DNA of 64,000 nucleotides from Crocinitomicaceae bacterium (lineage in GTDB: Bacteria; Bacteroidota; Bacteroidia; Flavobacteriales_D; Crocinitomicaceae). Under the pieces are notes generated by a model. It was not told the origin of the DNA. It did no database searches and was given only the letters and a program-made list of their open reading frames with translations. The stretch spans positions 62,001 through 126,000 of the forward strand of contig PAQM01000025.1 in NCBI GenBank assembly GCA_002709305.1, in the 5' to 3' direction. Below are positions 1 to 64,000 of the stretch, one piece after another. Position numbers and translations under genes: made by a program. Within the stretch, counting starts at the first letter, position 1; each line of letters begins with the position of its first letter.

Positions 1-314
1 CAAAATTAGAAGCTAATGGTAACACTCTGAAAATAGAATCAGAAGATATAGGGGGAATTCAAGTTCTAGAAGTTAATACACCAGTAGTTATCTCTTGCGC
101 TAAAGGAATGGCTGAACAAAGAATACCAAATATGAGAGGAATTATGGCAGCTAGAACAAAACCTCTAAATATTGTTCCTCCTATAGATGTAGAATCATTA
201 ACAAAATTTGAAAGTTATAATCTACCAGAAGCTAAATCAGCTTGTAAAATGATTAATCCTGAAAACATAGATGAATTGGTAGAATTATTACATAACGAAG
301 CTAAAGTAATATAA
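1..314 (+). CDS. etfB: Electron transfer flavoprotein beta subunit (partial, 3' end)
   Basis: The reading frame is open from the left edge (frame starting at base 3), so the first ATG at 108 is internal. The visible ~103 residues match the C-terminal part of EtfB: the segment around TPVVISCAKGMAEQRIPN, then an AARTKPLNIVPP stretch, then a helix ending in EAKVI. EtfB forms a cytoplasmic heterodimer with EtfA, binds AMP and takes electrons from acyl-CoA dehydrogenases. The stop lies one base before the etfA ATG, so the two genes are co-transcribed. The N-terminal half lies outside the window. Confidence 0.9.
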   Translation, partial: KLEANGNTLKIESEDIGGIQVLEVNTPVVISCAKGMAEQRIPNMRGIMAARTKPLNIVPPIDVESLTKFESYNLPEAKSACKMINPENIDELVELLHNEAKVI

Positions 315-315
315 G

Positions 316-1254
316 ATGGCAGTACTAGTATATATAAATAGTGAGAATGGCATTACAAAAAATGCCTATGAGGTAGTTACATACGCAAAAAAATTAGAAG
401 AACAAGTTATAGTAATTACAACAGGACCTAAAGATGAATCAAGCCTATCAAAATTAGGTGAATATGGAGCAAAAAAAATATTAATTGATAGTTCCTTTTC
501 AGGAAAAGACTCTCAACAATTAACTCGTATTATAGGCTCCGCTGTTGAATCAACGAATGCAAATACAATTGTTTTTTCTCATGATACAGTTGCCAAAACA
601 ATTGCTCCAAGGTTATCCGTAAAATTAAAAGCAGGATTAATTTCTGGTGCTATAGAAATCCCTAACGGGGATAAAATAAAAGTAAATGTGTTTTCTGGAA
701 AAGCATTTGGTAATGTAAAAATTTATTCTGAAAAAAGAATCATATCAGTATTACCAAATAGTATTCAACCGGAAAAAAATCAATCTAATTGTATTATTGA
801 AGATTTTAATGGAAGTGCAGGAGATACTAGAATTAAATTAATTGATACTAAAAAAATAGAAGGTGACATCCCACTGCCAGAAGCAGAATTGGTTGTTTCT
901 GGAGGGAGGGGACTTAAAGGGCCTGAAAACTGGAATATAATTGAAGATTTAGCTAAAGAGTTGGGTGCTGCGACAGCCTGTTCGAGACCTGTGTCAGATA
1001 TTGGATGGAGGCCTCATAATGAACATGTTGGTCAAACAGGCATTGCTATTCGACCTAATTTATATATTGCTGCTGGTATATCTGGTGCAATTCAACATTT
1101 AGCTGGTGTTAATGGTTCTAAAACAATCGTCGTAATTAATACTGATTCTGAAGCACCTTTCTTTAAAGCTGCAGACTATGGAATTATTGGTGATGCTTTT
1201 GAAGTATTACCAAGGCTAACTGAATCAATAAAAAAATTCAAGGCTTCAAACTAA
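316..1254 (+). CDS. etfA: Electron transfer flavoprotein alpha subunit
   Basis: 312 residues, a normal length for EtfA. The N-terminal domain (about 1-185) has the Rossmann-like ETF fold. The C-terminal FAD domain carries SGGRGLKGPENW, CSRPVSDIGW, VGQTGIAI and SGAIQHLAG, the usual FAD-contacting motifs. With EtfB it carries electrons from flavin dehydrogenases toward the quinone pool. It follows etfB with one intervening base. The 100 bases after it are very AT-rich and hold no clear terminator. Confidence 0.95.
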   Translation: MAVLVYINSENGITKNAYEVVTYAKKLEEQVIVITTGPKDESSLSKLGEYGAKKILIDSSFSGKDSQQLTRIIGSAVESTNANTIVFSHDTVAKTIAPRLSVKLKAGLISGAIEIPNGDKIKVNVFSGKAFGNVKIYSEKRIISVLPNSIQPEKNQSNCIIEDFNGSAGDTRIKLIDTKKIEGDIPLPEAELVVSGGRGLKGPENWNIIEDLAKELGAATACSRPVSDIGWRPHNEHVGQTGIAIRPNLYIAAGISGAIQHLAGVNGSKTIVVINTDSEAPFFKAADYGIIGDAFEVLPRLTESIKKFKASN

Positions 1255-1354
1255 ACATATATAGAAATAATTTTTTTACCAATATAATGGTTAAATTATT
1301 TGTAAATTAATTAGTTATATTAGAAATAATATGGATAGAATAATCTATTAAATT

Positions 1355-1939
1355 ATGGATAAAATAAAGCTTGAGATCATCGGATTATCATATAGCCAAA
1401 CACAATCAGGAGCTTATGCTTTAGTCTTATCTGAAAAAAATGGTAATAGAAGGCTTCCTATAATTATTGGAGGATTTGAAGCTCAGGCTATTGCAATAGA
1501 ACTAGAAAAAATGGTCCCTTCAAGACCTCTAACACATGATTTATTTAAAGACTTTGCTTCAAAATTTAAAATAGAAGTTAATGAAATTATAATTCACAAA
1601 CTTGTTGAAGGTATATTTCACTCCAAGTTAGTATGTATTCAAAATCAAAAAACTATTGAAATCGATGCAAGAACATCTGATGCTATTGCAATTGGTGTAA
1701 GGTTTGACTGTCCTATTTATACGTATGAACATATATTATCAAGTGCGGGGATTCTATTGGACAAAGAATCTATAAAAGATAATGAACTCTTAACCGATAC
1801 AATAGAAGAGGAGGCAAAACAAACCATTGAAAAAATTTCAATTACAGAACTAGAAAATCAACTTAACCAAGCTATAGATGGAGAAGACTATGAACTTGCT
1901 TCAAAAATTAGAGATGAAATTAAAAGAAGGAAAGCTTAA
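1355..1939 (+). CDS. Bifunctional nuclease family protein (DUF151/BFN) with C-terminal UVR motif
   Basis: 194 residues. Residues 1-130 match the BFN/DUF151 domain: a KLEIIGLSYSQTQSGAYALVL start, RRLPIIIGGFEAQAIAIELE in the middle and IDARTSDAIAIGVR later. Residues ~163-194 form a UVR (UvrB/UvrC-type) helical hairpin, QAIDGEDYELASKIRDEI. BFN proteins have been reported to act on DNA and RNA in some organisms. The BFN-plus-UVR architecture is common in Bacteroidota, but its substrate there is unclear. The end of the gene overlaps the start of the nucleoside transporter gene, which suggests translational coupling. Confidence 0.85.
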   Translation: MDKIKLEIIGLSYSQTQSGAYALVLSEKNGNRRLPIIIGGFEAQAIAIELEKMVPSRPLTHDLFKDFASKFKIEVNEIIIHKLVEGIFHSKLVCIQNQKTIEIDARTSDAIAIGVRFDCPIYTYEHILSSAGILLDKESIKDNELLTDTIEEEAKQTIEKISITELENQLNQAIDGEDYELASKIRDEIKRRKA

Positions 1940-3542
1940 ATTTATCTTTTTTTTATTACTATTTATTACCCTTCCGACTCAAGCCAAAGATAAATTTGAG
2001 GATACAATATACTTTAGGAAAAGTTTCACCCTTACGCTTAAAAAGAACGGAAGATTCATAAATAATGATACGCTTTTAACAAAACAAAAAACAGGTAAGT
2101 GGAAGGTGAACAAAAATACATTAGAACTAACCACAATAAATCAAAATTTAGATACAATATCTAAGTATCCCATCATTTTTAACTCTAAAAATAAAATCGT
2201 TTTGACGAAAGAGTCAAAACGGTATGCTTACCATGATAAAATTAGTGCAAAAGGGTCAAATATTACTTTTATATCTATATTAAGAGGTCTACTTGGTATT
2301 AGTATGCTCTTTTTCATAGGCTATATATTTAGTAAAGATAAAAAGAACATCAATTGGAAGTTAGTATTACGTGGAACAATTATTCAAATAATATTAGCTT
2401 TAATAATACTAAAGGTACCTTTTGTTTCAGTAATTTTTGATTGGTTATCAAAAGCATTTACAAAAATCATTAATTTCTCTCATGATGGAGCAGAATTCTT
2501 ATTTAAAAGTATGAGCTCTAATCAAATAGACCCAATATTAATGAATTTCGTTACATGGATTTTACCTTCAATAATTTTCTTCGCTGCTATATCAAGCTTA
2601 CTTTATTACTTTGGCATTCTACAATGGATTATAAAACGATTGGCTTGGTTTATGAACAAAACATTAGGAATATCAGGTGCGGAAAGTATTTCAGCAGCGG
2701 CAAATATATTTATTGGCCAAACAGAGGCACCCTTGCTTGTTAAACCATATCTAAAAAGAATGACAAAATCCGAAATCATGTGTTTAATGGTTGGAGGAAT
2801 GGCTACAATTGCCGGTGGAGTTCTTGCAGCTGTTATTGGAATTCTAGGAGAAGGTGACCAAATGAAAGAATTATTTTATGCAAAACATCTATTAACGGCA
2901 TCATTTATGTCGGCACCCGCAGCAATTGTTTTTTCTAAAATTTTAGTGCCTGAAACAAATCAAATTAATAAAAACCTAGATGTACCAAAAGAAAAGATTG
3001 GATCAAATTCATTAGAAGCAATAACTAACGGAACGATAGATGGACTGAAATTAGCCGCCAATGTTGGGGCAATGTTATTGGTATTTATGAGTTTAATTGC
3101 TCTTGTAAACTATACTTTAGGAAAAGTAGGCGACTGGACTTCTCTAAATGATATAATAGCATCTGGTGGAATGTATACTAAATTAAGTTTTGAAAGTATT
3201 GCTGGGTATCTTTTAGCACCAATATCATGGTTAATGGGTGTTGAATGGCAAGATTGTATGTATTTTGGCCAACTTCTTGGAGAAAAAACAATATTAAATG
3301 AATTTATTGCTTATCCTCACCTTGGTAATATTCAAGACGAACTTTCTAAAAAGACTATAATTATGAGCACCTATGTTTTGTGTGGCTTCGCAAACATTGC
3401 ATCCATTGGTATTCAAGTTGGTGGGATAGGGGTTTTAATTCCAGAAAAAAAGAGCCTTCTTGCAAAATATGGATTTAAAGCGCTTATTGGTGGAACATTA
3501 GCTAGTATGTCAACCGCTATCCTAGCTGGAATATTATTCTAA
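1914..3542 (+). CDS. NupC-type (CNT family) nucleoside transporter
   Basis: About 542 residues from ATG 1914. An in-frame ATG at 1878 is possible, but it would put 12 extra residues before the signal-like stretch KFIFFLLLFITLPTQA. Residues ~25-110 form a periplasmic lipocalin-like region (TLTLKKNGRFINN, GKWKVNKNTLEL), then a membrane segment, then the CNT core with GQTEAPLLVKPYL (the family's nucleoside/Na+ binding signature), GGMATIAGGVLA and a late CGFANIASIGIQVGGIG motif. It should import nucleosides with Na+ across the inner membrane. The N-terminal domain is an addition to the E. coli NupC layout that I believe is usual in flavobacteria. The start overlaps the upstream gene by 26 bases. 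Confidence 0.85.
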   Translation: MKLKEGKLKFIFFLLLFITLPTQAKDKFEDTIYFRKSFTLTLKKNGRFINNDTLLTKQKTGKWKVNKNTLELTTINQNLDTISKYPIIFNSKNKIVLTKESKRYAYHDKISAKGSNITFISILRGLLGISMLFFIGYIFSKDKKNINWKLVLRGTIIQIILALIILKVPFVSVIFDWLSKAFTKIINFSHDGAEFLFKSMSSNQIDPILMNFVTWILPSIIFFAAISSLLYYFGILQWIIKRLAWFMNKTLGISGAESISAAANIFIGQTEAPLLVKPYLKRMTKSEIMCLMVGGMATIAGGVLAAVIGILGEGDQMKELFYAKHLLTASFMSAPAAIVFSKILVPETNQINKNLDVPKEKIGSNSLEAITNGTIDGLKLAANVGAMLLVFMSLIALVNYTLGKVGDWTSLNDIIASGGMYTKLSFESIAGYLLAPISWLMGVEWQDCMYFGQLLGEKTILNEFIAYPHLGNIQDELSKKTIIMSTYVLCGFANIASIGIQVGGIGVLIPEKKSLLAKYGFKALIGGTLASMSTAILAGILF

Positions 3543-3552
3543 CAGTCCAAAA

Positions 3553-4518
3553 ATGGATCTCGATAAAAAAATATTTAAAATTCAAAATGAAAATGAATTC
3601 AAAAGAATAGCTTTAGAGGTGTATAATTATCAAGCTAAAAATAACTCTGTCTACAAAGAATATATTAAACTCTTAAATCTTCCTAAACCTAAGTGCCTTA
3701 AAGAAATTCCTTTTTTACCAATTTCTTTTTTTAAAACACATGATATAATTACTAACGATAAAAGTATTGATATTACTTTCAAAAGTAGCGGGACAACTGG
3801 AATCAAAAGTCAACATCATGTATCAGATATAAAGATTTATATAAAAACATTCAATTTAATATATAATAAAGTTATAGGTAATCCTAAAGACCAAGTTATA
3901 ATAGCACTTTTGCCTAACTACAAAGAACAAAAAAATTCTAGTCTTATCTATATGGTTGATGACTTAATTAATAAAACAAATAATCAATTTTCTGGTTATT
4001 TTCTGTCAGACATCAAAAAAATACTTATATCATATAATGAGGGTTTAAAAGCTGGAAAGAAGGTTATTATATTTGGTGTATCATATTCACTTCTTGATTT
4101 AGCGAAATTAAATCTAGATTTATCACAAGCCATAATCATTGAAACAGGAGGCATGAAAGGAAAACGAAAAGAAATAAGTAAAAAAGAACTACATTCTATT
4201 TTGAAAAAGGGACTTAATAATAAGTCTATCTATTCAGAGTATGGTATGACTGAACTACTTTCACAATCATATAGCATTAATGATCAAATTTTTCAAGAAA
4301 GCGCAACTATGCAAATATTAATTAGAGATATTAATGACCCATTTAATTATGTCTTAGATGGCAAAACAGGTGGGATTAATATAATTGATCTTGCTAATAT
4401 CAATAGTTGCTCATTCATAGCAACACAAGACCTTGGCAAAATTGTTCCAACAGGATTTAAACTTATGGGTCGTTTTGATAACTCTGATACTCGGGGGTGT
4501 AATTTAATGTTGGAATGA
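3553..4518 (+). CDS. LuxE-like acyl-protein synthetase domain protein
   Basis: 321 residues with the layout of the LuxE / acyl-protein synthetase branch of the adenylate-forming superfamily: FLPISFFKTHDI near residue 58, the phosphate-binding FKSSGTTGIKSQHH near 75, and YGMTELLSQSYS near 225. LuxE activates fatty acids for the luciferase system. In Bacteroidota, stand-alone homologues occur without lux genes and their substrate is unknown. No partner (ACP, reductase or polysaccharide locus) is adjacent. It begins 10 bases after nupC and is probably in its operon. Confidence 0.7.
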   Translation: MDLDKKIFKIQNENEFKRIALEVYNYQAKNNSVYKEYIKLLNLPKPKCLKEIPFLPISFFKTHDIITNDKSIDITFKSSGTTGIKSQHHVSDIKIYIKTFNLIYNKVIGNPKDQVIIALLPNYKEQKNSSLIYMVDDLINKTNNQFSGYFLSDIKKILISYNEGLKAGKKVIIFGVSYSLLDLAKLNLDLSQAIIIETGGMKGKRKEISKKELHSILKKGLNNKSIYSEYGMTELLSQSYSINDQIFQESATMQILIRDINDPFNYVLDGKTGGINIIDLANINSCSFIATQDLGKIVPTGFKLMGRFDNSDTRGCNLMLE

Positions 4519-4533
4519 TTAAAAACGAATCAT

Positions 4534-4553
4534 TATCTTTAACATTAAAGATA
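4534..4553. repeat. Perfect inverted repeat, 9-bp arms, 2-base loop
   Basis: TATCTTTAA, then CA, then TTAAAGATA, lying 16 bases after the LuxE-like gene stop and 50 bases before the M20 gene. There is no T-run on either side, so it is not a standard intrinsic terminator. It could be an operator or an mRNA hairpin. Confidence 0.6.
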
Positions 4554-4603
4554 GTAACTTATGAATCTCCTAGATCCATCAATAAGATATAATAAATTAT
4601 CTA

Positions 4604-5800
4604 ATGATTAATTCAATTCAAGACATAATTATAAAACGTTCAGAAGAACTCTTTGAAAAAGTAAAATCAATTAGAGAACATATTCATGCGAATCCAGAAT
4701 TAAGCTATAAAGAATACAACACTATGGCGTATGTCGCTAATCACCTTGAATCAATTAATTTAAAACCTGAAATAGAGGTTGGAAATACTGGAGTAGTTGC
4801 AATGATTAAAGGTGAGCATCATACAAAAAATGATTCCGTAATTGGATTAAGAGCAGATTTAGATGCCTTACCTATATTAGAAGAGAATAACATTCCTTAT
4901 AAATCAAAATTTGATGGAATTATGCATGCTTGTGGTCATGATGCTCATACCTCTATTTTATTAGGTGCAGCAGAAATATTATATGAACTGAGAAATTCAT
5001 TGCCAAAACCAATAAAACTAATTTTTCAACCAGGAGAAGAAAAAAATCCAGGAGGAGCGACATATATGATAAAAGATGGAGTATTAGAAAACCCTACTGT
5101 CTCAAAAATGTTTGCTTTACATGTTTTCCCTGATATGGAAGTCGGAAATGTTGGTTTTAAAGAAGGTGTCTATATGGCCTCTTGTGATGAAATATACATA
5201 ACTATTAAAGGTAAAGGTGGACATGCTGCAATTCCAAATGAGTGTATAAATCCTATAATAATTGGAGCAAATGTTATTCAATCAACCAAAGAAATTATCA
5301 CTAAAAAATGTGACCCAAAAACACCTTGTATATTGTCATTTGGTCACTTTGAGGCTATAGGAGAAACGAACATTATTCCTTCAGTCGCTAAATTAAAGGG
5401 AACATTTAGAACAATGAATGAAAAATGGAGAAAAGAAGGCTTAAAACTTATAACAAAAACAGCGGAGAACATTGCAGTATCATTTGGAGGAAAAGCTAAA
5501 GTAGAAATAAGTAATGGTTATCCTTATTTAAAAAATAATAGTGAGCTTACTTCATCAATGAAAGTCGCCGCAGAAAAATTATTAGGCAAATCAAAAGTGC
5601 ATGAATTACCTTTAAGAATGACCTCTGAAGACTTTGCTTTTTATTCCCAAAAAGTGCCCGTTTGTTTTTTTCGTTTAGGGGTGAAAAATGAAAATAAAGG
5701 GATACAATTTGGTTTACATAATTCCAAGTTTAATATTGATGATGAAGCACTAAAAATTGGGATGCAAATGATGGCATTAGCACCATTTTCTACACCTTAA
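4604..5800 (+). CDS. M20 family amidohydrolase (N-acyl-amino-acid / hippurate hydrolase type)
   Basis: 398 residues, typical for the M20D amidohydrolases. Metal-binding and catalytic motifs are present: HANPELSYKE near 30, GLRADLDALPI near 83, MHACGHDAHTS near 107, FQPGEEKNPGGA near 145 and a late MTSEDFAFYSQ with the final metal ligand region. These enzymes remove an acyl group from an amino acid, or cleave related amides. The exact substrate cannot be read from sequence. The protein has no signal peptide, so it should be cytoplasmic. The stop overlaps the stop of the convergent GH18 gene by 11 bases. Confidence 0.88.
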   Translation: MINSIQDIIIKRSEELFEKVKSIREHIHANPELSYKEYNTMAYVANHLESINLKPEIEVGNTGVVAMIKGEHHTKNDSVIGLRADLDALPILEENNIPYKSKFDGIMHACGHDAHTSILLGAAEILYELRNSLPKPIKLIFQPGEEKNPGGATYMIKDGVLENPTVSKMFALHVFPDMEVGNVGFKEGVYMASCDEIYITIKGKGGHAAIPNECINPIIIGANVIQSTKEIITKKCDPKTPCILSFGHFEAIGETNIIPSVAKLKGTFRTMNEKWRKEGLKLITKTAENIAVSFGGKAKVEISNGYPYLKNNSELTSSMKVAAEKLLGKSKVHELPLRMTSEDFAFYSQKVPVCFFRLGVKNENKGIQFGLHNSKFNIDDEALKIGMQMMALAPFSTP

Positions 5801-8030
5801 TTACTTTTCTATATAAAACACCTGTGCTAAGTCTAATCTCAAGTAAATAAGATCCATTTGAAATTTGTGAGGCATTAATTTTCATTTTAAAATCATCAAC
5901 ATTTTCTCTTAAAACAACACGTCTATTAAAATCGTAAATAATCAACTCTTTAATTAGCTCATAAGATTCAACATATATATTTGATTTAAATGGATTTGGA
6001 TACAAATAAATTTTTTGATCTAAAAGATTAATAACCCCTTGTGTACCAACATTAATTTGAATAGATAATGTATCATTATCACAACCATCGTTCATTGCAA
6101 TTAATAAGACGTCATATGTCCCATTTTGAGTATATTCATGCCAAGGATCTTGGTCTAAAGAATAATTTCCATCTCCAAAATCCCAAAAATAATCTGTAGC
6201 ATTAATACTTATATTGGAAAAATATACAATTGCAGAGGGTAAACTCAAATTAACATCACTTGCAGATGCAATAGCTAAAGGTGGTTGATCAATATTTACT
6301 AATAAATTTTGACTAATTTGATCAACTCCTATATTATTAAAAACCTCTAAAGTAATTGAATAATTACCTGAAGTTAAAGGAAAAAAATAAGTGTTCTCAT
6401 CCGTACTACTCGATAAACCACCTGAAGAAGTTGACCAAAGGTATGAACTACCTCCCGTTGAAGTATTAGTTAATTGAATTGAATCACCAAGACATATATT
6501 CAATTCTCCGTGTGAAAAGCTAGCTATAGGAGCGGCCTGTTGAGAACAAGTATAAGAAGCAAAAAAACCAGATTTAACTGTTGCACCATCTGATGTAAAT
6601 CGAAATGTTAATGCTCCAGATGAAGATGTAATAAAACCAGGGCCTATTGTACCAGTAAAAGGACTCCCTAATATTTGAGGCGAATTTTCATCTAATCCAT
6701 CATAAACATATAAATAATCATAATTTTCTTCAATATCAAATTCTATAAAATCAACATCAATCGATGTTGCATTTGGAGGAGCTATAGTCCATATATAATC
6801 TTCATCATTATAATAATTTTTTGGACCACCAAAATCATAAAAAACACCTGAGCATGGATCAGAATAACAATCTGTTAAATAATTTTCAATTATATCCCAT
6901 AATTCATTATAGCCATTATCATAACCAAGTGCCCAAATAGCTATTCCGGCTATACCTGTTTGTCTAACATGATTCAATCGTTTTATCCAAGCAGAATCAA
7001 GTGATATAATACATTGGCGATTTTCTCCATTATTAAACATAAAAATATCAGTAAAGCTATTGTCTTCCCAAAAATGGTTCATTGAAGAATAATTACCAGA
7101 AATATTATTTTTAACATAAGAATATGTCCTTGCTACTCCTGAGCCTAATGTTGACGAAGGTACACTTAAATCCAAAGTAGACCATTCATAACCATAATTA
7201 GGTAGGCCTAATACTAACTTGTTTTTTGGGCATCCCTTGTCCAAATAATAAGTAATACTCCTTGAAAGTGTATAGTTATATGTTGAACCAAAATGATATA
7301 AAGGATCTGTTGGACCAGCAACTGAGCTACCTGAATAATAATAGGCATATCCCATAATAATATAATGGTCAACAAAAGGTTCCATAATAGAAAAATCAAA
7401 AACATCATTCCAATCAACAGCATACAATACAGTACTAACTTCAGATCCAGGTATTGCGGCATGCATTTGGCTAGATAAATTAACCATAAAATTGGCAAAA
7501 TTTGTAGCTTGTGAACTTGGGAGTCCTTCAAAATCAATGTTAACTCCATGTGCCCCCCTTGATGAGACAAGATTAATTAAATTATTAATTAAAGTCTGTT
7601 GTGATGAAGAACTACCAAAAAAAACTCCATGATTTGAAAAAAGTGTTACACATAAGGTAACTTTTACACCATTAGATAAAGCAGAATCTACTGCTAAACT
7701 TGTACTCCATCCATGAGTACTATTTGGCTCTCCATCAACAGCATTAACCTCATAACTAAAAAAAGAAAAATGTGAAAGCAAATCCCATTGATAATTTTGA
7801 TATGCGCTTCCAACCCAATATGGATGCCATCCATAAACAATTTTTTCAAGATTACAATTAGACTTTAAAAAATTAGACTTTTCAATAGGCATACTTTCAT
7901 AATATTCTGAATATGAATTACCCTTTTCATTATATTCACTTAACTGAAGTTGATGAATACTAATCTCATTTTTTTGTGAAAAAACAGCGTTAAAATATAT
8001 AAGCATAAAAAATATCGTAAATTGTTTCAT
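5790..8030 (-). CDS. Secreted GH18 family protein with CUB, PKD and T9SS sorting domains
   Basis: 746 residues. Signal peptide 1-18 (MKQFTIFFMLIYFNAVFS). A GH18 TIM-barrel runs from ~65 to 385 with GVNIDFEG at 162-169 holding the catalytic Glu168 and Asp166, while the two earlier Asp positions of the DxxDxDxE motif read His and Asn. A CUB-like domain (~395-500: FYDFGGPKNYYNDEDY, YDYLYVYDG) follows, then a PKD-like Ig region (~500-585) and a clear PKD repeat (FWDFGDGNYSLDQDP). A type A T9SS C-terminal domain ends the protein (IYLYPNPFKSNIYVES, then YRKVIKV). It should be exported by Sec, passed through the outer membrane by T9SS, and act on chitin, peptidoglycan-like glycans or another beta-linked glycan outside the cell. 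It is probably monocistronic. Confidence 0.88.
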   Translation of the reverse strand: MKQFTIFFMLIYFNAVFSQKNEISIHQLQLSEYNEKGNSYSEYYESMPIEKSNFLKSNCNLEKIVYGWHPYWVGSAYQNYQWDLLSHFSFFSYEVNAVDGEPNSTHGWSTSLAVDSALSNGVKVTLCVTLFSNHGVFFGSSSSQQTLINNLINLVSSRGAHGVNIDFEGLPSSQATNFANFMVNLSSQMHAAIPGSEVSTVLYAVDWNDVFDFSIMEPFVDHYIIMGYAYYYSGSSVAGPTDPLYHFGSTYNYTLSRSITYYLDKGCPKNKLVLGLPNYGYEWSTLDLSVPSSTLGSGVARTYSYVKNNISGNYSSMNHFWEDNSFTDIFMFNNGENRQCIISLDSAWIKRLNHVRQTGIAGIAIWALGYDNGYNELWDIIENYLTDCYSDPCSGVFYDFGGPKNYYNDEDYIWTIAPPNATSIDVDFIEFDIEENYDYLYVYDGLDENSPQILGSPFTGTIGPGFITSSSGALTFRFTSDGATVKSGFFASYTCSQQAAPIASFSHGELNICLGDSIQLTNTSTGGSSYLWSTSSGGLSSSTDENTYFFPLTSGNYSITLEVFNNIGVDQISQNLLVNIDQPPLAIASASDVNLSLPSAIVYFSNISINATDYFWDFGDGNYSLDQDPWHEYTQNGTYDVLLIAMNDGCDNDTLSIQINVGTQGVINLLDQKIYLYPNPFKSNIYVESYELIKELIIYDFNRRVVLRENVDDFKMKINASQISNGSYLLEIRLSTGVLYRKVIKV

Positions 8031-8045
8031 ATCTTATCTTTTTGT

Positions 8046-8066
8046 TAGTTAATAATCAATTAACTA
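8046..8066. repeat. Inverted repeat (8-bp arms) upstream of the GH18 gene
   Basis: TAGTTAAT, five bases, ATTAACTA; the arms are perfectly complementary. It lies 16-36 bases upstream of the GH18 start codon, in the likely 5' leader. It may be a hairpin or operator. The AT-only arms make chance occurrence fairly likely. Confidence 0.4.
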
Positions 8067-8129
8067 TATAAAATACAAACAAATCGAATTAAATAAAAAC
8101 TTTTTGAATTGAAAAAAAATAACTATAAA

Positions 8130-10307
8130 TTAATTAGCCATTTCACTCATGAATTTTATCCACATTAATCTCAGTTCTTCTTCAGAATAATCACCGTCAA
8201 ACTCATTATGTGCCTCTACCAAATTATCAGTCTCAGCTTCAGAAAAATATGTGTAAATTTCGTCCTGTGAATCAGAATCTAAAATATCGTCAATATAATA
8301 ATTAATATTAACTCGAGTACCTGATGCAACAATAGCTTGAATTTCATCAACAATCTCTTCAATATTCTTACCTTGAGCACGCCCAATATCTTCTAAAGGT
8401 AATTTTCTATCGATATTCTGAATCAATTGTACTTTAAGACCTGATTTATTTACAACAGACTTCATAACCAAATCTTGAGGTCTTTCAATCTCATTATCAT
8501 TAACATATTGACTTATCAATTCAATAAATGGTTCACCATACCTTTGAGCCTTTCCTCGTCCAACACCTTGAATATTTATTAATTCTTCAATTGAAATGGG
8601 ATATTGAAAACACATATCTTGTAAGGATGGCTCTTGAAAAATAACGAATGGTGGTATATTTTTTTCTTTAGATATTCTTTTTCTTAAGTCAACTAAATCA
8701 TTATATAATACTTGATCAAGAGAAAGGTCTACAGCATTACTTGAAGGAGAATCAACATCAGTGACCAAGTAGTCTCGTTCTTTAATTAACAAAAATGAAG
8801 TAGGATTTTTTTTAAATTTCCTTCCCGCTTCGGTAAATTTTAAAGTACCATACGATTCAATATCTTTTGAAAGCAAACCTGTTACAACACACTGTCTTAT
8901 AATAGCATTCCAGAAATGCTCATCTTTTTCTTTACCTATACCAAAAAGAGGTAATTTATCATAATCATAGGCCTTAATATCACTATTAATAACACCTGAT
9001 AAAAACGCACAATAATGTTTTGCTCTCTGATTTTCTTTAAATAATTCAACAACAGACAATAAGGAATTAACATATTCTTTACCTTCAAAACTTTCCCTTG
9101 GTTCCTTACAATTATCACACATAGAATTACATTTATGCTGATCAAACTCCTCTCCAAAATAATGAAGGATCATTTTACGTCTACAAACAGATGTTTCAGC
9201 AAAGGAAGAAATTTCACTTAATAATTGACGACCGATTTCTTGCTCTGCTAATGGTTTCCCCTGTAAAAATTTTTCTAACTTTTCTATATCTTTATATCTA
9301 TAAAATGAAATACAATCGCCTTCTCCACCATCACGACCGGCTCTTCCTGTTTCTTGATAATAACTCTCTAATGATTTTGGTATATCATAATGAATTACAA
9401 AACGAACATCTGGTTTATCAATACCCATACCAAAAGCAATAGTTGCAACAATAACATTTACATCCTCCATCAAAAACATATCTTGATGTTTAGCTCTAGA
9501 AGTTGAGTCTAGACCTGCATGATAAGGTAATGCATTAATACCATTGACCTGTAAAAGAGCTGCAACTTCCTCAACTTTTTTTCTACTTAGACAATAAATA
9601 ATCCCACTTTTTCCTTTCTTTCCGCTTATATATTTTATAATCTGTTTTTCTACATCTTTTTTAGGTAGAATTCTATAAAAAAGATTTTCTCTATTGAATG
9701 AAGATTTAAAAATTACAGCATCTAACATATTCAAGTTTTTTTGAATATCATGCTGAACTTTAGGTGTAGCAGTTGCAGTTAGAGCAATAATTGGAACATT
9801 AGATATTTCTTCAAAAATTTCTCTCAACCTTCTATATTCGGGTCTAAAATCGTGACCCCATTCTGATATACAATGAGCCTCATCTATAGCAAAAAAAGAT
9901 ATTGTAACAGATTTAAGAAATTCAATGTTTTCTTTTTTAGTTAAAGACTCCGGAGCCACATATAGAAGCTTTGTTTTTTGGGATGTAATATCATTTTTAA
10001 CATTAAAAACCTCTGTTTTATTAAGTGAAGAATTTAGAAAATGAGCTATAGAATCATCATTTCTTATATTACGAATTGAGTCTACTTGGTTCTTCATTAA
10101 AGCTATTAAAGGAGATACAATAACAGCTGTTCCATTTGACATCATAGCTGGCAGTTGATAACACATTGATTTACCACCACCTGTAGGCATAATAACAAAT
10201 GTATTTTTTTTGTTTAATACATTTTTAATAATTCCTTCTTGTTCGCCTTTGAAACTATCAAAGCCAAAATATAATTTTAATGCACTTTTTAAATCTTTGT
10301 CTTCCAT
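8130..10307 (-). CDS. recQ: ATP-dependent DNA helicase RecQ
   Basis: 725 residues, the long RecQ form of Bacteroidota. Helicase motif I is MPTGGGKSMCY (Lys46), motif II IDEAHCISEWGHDFRPEY (142-145 DEAH), and motif VI YYQETGRAGRDG. The RecQ-Ct zinc region has CRRKMILHYFGE plus CNSMCDNC, followed by a winged helix. An HRDC domain (~520-610, PPFVIFQEPSLQDMC, then IQGVGRGKAQRYG) and an acidic tail complete it. It unwinds DNA 3' to 5' during recombination and replication-fork repair. It stands alone on the minus strand upstream of the GH18 gene. Confidence 0.95.
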   Translation of the reverse strand: MEDKDLKSALKLYFGFDSFKGEQEGIIKNVLNKKNTFVIMPTGGGKSMCYQLPAMMSNGTAVIVSPLIALMKNQVDSIRNIRNDDSIAHFLNSSLNKTEVFNVKNDITSQKTKLLYVAPESLTKKENIEFLKSVTISFFAIDEAHCISEWGHDFRPEYRRLREIFEEISNVPIIALTATATPKVQHDIQKNLNMLDAVIFKSSFNRENLFYRILPKKDVEKQIIKYISGKKGKSGIIYCLSRKKVEEVAALLQVNGINALPYHAGLDSTSRAKHQDMFLMEDVNVIVATIAFGMGIDKPDVRFVIHYDIPKSLESYYQETGRAGRDGGEGDCISFYRYKDIEKLEKFLQGKPLAEQEIGRQLLSEISSFAETSVCRRKMILHYFGEEFDQHKCNSMCDNCKEPRESFEGKEYVNSLLSVVELFKENQRAKHYCAFLSGVINSDIKAYDYDKLPLFGIGKEKDEHFWNAIIRQCVVTGLLSKDIESYGTLKFTEAGRKFKKNPTSFLLIKERDYLVTDVDSPSSNAVDLSLDQVLYNDLVDLRKRISKEKNIPPFVIFQEPSLQDMCFQYPISIEELINIQGVGRGKAQRYGEPFIELISQYVNDNEIERPQDLVMKSVVNKSGLKVQLIQNIDRKLPLEDIGRAQGKNIEEIVDEIQAIVASGTRVNINYYIDDILDSDSQDEIYTYFSEAETDNLVEAHNEFDGDYSEEELRLMWIKFMSEMAN

Positions 10308-10454
10308 TTTGGGAAAAACTATGAATCCTATTCTAAGTTACTCAAAATAAATACATGTAATACTATAACATAGAAATTAAAATAAAAAAGTGAAGCTTTA
10401 TATTAATTATACCTTTTCTAGTAAAAAAAAATAGGATTAACTAATTTTACGGAT

Positions 10455-11228
10455 ATGGAAGAAGATAAACAAATGACCTTCTTAAACCATCTTGAAGAAC
10501 TCAGATGGAGGCTTGTTCGAATCAGCATATCTATTATTTTATTTGCAATAGTAATATGGTTTTTTCAAGAATGGATAATGGAAAAAATTTTCCTTTCAAT
10601 GAAAAACCCTGATTTTATCTCTTTTAAAATAATATGCAGATATTTAAACATTTGTCTTGAAACAATTCCTGTTAAAATGCAAAGTATGACAGTTTCTGGA
10701 CAGTTCTCTTATGCTTTAATGATGAGTATTATAGGAGGTATAATTATCGCATTCCCATTTATATTTTATCAAATTTGGGCTTTTGTAAAACCTGGATTAA
10801 AATACACCGAAAAATCGGTCACAAAAGGAATTGTTTTTTATATCTCTTCATTATTTTTTTTAGGTATATCTTTTGGATATTTTGTAGTTGCACCTCTAAC
10901 TGTTCAATTTTTTGGATCATATAAAATAAGCACAAAAATTGATAATATTTTTACAATTAATTCATATATGAGCACAATACTATCAACTGTTTTTTTCTCG
11001 GGAATATTATTCCTTTTACCTATCATTTCATACTTATTTACAAAGCTGGGGATTTTAAGTTCAAGATTTCTAAAAAAATATCGAAAGCATGCTATTATTT
11101 GTATTCTTATATTAGCTGCTATAATAACTCCACCTGATTTAATAAGTCAAATTATAGTAGGTATACCTATTGCTCTACTATATGAATCTAGTATATTAAT
11201 AGCAAAACGTGTAGAAAAAAACAAATAA
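10455..11228 (+). CDS. tatC: Sec-independent protein translocase subunit TatC
   Basis: 257 residues with about six transmembrane segments. The N-terminus has the family signature MTFLNHLEELRWRL, and later segments include IAFPFIFYQIWAFVKPGL and FGYFVVAPLTVQFF, then the final ITPPDLISQIIVGIPIALLYE. TatC is the receptor of the twin-arginine pathway for folded proteins in the inner membrane. No tatA/B gene is next to it. The next gene, lptB, starts 40 bases downstream on the same strand. Confidence 0.95.
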   Translation: MEEDKQMTFLNHLEELRWRLVRISISIILFAIVIWFFQEWIMEKIFLSMKNPDFISFKIICRYLNICLETIPVKMQSMTVSGQFSYALMMSIIGGIIIAFPFIFYQIWAFVKPGLKYTEKSVTKGIVFYISSLFFLGISFGYFVVAPLTVQFFGSYKISTKIDNIFTINSYMSTILSTVFFSGILFLLPIISYLFTKLGILSSRFLKKYRKHAIICILILAAIITPPDLISQIIVGIPIALLYESSILIAKRVEKNK

Positions 11229-11268
11229 AAATAATTACTACATTAAAAAAATGTAATTTGATAAAAAA

Positions 11269-12003
11269 ATGAAGTTATATACAGATAAAATAATAAAATC
11301 TTACAAAGGTAAAAATGTAGTAAAGGGAGTTTCTATTCAAGTTAATCAAGGAGAAGTTGTAGGACTTCTTGGGCCAAATGGCGCTGGAAAAACAACTTCA
11401 TTCTATATGATTGTAGGATTGGTGAAACCTAACTCTGGAAAAGTCTTCTTAAATAAAATAGACATAACTTCTCTTCCAATGTACAAAAGATCGCAAATGG
11501 GAATTGGTTACTTACCACAAGAAGTTTCAGTCTTCCGTAAATTATCTGTCGAAGATAACATTATGGCTATTCTAGAAATGACTAATCTAAATAAAAAAGA
11601 AAGAGATATAAAACTCGAAAAATTAATTAATGAATTTAGCTTAGAAAATGTACGTAAAAACTTAGGGAATAAACTTTCAGGAGGAGAAAAAAGGAGAACT
11701 GAAATAGCTCGTGCTCTAGCAACAGAACCTAAATTTGTTTTATTAGATGAACCTTTTGCTGGAGTTGATCCAATTGCAGTTGAAGATATTCAAAAAATTA
11801 TTTCAGATTTAAAAAAACGAAATATTGGTGTACTAATTACTGATCACAATGTACAAGAGACTTTATCTATAACAGATAGAGCGTATCTTCTATTTGAAGG
11901 AAGCATACTAAAATCTGGTACTGCTAGAGAGCTAGCAGATGATGAGCAAGTGAGAAAAGTATATCTTGGAAAAAACTTTGAATTAAGAAAAAGTAAACCT
12001 TAA
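11269..12003 (+). CDS. lptB: LPS export ABC transporter ATP-binding protein LptB
   Basis: 244 residues, the usual LptB length. Walker A is [17 protein letters not shown], the signature is [15 protein letters not shown] and Walker B is [19 protein letters not shown]. These LptB-specific versions separate it from general ABC ATPases. It powers extraction of LPS from the inner membrane by LptFG in a trans-envelope complex. lptF/G/C are not in the window. Confidence 0.95.
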
Positions 12004-12007
12004 TTTT

Positions 12008-12148
12008 TTAAAGATTAGCTAAATCTGAATTTTCAATTTCATCTATACTTCCATATGCATCGCAATGCGCTCCTTTGGAAGCACCACAGGCAGATAGAAA
12101 AAACAATAAAGCGGACCCAATAAATATTAAACTTAATCTGTTCTTCAT
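12008..12148 (-). CDS. Small lipoprotein, 46 residues
   Basis: This is a short ORF reading from ATG at 12148 to TAA at 12008. It starts MKNRLSLIFIGSALLFFLSAC, a short lipoprotein signal with lipobox LSAC (Cys21), and the mature part GASKGAHCDAYGSIDEIENSDLANL is only 25 residues after the lipidated cysteine. I have the impression of a recurring HCDAYG motif in tiny Bacteroidota lipoproteins but cannot check it. A TAGCTTTG sequence at 12202-12209 on the minus strand could be the -7 element. The function is unknown. It is convergent with lptB, five bases from its stop. Confidence 0.7.
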   Translation of the reverse strand: MKNRLSLIFIGSALLFFLSACGASKGAHCDAYGSIDEIENSDLANL

Positions 12149-12238
12149 AATAATTTTGATTTTGATCATTATCTAGTTTTCTAAATATATAAATTAAACG
12201 ACAAAGCTAAGATAAATTACACTATTAAAGTAATTTTG

Positions 12239-12248
12239 TTGTTAACAA
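12239..12248. repeat. Palindrome TTGTTAACAA between divergent small lipoprotein and Omp85 genes
   Basis: A perfect 10-base palindrome, 91 bases upstream of the small lipoprotein start and 54 bases upstream of the Omp85 gene start. It could be an operator for either gene. Its shortness makes chance a real alternative. Confidence 0.3.
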
Positions 12249-12301
12249 TGAATGTTTGAAAGCTTAAAATAAACTAATTTTCACTTCGTTTTATAATACT
12301 A

Positions 12302-13996
12302 ATGAACAAGTTTCTTTTATTGTTAATTCTATTTTTATCATTTCCATCTATAGGACAAGAAAACTATAGACTGATTTTTTCAAATGATAGCTTAAAAAAA
12401 ATAGTAAAAAACAGGAAGACTATATTCAAAGATAGTACTAATGCCATTAAATATATAAAGCAAATACAAATTAATGCGGTCAAAAAAGGCTTTCTATTAG
12501 CATCCATTGACAGTGTGAAATTTAATAAAAAAACTATTTTAGTTGACTTTATTAGTGGTCCTAAGTTCCATTCTTGCAAATTAAATATAAATCAAAATGA
12601 ACTTAATTTTTTAAGAAAACACGGTAAAATAAATGAAAAAGTAATACTTAATACTCCATTTACTCCAGATGAAGTAAATCAAATATTGGTTAATACTCTT
12701 AATACATACATTAATAATGGTTTCCCTTTTGCTAAAGTTAGACTGAAGAATCCTATTATAAAAAAACACAAACTAATAGCAGAAATAGAAATAACAAGAG
12801 GCCCCTACTATAATTGGAATACAATTAATCTGAAAGGAGACTCTTCCATTTCAAACAAATATATTTCAAATTTAATTGGAATAAAAATTGGTCAACCTTA
12901 TAAAGAATCAAGTAGAAAAAAAATATCAGAGCGTATTGAACAGATAGCTTTTTTAAAAGAAATTAAACCTTCTGAAATATTGTTCACCGATAAAGGTGTA
13001 GAGCTATTTTTATATTTAAAATCAATTCCTACAAATACTATAAATGGAATTATTGGTTTTCAGCCCGACCCTATTTCAGAAAAGATACTTTTAACAGGTG
13101 AGTTAAAATTAAGACTTCAAAACATTTTTCATAGAGGAGAATTAATCGATATTAAATGGCAAAGTATTCAGATACAAACACAATCATTAGATGCTAACTT
13201 AAACTATCCATTTTTATTTAATTCATCATTCGGATTAGATGGAACATTTAACTTATATAAAAGAGATACTTCTTTTCTTGAATTAAAATCAAAAATTGGA
13301 ATACAGTATTTTCTAAAAAATGGCAGCTATATAAAAGCTTATTATCAGAATATAAATTCAAATATTCTTTCTGGCGGAAATAATAACCCTTCTTTTTCTA
13401 AATTAGGTAACACAAATTCCAATAGCTATGGTATTTCTTATTCATATCAAAATATTGATTACTTACCTAACCCTACTAAAGGAATAAAGATTTTAATTGA
13501 ATCTAATATTGGTAGTCGTAAGTCGAGAATAAATAATAATAACACTATTATTAATTCTATAATTTATCAAATGAAGTTAAAATTGAACTACTTTATCCCT
13601 ATATATAAAAGACATGTTCTTTATTTATCAAATTTAACTGAACATTATTCTGCAGATGAAATATTTGAAAATGAAGTTTATAGATATGGCGGGCTATCTA
13701 ATCAACGTGGATTTAATGAAGATGAACTATACGCAACTACCAAAACAACAACAACAATTGAATATAGGTTTCTTTTAGACAAAAATTCTAATGTATTTGC
13801 ATTTTATGACCAAAGCTGGTACGAAAATAATAGTAGTTCATATTATCAAGATTTACCTTTTGGATTAGGATTAGGGTTTTCTTTTAGAACAGACTTGGGT
13901 ATTTTTTCTATATCATATGCATTGGGAAAACAATTTGACAACCCAATCTTATTTAGTAATAGTAAAATACATTTTGGATATAACTTTTACTTTTAA
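12302..13996 (+). CDS. Omp85 (BamA/TamA) family outer-membrane protein
   Basis: 564 residues with signal peptide MNKFLLLLILFLSFPSIGQ. Residues ~20-240 contain POTRA-like units (DEVNQILVNTLNTYINNGFPFAKVRL; GPYYNWNTINLKGDSSISNKYI, with GIKIGQPYKESSRKKISERI). A C-terminal beta-barrel follows with YRYGGLSNQRGFNEDEL, the L6-loop-type RGF signature, and a closing strand ending in an aromatic residue (GYNFYF). It is smaller than BamA, so it is more likely a TamA-like or lineage-specific Omp85 member. It may insert or export outer-membrane or surface proteins. Its stop overlaps that of convergent mlaF by four bases. Confidence 0.8.
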   Translation: MNKFLLLLILFLSFPSIGQENYRLIFSNDSLKKIVKNRKTIFKDSTNAIKYIKQIQINAVKKGFLLASIDSVKFNKKTILVDFISGPKFHSCKLNINQNELNFLRKHGKINEKVILNTPFTPDEVNQILVNTLNTYINNGFPFAKVRLKNPIIKKHKLIAEIEITRGPYYNWNTINLKGDSSISNKYISNLIGIKIGQPYKESSRKKISERIEQIAFLKEIKPSEILFTDKGVELFLYLKSIPTNTINGIIGFQPDPISEKILLTGELKLRLQNIFHRGELIDIKWQSIQIQTQSLDANLNYPFLFNSSFGLDGTFNLYKRDTSFLELKSKIGIQYFLKNGSYIKAYYQNINSNILSGGNNNPSFSKLGNTNSNSYGISYSYQNIDYLPNPTKGIKILIESNIGSRKSRINNNNTIINSIIYQMKLKLNYFIPIYKRHVLYLSNLTEHYSADEIFENEVYRYGGLSNQRGFNEDELYATTKTTTTIEYRFLLDKNSNVFAFYDQSWYENNSSSYYQDLPFGLGLGFSFRTDLGIFSISYALGKQFDNPILFSNSKIHFGYNFYF

Positions 13997-14760
13997 CTTT
14001 GCTTTCCTTGAATTGACGAGCGAATTTCTTTCATAAAATCAGAAGCATATACAAAATCCAAAACTTCTTTATTTTTTGTTGTAATAATATTATCACGGTT
14101 ACCCTGCCACCAATTTTTTGTGTTATGAATAAATAATATTGTATCACCTATTTCAATTACAGAATTCATGTCATGTGTTATTACAACTGTTGTCATATTA
14201 TACTCATATGTAATCTCACGTATTAGATTATCAATAACAATAGCTGTTTTGGGATCTAAACCAGAATTTGGTTCATCACAGAATAAATATCTTGGATTCA
14301 TTGATATTGATCTAGCAATAGCAATTCTTTTTTGCATACCTCCAGAACATTCTGAAGGAAATAAATTGTTTTTCCCATAAAGGTTAACACGTTCAAGACA
14401 AAAATTGACACGATCTAATTTATCTTGTTTATTCATTTCAGAAAACATAGTTAAAGGAAACATTACATTCTGTTCAACTGTCATTGAATCAAATAATGCT
14501 GAACCTTGAAAAAGCATACCTATTTCTTTACGAATAAGCTTTTTGCCTTTACGAGACATCTCTGTAAAATTTCTATCATCATAAAATACCGCCCCACTAT
14601 CTGGTTCATGTAAACCTACAATACATTTTGCTAAAACTGATTTTCCCTCTCCAGATTGACCTATAATTAAATTAACTTTACCCTTTTCAAATTTTGCACT
14701 AATATCAGACAAAACGTTATTTTCTCCAAATGACTTACTAACTCCCTTTACTTCTATCAT
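13993..14760 (-). CDS. mlaF: ABC transporter ATPase of the MlaF type (phospholipid transport)
   Basis: 255 residues. Walker A is GQSGEGKSVLAKCIVGL, the signature CSGGMQKRIAIARSI and Walker B YLFCDEPNSGLDP, all close to the MlaF/Ttg2A group. It pairs with the MlaE-like permease encoded just upstream (ATGA overlap). The complex moves phospholipids between the outer and inner membranes. An mlaD substrate-binding gene is not adjacent: the next gene on this strand is far away, so MlaD must be elsewhere or absent. Confidence 0.88.
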   Translation of the reverse strand: MIEVKGVSKSFGENNVLSDISAKFEKGKVNLIIGQSGEGKSVLAKCIVGLHEPDSGAVFYDDRNFTEMSRKGKKLIRKEIGMLFQGSALFDSMTVEQNVMFPLTMFSEMNKQDKLDRVNFCLERVNLYGKNNLFPSECSGGMQKRIAIARSISMNPRYLFCDEPNSGLDPKTAIVIDNLIREITYEYNMTTVVITHDMNSVIEIGDTILFIHNTKNWWQGNRDNIITTKNKEVLDFVYASDFMKEIRSSIQGKQS

Positions 14761-15500
14761 AATAATATCATTTGAGTTAATAAAAAATTTGCAATTAAAA
14801 TAACAACACTACTAGTTACAATAGCGTGTGTCGCTGATTTACCAACATCTAATGCACCTCCTTTAGTATAATAACCATAAAAAGAAGAAATAGAAATAAT
14901 AAGAAAAGCAAATACAACTGTTTTAGTAAGTGCATAATATATATTACCTATCTCAAAAAATGAACGAATACCAACAATATAGGTCTCTGTCGAAGCTAAA
15001 CCTGAGGCAACTAGAGCTAACCAACCTCCTATTAAGCTAAGTCCCATGGAGAAAATTATTAAAACTGGAAAAAACAAAACTGCACCTATGATTTTAGGTA
15101 AAACTAAATAAGTTAAACTATTCACTCCCATAATTTCAAGAGCGTCAATTTGTTCTGTCGTCCTCATAGTTCCAATCTCTGATGTGATATTTGACCCAAC
15201 TTTTCCGGCCAATATTAATGATATAATTGTTGGGGAGAACTCTAGTATAGTACTAGACCTTGTAATATAGCCAATAGTATATTCTGGAAGAAATGGAGAA
15301 TCCATGTTAGACGCAGTTTGAAGAGCAATTACACCTCCAATAAAAGTCGACATTATAGCAACAATTGGTATAGAATTAACTCCTATAATTTGTATTTCAT
15401 CAAATAATCTTTTACGAAATACACCCCATTTTTCAGGTATTGAAAATACTACCCAAAGCATTTGAACAAACTTTCCTATATTTTTTAATAAACTTATCAC
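14757..15500 (-). CDS. mlaE: MlaE-type ABC permease
   Basis: 247 residues, the standard size of MlaE/YrbE permeases, with about five hydrophobic segments. Family motifs are STFIGGVIALQTASNM near 57, the conserved LAGKVGSNITSEIGTMRTTEQIDALEIMG stretch (in parts, residues ~96-125), and the GYYTKGGALDVGKSAT loop near 210. It is the inner-membrane core of the Mla lipid transport system. The stop codon overlaps the mlaF start (ATGA), so the pair is translationally coupled. Confidence 0.9.
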   Translation of the reverse strand: MISLLKNIGKFVQMLWVVFSIPEKWGVFRKRLFDEIQIIGVNSIPIVAIMSTFIGGVIALQTASNMDSPFLPEYTIGYITRSSTILEFSPTIISLILAGKVGSNITSEIGTMRTTEQIDALEIMGVNSLTYLVLPKIIGAVLFFPVLIIFSMGLSLIGGWLALVASGLASTETYIVGIRSFFEIGNIYYALTKTVVFAFLIISISSFYGYYTKGGALDVGKSATHAIVTSSVVILIANFLLTQMILL

Positions 15501-15572
15501 TTACAGTAAAGTTAATTGTATTTTTAATGATGACAATTTATTCGAAATTAAAGATAAATAAATTATAATATC

Positions 15573-16199
15573 TTGAAAACTGAGAAACAAGAATACGAAT
15601 CTCTCTTAAAATACTATTTACCTATAGAATACATAGACATAGTTGTAAGTTTATTATTAAAACATTCCGTTAAATTCAAAATTGTAAAGGCTAGAAAAAC
15701 AAAATTAGGAGACTTTAGAACAGGTATGAAAAATGATCTTCCTATAATTACTATTAATGAAAATTTAAATAAATACTCTTTTTTGATAACTACTCTTCAT
15801 GAATTTGCTCATTTAATTAATTGGAGGATAAACGGGAATTCAGTACTACCACATGGTAAAGAATGGAAAAAAATATATTCAAAACTACTTATTCCTATAA
15901 TTAAATTAAAAAAATTACCCTTAGATATAGAGCATGCTTTAGAAAAAGGATTAAATAATATTAAAGCATCATCCTGTACAGACATTCATCTAAGTCGAGT
16001 CCTTATGAAATATGATGAAAATCCTAATAATGAAATTCCACTTGAGAAAATTAATAAAAACAGTACTTTTGTCCTTAATGGAAAGACTTTCCTAAAAGGC
16101 GAGCTACGCAGAACTCGCTATCTTTGTTTGGAAAAAAAATCAAACAAGAAATATTTAATAAATAGATTAATACGTGTTAACGAGATAAAAGATGAATAA
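15573..16199 (+). CDS. SprT-like zinc metalloprotease domain protein
   Basis: 208 residues from a TTG start (no ATG fits in frame upstream). It contains the HExxH zinc motif in TTLHEFAHLINW near residue 77, with a PHGKEWKKIYSKL stretch downstream typical of the SprT family. The C-terminal half has paired basic stretches but lacks an obvious zinc ribbon. Eukaryotic SPRTN removes DNA-protein crosslinks, while the bacterial role is unsettled. The ORF overlaps the manC start by eight bases, so the two may be co-transcribed. Confidence 0.75.
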   Translation: MKTEKQEYESLLKYYLPIEYIDIVVSLLLKHSVKFKIVKARKTKLGDFRTGMKNDLPIITINENLNKYSFLITTLHEFAHLINWRINGNSVLPHGKEWKKIYSKLLIPIIKLKKLPLDIEHALEKGLNNIKASSCTDIHLSRVLMKYDENPNNEIPLEKINKNSTFVLNGKTFLKGELRRTRYLCLEKKSNKKYLINRLIRVNEIKDE

Positions 16200-17262
16200 T
16201 AATTATAGTATAATTATGGCTGGTGGAATCGGAAGTAGATTTTGGCCAATGTCTATTCCTGAAAAACCTAAACAATTTTTAGATGTACTAGGCATTGGTA
16301 AATCATTAATCCAAATGACTTATGAACGCCTACTTAACATTTCCCCTAAAGAGAATATATATGTTGTAACAAATGCATTATACAAAAACTTGGTTTTAGA
16401 GCAACTTCCCAACCTTAAACCTTCACAAATTTTAACAGAACCTGAACGTAAAAACACTGCACCATGTATTGCATATGCTGCAGGAAAAATTCATTCAATT
16501 AATAAAAATGCAACTCTTATTATCTCACCTGCAGATCATTTAATTCTTCAAGAAGATAATTTTAAGAGTTCTATTGAAATAAGTATTGATGGAGCATCAA
16601 ATGATAAAATTATCACCATTGGAATCAAACCTACCCGACCGGATACAGGTTATGGATATATCGAGGTTGAAGAGAATAATAAAACGAAAAATAATAAAAC
16701 AATACCTGTTAAACAGTTTAGAGAGAAACCCGATTTAAAAACTGCAAATGATTTTTTAAACTCTGGAAACTTTTTTTGGAATTCAGGTATTTTCATTTGG
16801 AAGTCTTCAACTGTTCTAAATGCATTAGAAAAATTTCAACCATCATTATTTAAACTTTTCTGCGAAGATTTATCTATATATAATAATGTTAATGAACAAA
16901 ATGTAATTAACTCTGCATTTGCATCATGTGACGATATATCAATTGATTTCGCAATAATGGAACATGCTAAAAATATTGATGTTGTCCCTGCAAGCTTTGA
17001 TTGGTCAGATTTAGGTACATGGGGAAGTTTAGATCTTCATCTAAATAAAGATGAAAATAACAACGCAGTAATTGGCAATAAAATAAATACATTTAACACT
17101 AAAAACTGCATTATAAATATCCCTAATGATAGAACCGCTTTAATTGATGGATTGGACGGATATATAATAATTCAATCAGAGGATAAGCTAATGATTTTAG
17201 AAAAAGAAAATGAACAAGAATTAAAAAAATATATCTCTACTATAAATACATCAAAAAATTAA
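16192..17262 (+). CDS. manC: Mannose-1-phosphate guanylyltransferase
   Basis: 356 residues. The nucleotidyltransferase signature MAGGIGSRFWPMSIPEKPKQF lies at 9-29 with the pyrophosphorylase Lys region, followed by EPERKNTAPCIAYAAG, ISPADHLI, GYGYIEVEE, FREKPDLKTA and NSGIFIWK. It makes GDP-mannose from mannose-1-phosphate and GTP for surface glycans. It is the short form without the C-terminal isomerase domain of some ManC proteins. It overlaps the SprT-like gene by eight bases and the convergent fabD by four. Confidence 0.92.
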   Translation: MNNNYSIIMAGGIGSRFWPMSIPEKPKQFLDVLGIGKSLIQMTYERLLNISPKENIYVVTNALYKNLVLEQLPNLKPSQILTEPERKNTAPCIAYAAGKIHSINKNATLIISPADHLILQEDNFKSSIEISIDGASNDKIITIGIKPTRPDTGYGYIEVEENNKTKNNKTIPVKQFREKPDLKTANDFLNSGNFFWNSGIFIWKSSTVLNALEKFQPSLFKLFCEDLSIYNNVNEQNVINSAFASCDDISIDFAIMEHAKNIDVVPASFDWSDLGTWGSLDLHLNKDENNNAVIGNKINTFNTKNCIINIPNDRTALIDGLDGYIIIQSEDKLMILEKENEQELKKYISTINTSKN

Positions 17263-18146
17263 TTTTGATTTACAACAGCACTAGAACAGTCTATATTTCT
17301 GTCTATCTTTTTAAATAAACCTTGCAAAACTTTACCTGGACCGACTTCAATCACTTCGGTTGCTCCTCCAGTAATCATATTTCGCATAATTTCTGTCCAT
17401 CTAACTGGAGCAGTTAATTGAGCTATTAAATTTTGCTTAATCTCAATAGGATCATTAATCGCTTCAGCAACAAAATTTTGAAAAATAGGACAAGTAGGAG
17501 TATGGAAATCAATTGTATCTATTGCAGATGCTAACTTTTCACGTGCAGGCTCCATAAAAGGTGAATGAAATGCTCCTCCTACTGGTAAAACTAAAGCTCT
17601 TCTAGCGCCTAATTCTGTTAATTTATTACAGGCTTCTTCAATCGCTGGGAAAGAACCAGAAATAACCAATTGACCAGGACAATTATAATTTGCAGCGACA
17701 ACGTCTGTTATATCATCACAAACACGTTCAACTATGTTATCATCTAATCCAATAATTGCAGCCATCGTGGTAGGTTGAGCTTCGCATGCTTCTTGCATAG
17801 CTAAAGCACGTTTATAAACAAGATTTAAGCCATCTTCAAAACTTAATACTTTATTCGCAACTAAAGCTGAAAATTCACCTAAAGAATGCCCAGCAACCAT
17901 AGAAGGAGCAAATGATTCTTTTAAACATTCTGTAAGAATAGTTGAATGTAAAAAAATTGAAGGTTGAGTCACTTTTGTTTGCTTCAATTCATCTAATGTT
18001 CCTTCAAACATAATCTTAGTAATATCGAATCCAAGAAAATCATTAGCCATATGAAACATATCTCTAGCAGTAGATGAATATTCATATAGATCTTTTCCCA
18101 TTCCAGTAAATTGAGCTCCTTGTCCAGGAAATACATATGCCTTCAT
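17259..18146 (-). CDS. fabD: Malonyl-CoA:ACP transacylase FabD
   Basis: 295 residues from ATG 18146. An upstream in-frame ATG at 18188 would add 14 residues that do not fit the family start MKAYVFPGQGAQFTGMG. Catalytic Ser88 is in GHSLGEF, the second active-site His in VGGAFHSPFM, and the C-terminus has EVGPGKVLQGL. It transfers malonyl groups to acyl carrier protein, loading the substrate for fatty acid elongation. A TATTTTTG sequence on the minus strand (18163-18170) may be its -7 promoter element. Confidence 0.95.
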   Translation of the reverse strand: MKAYVFPGQGAQFTGMGKDLYEYSSTARDMFHMANDFLGFDITKIMFEGTLDELKQTKVTQPSIFLHSTILTECLKESFAPSMVAGHSLGEFSALVANKVLSFEDGLNLVYKRALAMQEACEAQPTTMAAIIGLDDNIVERVCDDITDVVAANYNCPGQLVISGSFPAIEEACNKLTELGARRALVLPVGGAFHSPFMEPAREKLASAIDTIDFHTPTCPIFQNFVAEAINDPIEIKQNLIAQLTAPVRWTEIMRNMITGGATEVIEVGPGKVLQGLFKKIDRNIDCSSAVVNQN

Positions 18147-18190
18147 AATCAAAATTTTATTGCAAAAATAATGAAAGTTGTTATACAATT

Positions 18191-18220
18191 AAAAAAGGGA
18201 GTAGCAAGCTACCCCCTTTT
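18191..18220 (-). terminator. Rho-independent terminator after the T9SS cargo gene
   Basis: On the minus strand this reads AAAAGGGGGTAG, loop CTTG, CTACTCCCTTTT, then more T. The 12-bp stem includes one G-T wobble. It lies 39 bases after the stop of the 617-residue T9SS protein and before fabD, separating the two transcription units. Confidence 0.85.
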
Positions 18221-18258
18221 ACATTTATAAAAATAGTTTTAACTATTCGAAAATATAA

Positions 18259-20112
18259 TTATTTAATAACAACTCTCTCTACTAAAGTGCCATTATTATT
18301 AGATACTTCAACTAAATAAACTCCTGTTCCATTTACTGATAAATCAATAGATGTTGCAGACGAAACATTCTTAGTTAAAATAACTTGTCCTAACATATCA
18401 TAAACAACAATTGAGTTCGATACATTATTTTCATTAGTAATATTTACAATTCCTTTAGATGGATTTGGGTATATAGAAACTCCTGTTAAAGAATTTTCTT
18501 CTATTCCAACTCCCCATCCATTTCCTGTTAACATACGAATACCGATAGCTTCACCATTAGTATAAGCTTGTGCACCTGGAATGAATATTGCTGAAGCGTC
18601 AGCAGGTTGAGGAACAGTAGCATCATCAATAATAATTACATCTGCTGTATTAGCGTTTGAATACAATTCAACAGCAGCATAGTAATTTCCTGCGCTTAAA
18701 TTGATTACAGATGGGAACCAGCAATCAACATATCCTGCAGCAACATCAGCAGCAGTTAATGTAACCGGAGTAGCATTATATAATGAAGTCATATCGCCTG
18801 CCCAGAAAGTAGATGTATCCTTTATAGAAGCATAAATTTCTCCGCCTGCATCACTTCCTGAATTTAACATAACACGTATACCAGAAACATCACTCGCATT
18901 TTTAAATTGATAATGAGCAGCCACAACTAAACCATCAGCAGCATCAGTAAAAGATGATGTTCCTATAGCAGCAGTAACAAGAGTAGATGCAGGGTGATTT
19001 CCTAAACCATCAATAGAATAAATATCATTTGTGATTTCGAAATTTCTTTCATAAACATTATTACCAAAATTCGCGCCAGCAGTTTCACCATCGCAAGTTG
19101 CAGTATAAGTTCCATTATAAACACCAACAGCTAAAGTTGGGTTTTCTGCATTTTCAATATACGCAGTAGAATCATAATTTAATAAATTCCATGAGCTATT
19201 TGAAGTAATAGCACCTGAATTGTAGTCAGCGTTAACCTGAATATTAGTGGCATCATTTACACCAAAATTATAAACTTCAGCTCCTAACGTATATCCAGTT
19301 GGATCAACTTGATCTATTGGTGTTCTTCCATATTCAGTTCCACCATTACCAGTTCCAGAAAACCATGCTGATTTAACTTGGATATCATCTAATGGTTGTT
19401 CAACTATTTCAACATCATCAACAGCCCAATACCATCCCCAAAAATCACCATCATCATAACCAAATTGAATTAGTACATTACTTGAACCTCCAGCAGCAGC
19501 AGAAATATTAATCACTTCCATTTCTGGATTTCCAGAATTTTGTAAACCTGGGTAAGGTTGTCCATTTGGAAATGTTAATCCACTAGCAACTGTATAAGTC
19601 ATAGGATATTCAGTCCAATTAGCACCACCATCTCCTGATACTCTTACAACTCTAGATTCTTGCCACCATCTGTAATTGTGGCTAAACTTTAATACAACAT
19701 TAGGGTATTGTGATAAATCAATAGCCGATGCAGTAGTCATTTGAGCTATAATCGCACCATCTCCATCAACATTTCCTGGAGCTTGATCAGAATTAATTAC
19801 AGCAAATCCATTAGATGCAGTTGCACTTAAAAATGGATTTAAAGCAGCAGCAGCATTTGGTAAACCATTAACTGGATCTGTTTCAATAGTCCAATCATGT
19901 TGATCAGGACCTGTATTAGTCATAACCCATGTGTTTGGATCTGAGAAATCATCATTCCAAATTACTGTTGCCTTTTCAAGATAAGAAGAAGGCTTCTCTT
20001 GAATAGGGTTTGAATTAAAATCGTTTCCATGCTTAGTCACGTAGTCCATTTTCTGAGCATTCAAACTCATTACTGTAACTAGTGATAAGATACTTAAGTA
20101 AATCTTTTTCAT
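18259..20112 (-). CDS. Secreted protein with T9SS type A sorting domain
   Basis: 617 residues. Signal peptide MKKIYLSILSLVTVMSLNAQ. Residues ~45-230 form a jelly-roll-like module (IWNDDFSDPNTWVMTNTGP, VLKFSHNYRWWQESRVVRVS, WGWYWAVDDVEIVE) resembling the choice-of-anchor / MAM-like domains found in Bacteroidota surface proteins. The middle resembles Ig-like repeats. The end is a canonical T9SS type A domain (VSIYPNPSKGIVNITNE, then LVERVVIK). No catalytic motif was recognised, so it may be adhesive or an enzyme of unknown type. It has a good promoter and terminator of its own, and the gene looks less AT-rich than its neighbours, consistent with high expression. Confidence 0.85.
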   Translation of the reverse strand: MKKIYLSILSLVTVMSLNAQKMDYVTKHGNDFNSNPIQEKPSSYLEKATVIWNDDFSDPNTWVMTNTGPDQHDWTIETDPVNGLPNAAAALNPFLSATASNGFAVINSDQAPGNVDGDGAIIAQMTTASAIDLSQYPNVVLKFSHNYRWWQESRVVRVSGDGGANWTEYPMTYTVASGLTFPNGQPYPGLQNSGNPEMEVINISAAAGGSSNVLIQFGYDDGDFWGWYWAVDDVEIVEQPLDDIQVKSAWFSGTGNGGTEYGRTPIDQVDPTGYTLGAEVYNFGVNDATNIQVNADYNSGAITSNSSWNLLNYDSTAYIENAENPTLAVGVYNGTYTATCDGETAGANFGNNVYERNFEITNDIYSIDGLGNHPASTLVTAAIGTSSFTDAADGLVVAAHYQFKNASDVSGIRVMLNSGSDAGGEIYASIKDTSTFWAGDMTSLYNATPVTLTAADVAAGYVDCWFPSVINLSAGNYYAAVELYSNANTADVIIIDDATVPQPADASAIFIPGAQAYTNGEAIGIRMLTGNGWGVGIEENSLTGVSIYPNPSKGIVNITNENNVSNSIVVYDMLGQVILTKNVSSATSIDLSVNGTGVYLVEVSNNNGTLVERVVIK

Positions 20113-20148
20113 AATTATATTTTCGTTATTTAATAAATTTTAGTGCTA

Positions 20149-20183
20149 CAAATTTAAGACTTTGAATTTTAAAGAACAACAAA
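20149..20183 (-). promoter_or_regulatory. Bacteroidota-type promoter of the T9SS cargo gene
   Basis: The minus strand carries TAAATTTG (20149-20156), an exact TAnnTTTG -7 box, with TTTGTTG ending 20 bases upstream (20177-20183) as the -33 element. The -33 element lies inside the left arm of the inverted repeat at 20176-20200. Confidence 0.65.
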
Positions 20184-20200
20184 GTTTAGAACTTTGTTGT
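20176..20200. repeat. 25-base inverted repeat with 11-bp perfect arms
   Basis: ACAACAAAGTT, TAG, AACTTTGTTGT. It sits between the divergent T9SS cargo gene and psd, overlapping the -33 element of the cargo gene and lying 48 bases upstream of psd. It has the shape of a dimeric-repressor operator. A short hairpin is also possible. Confidence 0.75.
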
Positions 20201-20248
20201 ATACTATCATTTGAATAGAATTATATTTACAGTGTATAATGTCAACTT

Positions 20249-21130
20249 ATGGATGAAATAAAGTATATAGATCGTATTTCTAAAAGAGAGATAATTGAAC
20301 GTGTTCCAGCAAATAATTTTATGCATTGGTTATATAATTCTCCCTTTGGCAAATTAACTTTATACACAATAATCAAAAGAAAATTAATTTCTACCATTTG
20401 TGGATGGTTGATGAATACAAAATTTTCAAAAAAGCGAATCAAAAAATTTATTTTAGAATACAATATTGAAATAAATGATTACGAAGAAAAAGATATATCT
20501 AAATACAATCATTTTAATCATTTTTTTTATCGTAAAATAGACCCTTCCAAACGACCGATTGGGGAGAACTTAATATCACCTGCAGATGGAAAGATATTAG
20601 CCTTTCAAGAAATTGAGAAAAGTAAAAGTTTTTTTATAAAAGGTTCTATGTTTAATCTACAGACATTTTTAATATCAAAAGAGCTTAGCCTAAAATATCA
20701 AAACGGATCAATGGCAATTATTAGATTAGCCCCTTCAAATTACCATCGATATCATTTTCCTGCAAAAGGTATACCTTCTAAAACATCTACTATTAAGGGT
20801 TATTATTATTCTGTTTCGCCTGTAGCACTTAAAAAAAACTTAAGAATTTTTTGTGAAAACAAAAGAGCAATAAGCACTTTGAAAACAGATAATTATGGAG
20901 ACATATTAATATCTGAGATTGGAGCAACGATGGTTGGAAGTATAATCCAATCATATCAACCAAACTCACAAGTTGAAGCAGGTTCAGAAAAAGGTTACTT
21001 TGCTTTTGGAGGTTCTACAATCATTTTATTGTTTGAAAAAGGTAAAATACATTTTTCAAAAGATATTTTAAAAAATACAGAAAATGGTTTTGAGACAGGT
21101 GTCTTAATGGGTGAAACAATTGGTGAATAA
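20249..21130 (+). CDS. psd: Phosphatidylserine decarboxylase proenzyme
   Basis: 293 residues. It has the Psd family motifs NHFFYRKIDPSKRPIG, LISPADGKILAF, LAPSNYHRYHFPAKG and the self-cleavage site FGGST near the C-terminus. Cleavage is expected between Gly255 and Ser256, creating the pyruvoyl alpha subunit. It converts phosphatidylserine to phosphatidylethanolamine at the inner membrane. The 290-300 residue form is common in Bacteroidota and clostridia. It is divergent from the T9SS cargo gene and convergent with the GNAT gene. Confidence 0.92.
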   Translation: MDEIKYIDRISKREIIERVPANNFMHWLYNSPFGKLTLYTIIKRKLISTICGWLMNTKFSKKRIKKFILEYNIEINDYEEKDISKYNHFNHFFYRKIDPSKRPIGENLISPADGKILAFQEIEKSKSFFIKGSMFNLQTFLISKELSLKYQNGSMAIIRLAPSNYHRYHFPAKGIPSKTSTIKGYYYSVSPVALKKNLRIFCENKRAISTLKTDNYGDILISEIGATMVGSIIQSYQPNSQVEAGSEKGYFAFGGSTIILLFEKGKIHFSKDILKNTENGFETGVLMGETIGE

Positions 21131-21146
21131 AGAGTCACTTTTGCAG

Positions 21147-21626
21147 TCAAATTCTTTTATTTTTTCTTAGGATTAATTCCATTTTAAAATTTGACAAATC
21201 AAAATTCATATTATCTAAAGGGACTTCTAAAAAATCAAACTTTTTATACAGCTTCATTGCTTTGTCAAGTTTAGTATTTGTTTCGACTGTTATCTTTTCT
21301 ATACCTCTATCTTTACAATAATTAATGCAAAATGATACTAACTCTTTACCTATCCCTAATCCTTGATATTCTTTAACAACACCAAGTTTCATCAATTCAA
21401 AAACATTCTTGTTTACCTTATTTAAAGTTATTGTTCCAACAATTTTATTATCATAATTTGCCATAAGAATACATCCGCCATTATCTAGAATATATTTTCT
21501 TGGATTTTCAAGCATTACTCCATCTATTTCCTCATACAAATCGTAATGATTAAGCCAATCTAAAGAGATCTTTTTTAAATCCTTATGATATTTATCTTCG
21601 TAAGGTATTATTGTTAAACTTTTCAT
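21147..21626 (-). CDS. GNAT family N-acetyltransferase
   Basis: 159 residues with the GNAT fold. Motif A is LGVVKEYQGLGIGKELVSF (acetyl-CoA pyrophosphate loop QGLGIG), preceded by the GTITLNKVNKNVFELMKL strand and followed by VETNTKLDKAMKLYKKFDF. The acceptor substrate cannot be predicted. It lies 25 bases downstream of umuC on the same strand and may be read through from it. Confidence 0.82.
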   Translation of the reverse strand: MKSLTIIPYEDKYHKDLKKISLDWLNHYDLYEEIDGVMLENPRKYILDNGGCILMANYDNKIVGTITLNKVNKNVFELMKLGVVKEYQGLGIGKELVSFCINYCKDRGIEKITVETNTKLDKAMKLYKKFDFLEVPLDNMNFDLSNFKMELILRKNKRI

Positions 21627-21651
21627 AATAGGAATAAAGATTAATGTAAGA

Positions 21652-22902
21652 CTAAATATCTATCGTTAAAATATCAGAAAATCTTGTTGTATAACAAGGA
21701 GATAGTCGCTCTTGCCTTAATTTCCATCTTCTTTCAAAACCTTGAGCAGCCAATCGGATTTTATCTTTGCCCATCAACATATTGATTTTATCTACTGAAT
21801 ACATCAACCTTCTCCTTTTATCTCTATCAACCTTATCAAATAAAGACATCTGGACCTCTTCTTGTGGTGTCGTATTCTGAACAATTACTCCTGCCTTTTT
21901 ATAAATGCAATCATTTCGGTAAATACTTTTTAATGCCTTATTTGCCATACTAACTATTTCAGCACTATCATTGGTAGGTGTCTGAAAATCTAAAGTTATG
22001 TGCGGATGATACTGTTTAGCGTTTGGATTGTAAGGATTAGTCATCAAGAAAACTAGAATCTTAGAACAACAACTCTTCTCTTTTCTGAGTTTAATCGCAC
22101 AAGTGTTTGCAAAGGTGCTAATGGCTTCTCTTATCCTTATGTAATCCTTTATCTCTTTTCCGAAAGAACGAGATGTACAAATATTCTTTTTCCTTGTAGG
22201 TCTCAGCTCTAAATCATAACACTTTTCTCCTTTAAGCTCCTTTTGTAAACGAACACCATTAACAGAAAAATTTCTTCTTATCCACTCTTGGTCTGCATGT
22301 ATAAACTCTAATGCCGTATTAATCCCTGATTGTTTCAAACGCTTGGCATACTTTCTACCCACCCCCCATAAGTCCTCGATAGGAAAGACATTTAAGACTC
22401 TTTTTATAAGGCTTTCGTCATCTAAAATGAAGACGCCTTTCTTAACATATTTTTTTGCAATATTATTAGCCAGTTTTGCTAAAGATTTAGTTGGCGCTAT
22501 TCCAATGGAAACAGGTATACCTGTCCATTGCTGAACTTTCCTCTTAATAGACAAGGCTCTATCTGTTGTAACTAAGTCCGAGAAATCTAAAAAGGCCTCA
22601 TCTATAGAGTATATTTCTACTCTTTCCACCTCTGACTTTAGAGTATTCATTACTCTATCAGATAAATCTCCATACAGAGCAAAATTACTAGAGAACACAT
22701 TGACTTTGTGTTTCTCGATCAATTCTTTGATTTTAAATACAGGTTCTCCCATTTTAAAACCTAATGATTTGGATTCATTACTTCTTGCAATGATACATCC
22801 ATCATTATTAGATAATACCACAACAGGCTTGTTCCTAAGTTGAGGATTAAATACCCTCTCACATGAAGCGTAAAAGTTATTACAATCGGCTAATCCTATC
22901 AT
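21652..22902 (-). CDS. umuC: Error-prone DNA polymerase V subunit UmuC (Y family)
   Basis: 416 residues, full UmuC length. Catalytic acidic residues are Asp6 in LADCNNFYASCE and Asp101-Glu102 in YSIDEAFLDF. The thumb has helix-hairpin-helix motifs (GVGRKYAKRLKQSGI), and the little-finger and UmuC C-terminal domains follow. It performs translesion synthesis after DNA damage together with processed UmuD. umuD precedes it with an ATGA overlap at 22899-22902. By eye the gene is richer in G+C than flanking genes. Confidence 0.95.
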   Translation of the reverse strand: MIGLADCNNFYASCERVFNPQLRNKPVVVLSNNDGCIIARSNESKSLGFKMGEPVFKIKELIEKHKVNVFSSNFALYGDLSDRVMNTLKSEVERVEIYSIDEAFLDFSDLVTTDRALSIKRKVQQWTGIPVSIGIAPTKSLAKLANNIAKKYVKKGVFILDDESLIKRVLNVFPIEDLWGVGRKYAKRLKQSGINTALEFIHADQEWIRRNFSVNGVRLQKELKGEKCYDLELRPTRKKNICTSRSFGKEIKDYIRIREAISTFANTCAIKLRKEKSCCSKILVFLMTNPYNPNAKQYHPHITLDFQTPTNDSAEIVSMANKALKSIYRNDCIYKKAGVIVQNTTPQEEVQMSLFDKVDRDKRRRLMYSVDKINMLMGKDKIRLAAQGFERRWKLRQERLSPCYTTRFSDILTIDI

Positions 22903-23351
22903 ACGAAATGATGTATTGCATGAGCTACTACTCCAAACAGCTCAAAGTCCATCTCTTCTGTGATCTCTATAGGTTTATAATTTTCGTTCTCAGCTTGCAA
23001 AAACATTTTATTTTTGGTCTTTTTAATTCGTTTTACGGTAAACTCTCCGTCTATGTGAGCAACTACTATGCAGTTATTAGTAACCTCAAGGGATCTATCT
23101 ACAACTAATAAATCTCCACTAACTATTCCTGCCCCTAACATAGAATCTCCATTTACACGCACATAATAGGTAGCAGAAGGGTGTTCCACTAAAAGTTGGT
23201 TTAAATCCAACTTAGCATGCATATAATCATCAGCAGGAGAAGGAAAACCTGCTGAAACACCAGCATCAAAATATGGCATCTCTAAAGCAATTGATACCTC
23301 AGAAGTATAAAACTCCAATTTCTTTGTTTTATATAAAGGTTTTAGGTTCAT
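22899..23351 (-). CDS. umuD: UmuD/LexA-type S24 autoprotease
   Basis: 150 residues. The cleavage site Ala34-Gly35 is followed by FPSPADDY, very like E. coli UmuD. The Ser70/Lys107 dyad lies in NGDSM and GEFTVKRIKK, with LDLNQLLVEHPSATYYV between the site and the serine. RecA-stimulated self-cleavage would activate the polymerase with UmuC. There is no DNA-binding domain, so it is not LexA itself. I could not find a convincing damage-response operator upstream; the 50 bases upstream hold mostly the T-run of the tRNA terminator and AT-rich DNA. Confidence 0.93.
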   Translation of the reverse strand: MNLKPLYKTKKLEFYTSEVSIALEMPYFDAGVSAGFPSPADDYMHAKLDLNQLLVEHPSATYYVRVNGDSMLGAGIVSGDLLVVDRSLEVTNNCIVVAHIDGEFTVKRIKKTKNKMFLQAENENYKPIEITEEMDFELFGVVAHAIHHFV

Positions 23352-23403
23352 TTATTACTTTTAATAAAGTCTTAAAAATATTTACTTTTTTCAATATATA
23401 TAC

Positions 23404-23438
23404 AAAAAACGGAAGAAAATCTTTCGATAATCTTCCGT
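23404..23438 (-). terminator. Rho-independent terminator after tRNA-Leu
   Basis: On the minus strand: ACGGAAGA, TT, ATC with a GAAA tetraloop and GAT, TT, TCTTCCGT, then a T6 run (23404-23409). It lies five bases after the tRNA-Leu and stops the tRNA transcript before umuD. Confidence 0.85.
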
Positions 23439-23442
23439 TGTG

Positions 23443-23527
23443 TACTCGAGGCGGGACTTGAACCCGCACGGGCAAAAAGCCCACAGGATTTTAAGTCCGG
23501 CGTGTCTACCAATTCCACCACTCGAGC
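23443..23527 (-). tRNA. tRNA-Leu (anticodon TAA)
   Basis: 85 bases with a class II variable arm. The acceptor GCTCGAG pairs with CTCGAGT (G-T at the end). The D-arm contains GGTAGACAC, the anticodon loop is CTTAAAA (TAA), the variable-arm stem is GGGC/GCCC, and the T-arm is GCGGG TTCAAGT CCCGC. The anticodon stem CCGGA/TCCTG contains one C-T mismatch. CCA is not encoded. It is the second gene of a two-tRNA unit after tRNA-Gly. Confidence 0.95.
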
Positions 23528-23596
23528 ATCTGTTTATCCGGACTGATAAACTATTTATTTAAAGAACTCTTAACTATTCTCCAAACTCAAAATTTG

Positions 23597-23669
23597 AGCG
23601 GGAGACGGGATTCGAACCCGCGACCCCAACCTTGGCAAGGTTGTGCTCTACCAACTGAGCTACTCTCGC
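23597..23669 (-). tRNA. tRNA-Gly (anticodon GCC)
   Basis: 73 bases: acceptor GCGAGAG / CTCCCGC with an A4-C69 mismatch, D-arm GCTC-AGTTGGTA-GAGC, anticodon arm CAACC TTGCCAA GGTTG, T-arm GCGGG TTCGAAT CCCGT, discriminator T. CCA is not encoded. It is followed by tRNA-Leu about 70 bases downstream on the same strand. Confidence 0.95.
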
Positions 23670-23702
23670 TTGTTTTCCAAGTATTATTTTAAACTCGGGC
23701 GA

Positions 23703-23733
23703 CAAACATACGAAGTCTTTTTTAATGAACCAA
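23703..23733 (-). promoter_or_regulatory. Bacteroidota-type promoter of the tRNA-Gly/tRNA-Leu unit
   Basis: The minus strand carries TATGTTTG (23703-23710), a perfect TAnnTTTG -7 box, and TTG (23731-23733) 20 bases upstream as the -33 element. The -7 box ends 34 bases before tRNA-Gly. Confidence 0.7.
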
Positions 23734-23750
23734 GATAGAAGAATAAAAAA

Positions 23751-26390
23751 TTAACCCTCTCCAATTAGCTTCTTTATCTCATTTAGTTTCATTAAGGCTT
23801 CAACTGGTGTTAAAGTATTAATGTCAGTATCCAATAACTCTTGACGAATATTCTCAAGAACAGGATCATCTAATTGAAAAAAACTCAATTGCATATCACT
23901 TGTTTCATTATTAATAACCTCACGAATTTTTTTTCTACTTTTCTTATTATCCTTAAGTCCATGACTGGATTCTAGTTTTTCAAGCATTTTAGTTGCTCTT
24001 TTTAAAATCTTATTAGGCATACCAGCTAACTTAGCTACATGTATTCCAAATGAGTGCTCAGATCCACCTTCAACAAGTTTTCGTAGAAATAATATTTTTT
24101 TGCCAACTTCCTTTACTGACACATTGAAATTCTTAATACGATCAAAATGATTTGTCATCTCATTTAATTCATGATAATGAGTTGCAAATAAAGTTTTTGC
24201 CCTGTTATTAGTTTGTTCATGAATATACTCTGCAATAGCCCAAGCAATTGAAACACCATCATAAGTACTAGTACCACGACCAATCTCATCTAATAAGATT
24301 AAAGATCTATTGGACAGATTATTTAAAATACTTGATGTCTCATTCATCTCTACCATAAAAGTAGATTCTCCAGAAGATATATTATCTGAAGCACCAACGC
24401 GAGTGAATACCTTATCTAATATGCCCAGCGAAGCACTATTAGCAGGGACAAAAGAACCCATTTGAGACATAAGAGATATAAGTGCCGTTTGACGTAACAA
24501 GGCACTCTTACCTGACATATTTGGACCAGTAATCATCATTATCTGTTGTTTATCATTATCCAAATAAACATCATTTGATATATATTGTTCTCCAATTAAT
24601 AACTGCTTTTCAATAACTGGATGTCTACCTTGTTTAATATCAATAACTAATGAGTCATTAACTTCGGGTTTAACATATTTATTTAGCCTAGCAACCTCTG
24701 AAAAAGAAACTAAACAATCTAATTGAGCAATTAAAAAAGCATTCGTTTGAATAGGCTCAATGTATTCAGATAAAGAATAAATTAATTCTTGATATAACTT
24801 AGATTCAATTGAATATATTTTATCCTCTGCACCTAAAATTTTAGATTCATATTCCTTTAATTCTTCAGTAATATATCGTTCTGCACTTACTAGGGTTTGT
24901 TTACGAATCCACTCTTTAGGAACTTTATCTTTATGAGTATTTCTAACTTCTAAATAATAACCGAATACATTATTAAATCCTATCTTCAAACTAGGAATTC
25001 CTGTAAGCTCGCTCTCTCTCTCTTGTAGCTGATTTAAATAATCTTTTCCAGAGAACATAACTGCTCTTAGCTCATCCAATTCTGAGTTAAAACCATCTTT
25101 AATAACTTTACCCTTCCCAATCTGTATTGCTGGATCTTCATGTAAAACATTCTCAATCAAATCCAATGTGGGCGTACATAAATTAATGTTTTTAGCAATA
25201 ACATCTAAAACTTTTTCCTTATGCTTTTGCACTAATGATTGAATAGGGTTTAATTGTTTCAATGTTCTTTTTAACTGTATAATTTCTTTTGGATTAATTT
25301 TTCCAACAGCAACTTTCGAAATGATCCTTTCTAAATCATTAATTTGACTAAAACATTGTCCTAATTCACATGTCAAATCATAATTGTTATAAAAAGATTC
25401 AACTGCGGTTAATCGATCTTTTATTGGTTTTAAATCCTTCAACGGTAGGACTATCCATCGTTTTAACATTCGACCACCCATAGGGGTTTTAGTCTTATCA
25501 ATAATATCTATTAATGTCTTCGCATTTTCATGAGGAGAGGAAACCAATTCAAGATTACGGATTGTAAATCTATCAAGCCAAACATATTTATCTTCTTCAA
25601 TTCGAGAAATTGATCTTATATGACCCAGCCTATCATGTTGATTTTCAGAAATGTAATGAATAATTGATCCTGCTGAAACTATTCCTTCTTTCAATTCATG
25701 AACACCAAATCCTTTCAGAGAATTTGTGCCAAATTGCTTATTTAGTAACTCCAAGGCATAATCCATCTTGAAAACCCAGTCTTCTAATCGAAATGAATAA
25801 TATTTATTAGCAAAAATTGAATCAAACAGTTTAGAATCACTCTTATTATATATAATCTCTTTTGGTTCAAAACTTTGAATAAGCTTCTCAACATATTCAT
25901 ATGAACCTTCAGTTATCAAAAACTCTCCAGTTGAAATATCTAAGAAAGAAACCCCTAAAATTTGCTTGTTAAAATTAATAGAACATAAAAAATTATTCTT
26001 TTTTAAATCCAATACTTGATCATTAAAAGAAACTCCTGGTGTAACTAATTCAGTCACACCTCTTTTAACAATTTTTTTAGTCATTTTAGGGTCTTCTAGC
26101 TGATCACAAATTGCTACTCTTTGCCCTGCTCTAACTAGTTTTGGCAAATAAGTATCTAGAGAATGATGAGGGAAACCTGCTAACTCAACATCACCTGCAG
26201 AGCCGTTCTTTCTAGCTGTTAAAACAATACCTAAAATCTTTGATGACACAATAGCATCTTCACCAAAAGTTTCATAAAAATCTCCAACACGAAATAAAAG
26301 TAAAGCCTTAGGATAACGAGCCTTAATACTATTGTATTGCTTCATCAAAGGAGTCTCTTTATCGCCTTTATTAAACTTTTTTTTCGTCAA
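23751..26390 (-). CDS. mutS: DNA mismatch repair protein MutS
   Basis: 879 residues, full length. The mismatch-binding domain near residue 35 has [13 protein letters not shown] with the Phe-x-Glu motif. Domains II-III follow. Walker A is [14 protein letters not shown] near residue 620 and Walker [16 protein letters not shown]. The C-terminal region, from [11 protein letters not shown] to the end, carries the dimerization helices. It recognises base mismatches and starts repair with MutL. It is divergent from the SpoU methyltransferase gene. Confidence 0.97.
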
Positions 26391-26490
26391 TTAAAATGAA
26401 TTTATGATTTTTATAGTGTAAAAATAGTACTGTAAAAATAACTGTAGAAATCAAGTTGACAAAATATCAGGAAGAGTTATTATCCAAAAT

Positions 26491-27021
26491 ATGAACAAGA
26501 AATTAAAATTATGGGAATTAGATAGAATATCTAAAAGTGAATTTAAAGAACAAAAAAAATTTCCAATAATTATAATTTTAAATAATATTAGAAGTTTGAC
26601 TAATATAGGTTCTTTCTTTAGAACATCTGATGCGTTCAATATTGAAAAAATATACTTATGTGGAATTACTGCTAAACCACCACATCGAGAAATTCAAAAA
26701 ACTGCAATTGGCTCAACAGAAAGTGTCTCTTGGGAATACTATGAAGAAATTATTGATCTCGTAAACAAATTAAAAGCTGAAGGCTCTATCATTTGTTCTT
26801 TAGAACAAACTGAAAAAACAACATTTTTACAAGATCTTGATATATCTAAATCAAAAAAATATGTTTTAATATTTGGTAATGAAGTCAATGGTGTTGATCA
26901 AGAAATAATTAATTTATCCGATAAGATTATAGAAATCCCTCAATTCGGTACAAAACACTCACTAAATGTCTCCGTTTGTGCAGGAATTGTACTTTGGGAA
27001 TTCACAAAAAAACATATATAA
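26491..27021 (+). CDS. SpoU/TrmH family RNA 2'-O-methyltransferase
   Basis: 176 residues. All three SPOUT motifs are present: NIRSLTNIGSFFRTSDAF (motif 1), LIFGNEVNGVDQEII (motif 2) and IPQFGTKHSLNVSVCAGI (motif 3, trefoil-knot SAM site). It has no N-terminal substrate-binding domain, so it resembles the short TrmL/TrmH-like group. The target may be tRNA or rRNA and cannot be fixed from sequence. Confidence 0.88.
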   Translation: MNKKLKLWELDRISKSEFKEQKKFPIIIILNNIRSLTNIGSFFRTSDAFNIEKIYLCGITAKPPHREIQKTAIGSTESVSWEYYEEIIDLVNKLKAEGSIICSLEQTEKTTFLQDLDISKSKKYVLIFGNEVNGVDQEIINLSDKIIEIPQFGTKHSLNVSVCAGIVLWEFTKKHI

Positions 27022-27074
27022 ATTCCATAAAGTTTAATTAAATTCGTAGCGTTTTTTTATTAAACTGACAGAAA

Positions 27075-28085
27075 ATGATTAAAACAGATATAATAATAAT
27101 TGGAGCGGGTCCTGTTGGATTATTTACGATATTTGAAGCAGGTCTTCTTAAATTAAGGTGTCATCTTATTGATTCTTTAGCTGAACCAGGAGGTCAATGC
27201 GCAGAAATTTATCCTAAAAAACCAATTTATGATATTCCAGGTTTTCCATCAATTCTTGCAGGAGAACTTGTAGATAATTTAATGGAACAGGCTTCGCCTT
27301 TCAAACCAGGTTTCACATTAGGTGAAGCAGCAATAAAAGTTGATAAAACAGATGACAATGAATTTATAGTAACGACTGTTAAGAACACTAAACATAAAGC
27401 TCCCATAGTAATAATTGCTGGTGGACTTGGTGTATTTGAACCAAGGAAACCACCAATTTCAAATATTCAAGATTATGAAGACAGAGGAGTTGAATATATA
27501 ATTAAAGATCCCGATTTGTATAATGGTAAAGATTGCGTAATTGCGGGAGGAGGTGACTCAGCTCTTGATTGGGCGATTCATCTAGCAGAAAAAAAAATTG
27601 CAAATAAAGTTACATTAGTTCATCGTAGTGCGTCATTTAGAGGTCATCTTGATTCCGTCCAAAAAGTAATTGACTTAGCTGAAACTGGTATAATTAATCT
27701 CGTTACTGAAGCAGAAGTTACTGGTTTAATAGGAGAAAATAATTTAACCGCTGTTAATATTAAACACAAACGTGATGGTGAGTCATTAATGAAAACAGAT
27801 CATTTTATTCCATTATTTGGGCTAAAACCAACATTAGGACCAATAGCTGATTGGGGACTAGAAATTGAGAAAAATGCAATCAAAGTTAACACCATAGATT
27901 ATTCAACAAATATTCCTGGAATATATGCTGTTGGAGATGTAAACACTTATGAAAATAAATTAAAGCTTATTTTGTGCGGGTTTCACGAAGGGACAATGGC
28001 TGTTCAATCTGCATTTGCAAGAATATTTCCTGAGAAGAAAAACGTATTAAAATATACAACCGTAAATGGTATAACAGGTTTTTAG
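27075..28085 (+). CDS. Thioredoxin-reductase-like ferredoxin--NADP+ reductase (YumC type)
   Basis: 336 residues. It has the FAD-binding GAGPVGLF at 8-15, an NADP-binding GGGDSALDWA near 157, and the YAVGDVNTYENKLKLILCGF flavin motif near 280, with a tail continuing to VNGITGF. The CxxC redox pair of thioredoxin reductase is absent, which together with the C-terminal extension fits the YumC-type ferredoxin/flavodoxin-NADP reductase. It is cytoplasmic. A weak hairpin terminator follows. Confidence 0.85.
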   Translation: MIKTDIIIIGAGPVGLFTIFEAGLLKLRCHLIDSLAEPGGQCAEIYPKKPIYDIPGFPSILAGELVDNLMEQASPFKPGFTLGEAAIKVDKTDDNEFIVTTVKNTKHKAPIVIIAGGLGVFEPRKPPISNIQDYEDRGVEYIIKDPDLYNGKDCVIAGGGDSALDWAIHLAEKKIANKVTLVHRSASFRGHLDSVQKVIDLAETGIINLVTEAEVTGLIGENNLTAVNIKHKRDGESLMKTDHFIPLFGLKPTLGPIADWGLEIEKNAIKVNTIDYSTNIPGIYAVGDVNTYENKLKLILCGFHEGTMAVQSAFARIFPEKKNVLKYTTVNGITGF

Positions 28086-28151
28086 TCTATTATTACATAA
28101 TTTATCTAAAGATATTATTGATTAATAGGGTAATCTATATTATAACTTTTT

Positions 28152-28175
28152 AAGCATTTACTAACAATGCTTTTT
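28152..28175 (+). terminator. Likely intrinsic terminator after the ferredoxin reductase gene
   Basis: AAGCATT, loop TACTAAC, AATGCTT, then TTT. The seven-base stem is AT-rich and the T-run short, so strength is uncertain. It lies 66 bases after the stop and 52 bases before thyA. Confidence 0.5.
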
Positions 28176-28227
28176 AATTCAATACAAAAGAATTAAATTC
28201 GACCGAAATATAATTCATTATATTAAA

Positions 28228-29022
28228 ATGAAACAATATCACGATTTATTAAAACATATTAAAAAAAATGGTGTAAAAAAAGTAGATCGAACAGGAATCG
28301 GTACAACATCTATTTTTGGTTATCAAATGCGTTTTAATCTTTCAAAAGGATTTCCATGTGTAACAACAAAAAAACTACACCTAAGATCAATAATAATAGA
28401 ACTACTTTGGTTCTTAAAAGGAGATACAAACATTAAATACTTAAAAGAAAATAATGTTCGAATATGGGATGAATGGGCTGATGAAAAAGGAAATCTTGGT
28501 CCAGTATACGGTCATCAATGGCGATCATGGCCTGACAAGAAAGGAGGTAGTATTGATCAAATAACAAAGTTGGTTGAAGCAATTAAGAAGAACCCTGATT
28601 CAAGAAGACATATAGTATCAGCTTGGAATGTTTCTGATGTAGACAATATGGCTCTTCCACCATGTCATACAATGTTTCAATTTTATGTTTCTGAAGGTAA
28701 GTTAAGTTGTCAATTATACCAAAGGAGTGCTGACACATTTCTCGGAGTCCCATTTAATATTGCTTCCTACTCATTACTAACAATGATGTTAGCACAAGTA
28801 TGTGATTTAAAAGTTGGTGAGTTCATACATACTTTTGGAGATGCTCATATATATAATAATCACATGGAACAAGTAGACTTACAATTAAGTAGAGATTTCC
28901 GTGAATTACCAAAGATGAATATTAATCCTAAAATAAAAAACATTTTTAAGTTCAAATACGAAGATTTTGAATTATTAAATTACAACCCACATCCTCATAT
29001 TAAAGGTGAAGTAGCTGTATAA
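28228..29022 (+). CDS. thyA: Thymidylate synthase ThyA
   Basis: 264 residues, the same length as the E. coli enzyme. The catalytic cysteine is Cys146 in [12 protein letters not shown]. Substrate-binding motifs [15 protein letters not shown] and [13 protein letters not shown] are intact. It methylates dUMP to dTMP with methylene-tetrahydrofolate, producing dihydrofolate. The next gene encodes dihydrofolate reductase, the recycling enzyme, 24 bases downstream. Confidence 0.97.
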
Positions 29023-29045
29023 ACAGTTATAAAAAACATTTAAAA

Positions 29046-29558
29046 ATGAATTTATCATTAATAGTAGCTATAGATCTTAAAAAAGGTATTGGAAAAAATA
29101 ATGACTTAATGTGGCATCTGCCTGAAGATTTATTGTTCTTCAAGGAAAAAACAATAGGACAAATAGTTATAATGGGAAGGAAAAATTATGACTCTATCCC
29201 TCACAAATACAGGCCATTAAAAAATAGAGAAAATGTTATTCTAACAAAGAATAAAAACTTTAGAGCCAAAGAATGTAAAGTCTTTCACTCTTTTGAAGAA
29301 TGTATAAGCTTTTATAAAAATGAAAAAAAGCGAAAAATTTTCATTATTGGAGGAGGAGAAATATATAACATAGCCCTGAAAAAAAATTATGTAGACACAA
29401 TGTATATAACTCATGTTAATAAAGAGTATAATGCCGATACCTTTTTCCCAAGCTTTGATATAAAAAAATGGGAAGTTGAAACTATAAAAAAACATGAGAA
29501 AGATAAAAGACATGAAGCTAGCTTTACTGTACTAAAATATACCCGTAAATTAAGATGA
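29046..29558 (+). CDS. folA: Dihydrofolate reductase
   Basis: 170 residues. The substrate pocket LIVAIDLKKGIGKNNDLMWHL is followed by PEDLLFFK with Asp28 at the catalytic acidic position. NADPH-binding GRKNYDSIP and IIGGGEIYNIAL are present. It regenerates tetrahydrofolate used by ThyA. The stop overlaps the topB start (ATGA), giving a thyA-folA-topB run. Confidence 0.95.
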   Translation: MNLSLIVAIDLKKGIGKNNDLMWHLPEDLLFFKEKTIGQIVIMGRKNYDSIPHKYRPLKNRENVILTKNKNFRAKECKVFHSFEECISFYKNEKKRKIFIIGGGEIYNIALKKNYVDTMYITHVNKEYNADTFFPSFDIKKWEVETIKKHEKDKRHEASFTVLKYTRKLR

Positions 29559-31339
29559 TTGTTTGTATTGCTGAAAAACCATCTGTTGCTAAAAGTATTG
29601 CTGAATTAATTGGAGCCAAAAAAAAGAATAATGGTTATTTTGAAGGAAACGGATATCAAGTAACATGGACATTCGGCCATCTATGTACTCTTAAAGAACC
29701 ACACGATTATAATGAAAATTGGAAATATTGGAAACTAGAAGACTTACCTATTTTCCCTGCAAACTTTGGGGTTAAATTAATTAAAAACAATGGTGTAGAG
29801 AATCAATTTCAGATAATTAAAACCCTTATAAAAAAATGCGAAGAGGTAATTAATTGTGGTGATGCTGGACAAGAAGGTGAACTTATACAAAGATGGGTAC
29901 TTTTAAAAGCAAAATGTAATGTGCCTGTTAAACGACTATGGGTGTCTTCATTAACAGAAGAAGCTATTATAGAAGGGTTTAAAAATCTAAGTGAATCAAA
30001 AAAATACGATAACTTATATGCTGCTGGAAGTGCTCGTGCTATTGGTGATTGGGTTTTAGGTATTAATGGCACTAGATTGTTTACTAAAAAATTTGGAATA
30101 GGTAAATCTACATTATCTATAGGGAGAGTACAAACACCTACTCTAGCAATGATTGTAGAGCGAAAAAAAGAAATTGAAAATTTTTCTAGTGCTGAATATT
30201 GGGAATTAAAAACAATCTATAAAGAACAAGAGTTTAACTGTCAAATAAAAAGAATTTCTTCAAAGGAAAAAGCAGAAAAAGGAATAATATATTTATCAGA
30301 TAAATTATTCGAAATAATTTCATTTGAGCAAAAGAAGGTAAAAGAGAATCCTCCTAGATTGTATGATTTGACTTCATTACAAGTAGATGCAAATAAAAAA
30401 TTTGGTTTTTCTGCTGATAAAACTCTTAAATTAACTCAAGAATTATATGAAAACAAAACAATAACATACCCTAGAGTAGATACTTCATATTTAACAGAAG
30501 ATTTGTATCCTAAAATTCCCGGAATTCTCAAAAAACTTAAAAGTTATTCAAAATTCACAGAAAATATTTTGACAAAACCTATTACGAAATCAAAAAATAT
30601 ATTTAACAATAAAAAAATAACTGATCACCATGCAATTATTCCAACCGGAATTGATCTACTTAATATTAAAGATGACAAAAAAAGTATTTATGACTTAATA
30701 TGTAAAAGATTTATTGCAGTATTTCATGAACCTTGTATTATCTCAAATACAATTGTTATTGGAAAAGTAGGTTCTCTAAACTTTAAAAAATCAGGGAAAC
30801 AAATATTAAAACCAGGCTGGAAATACATATACAATGAGGATATAAATAAAAAAGAGATAGACAACTCTTCCAATATAAACATTACTAATTTTAAACAAGG
30901 AGAGAAAGGAACTCACAAACCTATTATGCATAAAGGAAAAACATCTCCACCTAAACATTATACTGAAGCCACTTTACTTCGTGCAATGGAAACTGCAGGC
31001 AAACAAGTAAAAGATGAAGAAATGCGAGAACTGATGAAAGAAAATGGAATTGGTAGACCATCAACACGCTCTAATATTATAGAAACTCTTTTAAAAAGAG
31101 AATATATTTTAAAAAAAAATAAGAAAATAATAGCTACAGAAAATGGAACAAAATTAATTGATGCAATTCAAAACAAAATACTTAAAAGTGCTCAGCTAAC
31201 AGGAGAATGGGAAAAGAAATTAAGATTAATAGAAAAAGGAAAATATAACATTAAACTATTTAAAGAAGAACTTTACAAAATGGTGCGAGAATTAACTGAT
31301 GAAGTTATTTTTAATAACAGTTATAATAATTTTAAATAA
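29555..31339 (+). CDS. topB: DNA topoisomerase III (type IA), short form
   Basis: 594 residues. The TOPRIM domain starts at residue 1 with CIAEKPSVAKSIAELIG and has GDAGQEGELIQRW in place of the DxDREGE form. Active-site Tyr305 is in TYPRVDTSYL. HHAIIPTG and GIGRPSTRSNIIETLLKR are present. It decatenates single-stranded DNA crossings, probably with RecQ. The protein ends after the cleavage/gate domains, without the C-terminal cysteine-rich zinc region seen in many bacterial forms. It contains an in-frame A9 run at 31111-31119. Confidence 0.92.
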   Translation: MIVCIAEKPSVAKSIAELIGAKKKNNGYFEGNGYQVTWTFGHLCTLKEPHDYNENWKYWKLEDLPIFPANFGVKLIKNNGVENQFQIIKTLIKKCEEVINCGDAGQEGELIQRWVLLKAKCNVPVKRLWVSSLTEEAIIEGFKNLSESKKYDNLYAAGSARAIGDWVLGINGTRLFTKKFGIGKSTLSIGRVQTPTLAMIVERKKEIENFSSAEYWELKTIYKEQEFNCQIKRISSKEKAEKGIIYLSDKLFEIISFEQKKVKENPPRLYDLTSLQVDANKKFGFSADKTLKLTQELYENKTITYPRVDTSYLTEDLYPKIPGILKKLKSYSKFTENILTKPITKSKNIFNNKKITDHHAIIPTGIDLLNIKDDKKSIYDLICKRFIAVFHEPCIISNTIVIGKVGSLNFKKSGKQILKPGWKYIYNEDINKKEIDNSSNINITNFKQGEKGTHKPIMHKGKTSPPKHYTEATLLRAMETAGKQVKDEEMRELMKENGIGRPSTRSNIIETLLKREYILKKNKKIIATENGTKLIDAIQNKILKSAQLTGEWEKKLRLIEKGKYNIKLFKEELYKMVRELTDEVIFNNSYNNFK

Positions 31340-31411
31340 CAAATCTCTTTTTTCTTGATTAAATTCTAGCTTTGAAGTTAGATTTGCTAATTTTGGAATC
31401 AACACTCTATT

Positions 31412-32575
31412 ATGTCAGATACTAGATACAATTTACGAGGAGTCTCTGCTGGAAAAGAAGACGTTCACAACGCTATCAAAAATATTGATAAAGGCTTATT
31501 CCCGAAAGCATTTTGTAAAATTGTTCCTGATTACTTAACTGGAGATAAAGACTATTGTATAGTGATGCATGCAGATGGGGCTGGCACAAAATCTTCTTTA
31601 GCATATATGTATTGGAAAGAAACAGGTGATTCATCAGTATGGAAAGATATTGCTCAAGATGCATTGATTATGAATATTGATGATTTATTATGTGTTGGAG
31701 CTACAGATAATATTCTACTATCTTCTACAATAGGTCGGAATAAAAATTTAATCTCTGGAAATGTTATTTCTGCCATAATTAATGGAACAGAAGAATTATT
31801 AGAGAACCTAAATAGTTATGGTATTAAAATCCATTCAACTGGTGGAGAAACAGCCGATGTAGGAGATCTAGTAAGAACCATTATTGTTGATTCAACAGTG
31901 GTTTGTCGTATGAAGCGTTCAGAAATAATTTCAAACGACAAAATTCAAAATGATGATGTAATAGTTGGACTTGCGTCTTTTGGTCAATCAAACTATGAAA
32001 CAAGATATAATAGTGGTATGGGATCTAATGGTCTTACATCAGCAAGGCACGATGTTTTTAATAAATATCTAGGATTAAAATATCCTGAAAGCTTTGATCC
32101 AAATATACCGGAAGAATTAGTTTATTCCGGTACAAAAAAGTTAACAGAAATAACAGATACCTCTTTAGATGTTGGCAAAATGGTACTATCCCCTACTAGA
32201 ACATATGCACCTGTCATAAAAAAAATATTAGATAAACATAGAAAGAATATTCATGGAATGGTTCATTGTTCAGGAGGAGCACAAACGAAAATTCTACATT
32301 TTATAGATAATCTTCATGTAATTAAAAACAATTTATTTAATACCCCTCCTCTTTTTGATATAATTCAAAAAGAGTCTAATACAGAATGGAAAGAAATGTA
32401 TAAAGTATTTAATATGGGGCACCGAATGGAAATATATGTTCCTAAAAACATTGCAAATGATATTATCAAAATATCTGAAAGTTTTAATATTGAAGCAAAA
32501 ATTGTAGGACACGTTGAGTCTCATATAGGTAAAAAATTAACAATTAATTCACCTTATGGAGAATTTATATACTAA
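31412..32575 (+). CDS. purM: Phosphoribosylformylglycinamidine cyclo-ligase (AIR synthase)
   Basis: 387 residues, the longer PurM form of Bacteroidota. It starts RYNLRGVSAGKEDVHNAI and has MHADGAGTKSSLAYMYW, STGGETADVGDLVRTI, VGLASFGQSNYETRYNSGMG, and the C-terminal HCSGGAQTKI and FNMGHRMEIYV. It closes the imidazole ring in purine synthesis. prfA starts three bases after its stop. Confidence 0.92.
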   Translation: MSDTRYNLRGVSAGKEDVHNAIKNIDKGLFPKAFCKIVPDYLTGDKDYCIVMHADGAGTKSSLAYMYWKETGDSSVWKDIAQDALIMNIDDLLCVGATDNILLSSTIGRNKNLISGNVISAIINGTEELLENLNSYGIKIHSTGGETADVGDLVRTIIVDSTVVCRMKRSEIISNDKIQNDDVIVGLASFGQSNYETRYNSGMGSNGLTSARHDVFNKYLGLKYPESFDPNIPEELVYSGTKKLTEITDTSLDVGKMVLSPTRTYAPVIKKILDKHRKNIHGMVHCSGGAQTKILHFIDNLHVIKNNLFNTPPLFDIIQKESNTEWKEMYKVFNMGHRMEIYVPKNIANDIIKISESFNIEAKIVGHVESHIGKKLTINSPYGEFIY

Positions 32576-32578
32576 TAA

Positions 32579-33658
32579 ATGAACGATTTATTACAAAAAC
32601 TTAATGCTATAAATATTAGATTCAATGAAGTGAGTACACTCATTGTAGATCCTGATATTATTGCAGATATGAAAAGATATGTGAAATTAAACAAAGAATA
32701 CAAAGAACTTGAAGATCTTGTTTCTGTTTACAAAGAGTATAAAAACCTAATAGAGAATCTAAGCAGCTCAAAATCATTATTAAAAGAAGAAAGTGATCCT
32801 GAAATGAGGGAAATGGCAAAAATAGAAATAGATAATCTTGAAAATATTCGACCAGAGATGGAAGAAAAAATTAGATTAATGCTAATTCCTAAAGATCCTG
32901 AAGATGAGAAAAGTGCCATTATGGAACTTAGAGCTGGAACAGGTGGAGATGAAGCTTGTATTTTTGTAGAAGACTGCTTTCGAATGTATACGATGTTTTT
33001 TAAAGAAAAAGGGTGGAGTTATGAAATAATTAACTCAAATGAAGGTACAACTAAAGGATATCGAGAAATTTGTTTAAATATTGATGCTCCAGCTGCATAT
33101 GGAGTCCTAAAGTTTGAATCAGGTGTTCACCGTGTTCAACGCGTCCCTGAAACAGAATCACAAGGGAGAGTCCATACTTCTGCCATTACTGTTGCGGTAT
33201 TACCTGAAGCTGAAGAAATTGATTTTGAACTCAATATGTCTGACATTAGAAGAGATACCTACCGTGCCTCTGGTGCTGGAGGTCAACATGTAAATAAAAC
33301 GGAATCTGCTATTAGATTAACTCACATTCCAACTGGCATTGTATCTGAATGTCAAGATGGTCGTTCACAACATAAAAATTTTGAAAAAGCAATATCGATT
33401 TTAAGATCACGTCTATATCAAGCAGAACTTGAAAAAATTCAAACTGAAAGATCCGAACATAGAAAATCATTAGTTTCTACTGGAGATAGATCTGCAAAAA
33501 TTCGCACTTATAATTATCCACAAGGAAGAATCACAGACCATAGAATTAATAAAACTATGTATAACTTAAACACATTTATGAATGGTGATATACAAGAAAT
33601 GATTGATTCATTGAAAATGGCTGAAAATGCTGAAAAATTAAAAGGTGAAGAAGTATAA
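32579..33658 (+). CDS. prfA: Peptide chain release factor 1
   Basis: 359 residues. The GGQ motif (Gly234-Gly235-Gln236) sits in GAGGQHVNKTES. The PxT codon-recognition tripeptide that marks RF1 reads Pro190-Glu191-Thr192 in RVPETESQGRVHTS (PAT in E. coli), so it is RF1 and not RF2. It reads UAA and UAG and releases the nascent chain. It sits between purM and pyrF. Confidence 0.96.
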   Translation: MNDLLQKLNAINIRFNEVSTLIVDPDIIADMKRYVKLNKEYKELEDLVSVYKEYKNLIENLSSSKSLLKEESDPEMREMAKIEIDNLENIRPEMEEKIRLMLIPKDPEDEKSAIMELRAGTGGDEACIFVEDCFRMYTMFFKEKGWSYEIINSNEGTTKGYREICLNIDAPAAYGVLKFESGVHRVQRVPETESQGRVHTSAITVAVLPEAEEIDFELNMSDIRRDTYRASGAGGQHVNKTESAIRLTHIPTGIVSECQDGRSQHKNFEKAISILRSRLYQAELEKIQTERSEHRKSLVSTGDRSAKIRTYNYPQGRITDHRINKTMYNLNTFMNGDIQEMIDSLKMAENAEKLKGEEV

Positions 33659-33681
33659 TATTTTTTTAACAATAGTTTATA

Positions 33682-34500
33682 ATGACAAAGACAGAACTTA
33701 TAGAACAAATTCAAATTAAACGTTCTTTTCTATGTGTCGGTTTAGACCCAGATTTAAAAAAAATACCACGATTTTTATTAAAATCGGAAGATCCTATTTT
33801 TGAATTTAATAAAGCTATTATTGATGCAACCAAAGACTATTGCGTTGCTTATAAACCAAATATTGCATTCTACGAATGTCTTGGACCAAGTGGTTGGGAA
33901 TCACTAAAAAAGACATTTGATTATATCCCAAAAAATATTTTCACAATAGCTGATGCTAAAAGAGGAGACATAGGAAATACATCTAAACATTATGCAGAAA
34001 CTTTTTTTTCCTTCTTAAATGCTAATTCAATCACAGTATCCCCTTATATGGGTGAAGATAGTGTTAAGCCATTTCTAGAATATAAAAGAAAATGGGTAAT
34101 TCTACTAGCATTAACTTCAAACAAAGGTTCCTTAGATTTTCAATTTATTAAAGACTCTAATAACCAAGAACTTTATAAAAGTATATTAGAGAAGTCTTTA
34201 AAATGGGGTACAGATGAAAACATAATGTATGTTGTTGGTGCTACACGCTCAGAAAATATTGCTGAAGTTAGAAAATTAGCACCTAAAAATTTCTTTTTAG
34301 TCCCTGGTTTAGGATCACAAGGAGGTTCACTGAATGATATAATTAATTATGGTTGGAATGATGAATGTGGCTTATTAATAAATTCATCAAGAGGGATTAT
34401 TTATGCATCTAATAAAAATGATTTTGCTGAAAAAGCGGGGCTAATAGCTAAATCTATTCAAAATAGAATGTCAAAAATTCTAGATGAGAAAAATTTTTGA
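33682..34500 (+). CDS. pyrF: Orotidine 5'-phosphate decarboxylase (type 2)
   Basis: 272 residues, the longer type 2 form. Motifs are LCVGLDPDLKKIP at the start, YKPNIAFYECLG, the catalytic IADAKRGDIGNTSKHYAE near residue 92, VGATRSENIAEVRK, and LVPGLGSQGGS. It makes UMP from OMP. It starts 23 bases after prfA. Confidence 0.95.
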   Translation: MTKTELIEQIQIKRSFLCVGLDPDLKKIPRFLLKSEDPIFEFNKAIIDATKDYCVAYKPNIAFYECLGPSGWESLKKTFDYIPKNIFTIADAKRGDIGNTSKHYAETFFSFLNANSITVSPYMGEDSVKPFLEYKRKWVILLALTSNKGSLDFQFIKDSNNQELYKSILEKSLKWGTDENIMYVVGATRSENIAEVRKLAPKNFFLVPGLGSQGGSLNDIINYGWNDECGLLINSSRGIIYASNKNDFAEKAGLIAKSIQNRMSKILDEKNF

Positions 34501-34598
34501 AATTATAACCATCTAAAAATCACAATATCATTTATATAAAATAATTTGCAACTAATGGTAAAAACAAATTTATTTAATCATCAATTATTAATTAACTT

Positions 34599-34631
34599 TA
34601 TCTTTGTTACACTGTACTGATTTAAGTGTAA
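34599..34631 (+). promoter_or_regulatory. Candidate -7 element with inverted repeat upstream of the RND exporter gene
   Basis: TATCTTTG (34599-34606) matches TAnnTTTG, but there is no good TTG at -33. Directly after it lies the inverted repeat TTACACT (34607-34613), 11 bases, AGTGTAA (34625-34631), placed where a repressor could block initiation. Support is by pattern only. Confidence 0.4.
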
Positions 34632-34641
34632 TATTCACTCA

Positions 34642-37281
34642 ATGTGGCAATCAATTGCAAATATTATTTTAAGAAACCGATTTACTATAATTGGTCTACT
34701 GATCTTTTTAACCTTTTTTTTTGGTTATAATGTGATTTCAGGTTTAAAACTTGATAATAAATACGGTATATTATTGCCTAAAAATGCTCAAGCAAAAAAA
34801 GATTATGATCGTTTTAACTCTATTTTCGGTCAAGATGGTAGCACTTTAGCTATTGCAATTCAGACTGACTCATTATATACAGAGGATAACTTTCGTAAAT
34901 GGAAAGAATTAGGAGATTCTATTTTAAAATATGAAGGTGTAGATGCAGTTCTTTCAGAAGCTACTTTAATTACAATAATAAAAAACAAAAAAGAAGAAAA
35001 ATTTGAAGCTTTTTCAGTTTTTTCTGATACCACGTTTGTTAAAAAATCGATAGATTCAATTAAAAATGAGATAAAAAGTAACCCAATTTATGATGGTTTA
35101 CTATACAATAAAGATGTTTCTTTAATGATGATTAAAATTGATGAATCATTTATTACAGATCAAAAAAAATCACAAGTAGTTCTTGATATTGAAAACCTAT
35201 CTAAAAATTATTCAAAATACTTTGGTGCCCCAAAATTTGCCGGTCTTCCTCACCTAAGAGTTGTTATTGGCAAACAGGTAATGAAAGAGATGTACATTTT
35301 TATTGCATTATTAATTCTTATTACATCTCTTCTACTTTATTTATTTTTTAGATCATTTCGTGTTGTATTGAGCTGTATTCTTGTTGTTACTATTGCAGTA
35401 ATTTGGTCAATCGGAACTATTGGTGCATTAGATTTTAATTTAACAATCATTATGGCTTTAATCCCACCACTAATGATTGTTATAGGAATACCTAACTGTG
35501 TGTTTCTAATAACTAAATATCATCAAGAAATACGTAAACATGGAAATAAAATAAAAGCACTTACACGTGTAATAAAAAAAATTGGTACCGCAACTTTCTT
35601 AACAAACTTAACAACTTCATTAGGTTTCTTAACATTTATATCTACTAATTCTCCAAAACTTATAGAATTTGGAATTTGTGCTGCAATCAATATTATGCTA
35701 GTATTTGTAGTATCAATTACAGTTTTACCAATTATACTTTCTCTTTCTAAAGAGCCTATAAATAGACACTTAAAACATCTAGAACGGAAACTTGCAGTTG
35801 GCCTATTAAATATTCTAGTTCAAGTTACAGTGAACCATAGAAAATGGGTATATATCTCTACCATTACAATTATTTTCTTTAGTGTTTTTGGTCTAATGCA
35901 AATTAAAACTACTGGTAATTTAACTGGTGATCTTCCAAAGGGTCATCAAATTTTAAATGATTTTAATTTTATTCAAGATAATTTTGGAGGATCTATACCT
36001 TTTGAAATAATAATTGATTATAAAAAACCTAGCAGACTTTCAAAAAGAAGTACATTAAGAAAAGTTGAATCGGTTCAGAATCTTTACAAAAATGACCCCT
36101 TATTCTCAAAACACTTATCTTATGTCGATTTTTTAAAAAGTGTTAATATGTCATTTCATAATAATGACCCCTCACAATTTAAATTAAGTGATAAAAGAAC
36201 ATTAAAAGAGATCAAAAAATATATTGATAATTCTTTTGAAAAAAAATCAAAACAAATTGGAATAGGCATTAATGAATTAATAGACACTAATCATAATGTT
36301 CTAAGAATTAGATCTCAATTAAAAGATATTGGAGCATATGAAATTGAAGAAAAATCACAAAAGATGAAAGTTGAAATTGATTCAATTTTCAATCCTAATA
36401 GAGAATCAATTGAAAATTATTATGATAAATACATAACAACTAATAATGAAAATTATATCGATTCTATAATATCTAAAAAAAGTTCAATTTTTAATGCATT
36501 AACAAAACATTATTCAAATGGCGATGAGAAGAAACAATATGAATTTGATATAAATCCACAGTTAATTAAATCTTTTTATTCAAAAAATGACTTTAAATCA
36601 ATTCTAAGAGAATCAATTAATGCCGAATATTTTGAAATTACTTTAACCGGCACATCAATAGTAGCATCAAATGGTACACAATATATGGTTATAAATTTAT
36701 TTACAAGTTTAATCTTTGCTATTATTGCTATCTCAATTTTAATGGCCATTCTATTTAGATCATGGAGAATGGTAATAGTATCACTGATCCCAAATTTTAT
36801 CCCTTTATTATTTACAGCAGGTATTATGGGATGGCTTGGAATTCCTTTAAAGCCATCAACATTACTTGTTTTTAGTATTGCTTTTGGAATATCAGTAGAT
36901 GATACGATACACTATCTTGCAAAATATAGACAAGAACTAGCCACTAAACAGTGGGACTTAAAAGAATGTGCAATAATGGCTATTCGTGAAGCAGGCCTTG
37001 GTATGTTCTACACATCAATTGTTTTATTCTGTGGTTTTTCTGCATTTTCATTTTCACAATTTGGAGGAACAAAAGCACTTGGATTATTAGTTTCTTTAAC
37101 ACTTCTGGTCGCAATGATTACGAACCTAGTTATACTTCCAACATTACTGCTTACACTAGAAAGAAGATTGACTACTAAATCTTTTGAAGAACCCTATTTC
37201 GATGCATATGCTGAAGAAAGTAATATTAATTGGGATGATTTAAATCTTCCATCTAATGAAATTAAACAAAACAATACTTGA
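34642..37281 (+). CDS. RND superfamily (MMPL-type) exporter
   Basis: 879 residues with about 12 transmembrane segments in two sets of six, each after a large periplasmic loop, which is the MMPL/RND exporter layout. The first set runs ~200-400 (FIALLILITSLLLYLFFRSF, then IPPLMIVIGIPNCVFLITKYH) and the second ~675-860, with FGISVDDTIHYLAKYR carrying the acidic pair thought to handle protons. Substrates of Bacteroidota members are unknown; lipids or hopanoids are possible. The polyprenyl synthase gene starts three bases downstream. Confidence 0.85.
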   Translation: MWQSIANIILRNRFTIIGLLIFLTFFFGYNVISGLKLDNKYGILLPKNAQAKKDYDRFNSIFGQDGSTLAIAIQTDSLYTEDNFRKWKELGDSILKYEGVDAVLSEATLITIIKNKKEEKFEAFSVFSDTTFVKKSIDSIKNEIKSNPIYDGLLYNKDVSLMMIKIDESFITDQKKSQVVLDIENLSKNYSKYFGAPKFAGLPHLRVVIGKQVMKEMYIFIALLILITSLLLYLFFRSFRVVLSCILVVTIAVIWSIGTIGALDFNLTIIMALIPPLMIVIGIPNCVFLITKYHQEIRKHGNKIKALTRVIKKIGTATFLTNLTTSLGFLTFISTNSPKLIEFGICAAINIMLVFVVSITVLPIILSLSKEPINRHLKHLERKLAVGLLNILVQVTVNHRKWVYISTITIIFFSVFGLMQIKTTGNLTGDLPKGHQILNDFNFIQDNFGGSIPFEIIIDYKKPSRLSKRSTLRKVESVQNLYKNDPLFSKHLSYVDFLKSVNMSFHNNDPSQFKLSDKRTLKEIKKYIDNSFEKKSKQIGIGINELIDTNHNVLRIRSQLKDIGAYEIEEKSQKMKVEIDSIFNPNRESIENYYDKYITTNNENYIDSIISKKSSIFNALTKHYSNGDEKKQYEFDINPQLIKSFYSKNDFKSILRESINAEYFEITLTGTSIVASNGTQYMVINLFTSLIFAIIAISILMAILFRSWRMVIVSLIPNFIPLLFTAGIMGWLGIPLKPSTLLVFSIAFGISVDDTIHYLAKYRQELATKQWDLKECAIMAIREAGLGMFYTSIVLFCGFSAFSFSQFGGTKALGLLVSLTLLVAMITNLVILPTLLLTLERRLTTKSFEEPYFDAYAEESNINWDDLNLPSNEIKQNNT

Positions 37282-37284
37282 TTA

Positions 37285-38256
37285 ATGTTTATTTTAAAAA
37301 ATTATACGGAATATATAGAAAAAAAAATATTAGAAATTGATCTCCCAGAGAAACCTAATAATTTATATGAACCTATCCGATATTTTTTAAATCTTGGTGG
37401 TAAAAGAATTAGACCAATATTAACATTATTGGCGGCTGAACTTTTTGGAATTAAAAAAGGTAATGTTCTTTATCAAGCCTTAGCAATTGAAATATTTCAC
37501 AACTTCACTCTGATTCATGATGATATAATGGATGAAGCAATGTTGAGAAGAAATAAAGAAACAATTCATGAAAAATGGGATAAAAATATCGGTATTCTCA
37601 CAGGTGATGTCATGCTAATTCAAGCATATCAATTACTATCTAAAAATATCAGTCCAAATACATTAAAAGATGTCTTATTATTATTTAATAAAACCGCTAT
37701 TGAAGTTTGTGAAGGTCAACAATCTGATATGAATTTTGAACACCAAGAAAATGTTAGTATAGCTGAATATATTCAAATGATTCGCAAAAAGACCTCAGTC
37801 CTACTAGGATGTGCCCTTCAACTTGGTGCTATTATAGCTTCAGCATCAACAGAAGATAAAGATTATATCTATGAATTTGGCATAAATATCGGAATAGCAT
37901 TTCAAATTCAAGACGACATATTGGATCTTTACGGAGATCCAGAAAAATTTGGCAAAAAGATTGGAGGTGATATTATAGCAAATAAGAAAACGATTCTATA
38001 CTTAACGGCCTTGAATAAAGCAGATAAAGAAGAATTAAAGATGTTAAAAACTCTTAAAAATGAAAAAAATATTGAACTAAAAATAAAACAAACACGAGAA
38101 CTATTTAATTCTTTGAAGATAAAAGAAGATTGTGAAAATCTAATGAAATCACACTATGAAAAAGCAAAGAAAGCTTTAAGTCAAATAACTGTTTTAGAAG
38201 AAAATAAAGAAGCTCTTATTGCTCTATCAAAATATCTAATGAACAGAGATGTTTAA
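37285..38256 (+). CDS. Trans-polyprenyl diphosphate synthase
   Basis: 323 residues. The first Asp-rich motif is LIHDDIMDEAMLRR near residue 78, the second FQIQDDILDLYGDPEKFGKK near 212. The residue pattern before the first motif (IFHNFTL, no bulky block at -5 typical of short-chain FPP synthase) fits a medium or long-chain enzyme, probably for the menaquinone side chain. It lies three bases after the RND gene. Product length cannot be read with certainty. Confidence 0.88.
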   Translation: MFILKNYTEYIEKKILEIDLPEKPNNLYEPIRYFLNLGGKRIRPILTLLAAELFGIKKGNVLYQALAIEIFHNFTLIHDDIMDEAMLRRNKETIHEKWDKNIGILTGDVMLIQAYQLLSKNISPNTLKDVLLLFNKTAIEVCEGQQSDMNFEHQENVSIAEYIQMIRKKTSVLLGCALQLGAIIASASTEDKDYIYEFGINIGIAFQIQDDILDLYGDPEKFGKKIGGDIIANKKTILYLTALNKADKEELKMLKTLKNEKNIELKIKQTRELFNSLKIKEDCENLMKSHYEKAKKALSQITVLEENKEALIALSKYLMNRDV

Positions 38257-38308
38257 TTACCTATTTTAGTTATATTTTTTAAATCATGATCCAATGAAAA
38301 AATTCTTG

Positions 38309-39652
38309 TTATTTGGATAAGTCAACTATGTAATGTCCTATTAGTGCTTGTCTCTCAAAAGAAAGTAGCCAAACATGAATTAAATTTGGATTATTATAAT
38401 CTTGATGTAATAAAGGGCCATCAATTCCAATTTTATGGCTATCTAACCAATTATTTTCCTTATCTAATAAAACACCAAAATATGGATTATATTTACTTGA
38501 CAATTTCTCATGTGAATTAAAGTCTTCATAAAAAGGGTGATTTCCTATTCCCATAGAAAATTGGCTTCCCGAATTAGCATTATCTTCATTTAATTTTGGC
38601 AAACGACTAAACTGTATACCTCCAAAAATAAATTGAGTAACTTCACCATTATAGTTAGAAAATTTAAAAACTAATTCATCATAGTTTATACTATCTACAG
38701 TTGTTAACCTATAAAAGACATTATTTAACTTTTTAAATCTTCCTAATTCAGTTTTTCGAGGGTCCTTTCTACTATAATAACCAGGTTTTGTAAATGTTGC
38801 AAACAAAGATGAATCTGTTTGAAAATCTGACATTTGATTATACTTCACTGGATAAATTATGTCTATTTTCTTCTTTTTTCTCTCTCCTTTTATTGGATAC
38901 ATTGTATTAGACTTATCTATAAAAGGAACAGCTTTTTCTGTGATTTGTAATCTAATTTTAGATAAGTCAAAATTAGAATTTTCAGGATCTTTCCATTCTT
39001 CCATATAATCTTTATAGTTATTGAAATCCTGACCGTTTCTTTCATAAAAAAGATCTTTATATAAGTCTGAGGGAAAATTAAACCAACCATGATAGAAAAC
39101 TTTATTTACCCCATCCACTTCTGTATAAAAAAATAGTTCCCATAAATAGGAATTAAGACAATTTCTTGCGATATCAATTCTTGTAATTTTCTCAGCATTA
39201 ACCACATACTCTTCTTCAGTAAAAAAATTGAGTTGTTCTCCCTCCCACTTGACTTGATTTCGGTTCCATTCTTGATTGACAATAGAAATTAACGACATAT
39301 ATTCATCTCCTTTTAATCTTTCAGGTATAGTTGGAATAAACTCCATTAATGGTATACTGAACATTTTTACAGTATCATCTTCTATGCTCTCAGGAATAAA
39401 TTTAATATCAAAAAAATTATTTGATTTAATAAATTCAATAGAATTCATCTTTGTAGTTAGGTACTTATAATGACGAACAGAAATATCTGGATTATCTGGA
39501 TATTCCTCATCAGCTAATTCACTTAAAACTGAATTATAACTTTTTGATGTTTGATGATCCGAATTTTCTGTATCAAAGAATCCATACTTGAACATTAGAG
39601 CAATAAAAAAAACAACAATAGATAGTATTATTATGAAACTATATTTTTTCAT
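38309..39652 (-). CDS. Membrane-anchored protein of unknown function
   Basis: 447 residues. I do not recognise the family. Residues 5-25 form one hydrophobic segment (FIIILSIVVFFIALMFKYGFF) and the rest is a hydrophilic, aromatic-rich region likely facing the periplasm. There are few cysteines and no visible repeat or nucleotide site. Regions rich in Trp/Tyr/Phe such as SYLWELFFYTEVDGVNKVF and FYHGWFNFPSDLYKDLFY suggest a folded beta-rich domain. It is transcribed toward the convergent polyprenyl synthase gene and lies 27 bases after msrA, possibly in the same unit. Confidence 0.75.
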   Translation of the reverse strand: MKKYSFIIILSIVVFFIALMFKYGFFDTENSDHQTSKSYNSVLSELADEEYPDNPDISVRHYKYLTTKMNSIEFIKSNNFFDIKFIPESIEDDTVKMFSIPLMEFIPTIPERLKGDEYMSLISIVNQEWNRNQVKWEGEQLNFFTEEEYVVNAEKITRIDIARNCLNSYLWELFFYTEVDGVNKVFYHGWFNFPSDLYKDLFYERNGQDFNNYKDYMEEWKDPENSNFDLSKIRLQITEKAVPFIDKSNTMYPIKGERKKKKIDIIYPVKYNQMSDFQTDSSLFATFTKPGYYSRKDPRKTELGRFKKLNNVFYRLTTVDSINYDELVFKFSNYNGEVTQFIFGGIQFSRLPKLNEDNANSGSQFSMGIGNHPFYEDFNSHEKLSSKYNPYFGVLLDKENNWLDSHKIGIDGPLLHQDYNNPNLIHVWLLSFERQALIGHYIVDLSK

Positions 39653-39679
39653 TCTTACAAAAATAATGATTTAAAATAG

Positions 39680-40303
39680 CTATTCTACTTTTAATACATT
39701 AGGCATTTTCTTCTTAAAAGCATTTAAACGGGGTAATGATACCGCTTTAACATAACTATTATTTGGGTGCTTTTTTTTAAAATCTTGATGATAATTTTCA
39801 GCTGCATAAAAAACTTTAAACGGAACTAATTCTGTTGTAACAGAATCTTTTTTGCTTTTAAAAATTTGATCTATTTTTAAATGAATTATTCGCTTTTCAT
39901 TATGATTATTATAAAATGCAATCGATCTATATTGAGTCCCGATATCTGGTCCCTGACGATTCAAAGTAAATGGATTATGTGAATTAAAGAAGACCTCCAC
40001 TAGAGTGGAATAACTAACAATTGAAGGATTATAATATATCTTTACTGCTTCAGCATGTTTAGTTTGACCCGAACTTACTTGAGAATAAGTAGGATTCTTT
40101 ATTATACCTCCGGCGTAGCCAGAAATGACTTCTTCAACCCCACTAACAGATTCAAATATAGCTTCAACGCACCAAAAACAACCACTTGCAAAATATGCTA
40201 TTGATACTTCTTCGTTTATCCCTACTTTAGACTTAGAACTAGAATCTTGAGCACAAGATTTTAGAGTGATTGAGACAAGAAAAATGAATAAAAAGAACTT
40301 CAT
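39680..40303 (-). CDS. msrA: Peptide methionine-S-sulfoxide reductase MsrA, lipoprotein form
   Basis: 207 residues from ATG 40303. An in-frame ATG at 40336 is upstream, but the lipoprotein signal MKFFLFIFLVSITLKSC starts naturally at 40303. Lipobox LKSC has the lipidated Cys17, and catalytic Cys42 is in SGCFWCVEAIF. GYAGGIIKNPTYSQVSSG and HNPFTLNRQGPDIGTQYRS are typical of MsrA. It repairs oxidised methionine, here outside the cytoplasm. It is probably in the same operon as the TPR gene just upstream. Confidence 0.92.
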   Translation of the reverse strand: MKFFLFIFLVSITLKSCAQDSSSKSKVGINEEVSIAYFASGCFWCVEAIFESVSGVEEVISGYAGGIIKNPTYSQVSSGQTKHAEAVKIYYNPSIVSYSTLVEVFFNSHNPFTLNRQGPDIGTQYRSIAFYNNHNEKRIIHLKIDQIFKSKKDSVTTELVPFKVFYAAENYHQDFKKKHPNNSYVKAVSLPRLNAFKKKMPNVLKVE

Positions 40304-40319
40304 AAAAAAATAAAATAAC

Positions 40320-42170
40320 TTAATTCTGTTCTTCATAACTTTGATTTTTTATAGATCGTATTGCTTTAAACCTTTTTCGAACTTCTGAAGTATAAAGACT
40401 TCCCTTATAGTCAAATAATATTCTACGATAATATTCTGCTGCTTTTTCATTATTAAGCAAATGATTTTCATATATATTTCCCAAATGAAACAAAGCATCA
40501 TCTGCTAGAATATTATCCGAATAAAATTTTATTAATTCTTCCAAACTTAATATTGCTTTATTCCACTGCCCCCTTAGTTGATAGGAATATGATTTCTTAT
40601 ATAGAATTTCATCTCCTAAACTATGACCAGGAAATTCTTTTACAATGCTATCAAACAAATTAAAAGCTTCTTCATACCGATGTTGTTCAATCAATAAATC
40701 AGCCTTCGAAAATAATGACATAGCGATATAATTACTATCCAAGCCATAATTATCAATAATAAAAAGAGAAAGTTTCATAGCATCATTTGCAATTAATTTT
40801 GTTGTAGATTGTTTTAAAACATCTAATTGAGATTGAGCAAATTCAAATTCTCCATCGTAATAAAAAATTCTTGCATTTTTAAATTTAGCTTCATGACCTA
40901 TTGGCTCAAATTTAAAAGTATTATCCACTTGCATATACAATAAAGAAGCCTCCCAAATATCACCATGTAGAACATGGACATCTGCTAGCGCCATCTTTAC
41001 TTTTGCCAAATCTTTTTTTGAGATTCCTGGGATTAATAATGCTTCATTAAGTATTTGTAATGCTTCGTCTTCTTTATTTGCATAAAATGCTTGTATTTCT
41101 GTCAACTCTAGAATAAGAGGAAGTATTACTTCAACTTCACTATATTGTTTAAGTACATTTTTATATTCTTCAATAATACTATTTAATTCAATTTGACTAA
41201 AATTTCGATTAGATGTTACTTCTAGGAAATTTAGATTTAACAACCCTTTTTGACACTTTGTATAATATGGTGTTTCTTTACCTAAATCTAATACAGATTG
41301 AAATGCTCCACGAGCAGTTCCAAAATCTTTATTCTCAACACAAATTAAAGCGAAATTATAAGCATTTTTTCCATTCGATTTACTTCTTTTATCAAGCGCC
41401 TTAATATGAATTAACGCAGCAGAAAAATTCTTTCTCTGAATAAATAACCAAGTCAATAAATCTGAATAATTTATATCGTCTGGTTTTTTTTGAGTCCTTT
41501 CAATTAAAGCAACACGCAACAAATCATACTCTTTAGACTCTTCATCTGAAAAATCAATTTGAGATCCAAGAACTCGCTTAACTGTTGTTATATGAGACCT
41601 ATGATAGTCAATCATACCTAAATATTCATCTATCATTTCTTTAGTTTTACCAATTGAGCCGTAATACTCAGCAAACTGAAAATTTAAAGGATATCCTTTC
41701 TTTAAAAGTTTTCTTCCTTTTTCCAATGTTTGAAAACTTAAATCACTTTTACCCTTTGCTTTAAAAGAATTGTATAAACCTATTACACTACTAGCATTTG
41801 GTTTTAATTCATCTATTAACTTTATGTATATTTTATTCGCTTTATCATTCTGATTATCATCTTCATAAAAAGAAGCTAAAGCTAGTGAATAGTATATATT
41901 ACCTTGATTCTTAGAAACCGCTTTTTTTAAAGTTTTTTCAGCTAATCTAAGGTCGCCTGTTTTTATGAGACAATCTATGTAACGATTAAAATTAAATTTT
42001 GTGAAACTTTGATTGTATAATTTTGAATAATAATCTAATGCCTTCTCATACTTCTGTTCAGAATAATAATGTTCTGCTAACTTTTGATTACTTGTTTGTA
42101 CAAAAGCAAAAGATGGATAAAAAAATATCCAAAAAAAACATATATACTTTACTATTTTTATTTTAAACAT
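40320..42170 (-). CDS. Exported TPR repeat protein
   Basis: 616 residues. Signal peptide residues 1-25 (YICFFWIFFYPSFAFVQ region). Tetratricopeptide repeats span most of the protein: LAEHYYSEQKYEKALDYYSK near 31, DLLIEQHRYEEAFNLFDSI near 498, WNKAILSLEELIKFYSDN, and a final NEKAAEYYRRILFDYKGS. It should act as a scaffold in the periplasm or at the outer membrane. No catalytic domain was seen. It lies 16 bases downstream of the coiled-coil lipoprotein gene and 16 bases upstream of msrA. Confidence 0.82.
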   Translation of the reverse strand: MFKIKIVKYICFFWIFFYPSFAFVQTSNQKLAEHYYSEQKYEKALDYYSKLYNQSFTKFNFNRYIDCLIKTGDLRLAEKTLKKAVSKNQGNIYYSLALASFYEDDNQNDKANKIYIKLIDELKPNASSVIGLYNSFKAKGKSDLSFQTLEKGRKLLKKGYPLNFQFAEYYGSIGKTKEMIDEYLGMIDYHRSHITTVKRVLGSQIDFSDEESKEYDLLRVALIERTQKKPDDINYSDLLTWLFIQRKNFSAALIHIKALDKRSKSNGKNAYNFALICVENKDFGTARGAFQSVLDLGKETPYYTKCQKGLLNLNFLEVTSNRNFSQIELNSIIEEYKNVLKQYSEVEVILPLILELTEIQAFYANKEDEALQILNEALLIPGISKKDLAKVKMALADVHVLHGDIWEASLLYMQVDNTFKFEPIGHEAKFKNARIFYYDGEFEFAQSQLDVLKQSTTKLIANDAMKLSLFIIDNYGLDSNYIAMSLFSKADLLIEQHRYEEAFNLFDSIVKEFPGHSLGDEILYKKSYSYQLRGQWNKAILSLEELIKFYSDNILADDALFHLGNIYENHLLNNEKAAEYYRRILFDYKGSLYTSEVRKRFKAIRSIKNQSYEEQN

Positions 42171-42186
42171 ATGAAATTATTATAAA

Positions 42187-42717
42187 CTATAATGATAAAA
42201 AATAACTATTTAATTTTGGCAACAAATCTTCATATTTGATTTTTAATTCTATAAATTTTAATTCACTTTCTTTAAGAACATTACTTATCCTTGAAATCTG
42301 ATCTTTCTCAAAAGAAATAAAATAATCATATTTAGCTATTATTCCAGAACTTTTTTGAATATCCTTATCTAAATTTTCTATTGATTCTCTTTTTAAAACT
42401 ATAATAGAATCAAGAGATAATGTCTCCATATAAAGTTGAGTAAAAGCACGTTTATAATTCAAAAATAAATCAATATTTTCAGCGTTGTATAAGCTTAGAG
42501 TATCATCTTTATATGTGCTTTTAAAAATACTATCGATAACTATTGAATTATTAATATAAAAATTAATCGAATCAATAAACTCAACACGTTTTTCTTGAAG
42601 ACTAGAAAGGTTTATAGCAAGGCTATTAATTGATTCCTTGTAATTGGCTTTTTTAAAATCCAAACATGAGGAAAACAATAAAAATATAAACGCAAAATAA
42701 ACAAATTTCATATACAT
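42187..42717 (-). CDS. Coiled-coil lipoprotein of unknown function
   Basis: 176 residues. Lipoprotein signal with lipobox FSSC (Cys18; start Met1 or Met3). The mature part is Ile/Leu/Ser/Lys/Glu-rich and helical, with heptad-like stretches such as SINSLAINLSSLQEKRVEF and ISRISNVLKESELKFIELKIKY; most of it looks coiled coil. Family unknown to me. It sits between serS (62 bases upstream) and the TPR gene (16 bases downstream) on one strand, so the two exported proteins may work together. Confidence 0.78.
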   Translation of the reverse strand: MYMKFVYFAFIFLLFSSCLDFKKANYKESINSLAINLSSLQEKRVEFIDSINFYINNSIVIDSIFKSTYKDDTLSLYNAENIDLFLNYKRAFTQLYMETLSLDSIIVLKRESIENLDKDIQKSSGIIAKYDYFISFEKDQISRISNVLKESELKFIELKIKYEDLLPKLNSYFLSL

Positions 42718-42779
42718 AAAAATAAGAAGTTCTTTTATATTGAAAAAACCCTCTTCAATTAAAGAACTATATAAGGTAC

Positions 42780-44054
42780 TTATAATACTATTTCTGAAAA
42801 TCCTGTAAACTTATGAAGTACCTTTGGAATTTTTATGCTATTTGTAGTTTGATTATTCTCAAGTAAAGCAGCTAATATTCTTGGAAGTGCCAATGCAGAA
42901 CCATTTAAAGTATGACAATACTCTGATTTATTATCAGCATTCTTAAACCTTAATTTTAATCGAGTTGATTGAAATGTATCAAAACGAGAAACAGAGCTAA
43001 CCTCTAACCATTTATCTTGGGCAACTGAATATACCTCAAAATCATATGTGATTGAAGCAGTAAAACCCAAATCACCTCCACACAGCCTCAAAACTCTATA
43101 CTGAAGCCCCAATTGATTTAATAATTCTTTTATATGATTTATCATTTCATTTAATGCCTTATCAGAGTTTGATGGATGCTCAATTCGTACTATCTCTACT
43201 TTATCAAATTGATGCAATCGATTTAAACCACGAACATCTTTTCCATAAGATCCCGCTTCCCTTCTAAAACAGGGAGTAAATCCCATAATTTTAATGGAAA
43301 AATCATCATTTGGAAGTATTACATTTCTATAAATATTTGTCAAAGGGACTTCTGCTGTAGGAATTAAATATAAATCATCTTTTTCAAGATAATACATTTG
43401 ACCTTCCTTATCCGGAAGTTGACCTGTACCGTAACCTGAAGATTCATTAACTAATAATGGTGGTATATACTCTATATAACCATTTTTTTCTCCTTCTTCT
43501 AAAAAAAAATTAATTAATGCTCTTTGCAATTTAGCTCCTTGACCAACGTAAACTGGAAATCCTGAGCCTGTAATTTTAACGCCTAATTCAAAATCAATTA
43601 AACTAAATTTCTCTGATATCTCCCAATGAGATAAAGGTTTAAATCCAAATTTTGGAGTTTTACCAATTTCTTCTATTTTTTCATTGTCTAATTCACCATT
43701 ACCTTTTTTTACCAATTCATCTGGAATATTAGGGATTTGATACATCAATTTTACAAGCTTATTATGAAGTTCATTAACTTCATTTTTTAATACAGATTCT
43801 TTAGTTTTTAAAGCAGTTATTTGAAGCTTAATCTTATTCCCCTCTTCTTTTTTTCCTTGGCCAAAAAGTATACCTATTTCCCTAGAAATCTTATTCATTT
43901 CTGCAATTATAGATTCTAGATTTGTTTTCTTTAGTCGCCATTTTTCATCAACGGACAAAACCTCTTCTAAAATTGATTGAACATTAAAATTACGTTTATC
44001 CAATCCCGCTATAATTGCTTCTTTATTATTTCTAATGCGTTGTATCTCTAACAT
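42780..44054 (-). CDS. serS: Seryl-tRNA synthetase
   Basis: 424 residues, normal length. The N-terminal coiled-coil arm (~residues 30-105) holds tRNA-Ser. Class II motif 2 is FTPCFRREAGSYGKDVRGLNR and motif 3 NGSALALPRILAALLENNQ. It charges tRNA-Ser and tRNA-Sec with serine. It is preceded on the same strand by rpmA with a strong terminator between, so it has its own promoter in the 40 bases upstream. Confidence 0.97.
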   Translation of the reverse strand: MLEIQRIRNNKEAIIAGLDKRNFNVQSILEEVLSVDEKWRLKKTNLESIIAEMNKISREIGILFGQGKKEEGNKIKLQITALKTKESVLKNEVNELHNKLVKLMYQIPNIPDELVKKGNGELDNEKIEEIGKTPKFGFKPLSHWEISEKFSLIDFELGVKITGSGFPVYVGQGAKLQRALINFFLEEGEKNGYIEYIPPLLVNESSGYGTGQLPDKEGQMYYLEKDDLYLIPTAEVPLTNIYRNVILPNDDFSIKIMGFTPCFRREAGSYGKDVRGLNRLHQFDKVEIVRIEHPSNSDKALNEMINHIKELLNQLGLQYRVLRLCGGDLGFTASITYDFEVYSVAQDKWLEVSSVSRFDTFQSTRLKLRFKNADNKSEYCHTLNGSALALPRILAALLENNQTTNSIKIPKVLHKFTGFSEIVL

Positions 44055-44093
44055 TTTTTTAATGTTTTAAACTCGAATTTAATTATTTGAAGT

Positions 44094-44122
44094 AAAAAGG
44101 CGAACATAAATGCTCGCCTTTT
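44094..44122 (-). terminator. Rho-independent terminator of the rplU-rpmA operon
   Basis: On the minus strand: AAAAGGCGA, G, CAT, TT, ATG, T, TCGCCTTTT, then T. The stem is about 13 bp with one G-T wobble and ends in a T-run. It lies 26 bases after the rpmA stop, and separates the ribosomal protein genes from serS. Confidence 0.9.
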
Positions 44123-44148
44123 ATAAATTTTATAATCAAATTAGGCAA

Positions 44149-44406
44149 CTATTCAAAAGGAACTACAGATACAAAGGAACGATTGTTTCTCTTTTTACGA
44201 AACTCTACTACTCCATCAACCAAAGCAAACAAAGTATGATCTTTCCCAATACCTACATTTGTGCCAGGATGATGTTGTGTACCTCTCTGACGAACAATAA
44301 TGTTGCCAGCAATCGCAGCTTGTCCACCAAAAATTTTAACTCCTAATCTTTTACTTTCTGATTCACGACCGTTTTTAGAACTACCAACCCCTTTCTTATG
44401 TGCCAT
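44149..44406 (-). CDS. rpmA: 50S ribosomal protein L27
   Basis: 85 residues. It starts [19 protein letters not shown] with no N-terminal propeptide of the Firmicutes type, followed by GVKIFGGQ and [14 protein letters not shown]. It contacts the peptidyl transferase centre and tRNA 3' ends. It follows rplU by 57 bases in the usual L21-L27 operon. Confidence 0.97.
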
Positions 44407-44463
44407 TTTCTTTAATTTTTTATTATATCCAAAACTGAAAAATTGGACTTTACTTTTTATATT

Positions 44464-44889
44464 TTAAGACTCCTTTTTAACTTGTTTTTTTGTAGTAGGC
44501 TTTATATCTTTCTTTACTGAAGCTTTAACCTCTTTCTTTACTGAAGCTTTAACCGTTTTAGATGAAGATTTACCACCATCTGTATTAATATTAGTGATTG
44601 TAATAGCAGTAAAACTCTGACGGTGACCATTCTTTTTTTGATAACCTTTTCTTCTTTTCTTCCTAAATACAATCAATTTATCACCTTTAACATGCTCTTC
44701 AACTTTAGCTGAAACATGAGCACCATTTATAGCCGGGGCGCCTAAAGAAATTTTACCATCATTGTCTAACAGAAGTACTTTATCGAAATTTATCTTCTTT
44801 CCTACTTCAGAATCTAAACGATGTACGTAAATCTTTTGATCTTTTTGCACTTTAAATTGCTGCCCTGCTATCTCTACAACTGCATACAT
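44464..44889 (-). CDS. rplU: 50S ribosomal protein L21 with lysine-rich C-terminal extension
   Basis: 141 residues. The first ~105 match L21: [17 protein letters not shown] at the start, and [18 protein letters not shown] near 75. The remaining ~35 are a basic tail with two copies of VKASVKK(E/D), coded by a perfect 24-base tandem repeat at 44507-44554. E. coli L21 has 103 residues. Tails of this type are frequent in Bacteroidota L21 and may bind rRNA. A consensus promoter lies upstream. Confidence 0.95.
44507..44554 (-). repeat. Two perfect 24-base tandem repeats within rplU
   Basis: 44507-44530 and 44531-44554 are identical. On the coding strand each unit encodes VKASVKK plus E or D. It lies in the basic tail, outside the ribosomal fold, so copy number could change without frameshift. 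Confidence 0.9.
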
Positions 44890-44918
44890 AGCTTTTTCTA
44901 TTTAAAAAAATTGGATTA

Positions 44919-44948
44919 CAAAGATAGTCCTTTTTTCGAACAAACAAA
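44919..44948 (-). promoter_or_regulatory. rplU: Bacteroidota-type promoter of rplU-rpmA
   Basis: The minus strand carries TATCTTTG (44919-44926), a perfect TAnnTTTG -7 box, with TTTG (44945-44948) 18 bases upstream. The -7 box ends 29 bases before the rplU start. Confidence 0.8.
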
Positions 44949-45026
44949 TACTAATTCTATGTTTTAATTACAAAAATTAAAAAATTTTGTTAAAAAAATA
45001 ATAGTTTTCAACAATTTAAAATAAAA

Positions 45027-45042
45027 TCCCACTTTATACCAC
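45027..45042 (-). promoter_or_regulatory. MraZ-box-like pair facing rplU
   Basis: On the minus strand GTGGTA (45042-45037) and GTGGGA (45032-45027) repeat with a 10-base period. E. coli MraZ binds tandem TGGGN repeats with a 10-base period, and the same shape is found before mraZ at 45146-45165. This pair is 79 bases upstream of the rplU -33 element, in the opposite orientation to the mraZ pair. Confidence 0.45.
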
Positions 45043-45122
45043 CAATAATTAAATTCAATAAAAGCTATATTTAAAAGGAATAAGAAGATTTCTGACGTAA
45101 CCTTTTTTAATTAAATTCGTTT

Positions 45123-45137
45123 ATTGTTATCAACAAT
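45123..45137. repeat. Inverted repeat ATTGTT-ATC-AACAAT
   Basis: 6-bp perfect arms, 3-base loop, ending 61 bases upstream of mraZ and just before its MraZ-box pair. The arms are AT-rich. It may be an operator half or chance. Confidence 0.35.
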
Positions 45138-45145
45138 ATGAAATT

Positions 45146-45165
45146 AAGTGGTAAAAAGTGGTAAA
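45146..45165 (+). promoter_or_regulatory. mraZ: MraZ-box-like tandem repeat upstream of mraZ
   Basis: Two perfect copies of AAGTGGTAAA (45146-45155, 45156-45165), giving GTGGTA with a 10-base period, 33 bases upstream of the mraZ start. MraZ of E. coli binds tandem TGGGN repeats with this period in its own promoter, so autoregulation of the dcw cluster is likely. The recognition bases differ slightly (GTGGTA). Confidence 0.65.
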
Positions 45166-45198
45166 AATCAAGTATTTTTATCTCATTAATTAATTGTC

Positions 45199-45657
45199 AT
45201 GGCAGGTCTAGTAGGAGAATTCGAAGTTAAAATGGACACTAAAGGTAGATTTATGTTGCCTTCAGGTTTAAAGAAGCAACTTCCTCCTGCAGCTCAGCGT
45301 GATTTCATGTTGAACAAAGGATTTGAAGATTGCCTCACTCTATTCCCTCTTTTTGAATGGGAAAAAGTGAGCAAGAAACTTTCCAAAATGAATCTATTCA
45401 AACCAAAAAACAGAATGTTTTACCGATTATTCCACCAAGGGGCAAAAATAATCAGCCTAGATAAAACAGGTAGAATCTTGATCCCTAGTTCCCAAATGGA
45501 ACGTGTAGGATTAAATCAAGAAGCAATGCTGATTGCATACAATGATAGAATAGAAATTTGGGACAAGCTAAAATACTTCGATATGATAGAAGGCTCCATG
45601 ACAAATTTTGCTGATTTAGCAAATGAAGTAATGGGAGACTTAGATGATGACAAATAA
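45199..45657 (+). CDS. mraZ: Transcriptional regulator MraZ
   Basis: 152 residues with two SpoVT/AbrB-like halves: MDTKGRFMLPSGLKKQL (residues ~11-27) and LDKTGRILIPSSQ (~84-96). It is the first gene of the division/cell wall cluster and usually represses that cluster by binding tandem boxes in its own promoter, as seen at 45146-45165. The stop overlaps the rsmH start by 14 bases. Confidence 0.95.
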   Translation: MAGLVGEFEVKMDTKGRFMLPSGLKKQLPPAAQRDFMLNKGFEDCLTLFPLFEWEKVSKKLSKMNLFKPKNRMFYRLFHQGAKIISLDKTGRILIPSSQMERVGLNQEAMLIAYNDRIEIWDKLKYFDMIEGSMTNFADLANEVMGDLDDDK

Positions 45658-46561
45658 CAATTCATATCATGAACCAATAATGCTAAGCGAGTGCATTAAT
45701 GGATTAAAAATAAACCCTACTGGCACTTATGTTGATGTAACTTTTGGAGGAGGAGGCCATTCTCGAGCTATTTATGAAAAATTAGATTCTCAGGGCCAAC
45801 TAATCGCATTTGATCATGATAAAGATGCAAAAGAAAATATATGGGAAGCATCCAATTTCAAACTAATTGAATCTAACTTTCAATATATCAAAAATCATTT
45901 GAAATTTCTCGAAATAAACTATGTGGATGGTATTATAGCTGACTTAGGTGTTTCATCTCACCAATTAAATGAAAAAAAAAGAGGGTTCTCAATTAGATAT
46001 GAATCAAAACTAGATATGAGGATGAATCAAAACTCTGAGACATCTGCAGAGAACATTATTAACGACTATAATGATATCGATTTATTAAAAATATTTCAAA
46101 ATTATGGTGAAATTTTTAACGCAAAAAAACTAGTGGACAAAATTCAATCAGCTCGCGAATCAAAACGAATACAAACAACAAAAGAACTCCTTGATATTAT
46201 TAAACATTGCGCACCAAAAAACAAAGAATACAAATACTTTGCAAAAGTTTTTCAAGCGCTAAGGATAGAAACTAACAATGAATTAATAGCACTTGAAAAC
46301 CTACTGTATCAGTGTGAACAAGTCATGAAAAAAGGAGGCAGATTAGTTGTTATATCATACCATTCGTTAGAAGACCGATTAATTAAAAATTACATGAAAA
46401 GGGGTTCTATTTCTGGAGAAATTAAAAAAGATTTTTTTGGAAACATATTAAAACCATTTAAAGAAATCAATAGAAAACCTTTAAAGGCAAGTGAAGAAGA
46501 ACTAAAAAAAAATAATAGATCAAGAAGCGCAAAACTTAGAATAGCAGAAAGAAATGGATAA
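45644..46561 (+). CDS. rsmH: 16S rRNA m4C1402 methyltransferase RsmH
   Basis: 305 residues. It has the SAM site YVDVTFGGGGHSRAI near residue 28, GIIADLGVSSHQLNEKKRGFSIR near 100, and SYHSLEDRLIKNYMK near 240. It methylates C1402 of 16S rRNA. It overlaps mraZ by 14 and ftsL by 8 bases. The gene contains an A9 run (46504-46512) that stays in frame. Confidence 0.96.
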   Translation: MMTNNNSYHEPIMLSECINGLKINPTGTYVDVTFGGGGHSRAIYEKLDSQGQLIAFDHDKDAKENIWEASNFKLIESNFQYIKNHLKFLEINYVDGIIADLGVSSHQLNEKKRGFSIRYESKLDMRMNQNSETSAENIINDYNDIDLLKIFQNYGEIFNAKKLVDKIQSARESKRIQTTKELLDIIKHCAPKNKEYKYFAKVFQALRIETNNELIALENLLYQCEQVMKKGGRLVVISYHSLEDRLIKNYMKRGSISGEIKKDFFGNILKPFKEINRKPLKASEEELKKNNRSRSAKLRIAERNG

Positions 46562-46976
46562 TGATTTTTTAAATAAAGACGAAGTAAGTAAAAAGACCAC
46601 TATAAAAAAAAGAAAACGAACTAGAAAAAACACACGCAATAAAAAAACTAGTTCGTTTATTCAAATTTTAAACGGCGACTTTTTAACTAAAGGATTTATG
46701 CTTAAGAATCTAAGTTTCATTTTTTTTATAATGTTACTGCTCTTAATTGTCGTTGGGAAAGGATACTATGGAAAACAATTATCAAATGATGTCATTAATA
46801 CCCAAAAAGAATTAAATGAATTGACCTCAGATTATTTTGAATCCAAGGCCATACTAGAAGAAAAAACAAAGAGATCTGAATTAATAAAAAAACTAACTAA
46901 AATAGGATTAAAAGAGACTGTTAATCCAACAAAAGTGATAAAGATACACAAAGAAAAAAGAGAAATTGAACAATAA
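46554..46976 (+). CDS. ftsL: FtsL-like cell division protein
   Basis: 140 residues. A very basic cytoplasmic tail (KKRKRTRKNTRNKK), one transmembrane segment at ~55-72 (LSFIFFIMLLLLIVVG) and a coiled-coil periplasmic part (NTQKELNELTSDYFESKAI). It has the position and topology of FtsL, which forms FtsQLB with FtsB. A perfect 11-bp inverted repeat at 46614-46658 lies inside the coding region. The stop overlaps the ftsI TTG start by 11 bases. Confidence 0.85.
   Translation: MDNDFLNKDEVSKKTTIKKRKRTRKNTRNKKTSSFIQILNGDFLTKGFMLKNLSFIFFIMLLLLIVVGKGYYGKQLSNDVINTQKELNELTSDYFESKAILEEKTKRSELIKKLTKIGLKETVNPTKVIKIHKEKREIEQ
46614..46658 (+). repeat. Inverted repeat inside ftsL, 11-bp arms
   Basis: AAACGAACTAG (46614-46624), 23 bases, CTAGTTCGTTT (46648-46658). 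The arms are perfectly complementary, and could form a hairpin in the ftsL mRNA in front of its membrane segment. Confidence 0.6.
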
Positions 46977-49086
46977 TAAAGGACTATACTGGAGGGCTTA
47001 CCTAATTTATTTTAGCTTCATAATATTGATGTTAATAGTAATAATTAAAACGATTAGCATTCAATTTGAAGGAGGCCAACCCATATTTATGTCATCTGCC
47101 AATGGAAATGAGAAGATCCCAACAAGAACAGTGAAAAGCAAACCAAGAAGAGGTCAAATTTTGGATGCTAATTATACACCATTAGTAACTTCTATTTCAT
47201 TCTATGACATACACATGGATCCAACGGTTATTAATGAAAATGTTTTCAATGAACAAATTGAAGAATTATGTTTTGAATTGTCAAAATTATTCCCAAATAA
47301 AAATCCAAAAGAATACGAACTAAATATTCGAAAAGCAAGAGAAAATAAATCTCGATATGTTTTGATAAAAAAGAAAGCTACTAATGAAGAACGAAAAAAA
47401 TTAAAACAATTGCCAATTTTCAAGCTCGGACGTTTAAAAGGTGGACTTATTGACAATCAAGAAATAATTATTCGAAAAAGACCTCATGGTGAATTAATGA
47501 AAAGAACCCTAGGTTATGTTCGAGAAAACTACAAAAACACTCTCATGGTTGGAATTGAAGGTGCATATAATGATTATCTAAAAGGGGAAGAAGGCGAGCA
47601 AATAGAGCAAAAGATATCTACTGGGTGGAAGAAAATAGGACCAATAACAAAAGAGTCAGTTGAAGGAGCAAACGTAGTAACAAGTATAGATAAAGAAATT
47701 CAAGAAGTTGCCCACACAGAATTAATTCAGCAATTAAAAACACAAAAAGCAAAAAATGGATGTGTTATAGTTATGGAGGTTAAAACAGGCTATATCAAAG
47801 CAATTGTAAATCTTAGTCGAGGGAAAGATGGTAATTACTATGAAATATACAATCATGCAATTGGAACAAAAGAAGTGCCTGGATCTACATTCAAATTAGC
47901 TTCTTTAATGGCACTACTAGAAGATGATAAAATAAACCTAGAGACTAAAGTAAATGCAAAAGGGGTTTATAAATTTTACAACGATGAATTAAAAGACTCT
48001 AACTATGGAAGAGGATATGGAATCATAACTATTAAGGAGGCGTTCGAAAAATCTTCAAATGTATTCGCTGAACTTATAAATAATGCTTATAAAAACGAAC
48101 CACATAAATTCATTAATCGTTTAAAACAATTTAAAATTAACGATTCACTAGGTATTGACATTTCGGGAGAGCCAAAACCAACATTATATGAGCCAGGATC
48201 AAAAAATTGGTACGGAACTTCACTTCCATGGATGGCTATTGGATATGAATTACTTCAAACACCTCTACAAACACTAGCATTATACAATACCATTGCAAAT
48301 GATGGAAAATTTGTGAAACCACAATTTGTGAAAGAAATAAAAAGAGGTAATGAAATAATAAAAACATTTCCTCCACAAATTATCAAGAAAAACATTTGTT
48401 CAAAAAATACTTTAGAAAAAGTTAAATCTTGCTTAGAAGGAGTTGTAAAGAGAGGTACTGGTTCTGCTTTAAAATCGGCATTTTTTGATATCGCTGGTAA
48501 AACTGGAACTGCAGTAGTTTTAGATGAAGATTTGAAATATGCAAAAACAGGAGAAAAAAAATATCAAGCTTCATTTGCTGGTTATTTCCCTGCAAAAGAA
48601 CCTATATATTCTTGTATAGTTGTAGTTTCAGCACCAACAAGAAATATTTATGGGGCGACGGTTTCGGGAACTGTGTTTACTGCTATTGCAAATAAAGTAT
48701 ATGCATCAAGCTTAAAATATCATAAACCTATAAACTCAAAATTAGATAAGAAACCTACCATACCTAATTCTAAAGCTGGAAATATAAATGATATAATATC
48801 TGTTTGTAATAAACTAAACATTCCTACAAAAACTGAAAAAGATTTAAACAATACATGGGTTAATACAACTATCAATAGCAACAAAGAAATCTCTTTTTCA
48901 GAGCGACATATAACTAAAGGTAAAGTTCCTAATGTTATAGGCATGACAGCAAAAGATGCTTTGTTCTTACTAGAAAATAATGGATTAATTGTCAAAATGA
49001 AAGGCTATGGGACAGTCATCAAGCAATCTATAAATCCTGGTGCTAAAATTCAAAATGGTGTTTTAATTGAAATTATACTTAGTTAA
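46966..49086 (+). CDS. ftsI: Penicillin-binding protein FtsI (PBP3) with C-terminal PASTA domain
   Basis: 706 residues from a TTG start (the next ATG lies inside the membrane helix). One N-terminal transmembrane segment, dimerization domain, and transpeptidase with Ser307 in GSTFK, S363-S364-N365 and K512-T513-G514. A C-terminal PASTA domain follows (VPNVIGMTAKDALFLLENNG). It cross-links septal peptidoglycan. FtsI of E. coli has no PASTA domain, but Bacteroidota and Gram-positive forms do. It is followed by murE two bases downstream. Confidence 0.95.
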   Translation: MNNNKGLYWRAYLIYFSFIILMLIVIIKTISIQFEGGQPIFMSSANGNEKIPTRTVKSKPRRGQILDANYTPLVTSISFYDIHMDPTVINENVFNEQIEELCFELSKLFPNKNPKEYELNIRKARENKSRYVLIKKKATNEERKKLKQLPIFKLGRLKGGLIDNQEIIIRKRPHGELMKRTLGYVRENYKNTLMVGIEGAYNDYLKGEEGEQIEQKISTGWKKIGPITKESVEGANVVTSIDKEIQEVAHTELIQQLKTQKAKNGCVIVMEVKTGYIKAIVNLSRGKDGNYYEIYNHAIGTKEVPGSTFKLASLMALLEDDKINLETKVNAKGVYKFYNDELKDSNYGRGYGIITIKEAFEKSSNVFAELINNAYKNEPHKFINRLKQFKINDSLGIDISGEPKPTLYEPGSKNWYGTSLPWMAIGYELLQTPLQTLALYNTIANDGKFVKPQFVKEIKRGNEIIKTFPPQIIKKNICSKNTLEKVKSCLEGVVKRGTGSALKSAFFDIAGKTGTAVVLDEDLKYAKTGEKKYQASFAGYFPAKEPIYSCIVVVSAPTRNIYGATVSGTVFTAIANKVYASSLKYHKPINSKLDKKPTIPNSKAGNINDIISVCNKLNIPTKTEKDLNNTWVNTTINSNKEISFSERHITKGKVPNVIGMTAKDALFLLENNGLIVKMKGYGTVIKQSINPGAKIQNGVLIEIILS

Positions 49087-49088
49087 TA

Positions 49089-50546
49089 ATGAAAGTATTA
49101 AAAGACATATTATACAATATTAAAATTATCAGCATCCAAGGAGATGTAAAAGCACGGATTAATCAATTAACTTTTGACTCAAGAAAAGCTAACTCTAAAT
49201 CTCTTTTTTTCGCAATTCAAGGCACCAATATAGATGGTCATGATTATATACAAGATGCCTTAGATTTAGGCTGTACATCAATTGTTGTTGACAAAGAAAT
49301 CTCAATTAAAGGAATTAACTTAATTATAGTAGAAAACACAAAAATAGCACTCGCTTTAGCTGCTAATAATTTCTATGATGAGCCCTCAAAAGAATTAAAG
49401 TTAATTGGTATAACAGGAACTAATGGTAAAACAACCATTGCTACACTTCTTTTTAATCTATACAATTTAATGGGCTTTCAAACCGGTTTAATCTCAACTA
49501 TAGTAAATAAGATTGGTTTAAACGAATTACCGTCGACACACACAACTCCAGACCCCATCTCTTTAAATATACTTCTACGTAAAATGGTTGATGAAGGAGT
49601 TTCACATTGTTTTATGGAAGTAAGCTCTCACGCTATTCACCAAAATAGAATTACAGGAATTTCTTTTTCTGGAGGAGTTTTCACAAACATAACCCATGAT
49701 CACTTAGACTATCATAAAACATTTAAAGAATATATAAATGTTAAAAAATCATTTTTTGACAAATTACCCAAAACAGCATTTGCATTAACAAATATTGATG
49801 ATAAAAATGGTGAAATAATGTTGCAAAATACACAAGCAAAAAAAACAAGTTACAGTTTAAAATCTATATCAAATTACCATGCAAAAATTCTTGAGAATGA
49901 TTTTTCAGGATTACTTATGAGCATAAATAAAGAAGAAATATGGACAAAATTAATCGGTGATTTTAATGCATATAATTTACTTGCTGTATTTGGTGTTAGC
50001 CAAGAACTAGGAGAGGATGAAAGAGATGTTTTAACTACATTAAGTCGATTAGAATCTATCTCAGGAAGATTTCAATTCTTTAAATCAAAAACAGGAATTA
50101 TAAGCATAATAGATTATGCTCATACTCCAGATGCTTTACAAAATGTATTAAAAACAATTGAAAATATTCGCACTAAAAATGAGTCTGTATATACTATTAT
50201 TGGATGTGGGGGTAATAGAGACAAAAAGAAAAGACCTGAAATGGCAAAAATAGCATGCAAACTCTCAGATAAAGTAATCTTTACTTCAGACAATCCTAGG
50301 ACAGAAAACCCTGAAGAAATAATAGAAGATATGATGATTGGTGTTGATGCTGTTCATTTTAAAAAAACACTAAAGATATTAGACAGGACTGAAGCAATAA
50401 AAATAGCTGTCTCTATGGCTAAAAAAAATGATATCATATTAATTGCTGGCAAAGGACATGAAAACTATCAAGAAATCAAAGGAGTTAAGCACCCTTTTGA
50501 TGATATGAAAAAAATACTTGAAACACTTAACAAATTTAATAAATAG
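49089..50546 (+). CDS. murE: UDP-MurNAc-tripeptide synthetase MurE
   Basis: 485 residues. ATP-binding GTNGKTT with Lys114, catalytic HTTPDP, and DNPRTENP (Asp401-Arg404), the signature that selects meso-diaminopimelate over lysine. It adds the third residue of the stem peptide in the cytoplasm. The mDAP motif fits a Gram-negative wall. Neighbour spacing is two bases on either side. Confidence 0.96.
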
Positions 50547-50548
50547 TC

Positions 50549-51796
50549 ATGCTTTCATACTTATTCAATTATTTAGAAACATACAATTTTCCAGGAGCTG
50601 GATTATTTAATTATATCTCATTTAGAGCTGGAATGGCATTAATATTATCATTGATAATATCAATAGCATTTGGTAAACGTCTGATTAAATATCTTCAAAA
50701 ACAGCAAATTGGTGAGTCCATACGTGATTTAGGTCTAGAAGGTCAATTGTCAAAAAAAGGCACTCCTACAATGGGAGGATTAATTATTCTAGGGGCCATT
50801 CTAATCCCAACAGTATTAGTAGCAAAATTAGACAACATCTATATAATAACAATGTTAATCTCTACAATATGGTTAGGTTCCATTGGCTTTATTGATGACT
50901 ACATTAAAGTTTTTAAAAAAAACAAGGCTGGCTTAGCTGGTAAATTTAAAGTTTTCGGTCAAATTGGTGTAGGCATAATTGTTGGGTCAATGCTATACTT
51001 CAGTGATAATGTTAGTGTTCATAAAAAAGTTCCCATAGACTATGAATTAAGCTCTGAAGAGAAATTAGTAACAGAAGAACACACAACTCTTCCAAAAGAA
51101 GAAAATTCAAAATGGATTAAAACTGATGATATGACAACAACTATTCCATTTTTAAAAGGAAATGAATTCAACTACAATTGGTTAATTGGAGATTCAAATA
51201 AAAAATGGGGCTGGTTAATCTTTATACCAATAGTAATATTTATAGTTGTATTCATTTCAAATGGAGCAAATCTCACTGATGGTCTAGATGGACTTGCTAC
51301 TGGTAGCGCAGCAATTATTGGTATCGCATTAGCAGTATTAGCCTACGTAAGTTCTAATATAAAGTTTGCAGATTATCTTAATGTAATGTATATACCACTA
51401 GCAGAAGAACTTGTAGTTTTTATTTCTGCATTTGTTGGAGCATGCATAGGTTTCTTATGGTATAACTCATTTCCAGCCCAGGTATTTATGGGAGATACTG
51501 GCAGCTTAGCTTTAGGAGGAATTATTGCTGTATTTGCAATATCAATTAGAAAAGAACTATTAATCCCGATACTCTGTGGGGTATTCATTATTGAAAACAT
51601 ATCTGTAATTCTACAAGTTTTTTGGTTCAAAATCACAAAAAGAAAAACCGGAACTGGAAGTCGAATTTTCCTTATGGCACCTATTCATCATCACTATCAA
51701 AAAAAAGGAATTCATGAGGCAAAAATTGTCGCACGATTTTGGATTATAGCGATTCTACTTGCTGTAATAACTATAGTAACACTTAAAGTTAGATAA
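50549..51796 (+). CDS. mraY: Phospho-MurNAc-pentapeptide transferase MraY
   Basis: 415 residues, versus about 360 in E. coli. The catalytic motifs are [12 protein letters not shown] near 113, [12 protein letters not shown] near 246, [12 protein letters not shown] near 312 and HHHYQKKG near 373. An insertion at ~160-225, with acidic/Lys-rich residues between transmembrane segments, is typical for Bacteroidota. It makes lipid I in the inner membrane. Confidence 0.96.
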
Positions 51797-51798
51797 AA

Positions 51799-53148
51799 TT
51801 GATAGGAACAAATAAAAATATCTCAATATTAGGTGCTAAGGAAAGTGGTATTGGTACAGCAATACTTGCTAAAAAAGAAAATTGGACTGTCTTTGTTTCA
51901 GACTTGGGAAAAATTAAAACAAAATTCAAAAACACCCTAAAAAAAATAAACGTTGAATGGGAAGAAGGTCAACATAATATAGAACGAATTTTAAAATCTG
52001 ATATTATAGTTAAGTCGCCTGGCATACCAGACAATTCAAAAACCATCATTCAAATAAAAGCAGCAAAGATTAAAATAATATCAGAGATTGAATTTGCTGG
52101 CTACTATAACAATGCCAAAACAATTTGTATAACAGGGAGCAATGGCAAAACAACAACAGCAATGCTTATATACCATATACTAAAAAAAGCCAATATGAAC
52201 GTTGGTTTAGCTGGAAATATCGGTAAAAGTTTTGCAAAACAAGTAGCAGAAGAGAATTTCGATTGGTATGTCCTTGAGTTAAGTAGCTTCCAATTAGATT
52301 ATATGACCAAATTCAAAGCAGATATAGCTATAATAATGAATATTACACCTGACCATCTAGATAGATACGAATATAATATGCAAAATTATATAGATTCTAA
52401 ATTTCGCATTATTCAAAATCAAACTAAAGATGATTGGTTAATATTCAATTATGATGATCCTATAATTGAAAAAGAAATAGGACAGAGAAAAATCAAATCG
52501 AAAGTTGCACCATTCTCTCTTAGAAAAAAAATTAAAGTAGGAGGGTATCTAAATAATAAAGAAAAACAAATAATAATAAATATAAACGAAAACTTAAATA
52601 TGTCAATTCACAATTTAGCACTAAAAGGAAGGCACAATGCCCAAAATTCATTAGCATCAGGAATAGCTTCTAGAATTTTAGAAATCAGAAAAAGCACTGT
52701 AAGGGAAAGCTTAGGTGATTTTGTAAATGTAGAACATAGATTAGAATTTGTAGCCAAAGTTCATGGCATTGAATTTATCAATGATTCAAAAGCAACAAAT
52801 ATTAATTCAACATGGTTTGCGCTAGAAAGCATGGAGAATAAAACTGTTTGGATCGTTGGTGGTGTAGATAAAGGAAATGACTACGAAGAACTAACAAAAT
52901 TAGTAGAAGATAAAGTCAAGACAATAATTTGTTTAGGGAAAGAAAATAAAAAAATAATGGACGCATTTCAGGATAAAACTGAAAAAATGATTCAAACTAC
53001 ATCAATGATAGAAGCGGTAGCATATGGATATAGATTTGCAAAAAAAGGTGAAACTGTTTTATTATCTCCAGCTTGTGCTAGTTTTGATTTGTTCGAAAAC
53101 TATGAAGAGAGAGGAAATGAATTTAAAAAAGCTGTTAGATCTCTTTAA
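51799..53148 (+). CDS. murD: UDP-MurNAc-L-alanine--D-glutamate ligase MurD
   Basis: 449 residues from a TTG start two bases after mraY. ATP site GSNGKTT with Lys117, VLELSSFQLDY, NITPDHLDRY, HNAQNSLAS and EFINDSKATNINSTWFAL. It adds D-glutamate to UDP-MurNAc-Ala. The order in the cluster (after MraY) is normal. Confidence 0.96.
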   Translation: MIGTNKNISILGAKESGIGTAILAKKENWTVFVSDLGKIKTKFKNTLKKINVEWEEGQHNIERILKSDIIVKSPGIPDNSKTIIQIKAAKIKIISEIEFAGYYNNAKTICITGSNGKTTTAMLIYHILKKANMNVGLAGNIGKSFAKQVAEENFDWYVLELSSFQLDYMTKFKADIAIIMNITPDHLDRYEYNMQNYIDSKFRIIQNQTKDDWLIFNYDDPIIEKEIGQRKIKSKVAPFSLRKKIKVGGYLNNKEKQIIININENLNMSIHNLALKGRHNAQNSLASGIASRILEIRKSTVRESLGDFVNVEHRLEFVAKVHGIEFINDSKATNINSTWFALESMENKTVWIVGGVDKGNDYEELTKLVEDKVKTIICLGKENKKIMDAFQDKTEKMIQTTSMIEAVAYGYRFAKKGETVLLSPACASFDLFENYEERGNEFKKAVRSL

Positions 53149-53182
53149 AAAAGAAATAATTAGCAATTAACTATTATTATAA

Positions 53183-54337
53183 ATGCAAAATATTTTAACA
53201 TATTTACATGGAGATCGAGTTATTTGGATAATAACTCTTCTTATGTTAGCATTTTCTCTCATTAGCGTTTATAGCTTTGTCCCCATATTGATAAAAATAG
53301 AAGGTGGTACTGCTTCTAAGTATTTGTTTAAACATCTAATTTACGTTGGAATGAGTCTCGGTGCCATGTATTGGGTGCATAAAAAAAATGTAAAATATAT
53401 TTCGCAACTTTCTAAGTTTTTGTTTTATCTATCTGTAGCGTTACTAATATTCACATTTTTCTTTGGAGCTAAAATAAATAATGCTGGAAGATGGGTGCGT
53501 ATTCCATTCGTTGGTCTTACTTTTCAATCTTCAGATTTTGCAAGGCTAGCTCTTATTATTTATTTATCAAGGTTATTAGTGAAAAAAAAAGACTTATTAA
53601 ACAAGTGGAAAGAGGGTATTCTACCAATTGTTCTACCAATAATTATAATTTGTGGATTAATTGTCAAGGATAACTTCTCAACTGCTGCAATTCTTTTCTT
53701 TATAAGCTTAATTCTTCTCTTTTTAGGTCGTATACCATGGAAGAAATGGATAACCATCATTGGGGGTGGAATAAGCTTACTATTTTTTATTATATTAATA
53801 CATAAAACTCTACCTAATTTAAACCTTCTCCCCCGCTATGAAACTTGGGAGAATCGATTCATAAATCACATTAATGATGATAATAACGTAATCGCAAATG
53901 CTCAATCTTTAAATGCACAATTAGCAATCTATTCAGGTTCATTAATTGGCAAGGGTGTTGGTGATGGAGAATTAAAAGAATATTTACCTGAAGCATATGC
54001 TGATTTCTATTACGCTTCTTTTGTAGAAGAATTTGGTCTTATATCGGCTATAATATTAATAATGCTATACCTTATTTTACTATACCGTATAATGCGTATT
54101 GGATTGAAATCAAATGACCTATTCGACACATACTTATGTATTGGAATTGGCATACTAATATTAAGTCAATGTTCAGTAAATATGCTTGTTTGCACAGGCA
54201 TATTTCCAGTTACAGGTCAAAACATGCCTTTGCTAGCAATGGGCGGTTCTGCTTTAATGATTACATGTATTAGTTTAGGAATTGTTCAAAGTATTGCAAA
54301 TAAACAAGATGAAAAAACAGGCACGATTAGTAAATAA
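53183..54337 (+). CDS. ftsW: Lipid II glycosyltransferase/division protein FtsW
   Basis: 384 residues with about ten transmembrane segments. Motifs of the SEDS family: NNAGRWVRIPFVGLTFQSSDFARLA near 90, IGKGVGDGELKEYLPEAYADFYYASFVEEFG region near 255-285 (in parts), and TGIFPVTGQNMPLLAMGGS near 335. The place between murD and murG makes it FtsW and not RodA. It polymerises septal peptidoglycan with FtsI. Confidence 0.93.
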   Translation: MQNILTYLHGDRVIWIITLLMLAFSLISVYSFVPILIKIEGGTASKYLFKHLIYVGMSLGAMYWVHKKNVKYISQLSKFLFYLSVALLIFTFFFGAKINNAGRWVRIPFVGLTFQSSDFARLALIIYLSRLLVKKKDLLNKWKEGILPIVLPIIIICGLIVKDNFSTAAILFFISLILLFLGRIPWKKWITIIGGGISLLFFIILIHKTLPNLNLLPRYETWENRFINHINDDNNVIANAQSLNAQLAIYSGSLIGKGVGDGELKEYLPEAYADFYYASFVEEFGLISAIILIMLYLILLYRIMRIGLKSNDLFDTYLCIGIGILILSQCSVNMLVCTGIFPVTGQNMPLLAMGGSALMITCISLGIVQSIANKQDEKTGTISK

Positions 54338-54368
54338 CAAATATAACATTCAAAATGTTTGATGAATT

Positions 54369-55466
54369 ATGAAAATAGAACGCGCTATAATAACAGGAGG
54401 AGGTAGTGGTGGTCATGTTTTTCCAGCTATTGCTATTGCTGATGAAATAAAAAAAAGAAATAACAATGTGAAGATTTTATTTATTGGTGCTGAAGGTAAA
54501 CTAGAGATGGAAAAGGTGCCGGCAGCAGGTTATAATATAGAGGGTCTAAAAATCATTGGATTCAAAAGGAAAATTTCTTTTTCTCATATCTTATTACCAT
54601 TCAAAATTTTTCAAAGCTTAATCAAAGCAAGAAAAATCATAAAAAAATTCAAGCCTCAAATTGTTATCGGTGTTGGTGGTTATGCTAGTGGCCCAACAAT
54701 TTTGGCTGCAACAATATCAAAAATACCATCTATAATACAAGAACAAAATTCTTTTCCGGGAAAAACAAATAAAATACTTTCAAAAAAAACAAATAAAATT
54801 TGTGTTGCTTATGAAGGCCTTGAAAGTTTTTTTCCAAAACAAAAAATTATCATCACAGGTAATCCAACAAGAAAAAATATGGTTGACATAATAGGGAAAA
54901 AAACTGATGGATATAAATTTTATGACTTTGACTCGACAAAAAAAACAATTCTAATTATTGGAGGTAGTTTAGGTGCAAAAACATTAAATGAAAGTGTTAT
55001 AAATAAGTTAGAAGAACTAAAAGATTCAGGAGTTCAAGTGTTATGGCAATGTGGGAAGTTATACTATAAAGAACTAAATAAAAAATTAAAAATAGAGACA
55101 TTAAAGAACATTAAAATGGTTCAATTTATAAATCGAATGGATCTTGCCTATTCTATTGCAGATGTTGTTATTTCAAGAGCAGGAGCTATAGCTGTATCCG
55201 AATTATGCCTTGTAAAAAAAGCAACTATCTTGGTTCCCTCTCCAAATGTATCAGAAGACCATCAAACAAAAAATGCAATGGCATTAGTGAAAAATAAAGC
55301 TGCAATTTTAATTAAAGACACTATTGCAAGAAAAATATTGATTAATAGAGCTTTAGAACTTTTAGATAATAAGAAAGAATCGGAGGAACTTCAAAATAAC
55401 ATTAGCAAAATGGGTAGGCCAAACGCTACATCAGACATTGTAGATATAATAGAAAGAGAAATTTAA
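54369..55466 (+). CDS. murG: UDP-GlcNAc:lipid I N-acetylglucosaminyltransferase MurG
   Basis: 365 residues. Glycine-rich GGGSGGHVFPAIAIA at 9-23, VIGVGGYASGP near 100, and RAGAIAVSELCLVKKATILVP near 272 (donor site). It makes lipid II at the inner face of the membrane. murC starts one base after its stop. Confidence 0.96.
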   Translation: MKIERAIITGGGSGGHVFPAIAIADEIKKRNNNVKILFIGAEGKLEMEKVPAAGYNIEGLKIIGFKRKISFSHILLPFKIFQSLIKARKIIKKFKPQIVIGVGGYASGPTILAATISKIPSIIQEQNSFPGKTNKILSKKTNKICVAYEGLESFFPKQKIIITGNPTRKNMVDIIGKKTDGYKFYDFDSTKKTILIIGGSLGAKTLNESVINKLEELKDSGVQVLWQCGKLYYKELNKKLKIETLKNIKMVQFINRMDLAYSIADVVISRAGAIAVSELCLVKKATILVPSPNVSEDHQTKNAMALVKNKAAILIKDTIARKILINRALELLDNKKESEELQNNISKMGRPNATSDIVDIIEREI

Positions 55467-55467
55467 A

Positions 55468-56845
55468 TTGAATACATCTAGAACAAATATTAATCAATTT
55501 GACCGTGCTTATCTAATAGGCATTGGTGGTATTGGAATGTCAGCAATAGCAAGATATTTCAAATCAATTAACTGGGTTGTAGGAGGGTATGATAAAACAC
55601 CTACTCTACTCACGAAGGAATTAGAAAAAGAAGGGATAAAAATTCATTATAATGATTTAAAAAACGCTATTCCTAAAGACTTCCAAGATATAAAAAAAAA
55701 CTCTTGTTATTTATACCCCTGCTATCCCATCATCTTTGGGAGAGTTAATATACATTAAAAATAATGGTTTTGTATTATTTAAAAGAGCAGTAGTATTAGG
55801 TATGATAACAAAAAAAAGTAAGTCATTATGTATTGCAGGGACTCATGGAAAGACAACAATAGCAACAATGGTAACACATGTGTTAAATCAATCACAATAT
55901 AAATGCACAGCATTTTTGGGAGGGATAAGCTCAAATATAGACTCTAATTTTATTACTAATAAAGATTCTAAATATACTGTAGTAGAGGCTGATGAATTTG
56001 ACAGGTCTTTTTTACATCTTAGACCCTTTGCTTCCATAATTAGTTCAATTGATCCCGACCATCTAGACATCTACAAAACTATTAATTGTATTAAAAAAGA
56101 ATTTCAGAACTATGCTAATTTGATTCATGAAAATGGTTTTATGATAAAGCATAAAGATCTTAAGATAGATCATCCCAATACCATTAGCTACGGATTGAAT
56201 TTTGGAGCAGATTACTTTGGAGAGAACATTAGATTTGAAAACAATACATTTGTTTTTGATGTAAAAACACCTTCTAGCTTTTGGAAAAATGTAATATTAG
56301 GTGTGCCTGGAATCCACAATGCTGAAAATGCAATAGCATGTATAGCATTATGTTCACAGTTAGGTCTAAAAGAAAATGAAATTAGAAAACCTTTAGCTAG
56401 CTTTAAAGGTGTAAAACGTCGATTTGAATATCATATCAAAAGTAAAAAATTAATTTACATCGATGATTACGCACACCATCCTACAGAAATAAATGCTCTA
56501 ATATCTTCTATAAAGTTACTTTATCCAACAAAAAAAATAACAGCTATTTTCCAACCTCATCTTTTCTCTAGGACAAAAGATTTTATGACTGATTTTGCTG
56601 AAGAGCTTAGTAATGTAGATGAATTAATCTTATTACCCATATATCCTGCAAGAGAAAAACCAATAAAAGGTATTACAAGTAAAAAGCTACTAGATAAAAT
56701 CACTCTTAACAAGAAAAAAATACTCTCCCCAAAAGAAACCTTAGAATACATCTGTAAAAATAACTTAGAAGTTCTTTTAACAATTGGAGCGGGAGATATT
56801 AATAAAATGGTAACTCCAATAAAAAAGAAACTAATAAATAGATGA
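55468..56845 (+). CDS. murC: UDP-MurNAc--L-alanine ligase MurC, split by a single-base frameshift
   Basis: Two ORFs together make one MurC. The first (55468-55758, TTG start) has the Rossmann start YLIGIGGIGMSAIARYF. It goes out of frame at a run of nine A (55692-55700). Reading in the next frame from base 55700 gives TLVIYTPAIPSSLGELIY, the expected continuation, and then the second ORF with GTHGKTT, VVEADEFDRSF, HNAENAIACIAL, DDYAHHPTEINALI and a normal C-terminus. With one A removed the protein has about 458 residues, full length. It ligates L-alanine to UDP-MurNAc. It overlaps ftsQ (ATGA). The break could be an assembly error, a real mutation or a slippage site. Confidence 0.9.
55692..55700 (+). 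other. Nine-A run at the murC frameshift
   Basis: Reading with nine A gives a premature stop about 20 codons on; eight A restores the full MurC frame. In-frame runs of nine A also occur in rsmH and topB in this window, where the frame is intact. Confidence 0.9.
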
Positions 56846-57648
56846 AAAATTGGATTAAAATAACTCTTTACATCATTTTTATAATTATAATTATCAGCCT
56901 TGGTATTAACATAAAATTATACCTAGACAATAAACTATTACTAAAACCTAAAATTATAATCAAAAATGATGGTATTAATCCTTTTATATCTAAAAAAGAA
57001 CTTCTTGAAACTCTAGAAATGAATAATTTTATTTTCAAAGACCAGAAAATAAAAGAGCTAGACATTGAATCGATAGAAAAATTTATTGGTTCAATATCAC
57101 AAGTTAAGTCTGTAAATGTCTTCCAAGAAATCAATGGTCAATGGGAAATTAACATCCAACTTAGAAAACCTATCGCTCGTATTTTAAATAAATCTGGAGA
57201 AACATACTATTTAGATGCTGAGGGTAATACGATGCACACTACGAGAACACATACAGCTAGAGTACTTGTTTTTAATGGAGAAATAAGAGATAAAGCAGAT
57301 AATTTTTCAGTTAATCAGATTATCAACAATGATTCCTTAATAAATATCCTAAAGCTAGATGATATATACCGCATTTCGAACTATGTTTGTGAAGATACAT
57401 TATTCCAATCAATGATGAGTCAAGTATATGTGGATAAAAATGGTGATTTTATAATAACACCAATGATTGGTGATCAAAAAATTATTTTTGGAACAGCTAA
57501 TTCAGACCAAGAGGTTGAATCTAAATTTGACAAACTAAAAACGTTTTATACTGAAGCTATGAAACACGAAGGTTGGAGGAAGTACAAAGAAATAAACCTT
57601 AAATATGAAGATCAAATTGTTTGCAAAAAGAAAGAGTTAATAAAATGA
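56842..57648 (+). CDS. ftsQ: Cell division protein FtsQ
   Basis: 268 residues. One transmembrane segment at ~6-26 (ITLYIIFIIIIISLGINI), then a POTRA-like region (~40-115: FISKKELLETLEMNNFIF, FIGSISQVKSVNVFQEINGQW) and a beta domain (ILNKSGETYYLDAEGNTM). Position before ftsA supports FtsQ. Overlaps ftsA by ATGA and murC by ATGA. Confidence 0.88.
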   Translation: MKNWIKITLYIIFIIIIISLGINIKLYLDNKLLLKPKIIIKNDGINPFISKKELLETLEMNNFIFKDQKIKELDIESIEKFIGSISQVKSVNVFQEINGQWEINIQLRKPIARILNKSGETYYLDAEGNTMHTTRTHTARVLVFNGEIRDKADNFSVNQIINNDSLINILKLDDIYRISNYVCEDTLFQSMMSQVYVDKNGDFIITPMIGDQKIIFGTANSDQEVESKFDKLKTFYTEAMKHEGWRKYKEINLKYEDQIVCKKKELIK

Positions 57649-58919
57649 GTAAAGTAATTGTAGGATTAGATATTGGTACAACAAAAATTGCATGTTTTGT
57701 AGGACAAATTAATGAACATGATAAAATCGAAATTTTATCGATGGGTAAAACCGATTCTCTTGGAGTATCTCGTGGAGTAGTTTCAAATATTGAAAAAACA
57801 ATTAATTCCATTCGTAGTGCAGTTGAAGAAGCCGAAGAGAGAATTGATGGTGAATTAAAAATTAAAACAGTTAATGTAGGTATAGCAGGTCAACATATCA
57901 AAAGCATTCAACATAGAGGAATCCTTACAAGAACAAATATCGAAGATGAAATATCACAACTTGACATTGATCATTTAGTTGATGATATGTATAAGATGGC
58001 GATGCCTCCTGGTGAAAAAATCATCACTGTTCTGCCTCAAGAATACATAATTGACAATGAACAAGGAATTAAAGATCCGATAGGAATGTCTGGGGTTAGA
58101 TTAGAAGCTAATTTCCATATAATTACAGGAAATATTGGAGCAACAATGAACATTAATAAATGTGTAGAACGCGCTGGTTATAAAGTGAACAATATTATTT
58201 TAGAACCAATTGCTTCTGCCGACTCTGTTCTTACAGAAGAAGAAAAAGAAGCAGGTGTTGTACTTGTTGATATTGGTGGTGGCACAACTGATGTAGCTAT
58301 TTTTCAAGAAGGCATTATCCGTCATACAGCTGTAATTCCGTATGGAGGAAATGTTATTACTGAAGATATCAAACAAGGTTGTTCAATAATGAAACGCAAA
58401 GCCGAAATGGTGAAACAACAATTTGGTTCTGCTGTAGCAAGCGAAAGCCAAGAGAATGTTGTTGTATCTATACCTGGATTAAAGGGAAGAGCACCAAGAG
58501 AAATTACACTTAGAAATCTTTCAAGCATTATACAAGCAAGGATGGAAGAGATTATTGATTTAGTAAATTTTGAAATTAAAAATTCTGGATTCGAAAAAAA
58601 ACTAATCGGTGGTATTGTTGTAACAGGAGGAGGTTCTCAACTAAAACACATAACACAGTTGTTTGAATATGTAACAGGTATGGACACAAGAGTAGGATAT
58701 CCAACAGAACATTTATCAAATAGTAATAACGAATTGATTAAAAGTCCAATGTATGCAACTGGAATTGGACTTGTACTTAAAGGCATTGAAGAACTTAAAA
58801 AATCTGACACAAGGCCCGCTGAAAATGGTGCAGTTAAAACACATTCTAAAAAAGCAAGAGGTTCTTTCTTCGATTCAATTCTTAAGATAGGTCAAGATTT
58901 TTTTACTGAGAAAGATTAA
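57645..58919 (+). CDS. ftsA: Cell division actin-like protein FtsA
   Basis: 424 residues from ATG 57645, which overlaps the ftsQ stop (ATGA); the in-frame start at 57621 would add eight residues ahead of the conserved VIVGLDIGTTKIA. The actin-fold ATP motifs are DIGTTK near 8 and VLVDIGGGTTDVAIF near 205. The C-terminus ends in a possible amphipathic helix (SFFDSILKIGQDFF) for membrane binding. It anchors FtsZ to the membrane. Confidence 0.95.
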   Translation: MSKVIVGLDIGTTKIACFVGQINEHDKIEILSMGKTDSLGVSRGVVSNIEKTINSIRSAVEEAEERIDGELKIKTVNVGIAGQHIKSIQHRGILTRTNIEDEISQLDIDHLVDDMYKMAMPPGEKIITVLPQEYIIDNEQGIKDPIGMSGVRLEANFHIITGNIGATMNINKCVERAGYKVNNIILEPIASADSVLTEEEKEAGVVLVDIGGGTTDVAIFQEGIIRHTAVIPYGGNVITEDIKQGCSIMKRKAEMVKQQFGSAVASESQENVVVSIPGLKGRAPREITLRNLSSIIQARMEEIIDLVNFEIKNSGFEKKLIGGIVVTGGGSQLKHITQLFEYVTGMDTRVGYPTEHLSNSNNELIKSPMYATGIGLVLKGIEELKKSDTRPAENGAVKTHSKKARGSFFDSILKIGQDFFTEKD

Positions 58920-58952
58920 AATATAAATACAACTATTAAAAATATAATTAAA

Positions 58953-60482
58953 ATGGATTTTGATATACCAAAAGAAACATCTTCAATCATCAAAGTTATT
59001 GGTGTAGGAGGTGGTGGAGGGAATGCCGTTAATCACATGTATAGCGAAGGCATCAAAGGAGTAGAATTTTTAGTCTGTAATACAGACTTACAAGCGCTAA
59101 AAAACTCTCCTGTTCCTCATAAGATTCAACTAGGGCCATCATTAACAGAGGGAAGAGGTGCTGGTTCATTACCCGAAATTGGTAAAAATGCTGCTATTGA
59201 AAATATAGATGAAATTAAAGAATATCTTGAAAAAGATGCTAAAATGGTTTTCGTAACAGCAGGAATGGGAGGAGGAACTGGAACCGGTGCTGCTCCTGTT
59301 ATTGCTGAAATAGCAAAAGAGCTTGGAATATTAACTGTAGGAATAGTGACTGTGCCATTTAACTTTGAGGGAAAAAGAAGACGAGAACAAGCAGAAGAGG
59401 GATTAGAAGAAATGCGTAAAAATGTTGATACATTACTCGTTATAAATAATGAACGTTTAAGAGAAATTACTGGCAACCTTCCTATAGGAAGTGCTTTCTC
59501 TCAAGCAGATAATATTTTAGCAACAGCTGCTAAAGGTATTGCTGAAGTTATTGAAAATACTGGAGCAATAAATGTGGATTTCAATGATGTAAATACTGTA
59601 ATGAAAAACAGTGGTGTTGCTATAATGGGAAGCGCTGTTGAAGAAGGTGATGACCGAGCTATAAAAGCCGTCAAAGCTGCATTAGAATCTCCATTATTAA
59701 ATGATAATGATATTAGTGGAGCAGAATATGTATTGCTAAACATTACATATGGAGATCGAGAAGTACTAATGGATGAAATTACTGAAATTACAGATTACAT
59801 TCAAGAATCCGCAGGCTCTACAGCAGATGTGATTTTTGGCCATGCTAAAGATGACTCACTTGGAGATAAAATAAGTGTTACCGTAATCGCAACAGGTTTT
59901 AAAAAGTCTCCAATAACAGGATTTGAAACAGCACCCAAAAAAGAAGTCGCCACTTTACACGACGTAGCTAAAGAAATTAAAGAACCTCTTGATTCACCTA
60001 CAGATAATACATTAACGATAATAGAAGCGACTAAAGAAGATAAATCAATAATTGATGAATCAAATGGAATAACGGAAGAAAATGAAGTAAGAAATTTAGA
60101 TTGGGATTTCTCTAATGAAGGAGAAGAGACTAACCCTGTAGAAAAAGAAGAAGAGATTATCACTCGTGTTACCTTAGAAGATGATAAGGAAGAATTGATG
60201 GATTTAGAAGGGTCTGCAAGTAAACATATAATCTCTGCAGAAGAGCAAGAAGAAAGGCGTCAAGATAGATTATCTAGAATTCAAAAATATACAGAACGGC
60301 TAAAAAATTCAGACAACATTCAAGAACTTGAAAATGAGCCTGCATATGTAAGGAGAAATATTGAATTAGATAGTTCAATGCCAAGTGAATCTGACAATAA
60401 CAGCAAATTCAGCGTGACGAAAAGTGAAGATGGAACTTCATTAAATAGTAATAATTCATTTTTACATGACAACGTTGATTAA
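58953..60482 (+). CDS. ftsZ: Cell division protein FtsZ
   Basis: 509 residues, longer than E. coli (383) because of a ~150-residue acidic linker after the GTPase (~325-495). GTP-binding tubulin signature GGGTGTGAAPVIAEIA near 105; synergy loop region NVDFNDVNTVMKNSG near 210. A short C-terminal tail NNSFLHDNVD probably binds FtsA. It forms the Z-ring. It is the last cell division gene, 34 bases after ftsA and three before the yqeY gene. Confidence 0.96.
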   Translation: MDFDIPKETSSIIKVIGVGGGGGNAVNHMYSEGIKGVEFLVCNTDLQALKNSPVPHKIQLGPSLTEGRGAGSLPEIGKNAAIENIDEIKEYLEKDAKMVFVTAGMGGGTGTGAAPVIAEIAKELGILTVGIVTVPFNFEGKRRREQAEEGLEEMRKNVDTLLVINNERLREITGNLPIGSAFSQADNILATAAKGIAEVIENTGAINVDFNDVNTVMKNSGVAIMGSAVEEGDDRAIKAVKAALESPLLNDNDISGAEYVLLNITYGDREVLMDEITEITDYIQESAGSTADVIFGHAKDDSLGDKISVTVIATGFKKSPITGFETAPKKEVATLHDVAKEIKEPLDSPTDNTLTIIEATKEDKSIIDESNGITEENEVRNLDWDFSNEGEETNPVEKEEEIITRVTLEDDKEELMDLEGSASKHIISAEEQEERRQDRLSRIQKYTERLKNSDNIQELENEPAYVRRNIELDSSMPSESDNNSKFSVTKSEDGTSLNSNNSFLHDNVD

Positions 60483-60484
60483 AA

Positions 60485-60934
60485 ATGGGGCTTATTGAAA
60501 AAATAAATGCTGACATTAAAATAGCAATGTTAGCAAGAGAGAAAGAAAAGCTACAAGCTCTTCGAGATATAAAATCCAAATTTATAATAGAAACAACCTC
60601 AGGTAATGGCGATCTTTCAGAGGACAAAGCAATTGCAATTATTCTAAAACTTTATAAACAACGTATAGACACCTACAATCTATATATTAAAGAGGGTCGT
60701 CAAGACCTTGCTCAAGAAGAAAAATTTCAAGCTGATGTAATTAGCTCATATATGCCTGAAATGATGTCAGAAGAAGAAATTAAAAATGAAGTTTTAATGG
60801 TAATCTCTGAAACAGGAGCTTCAGGCATTCAAGATATGGGTAAAGTAATGGGAATATTATCAAAAAAATTATCCGGAAAAGCTGATGGTAAAATAATTGC
60901 AAATACAGTCAAATCATTATTAAACAATAAATAA
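60485..60934 (+). CDS. GatB/YqeY domain protein
   Basis: 149 residues, the normal length for YqeY. LIEKINADIKIAMLAREKEKLQALR start, the central DTYNLYIKEGRQDLAQEEKFQADVI and the C-terminal GIQDMGKVMGILSKKLSGKADG. The domain is shared with the tail of GatB, where it may bind tRNA. Two bases after ftsZ, so probably in the dcw transcript. Confidence 0.92.
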   Translation: MGLIEKINADIKIAMLAREKEKLQALRDIKSKFIIETTSGNGDLSEDKAIAIILKLYKQRIDTYNLYIKEGRQDLAQEEKFQADVISSYMPEMMSEEEIKNEVLMVISETGASGIQDMGKVMGILSKKLSGKADGKIIANTVKSLLNNK

Positions 60935-60952
60935 AAATATACCTACAAAAGA

Positions 60953-61032
60953 CCTCTACAGAAGCGTAAATCATTTCATAAATAGAATTAGTTAATAAAT
61001 AATAGTATAATATTTACGCTTTTGTTAGAGGG
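60953..61032. repeat. 80-base region with long imperfect inverted repeat arms
   Basis: Left arm 60953-60971 and right arm 61012-61032 share a perfect 10-base core AAGCGTAAAT/ATTTACGCTT and extend to CCTCTA at the ends with one extra base and one mismatch. The 40 bases between are AT-rich. There is no T-run, so a plain terminator is unlikely. It may be a large hairpin or a small repeat element. Confidence 0.6.
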
Positions 61033-61058
61033 AATGTTATTTAAGTACCTATTTAATT

Positions 61059-62636
61059 ATGAATAAACTTTCTATATTTTTCATACTAATTATAAAAATA
61101 AGTTTATCACAACCTATTATTGTCGATGGTTTTCTTACAGATTGGAATCCTAACACTACTATATTCACTGATGATCTTGGAGATTCTCCTGGTATTGACT
61201 TATTAAACTTTAGTGTGTATAATGATGAAAAAAATATTTATTTCAGACTTAAGTTAAATAATGAAATAGATCTAACTGATTCATTAGACTTACTAACATA
61301 CTCTAAGATTAGACTATTTATTGATAAAGATAATAACCCTCAAACAGGATATCCAACCAACAGTATTGGCTCAGAATATGGCATTGATTTCCAACAAAAA
61401 CATATTTGGGATGATATTGATTATCCGAATTCAATAAAAAAGTCATTCTATTGGTTAAACCTAGTTCCATTACCATCAGTCACATCCAATGAGTTTGAAA
61501 TATCTTTAGATAGGTCTACTTTCTCAGATACAATTTCCTTTTATTTTAAAGATGAAGTTAATAATGATAAAATGCCTAATAATGAGGGTTTTGTTTATAT
61601 TTTAAATAATAATACCACAAGCTCTTTACCAATAATAACATTTGACAAGTCTGATTCTCTTAAAATAAGATTAATGTCTTATAACGTCAGGGCTAATGGT
61701 ATTTTAGATCCTAGTAGAAGAGAACAAATAAAAAATATTCTTAAGAGTACTAATTCAGATGTGTTTACATTCAATGAGACAGGGAATATATCATTAGCTG
61801 AAATGGAAACTTTTTTTAATGAATTTTCATCTACAAATTGGTATATGTTCAAAACAAATAATGGTGACATAACTGTATCCAAGTATCCTTTTTCACAATC
61901 GTTTAATAATATAGATAATAAAATTGGAGGTAATTTAATTGATTTACCCGACAGTATTTATTCAACAGATTTATTGGTCTTAAACGGACATCTTGCGTGT
62001 TGTTATTCTGATATTGCAAGGCAAATAAGTGCTGATAAGTTTATAAAATTCATACTTGATTGTAAAAATGGATTAATACCACTAAACACCCCTTTTGTTT
62101 TTGCTGGAGACATGAATCTTGTTGGATATAGAGAACAATATGAAACTATATTGAATGGTACAATATCTGATACAGCATCATTTGGAATTGGAGGTTATCC
62201 TGATTGGGACAACACGCCTATTGTTGATCTAGTATGTCGATTTAATGAAGATAATCAATCATATACTTGGGATAAGTATAACCCTTCAGCTGGTGATTAT
62301 GCTCCAGGAAGATTAGACTTTATTTTTTATAGTAATAGTGTAATGTCAATTGATAAATCATTTACAATTTCAACTGAACACATGAGTGCAAATTTTTTAA
62401 GCGATAATCACTTAGACATAAATGATACTAAAGAAGCTTCAGATCACTTTCCTATTGTAGCAGATTTATCTGTACCACTAAATTCTAATTTATCAACAAA
62501 TCCATTAGCCCCTAAAACAAAAAAACTAATTAAAATTATAGATACAATGGGAAGAGAAACAAGACCAATACCAAATACTCCTCTCATATATCTATATGAA
62601 GATGGTAGTATTGAAAAAAAAATCATATTGAAATAA
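61059..62636 (+). CDS. Secreted endonuclease/exonuclease/phosphatase family protein
   Basis: 525 residues. Signal MNKLSIFFILIIKISLSQ. Residues ~20-185 form a beta domain (DGFLTDWNPNTTIFTDDLG; FIDKDNNPQTGYP) resembling CBM9-like / DOMON modules. Then the EEP domain (~205-475): MSYNVRANGI, LNGHLACCYSD, FAGDMNLVGYRE, GRLDFIFYSN, and the metal-site SDHFPIVADL. The tail (LIKIIDTMGRETRPIPNTP, ending EKKIILK) resembles the short C-terminal tail seen on many Bacteroidota exported proteins. It may cut nucleic acids or phosphodiesters outside the cell. The sdr gene starts three bases downstream. Confidence 0.82.
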   Translation: MNKLSIFFILIIKISLSQPIIVDGFLTDWNPNTTIFTDDLGDSPGIDLLNFSVYNDEKNIYFRLKLNNEIDLTDSLDLLTYSKIRLFIDKDNNPQTGYPTNSIGSEYGIDFQQKHIWDDIDYPNSIKKSFYWLNLVPLPSVTSNEFEISLDRSTFSDTISFYFKDEVNNDKMPNNEGFVYILNNNTTSSLPIITFDKSDSLKIRLMSYNVRANGILDPSRREQIKNILKSTNSDVFTFNETGNISLAEMETFFNEFSSTNWYMFKTNNGDITVSKYPFSQSFNNIDNKIGGNLIDLPDSIYSTDLLVLNGHLACCYSDIARQISADKFIKFILDCKNGLIPLNTPFVFAGDMNLVGYREQYETILNGTISDTASFGIGGYPDWDNTPIVDLVCRFNEDNQSYTWDKYNPSAGDYAPGRLDFIFYSNSVMSIDKSFTISTEHMSANFLSDNHLDINDTKEASDHFPIVADLSVPLNSNLSTNPLAPKTKKLIKIIDTMGRETRPIPNTPLIYLYEDGSIEKKIILK

Positions 62637-62639
62637 ATT

Positions 62640-63347
62640 ATGAATTTAAACGGCAAAAATATTCTGATAACAGGCGGTAGTCTAGGAATAGGGAAAGAAA
62701 CCGCTATAGCTCTATTTAAAAAAGGAGCAAATATTCTTGTCACAGGCAGATCAAAAAAAAGATTAATTAGCGCTTTTAAAAATACATCGGTAAAAACAAT
62801 TGATTTTGATATTGGTAATTTAGATAGTATAGAAGTACATGCAAAAAAATGTCTTAGTATACTTGAAAATAAAGTAGATGTTTTAATAAATAATGCTGGT
62901 ATAGGTTATGGGAAATCTATTGAAGAAATAAATAAAGAAGATTTCCTCCAAATTTTCAATGTAAATGTTTTTGGGCTTTCTTTATTCACTAAAGAGATCA
63001 TCCCAATAATGAAGGGTCAAAATAATGGAACTATTATAAATATCGGCTCAACCGCAAGTTTAAAAGGTTATAAAAATGGAAGTATTTATGCATCTTCAAA
63101 ATTTGCTGTTAGATGCCTTTCTCAATGTTGGCAAGCTGAACTAAGAAAACACAATATAAGAGTATGCCAAATAAATCCTAGTGAAGTAACTACAGCATTT
63201 GGAAGCCCTGAAAGAAAAGAAAGAGAAGAAATACACAATAAACTAACTCCTAAAGAAGTAGCACACGCAATTATCTCTACAATAGAAATGGATAATAGGG
63301 GCTTTATTAATGAACTTAATATATGGGCAACGAATCCATTTAGTTAA
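62640..63347 (+). CDS. Short-chain dehydrogenase/reductase
   Basis: 235 residues, a classical SDR. The nucleotide-binding TGGSLGIGKETA at ~10, NNAG near 86, and the catalytic Ser with YASSKFA near 150. It resembles 3-oxoacyl-ACP reductase but lacks features to fix the substrate. It starts three bases after the EEP gene and is convergent with the ABM gene. Confidence 0.85.
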   Translation: MNLNGKNILITGGSLGIGKETAIALFKKGANILVTGRSKKRLISAFKNTSVKTIDFDIGNLDSIEVHAKKCLSILENKVDVLINNAGIGYGKSIEEINKEDFLQIFNVNVFGLSLFTKEIIPIMKGQNNGTIINIGSTASLKGYKNGSIYASSKFAVRCLSQCWQAELRKHNIRVCQINPSEVTTAFGSPERKEREEIHNKLTPKEVAHAIISTIEMDNRGFINELNIWATNPFS

Positions 63348-63359
63348 AATAGACTTTAA

Positions 63360-63782
63360 CTATCTTTTATAGGGCCAATATGTTACGTTATATTTTTCCA
63401 TTTTAGCTCGAAAAGTCTCATTCACAGGGCCAAAAACTTGTATCGATCCATTTTCTACTGCAGCACTGAATGGTTTTTCGAAATATTGAGAAAAACTTGA
63501 CATATGTCTTAATGCAGTTTCATTACTTGGATAGCACTCATAAATAAACAACTTATCTTTACCTTCATTATAATAAAAATCATAGTGAATTGTCTGTGGT
63601 TCACTAGTCTTAACATATTCTTTCATTCGCTCAATAAGACCATCTAATTTATCTAAATAACCGTCCTTAATATCAACAGTAACTATCCAATGTATATTTT
63701 CATCAGCCTGTTTATCTGAAGACTCTTCTTGATTAAATGCAATAAATGGCACAAATAATAATACTAGTAATATTTTTTTCAT
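63360..63782 (-). CDS. Exported ABM-domain (antibiotic biosynthesis monooxygenase-like) protein
   Basis: 140 residues. Signal peptide MKKILLVLLFVPFIAFNQ, then a ferredoxin-like domain resembling ABM proteins (VTVDIKDGYLDKLDGLIERM, LFIYECYPSNETALRHMSS). The name of the family does not imply a monooxygenase; many members only form dimeric ferredoxin-like folds. A periplasmic location makes a binding or stress role possible. Confidence 0.72.
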   Translation of the reverse strand: MKKILLVLLFVPFIAFNQEESSDKQADENIHWIVTVDIKDGYLDKLDGLIERMKEYVKTSEPQTIHYDFYYNEGKDKLFIYECYPSNETALRHMSSFSQYFEKPFSAAVENGSIQVFGPVNETFRAKMEKYNVTYWPYKR

Positions 63783-63857
63783 TTTTATATTATTTTAAAT
63801 CGAACTATCATAAATGTATAAAAGATAATTGAAAAACAAGATTAACTGAATAACTTT

Positions 63858-64000
63858 TAACCGTTATTATTTAAAAAAAGACTAGATTTATATAGAAAGA
63901 AAATAAATCATTGTAGGAATAAATAAAACTCCACAAGTAATTGAGTAACTATTTGAAAAAGAATCTTTGGAATGCCAATATGCCAAAAAAATTAATGGTA
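63858..64000 (-). CDS. C-terminal end of a membrane protein gene (partial)
   Basis: On the minus strand an open frame enters from the right edge (base 63998) and ends at TAA 63858. The 46 visible residues contain PLIFLAYWHSKDSFSN, then a hydrophobic stretch CGVLFIPTMIYFFLY and a short tail. This looks like the last transmembrane segment of a membrane protein. The family cannot be told. It is 75 bases upstream of the ABM gene on the same strand. Confidence 0.5.

Follow-up and report, generated by a model that had tools for sequence, protein, structure and literature searches.

We find that the murC gene of this Crocinitomicaceae genome, an essential cell-wall gene, is divided between two reading frames by one excess base at a run of nine A. 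Probably the working gene has eight A at this site, and the ninth is either an error in the consensus or a length variant that is transient or confined to a minority. The window, by which we mean the whole 64,000-nucleotide stretch of DNA that was analysed, comes from contig C25 (positions 62001-126000); the genome as a whole has 29 contigs totalling 2,315,296 bases (99.73% complete, contamination 3.95%). The genes around murC are listed in Table 1; the one that overlaps its stop is called ftsQ-like from position only, on a gene order that we presume to hold here.

Table 1 Genes of the murC cluster in the window.
Feature	Position	Strand	Description
murE	49089..50546	+	intact; NF001126.0, 608 bits, over cut-off
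mraY	50549..51796	+	intact; TIGR00445 over cut-off
murD	51799..53148	+	intact, TTG start; TIGR01087 over cut-off
ftsW-like	53183..54337	+	intact; best match TIGR02614, below its cut-off
murG	54369..55466	+	intact, stop directly before murC; TIGR01133 over cut-off
murC 5' part	55468..55758	+	TTG start, 96 aa, stop 55756-55758, out of frame after the A run
murC 3' part	55736..56845	+	first usable start TTG 55736, 369 aa; frame open from 55694
ftsQ-like	56842..57648	+	overlaps murC stop; no NCBIfam family at E 1e-30
ftsA	57621..58919	+	intact; TIGR01174 over cut-off, searched from 57645
ftsZ	58953..60482	+	intact; TIGR00065 over cut-off

The region at 55468-56845 on the + strand is one gene in two frames with a single-base excess, collinear with the unbroken murC of relatives. 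Read directly, the point at which the MurC frame switches is the A9 tract at 55692-55700 (+ strand); a frame model placed the switch at 55704. The upstream frame matches only the start of MurC (positions 3-56 of TIGR01082 and 3-70 of the 95 positions of Pfam Mur_ligase), and the downstream frame, displaced by +1 relative to it, matches the remainder (TIGR01082 positions 86-446 of 449, plus the Mur_ligase_M and Mur_ligase_C domains). The two pieces score 38.4 and 300.7 bits against TIGR01082, which has a cut-off of 335.1, and no single open frame at the locus spans the full profile above this curated score; the three Mur ligase domains stand in order, directly after murG as in the nearest relative (G014). 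These frame and profile matches bear out the split at nine A that a preliminary description had proposed, and the neighbour spacing is as it claimed, with murG ending at 55466 and the next gene starting at 56842. Besides the frame switch, no further stops were found in murC. The alternative -1 frame, read at 55701, hits a stop after 15 codons, and a -1 ribosomal slip therefore cannot restore MurC. In a frame-model scan of 796 kb of the same genome, murC has the top score among the internal frame switches listed, and its switch is more than chance.

Paralogues, relatives and constraint

A search of the genome with the MurC profile returned one murC, in two pieces, and other Mur ligases. A second murC elsewhere was considered and rejected; the other MurC-like matches that were followed are an Mpl-like gene on contig C5, murD, murE and murF, and the weakest MurC-profile match in the genome (C6:351461) scores 19 bits. 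The C5 protein has 458 residues and reaches 241 bits with the MurC model and 170 bits with the Mpl model, both below cut-off. It is 72% identical to copies in G014 and in a second relative (G023), and 22-30% identical to the murC rows of relatives; in G014 a gene of this type coexists with an unbroken murC. Among the matches listed, it has a match of at least 50% identity in 56 of 60 genomes (source genome included), some of them partial, and four others (G004, G024, G041 and G047) have only weak MurC-like matches to it. By these comparisons the C5 gene is an orthologous group separate from murC, and we call it Mpl-like, a putative assignment. A second intact murC, which had been named beforehand as grounds for abandoning polymerase slippage, was thus looked for and not found in this genome, so this check leaves the slippage reading standing. 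Viral contigs were also searched for a copy of the murC site, and none was found in them.

A DNA search of 60 genomes matched 46, including the source genome, and loci were obtained for 29 of the 45 others; with two named distant relatives (46%), 31 sequences were compared at the site. In this alignment, a check already proposed in the preliminary description, murC is unbroken and without a stop in all 31 at the DNA level. The frameshift is common to none of these relatives, the nearest of which (G014) is 70% identical at the DNA level, and no second genome of the same species was found. Across the roughly 65-base stretch compared, the longest A run in any of the 31 relatives is six, and A9 occurs in none. 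The spacing across the site is 7 nt in the source genome and 6 nt (26 relatives), 9 nt (four) or 3 nt (one) elsewhere, which indicates a single-base excess in the source genome. A protein search gave the same picture more broadly; murC without stops, in open frames of at least 414 aa, was counted by hand in at least 57 of 59 other genomes, and two incomplete genomes (G032 and G048) have no murC row among the matches listed.

To set a base rate, we took 177 genomes of the order, each at least 95% complete. A MurC match above cut-off is present in 167 of them, individual rows having been inspected among the matches listed. The ten others consist of seven full-length genes without stops just below cut-off, one gene cut by a contig end (G175), one genome with no murC match (G191) and the source genome (G000), frameshifted inside a contig. 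Judged by these profile matches, murC appears intact in 174 of the 177.

Changes in the source genome at columns invariant in all other sequences number 4 of 83 in murC (30 sequences), 8 of 152 in murG (14 sequences) and 7 of 162 in the Mpl-like gene (30 sequences). The corresponding terminal branches are 0.35, 0.29 and 0.35, against 0.07-0.20 in the three nearest relatives. Faster evolution specific to murC at first seemed real; it was rejected, being common to murG and the Mpl-like gene, and since murC resembles these two in both measures we see no sign of relaxed selection on it. Neither the further lesions nor the relaxed constraint of a pseudogene was found in murC. Constraint has continued despite the frameshift, as in a gene rescued by slippage, but an error or a variant of very recent origin would look no different; ordinary constraint is therefore compatible with all three, provided that any rescue works well.

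In all three genes the terminal branches of the source genome are approximately 1.8-4.3 times longer than those of the three nearest relatives (loci L001-L030 and L079-L108), perhaps reflecting faster protein evolution in an AT-rich lineage. A decayed remnant of another gene lies at C5:36439-36674 (L046:16439-16674), next to a large helicase-like gene (named by eye); what remains there are the last ~80 residues of a protein that G014 has in full. This true relic has several stops, whereas murC is without further lesion.

Frame breaks and run lengths in the source genome

Frame breaks were counted in a sample of 796,113 bases of the source genome (loci L040-L078 and the window). The frame model, which calls a switch at least 30 nt before the stop with a score of at least 8, picks up 59 of 250 single-base breaks introduced by simulation and calls a break falsely three times in 250 intact segments; earlier versions found 39 of 150, or 105-120 of 150 with 29 of 150 intact genes falsely called. 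At threshold it makes three calls in the 796 kb, with murC scoring highest. Judged by eye, the two other calls, and a fourth just below threshold, are ordinary gene ends or overlaps.

Because the frame model finds only 59 of 250 simulated breaks, a homology comparison is the better control. Of the 624 proteins taken from G014 contig C2, 155 find a best match in the sample with 40% identity or more, and for 147 the match covers at least 80% of the protein; not all of these best matches need be orthologues, and short pieces would be missed. Two of the 155 are split, namely murC and the decayed relic on C5. Since a visible break is what drew attention to murC, an unbiased count leaves it aside, along with the relic, and gives zero frame splits among the 153 other proteins compared, a result compatible with up to ~2% of genes. 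In the reverse direction, none of 158 source-genome proteins compared with G014 was split. Neither the frame model over 796 kb nor the homology comparison thus showed an assembly broken in many places, a possibility that was considered, and murC, having been picked because it looked broken, should not be taken to indicate a high error rate.

Run lengths in coding sequence were compared with 40 synonymous shuffles of the same genes in the 796 kb sample. Runs of A were observed 328 times at length eight (284.6 expected), 96 times at nine (115.3 expected) and six times at ten or more (50.5 expected); for T, the counts are 19 at nine (32.9 expected) and two at ten or more (25.8 expected). The nearest relative avoids runs from eight on (first 400 kb of G014 contig C2; A8 25 observed, 54.5 expected). 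Deep inside open frames, defined as at least 90 nt within open frames of at least 100 aa, the sample holds 83 A/T runs of nine or more and 304 runs of eight; an intact coding A9 at 53582-53590 of the window, within the ftsW-like gene, is one example. That A9 is near expectation and A10 or longer is rare suggests that A9 is handled well and that polymerases slip little there, although the sharp drop from nine to ten could also reflect replication slippage. Slippage strong enough for a rescue of murC would come at a cost to many intact genes with A9 runs. The limit between nine and ten in coding A runs offers a testable clue to the run length that polymerases tolerate.

Origin of the ninth A

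Homopolymer runs are prone to indel error, and errors of this type break genes in assemblies. A working murC would carry A8 at the site and yield one ordinary MurC of ~458 residues, and we infer that the cells live on this form. The ninth A in the record would then be, with somewhat better than even probability, a consensus or assembly error at the homopolymer; a smaller but appreciable chance goes to a minority or transient length variant that arose by replication slippage and was retained by the assembly. Because the relatives are unbroken and nothing else in the gene has decayed, the extra A is most likely such a slip or passing variant. The locus resembles known homopolymer assembly errors: the gene is widely conserved, is unbroken apart from an indel of one base at a homopolymer, and shows no decay elsewhere. 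The case differs in that the source assembly is not visibly rich in breaks, and its cause is inferred. Given 387 runs of eight or more inside open frames, one miscalled run, picked out as odd, would be no surprise. Against this reading, the 153 other proteins compared are unsplit, 83 runs of nine or more lie well inside open frames, and the two copies of an overlap between contigs C1 and C27 agree at their long runs, though perhaps resting on the same reads. Of the three options in the preliminary description, error and population variant are accordingly favoured, and slippage is weakened, as it needs a shift of -1 or +2 and A9 is common in open genes. The case carries a caution: a single base in a homopolymer is enough for one genome record to suggest the loss of an essential gene, and comparison with relatives reveals this.

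We regard it as highly improbable that the cell has truly lost murC and either relies on the Mpl-like ligase on C5 in its place or does without MurC. The higher score of the C5 protein with the MurC model (241 bits) than with the Mpl model (170 bits) points that way, as does the order genome without any murC match (G191), though this is perhaps a gap; however, the C5 gene falls in its own orthologous group (72% identity to the G014 gene against 22-30% to murC rows), the remaining cluster is intact with murF present in the genome, and murC has no decay. A solution by translation, in which ribosomes shift by +1 or the two frames yield separate polypeptides that then assemble, has a slimmer chance still. 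The shift needed is indeed +1, and the two frames overlap by ~65 nt. Against +1 frameshifting, there is no in-frame stop at the site, unlike in the release-factor-2 shift cassette, which has one as described in a review (PMC5009743), and over 90 nt the downstream RNA is scarcely more stably folded than shuffled sequence (z -1.03); among the signals tested, neither a cassette like that of release factor 2 nor a strong downstream structure was found. As for two polypeptides, the break falls inside the first domain, and a TPA[IV] stretch that all 31 relatives conserve lies ahead of the earliest start codon in the second frame; as both pieces would lack it, a two-piece enzyme is unlikely.

Tamas in 2008 and Wernegreen in 2010 reportedly described frameshifted genes with poly(A) or poly(T) runs in Buchnera and Blochmannia whose function transcriptional slippage would preserve. 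By analogy, A9 in murC could be real and fixed, with RNA polymerase slippage giving some A8 transcripts, or A11 transcripts with one lysine more, and from these full-length MurC; we consider this possible but improbable, and not favoured. The homopolymer sits exactly at the switch, murC is otherwise undamaged and normally constrained, and the genome search found no second copy; moreover, four of 31 relatives have one extra residue in this loop, whose length is thus variable, so an A11 product could work. In the published cases presented in the same review, 12-50% of transcripts are corrected in endosymbiont genes with long poly(A) runs, cell-wall genes among them, and up to six extra nucleotides are added at bacterial runs of nine A or T (PMC5009743). 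Blochmannia vafer is described as having eight frameshifted genes that may be corrected (PMC3017870), deletions in Buchnera runs are also said to increase with run length (PMC5574713), and a paper on a flavobacterial endosymbiont genome concedes that genes of this type could remain functional (PMC3971599). With the slippage genes of Buchnera and Blochmannia, as these sources portray them, murC shares an A-rich tract, an AT-rich genome and an essential gene that is otherwise intact (PMC3017870, PMC5009743). In tssM1 of Citrobacter rodentium, an A11 tract likewise lies at a frame switch and is reported to yield transcripts of 10-15 A; there an added A restores the frame, whereas murC needs one A lost or two added (PMC4256274).

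This direction of repair, -1 (or +2), is the main difficulty. In the data set out in one study, insertions dominate E. coli and Buchnera transcripts at A/T runs, and a restored frame was detected in none of its cases (PMC5574713). In a reporter assay with E. coli polymerase, rescue by deletion reached 10% at T8, and deletion slippage was absent from the poly(A) runs examined, which may or may not include A9 (PMC6260861); the enzyme is that of E. coli, and the source organism belongs to the Bacteroidota. Within the source genome, the mild depletion of coding A9 (96 against 115.3) and the rarity of A10 or longer (6 against 50.5) suggest little slippage at A9, and A9 is found in none of the 31 relatives. 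A reverting deletion should also be frequent, on general grounds, and favoured in a free-living population, a way of life suggested by the genome size. The endosymbiont analogy drawn in the preliminary description is therefore loose: this genome has 2.3 Mb (congeners 2.1-5.1 Mb), none of 153 other proteins is split apart from murC and the one decayed remnant, A9 occurs only in the source genome among the 32 compared, coding A9 is common with A10 or longer avoided, and murC is known here from DNA alone. A literature search at the level of titles and openings turned up nothing relevant on murC with a frameshift and slippage. That a bacterium of ordinary genome size, with congeners that are not reduced, keeps its only murC working through slippage at A9, with slippage efficiency setting the amount of enzyme, seems to us a doubtful proposition, no more probable than fixed, slippage-rescued A9 itself. 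If A9 is nonetheless fixed, a rescue mechanism of reduced endosymbionts would extend to an ordinary-sized genome and an essential enzyme.

Irregularities of the assembly record

The end of contig C1 shares 7,827 bases with the start of contig C27 (L200:3447-11273 and L201:1-7827); the two copies differ by a single mismatch and by no indel, and the overlap may be an unmerged join or two variants. The two copies agree at two runs of eight and two of nine, though they may rest on the same reads. The overlap shows incomplete merging and slight variation in the record, and in this stretch the homopolymers agree; a similar overlap was sought at three other contig starts (C25, C6 and C5) and not found. 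Fifteen N, eleven of them single and one group of four, fall within ~250 bases at C5:47375-47626 (L047:7375-7626) and represent ambiguous calls or masking. Together with the unmerged overlap, they are a sign that the record has flaws, which lends the error reading some weight. Finally, stretches of ~120 bases are 88-96% identical at the DNA level across contigs C2, C5, C6, C22, C25 and C26 (for example, L040:4426-4550), and the copy in the window (62520-62636) has 68% identity and lies at the 3' end of a gene; these repeats may encode C-terminal sorting tails that gene conversion has kept similar.
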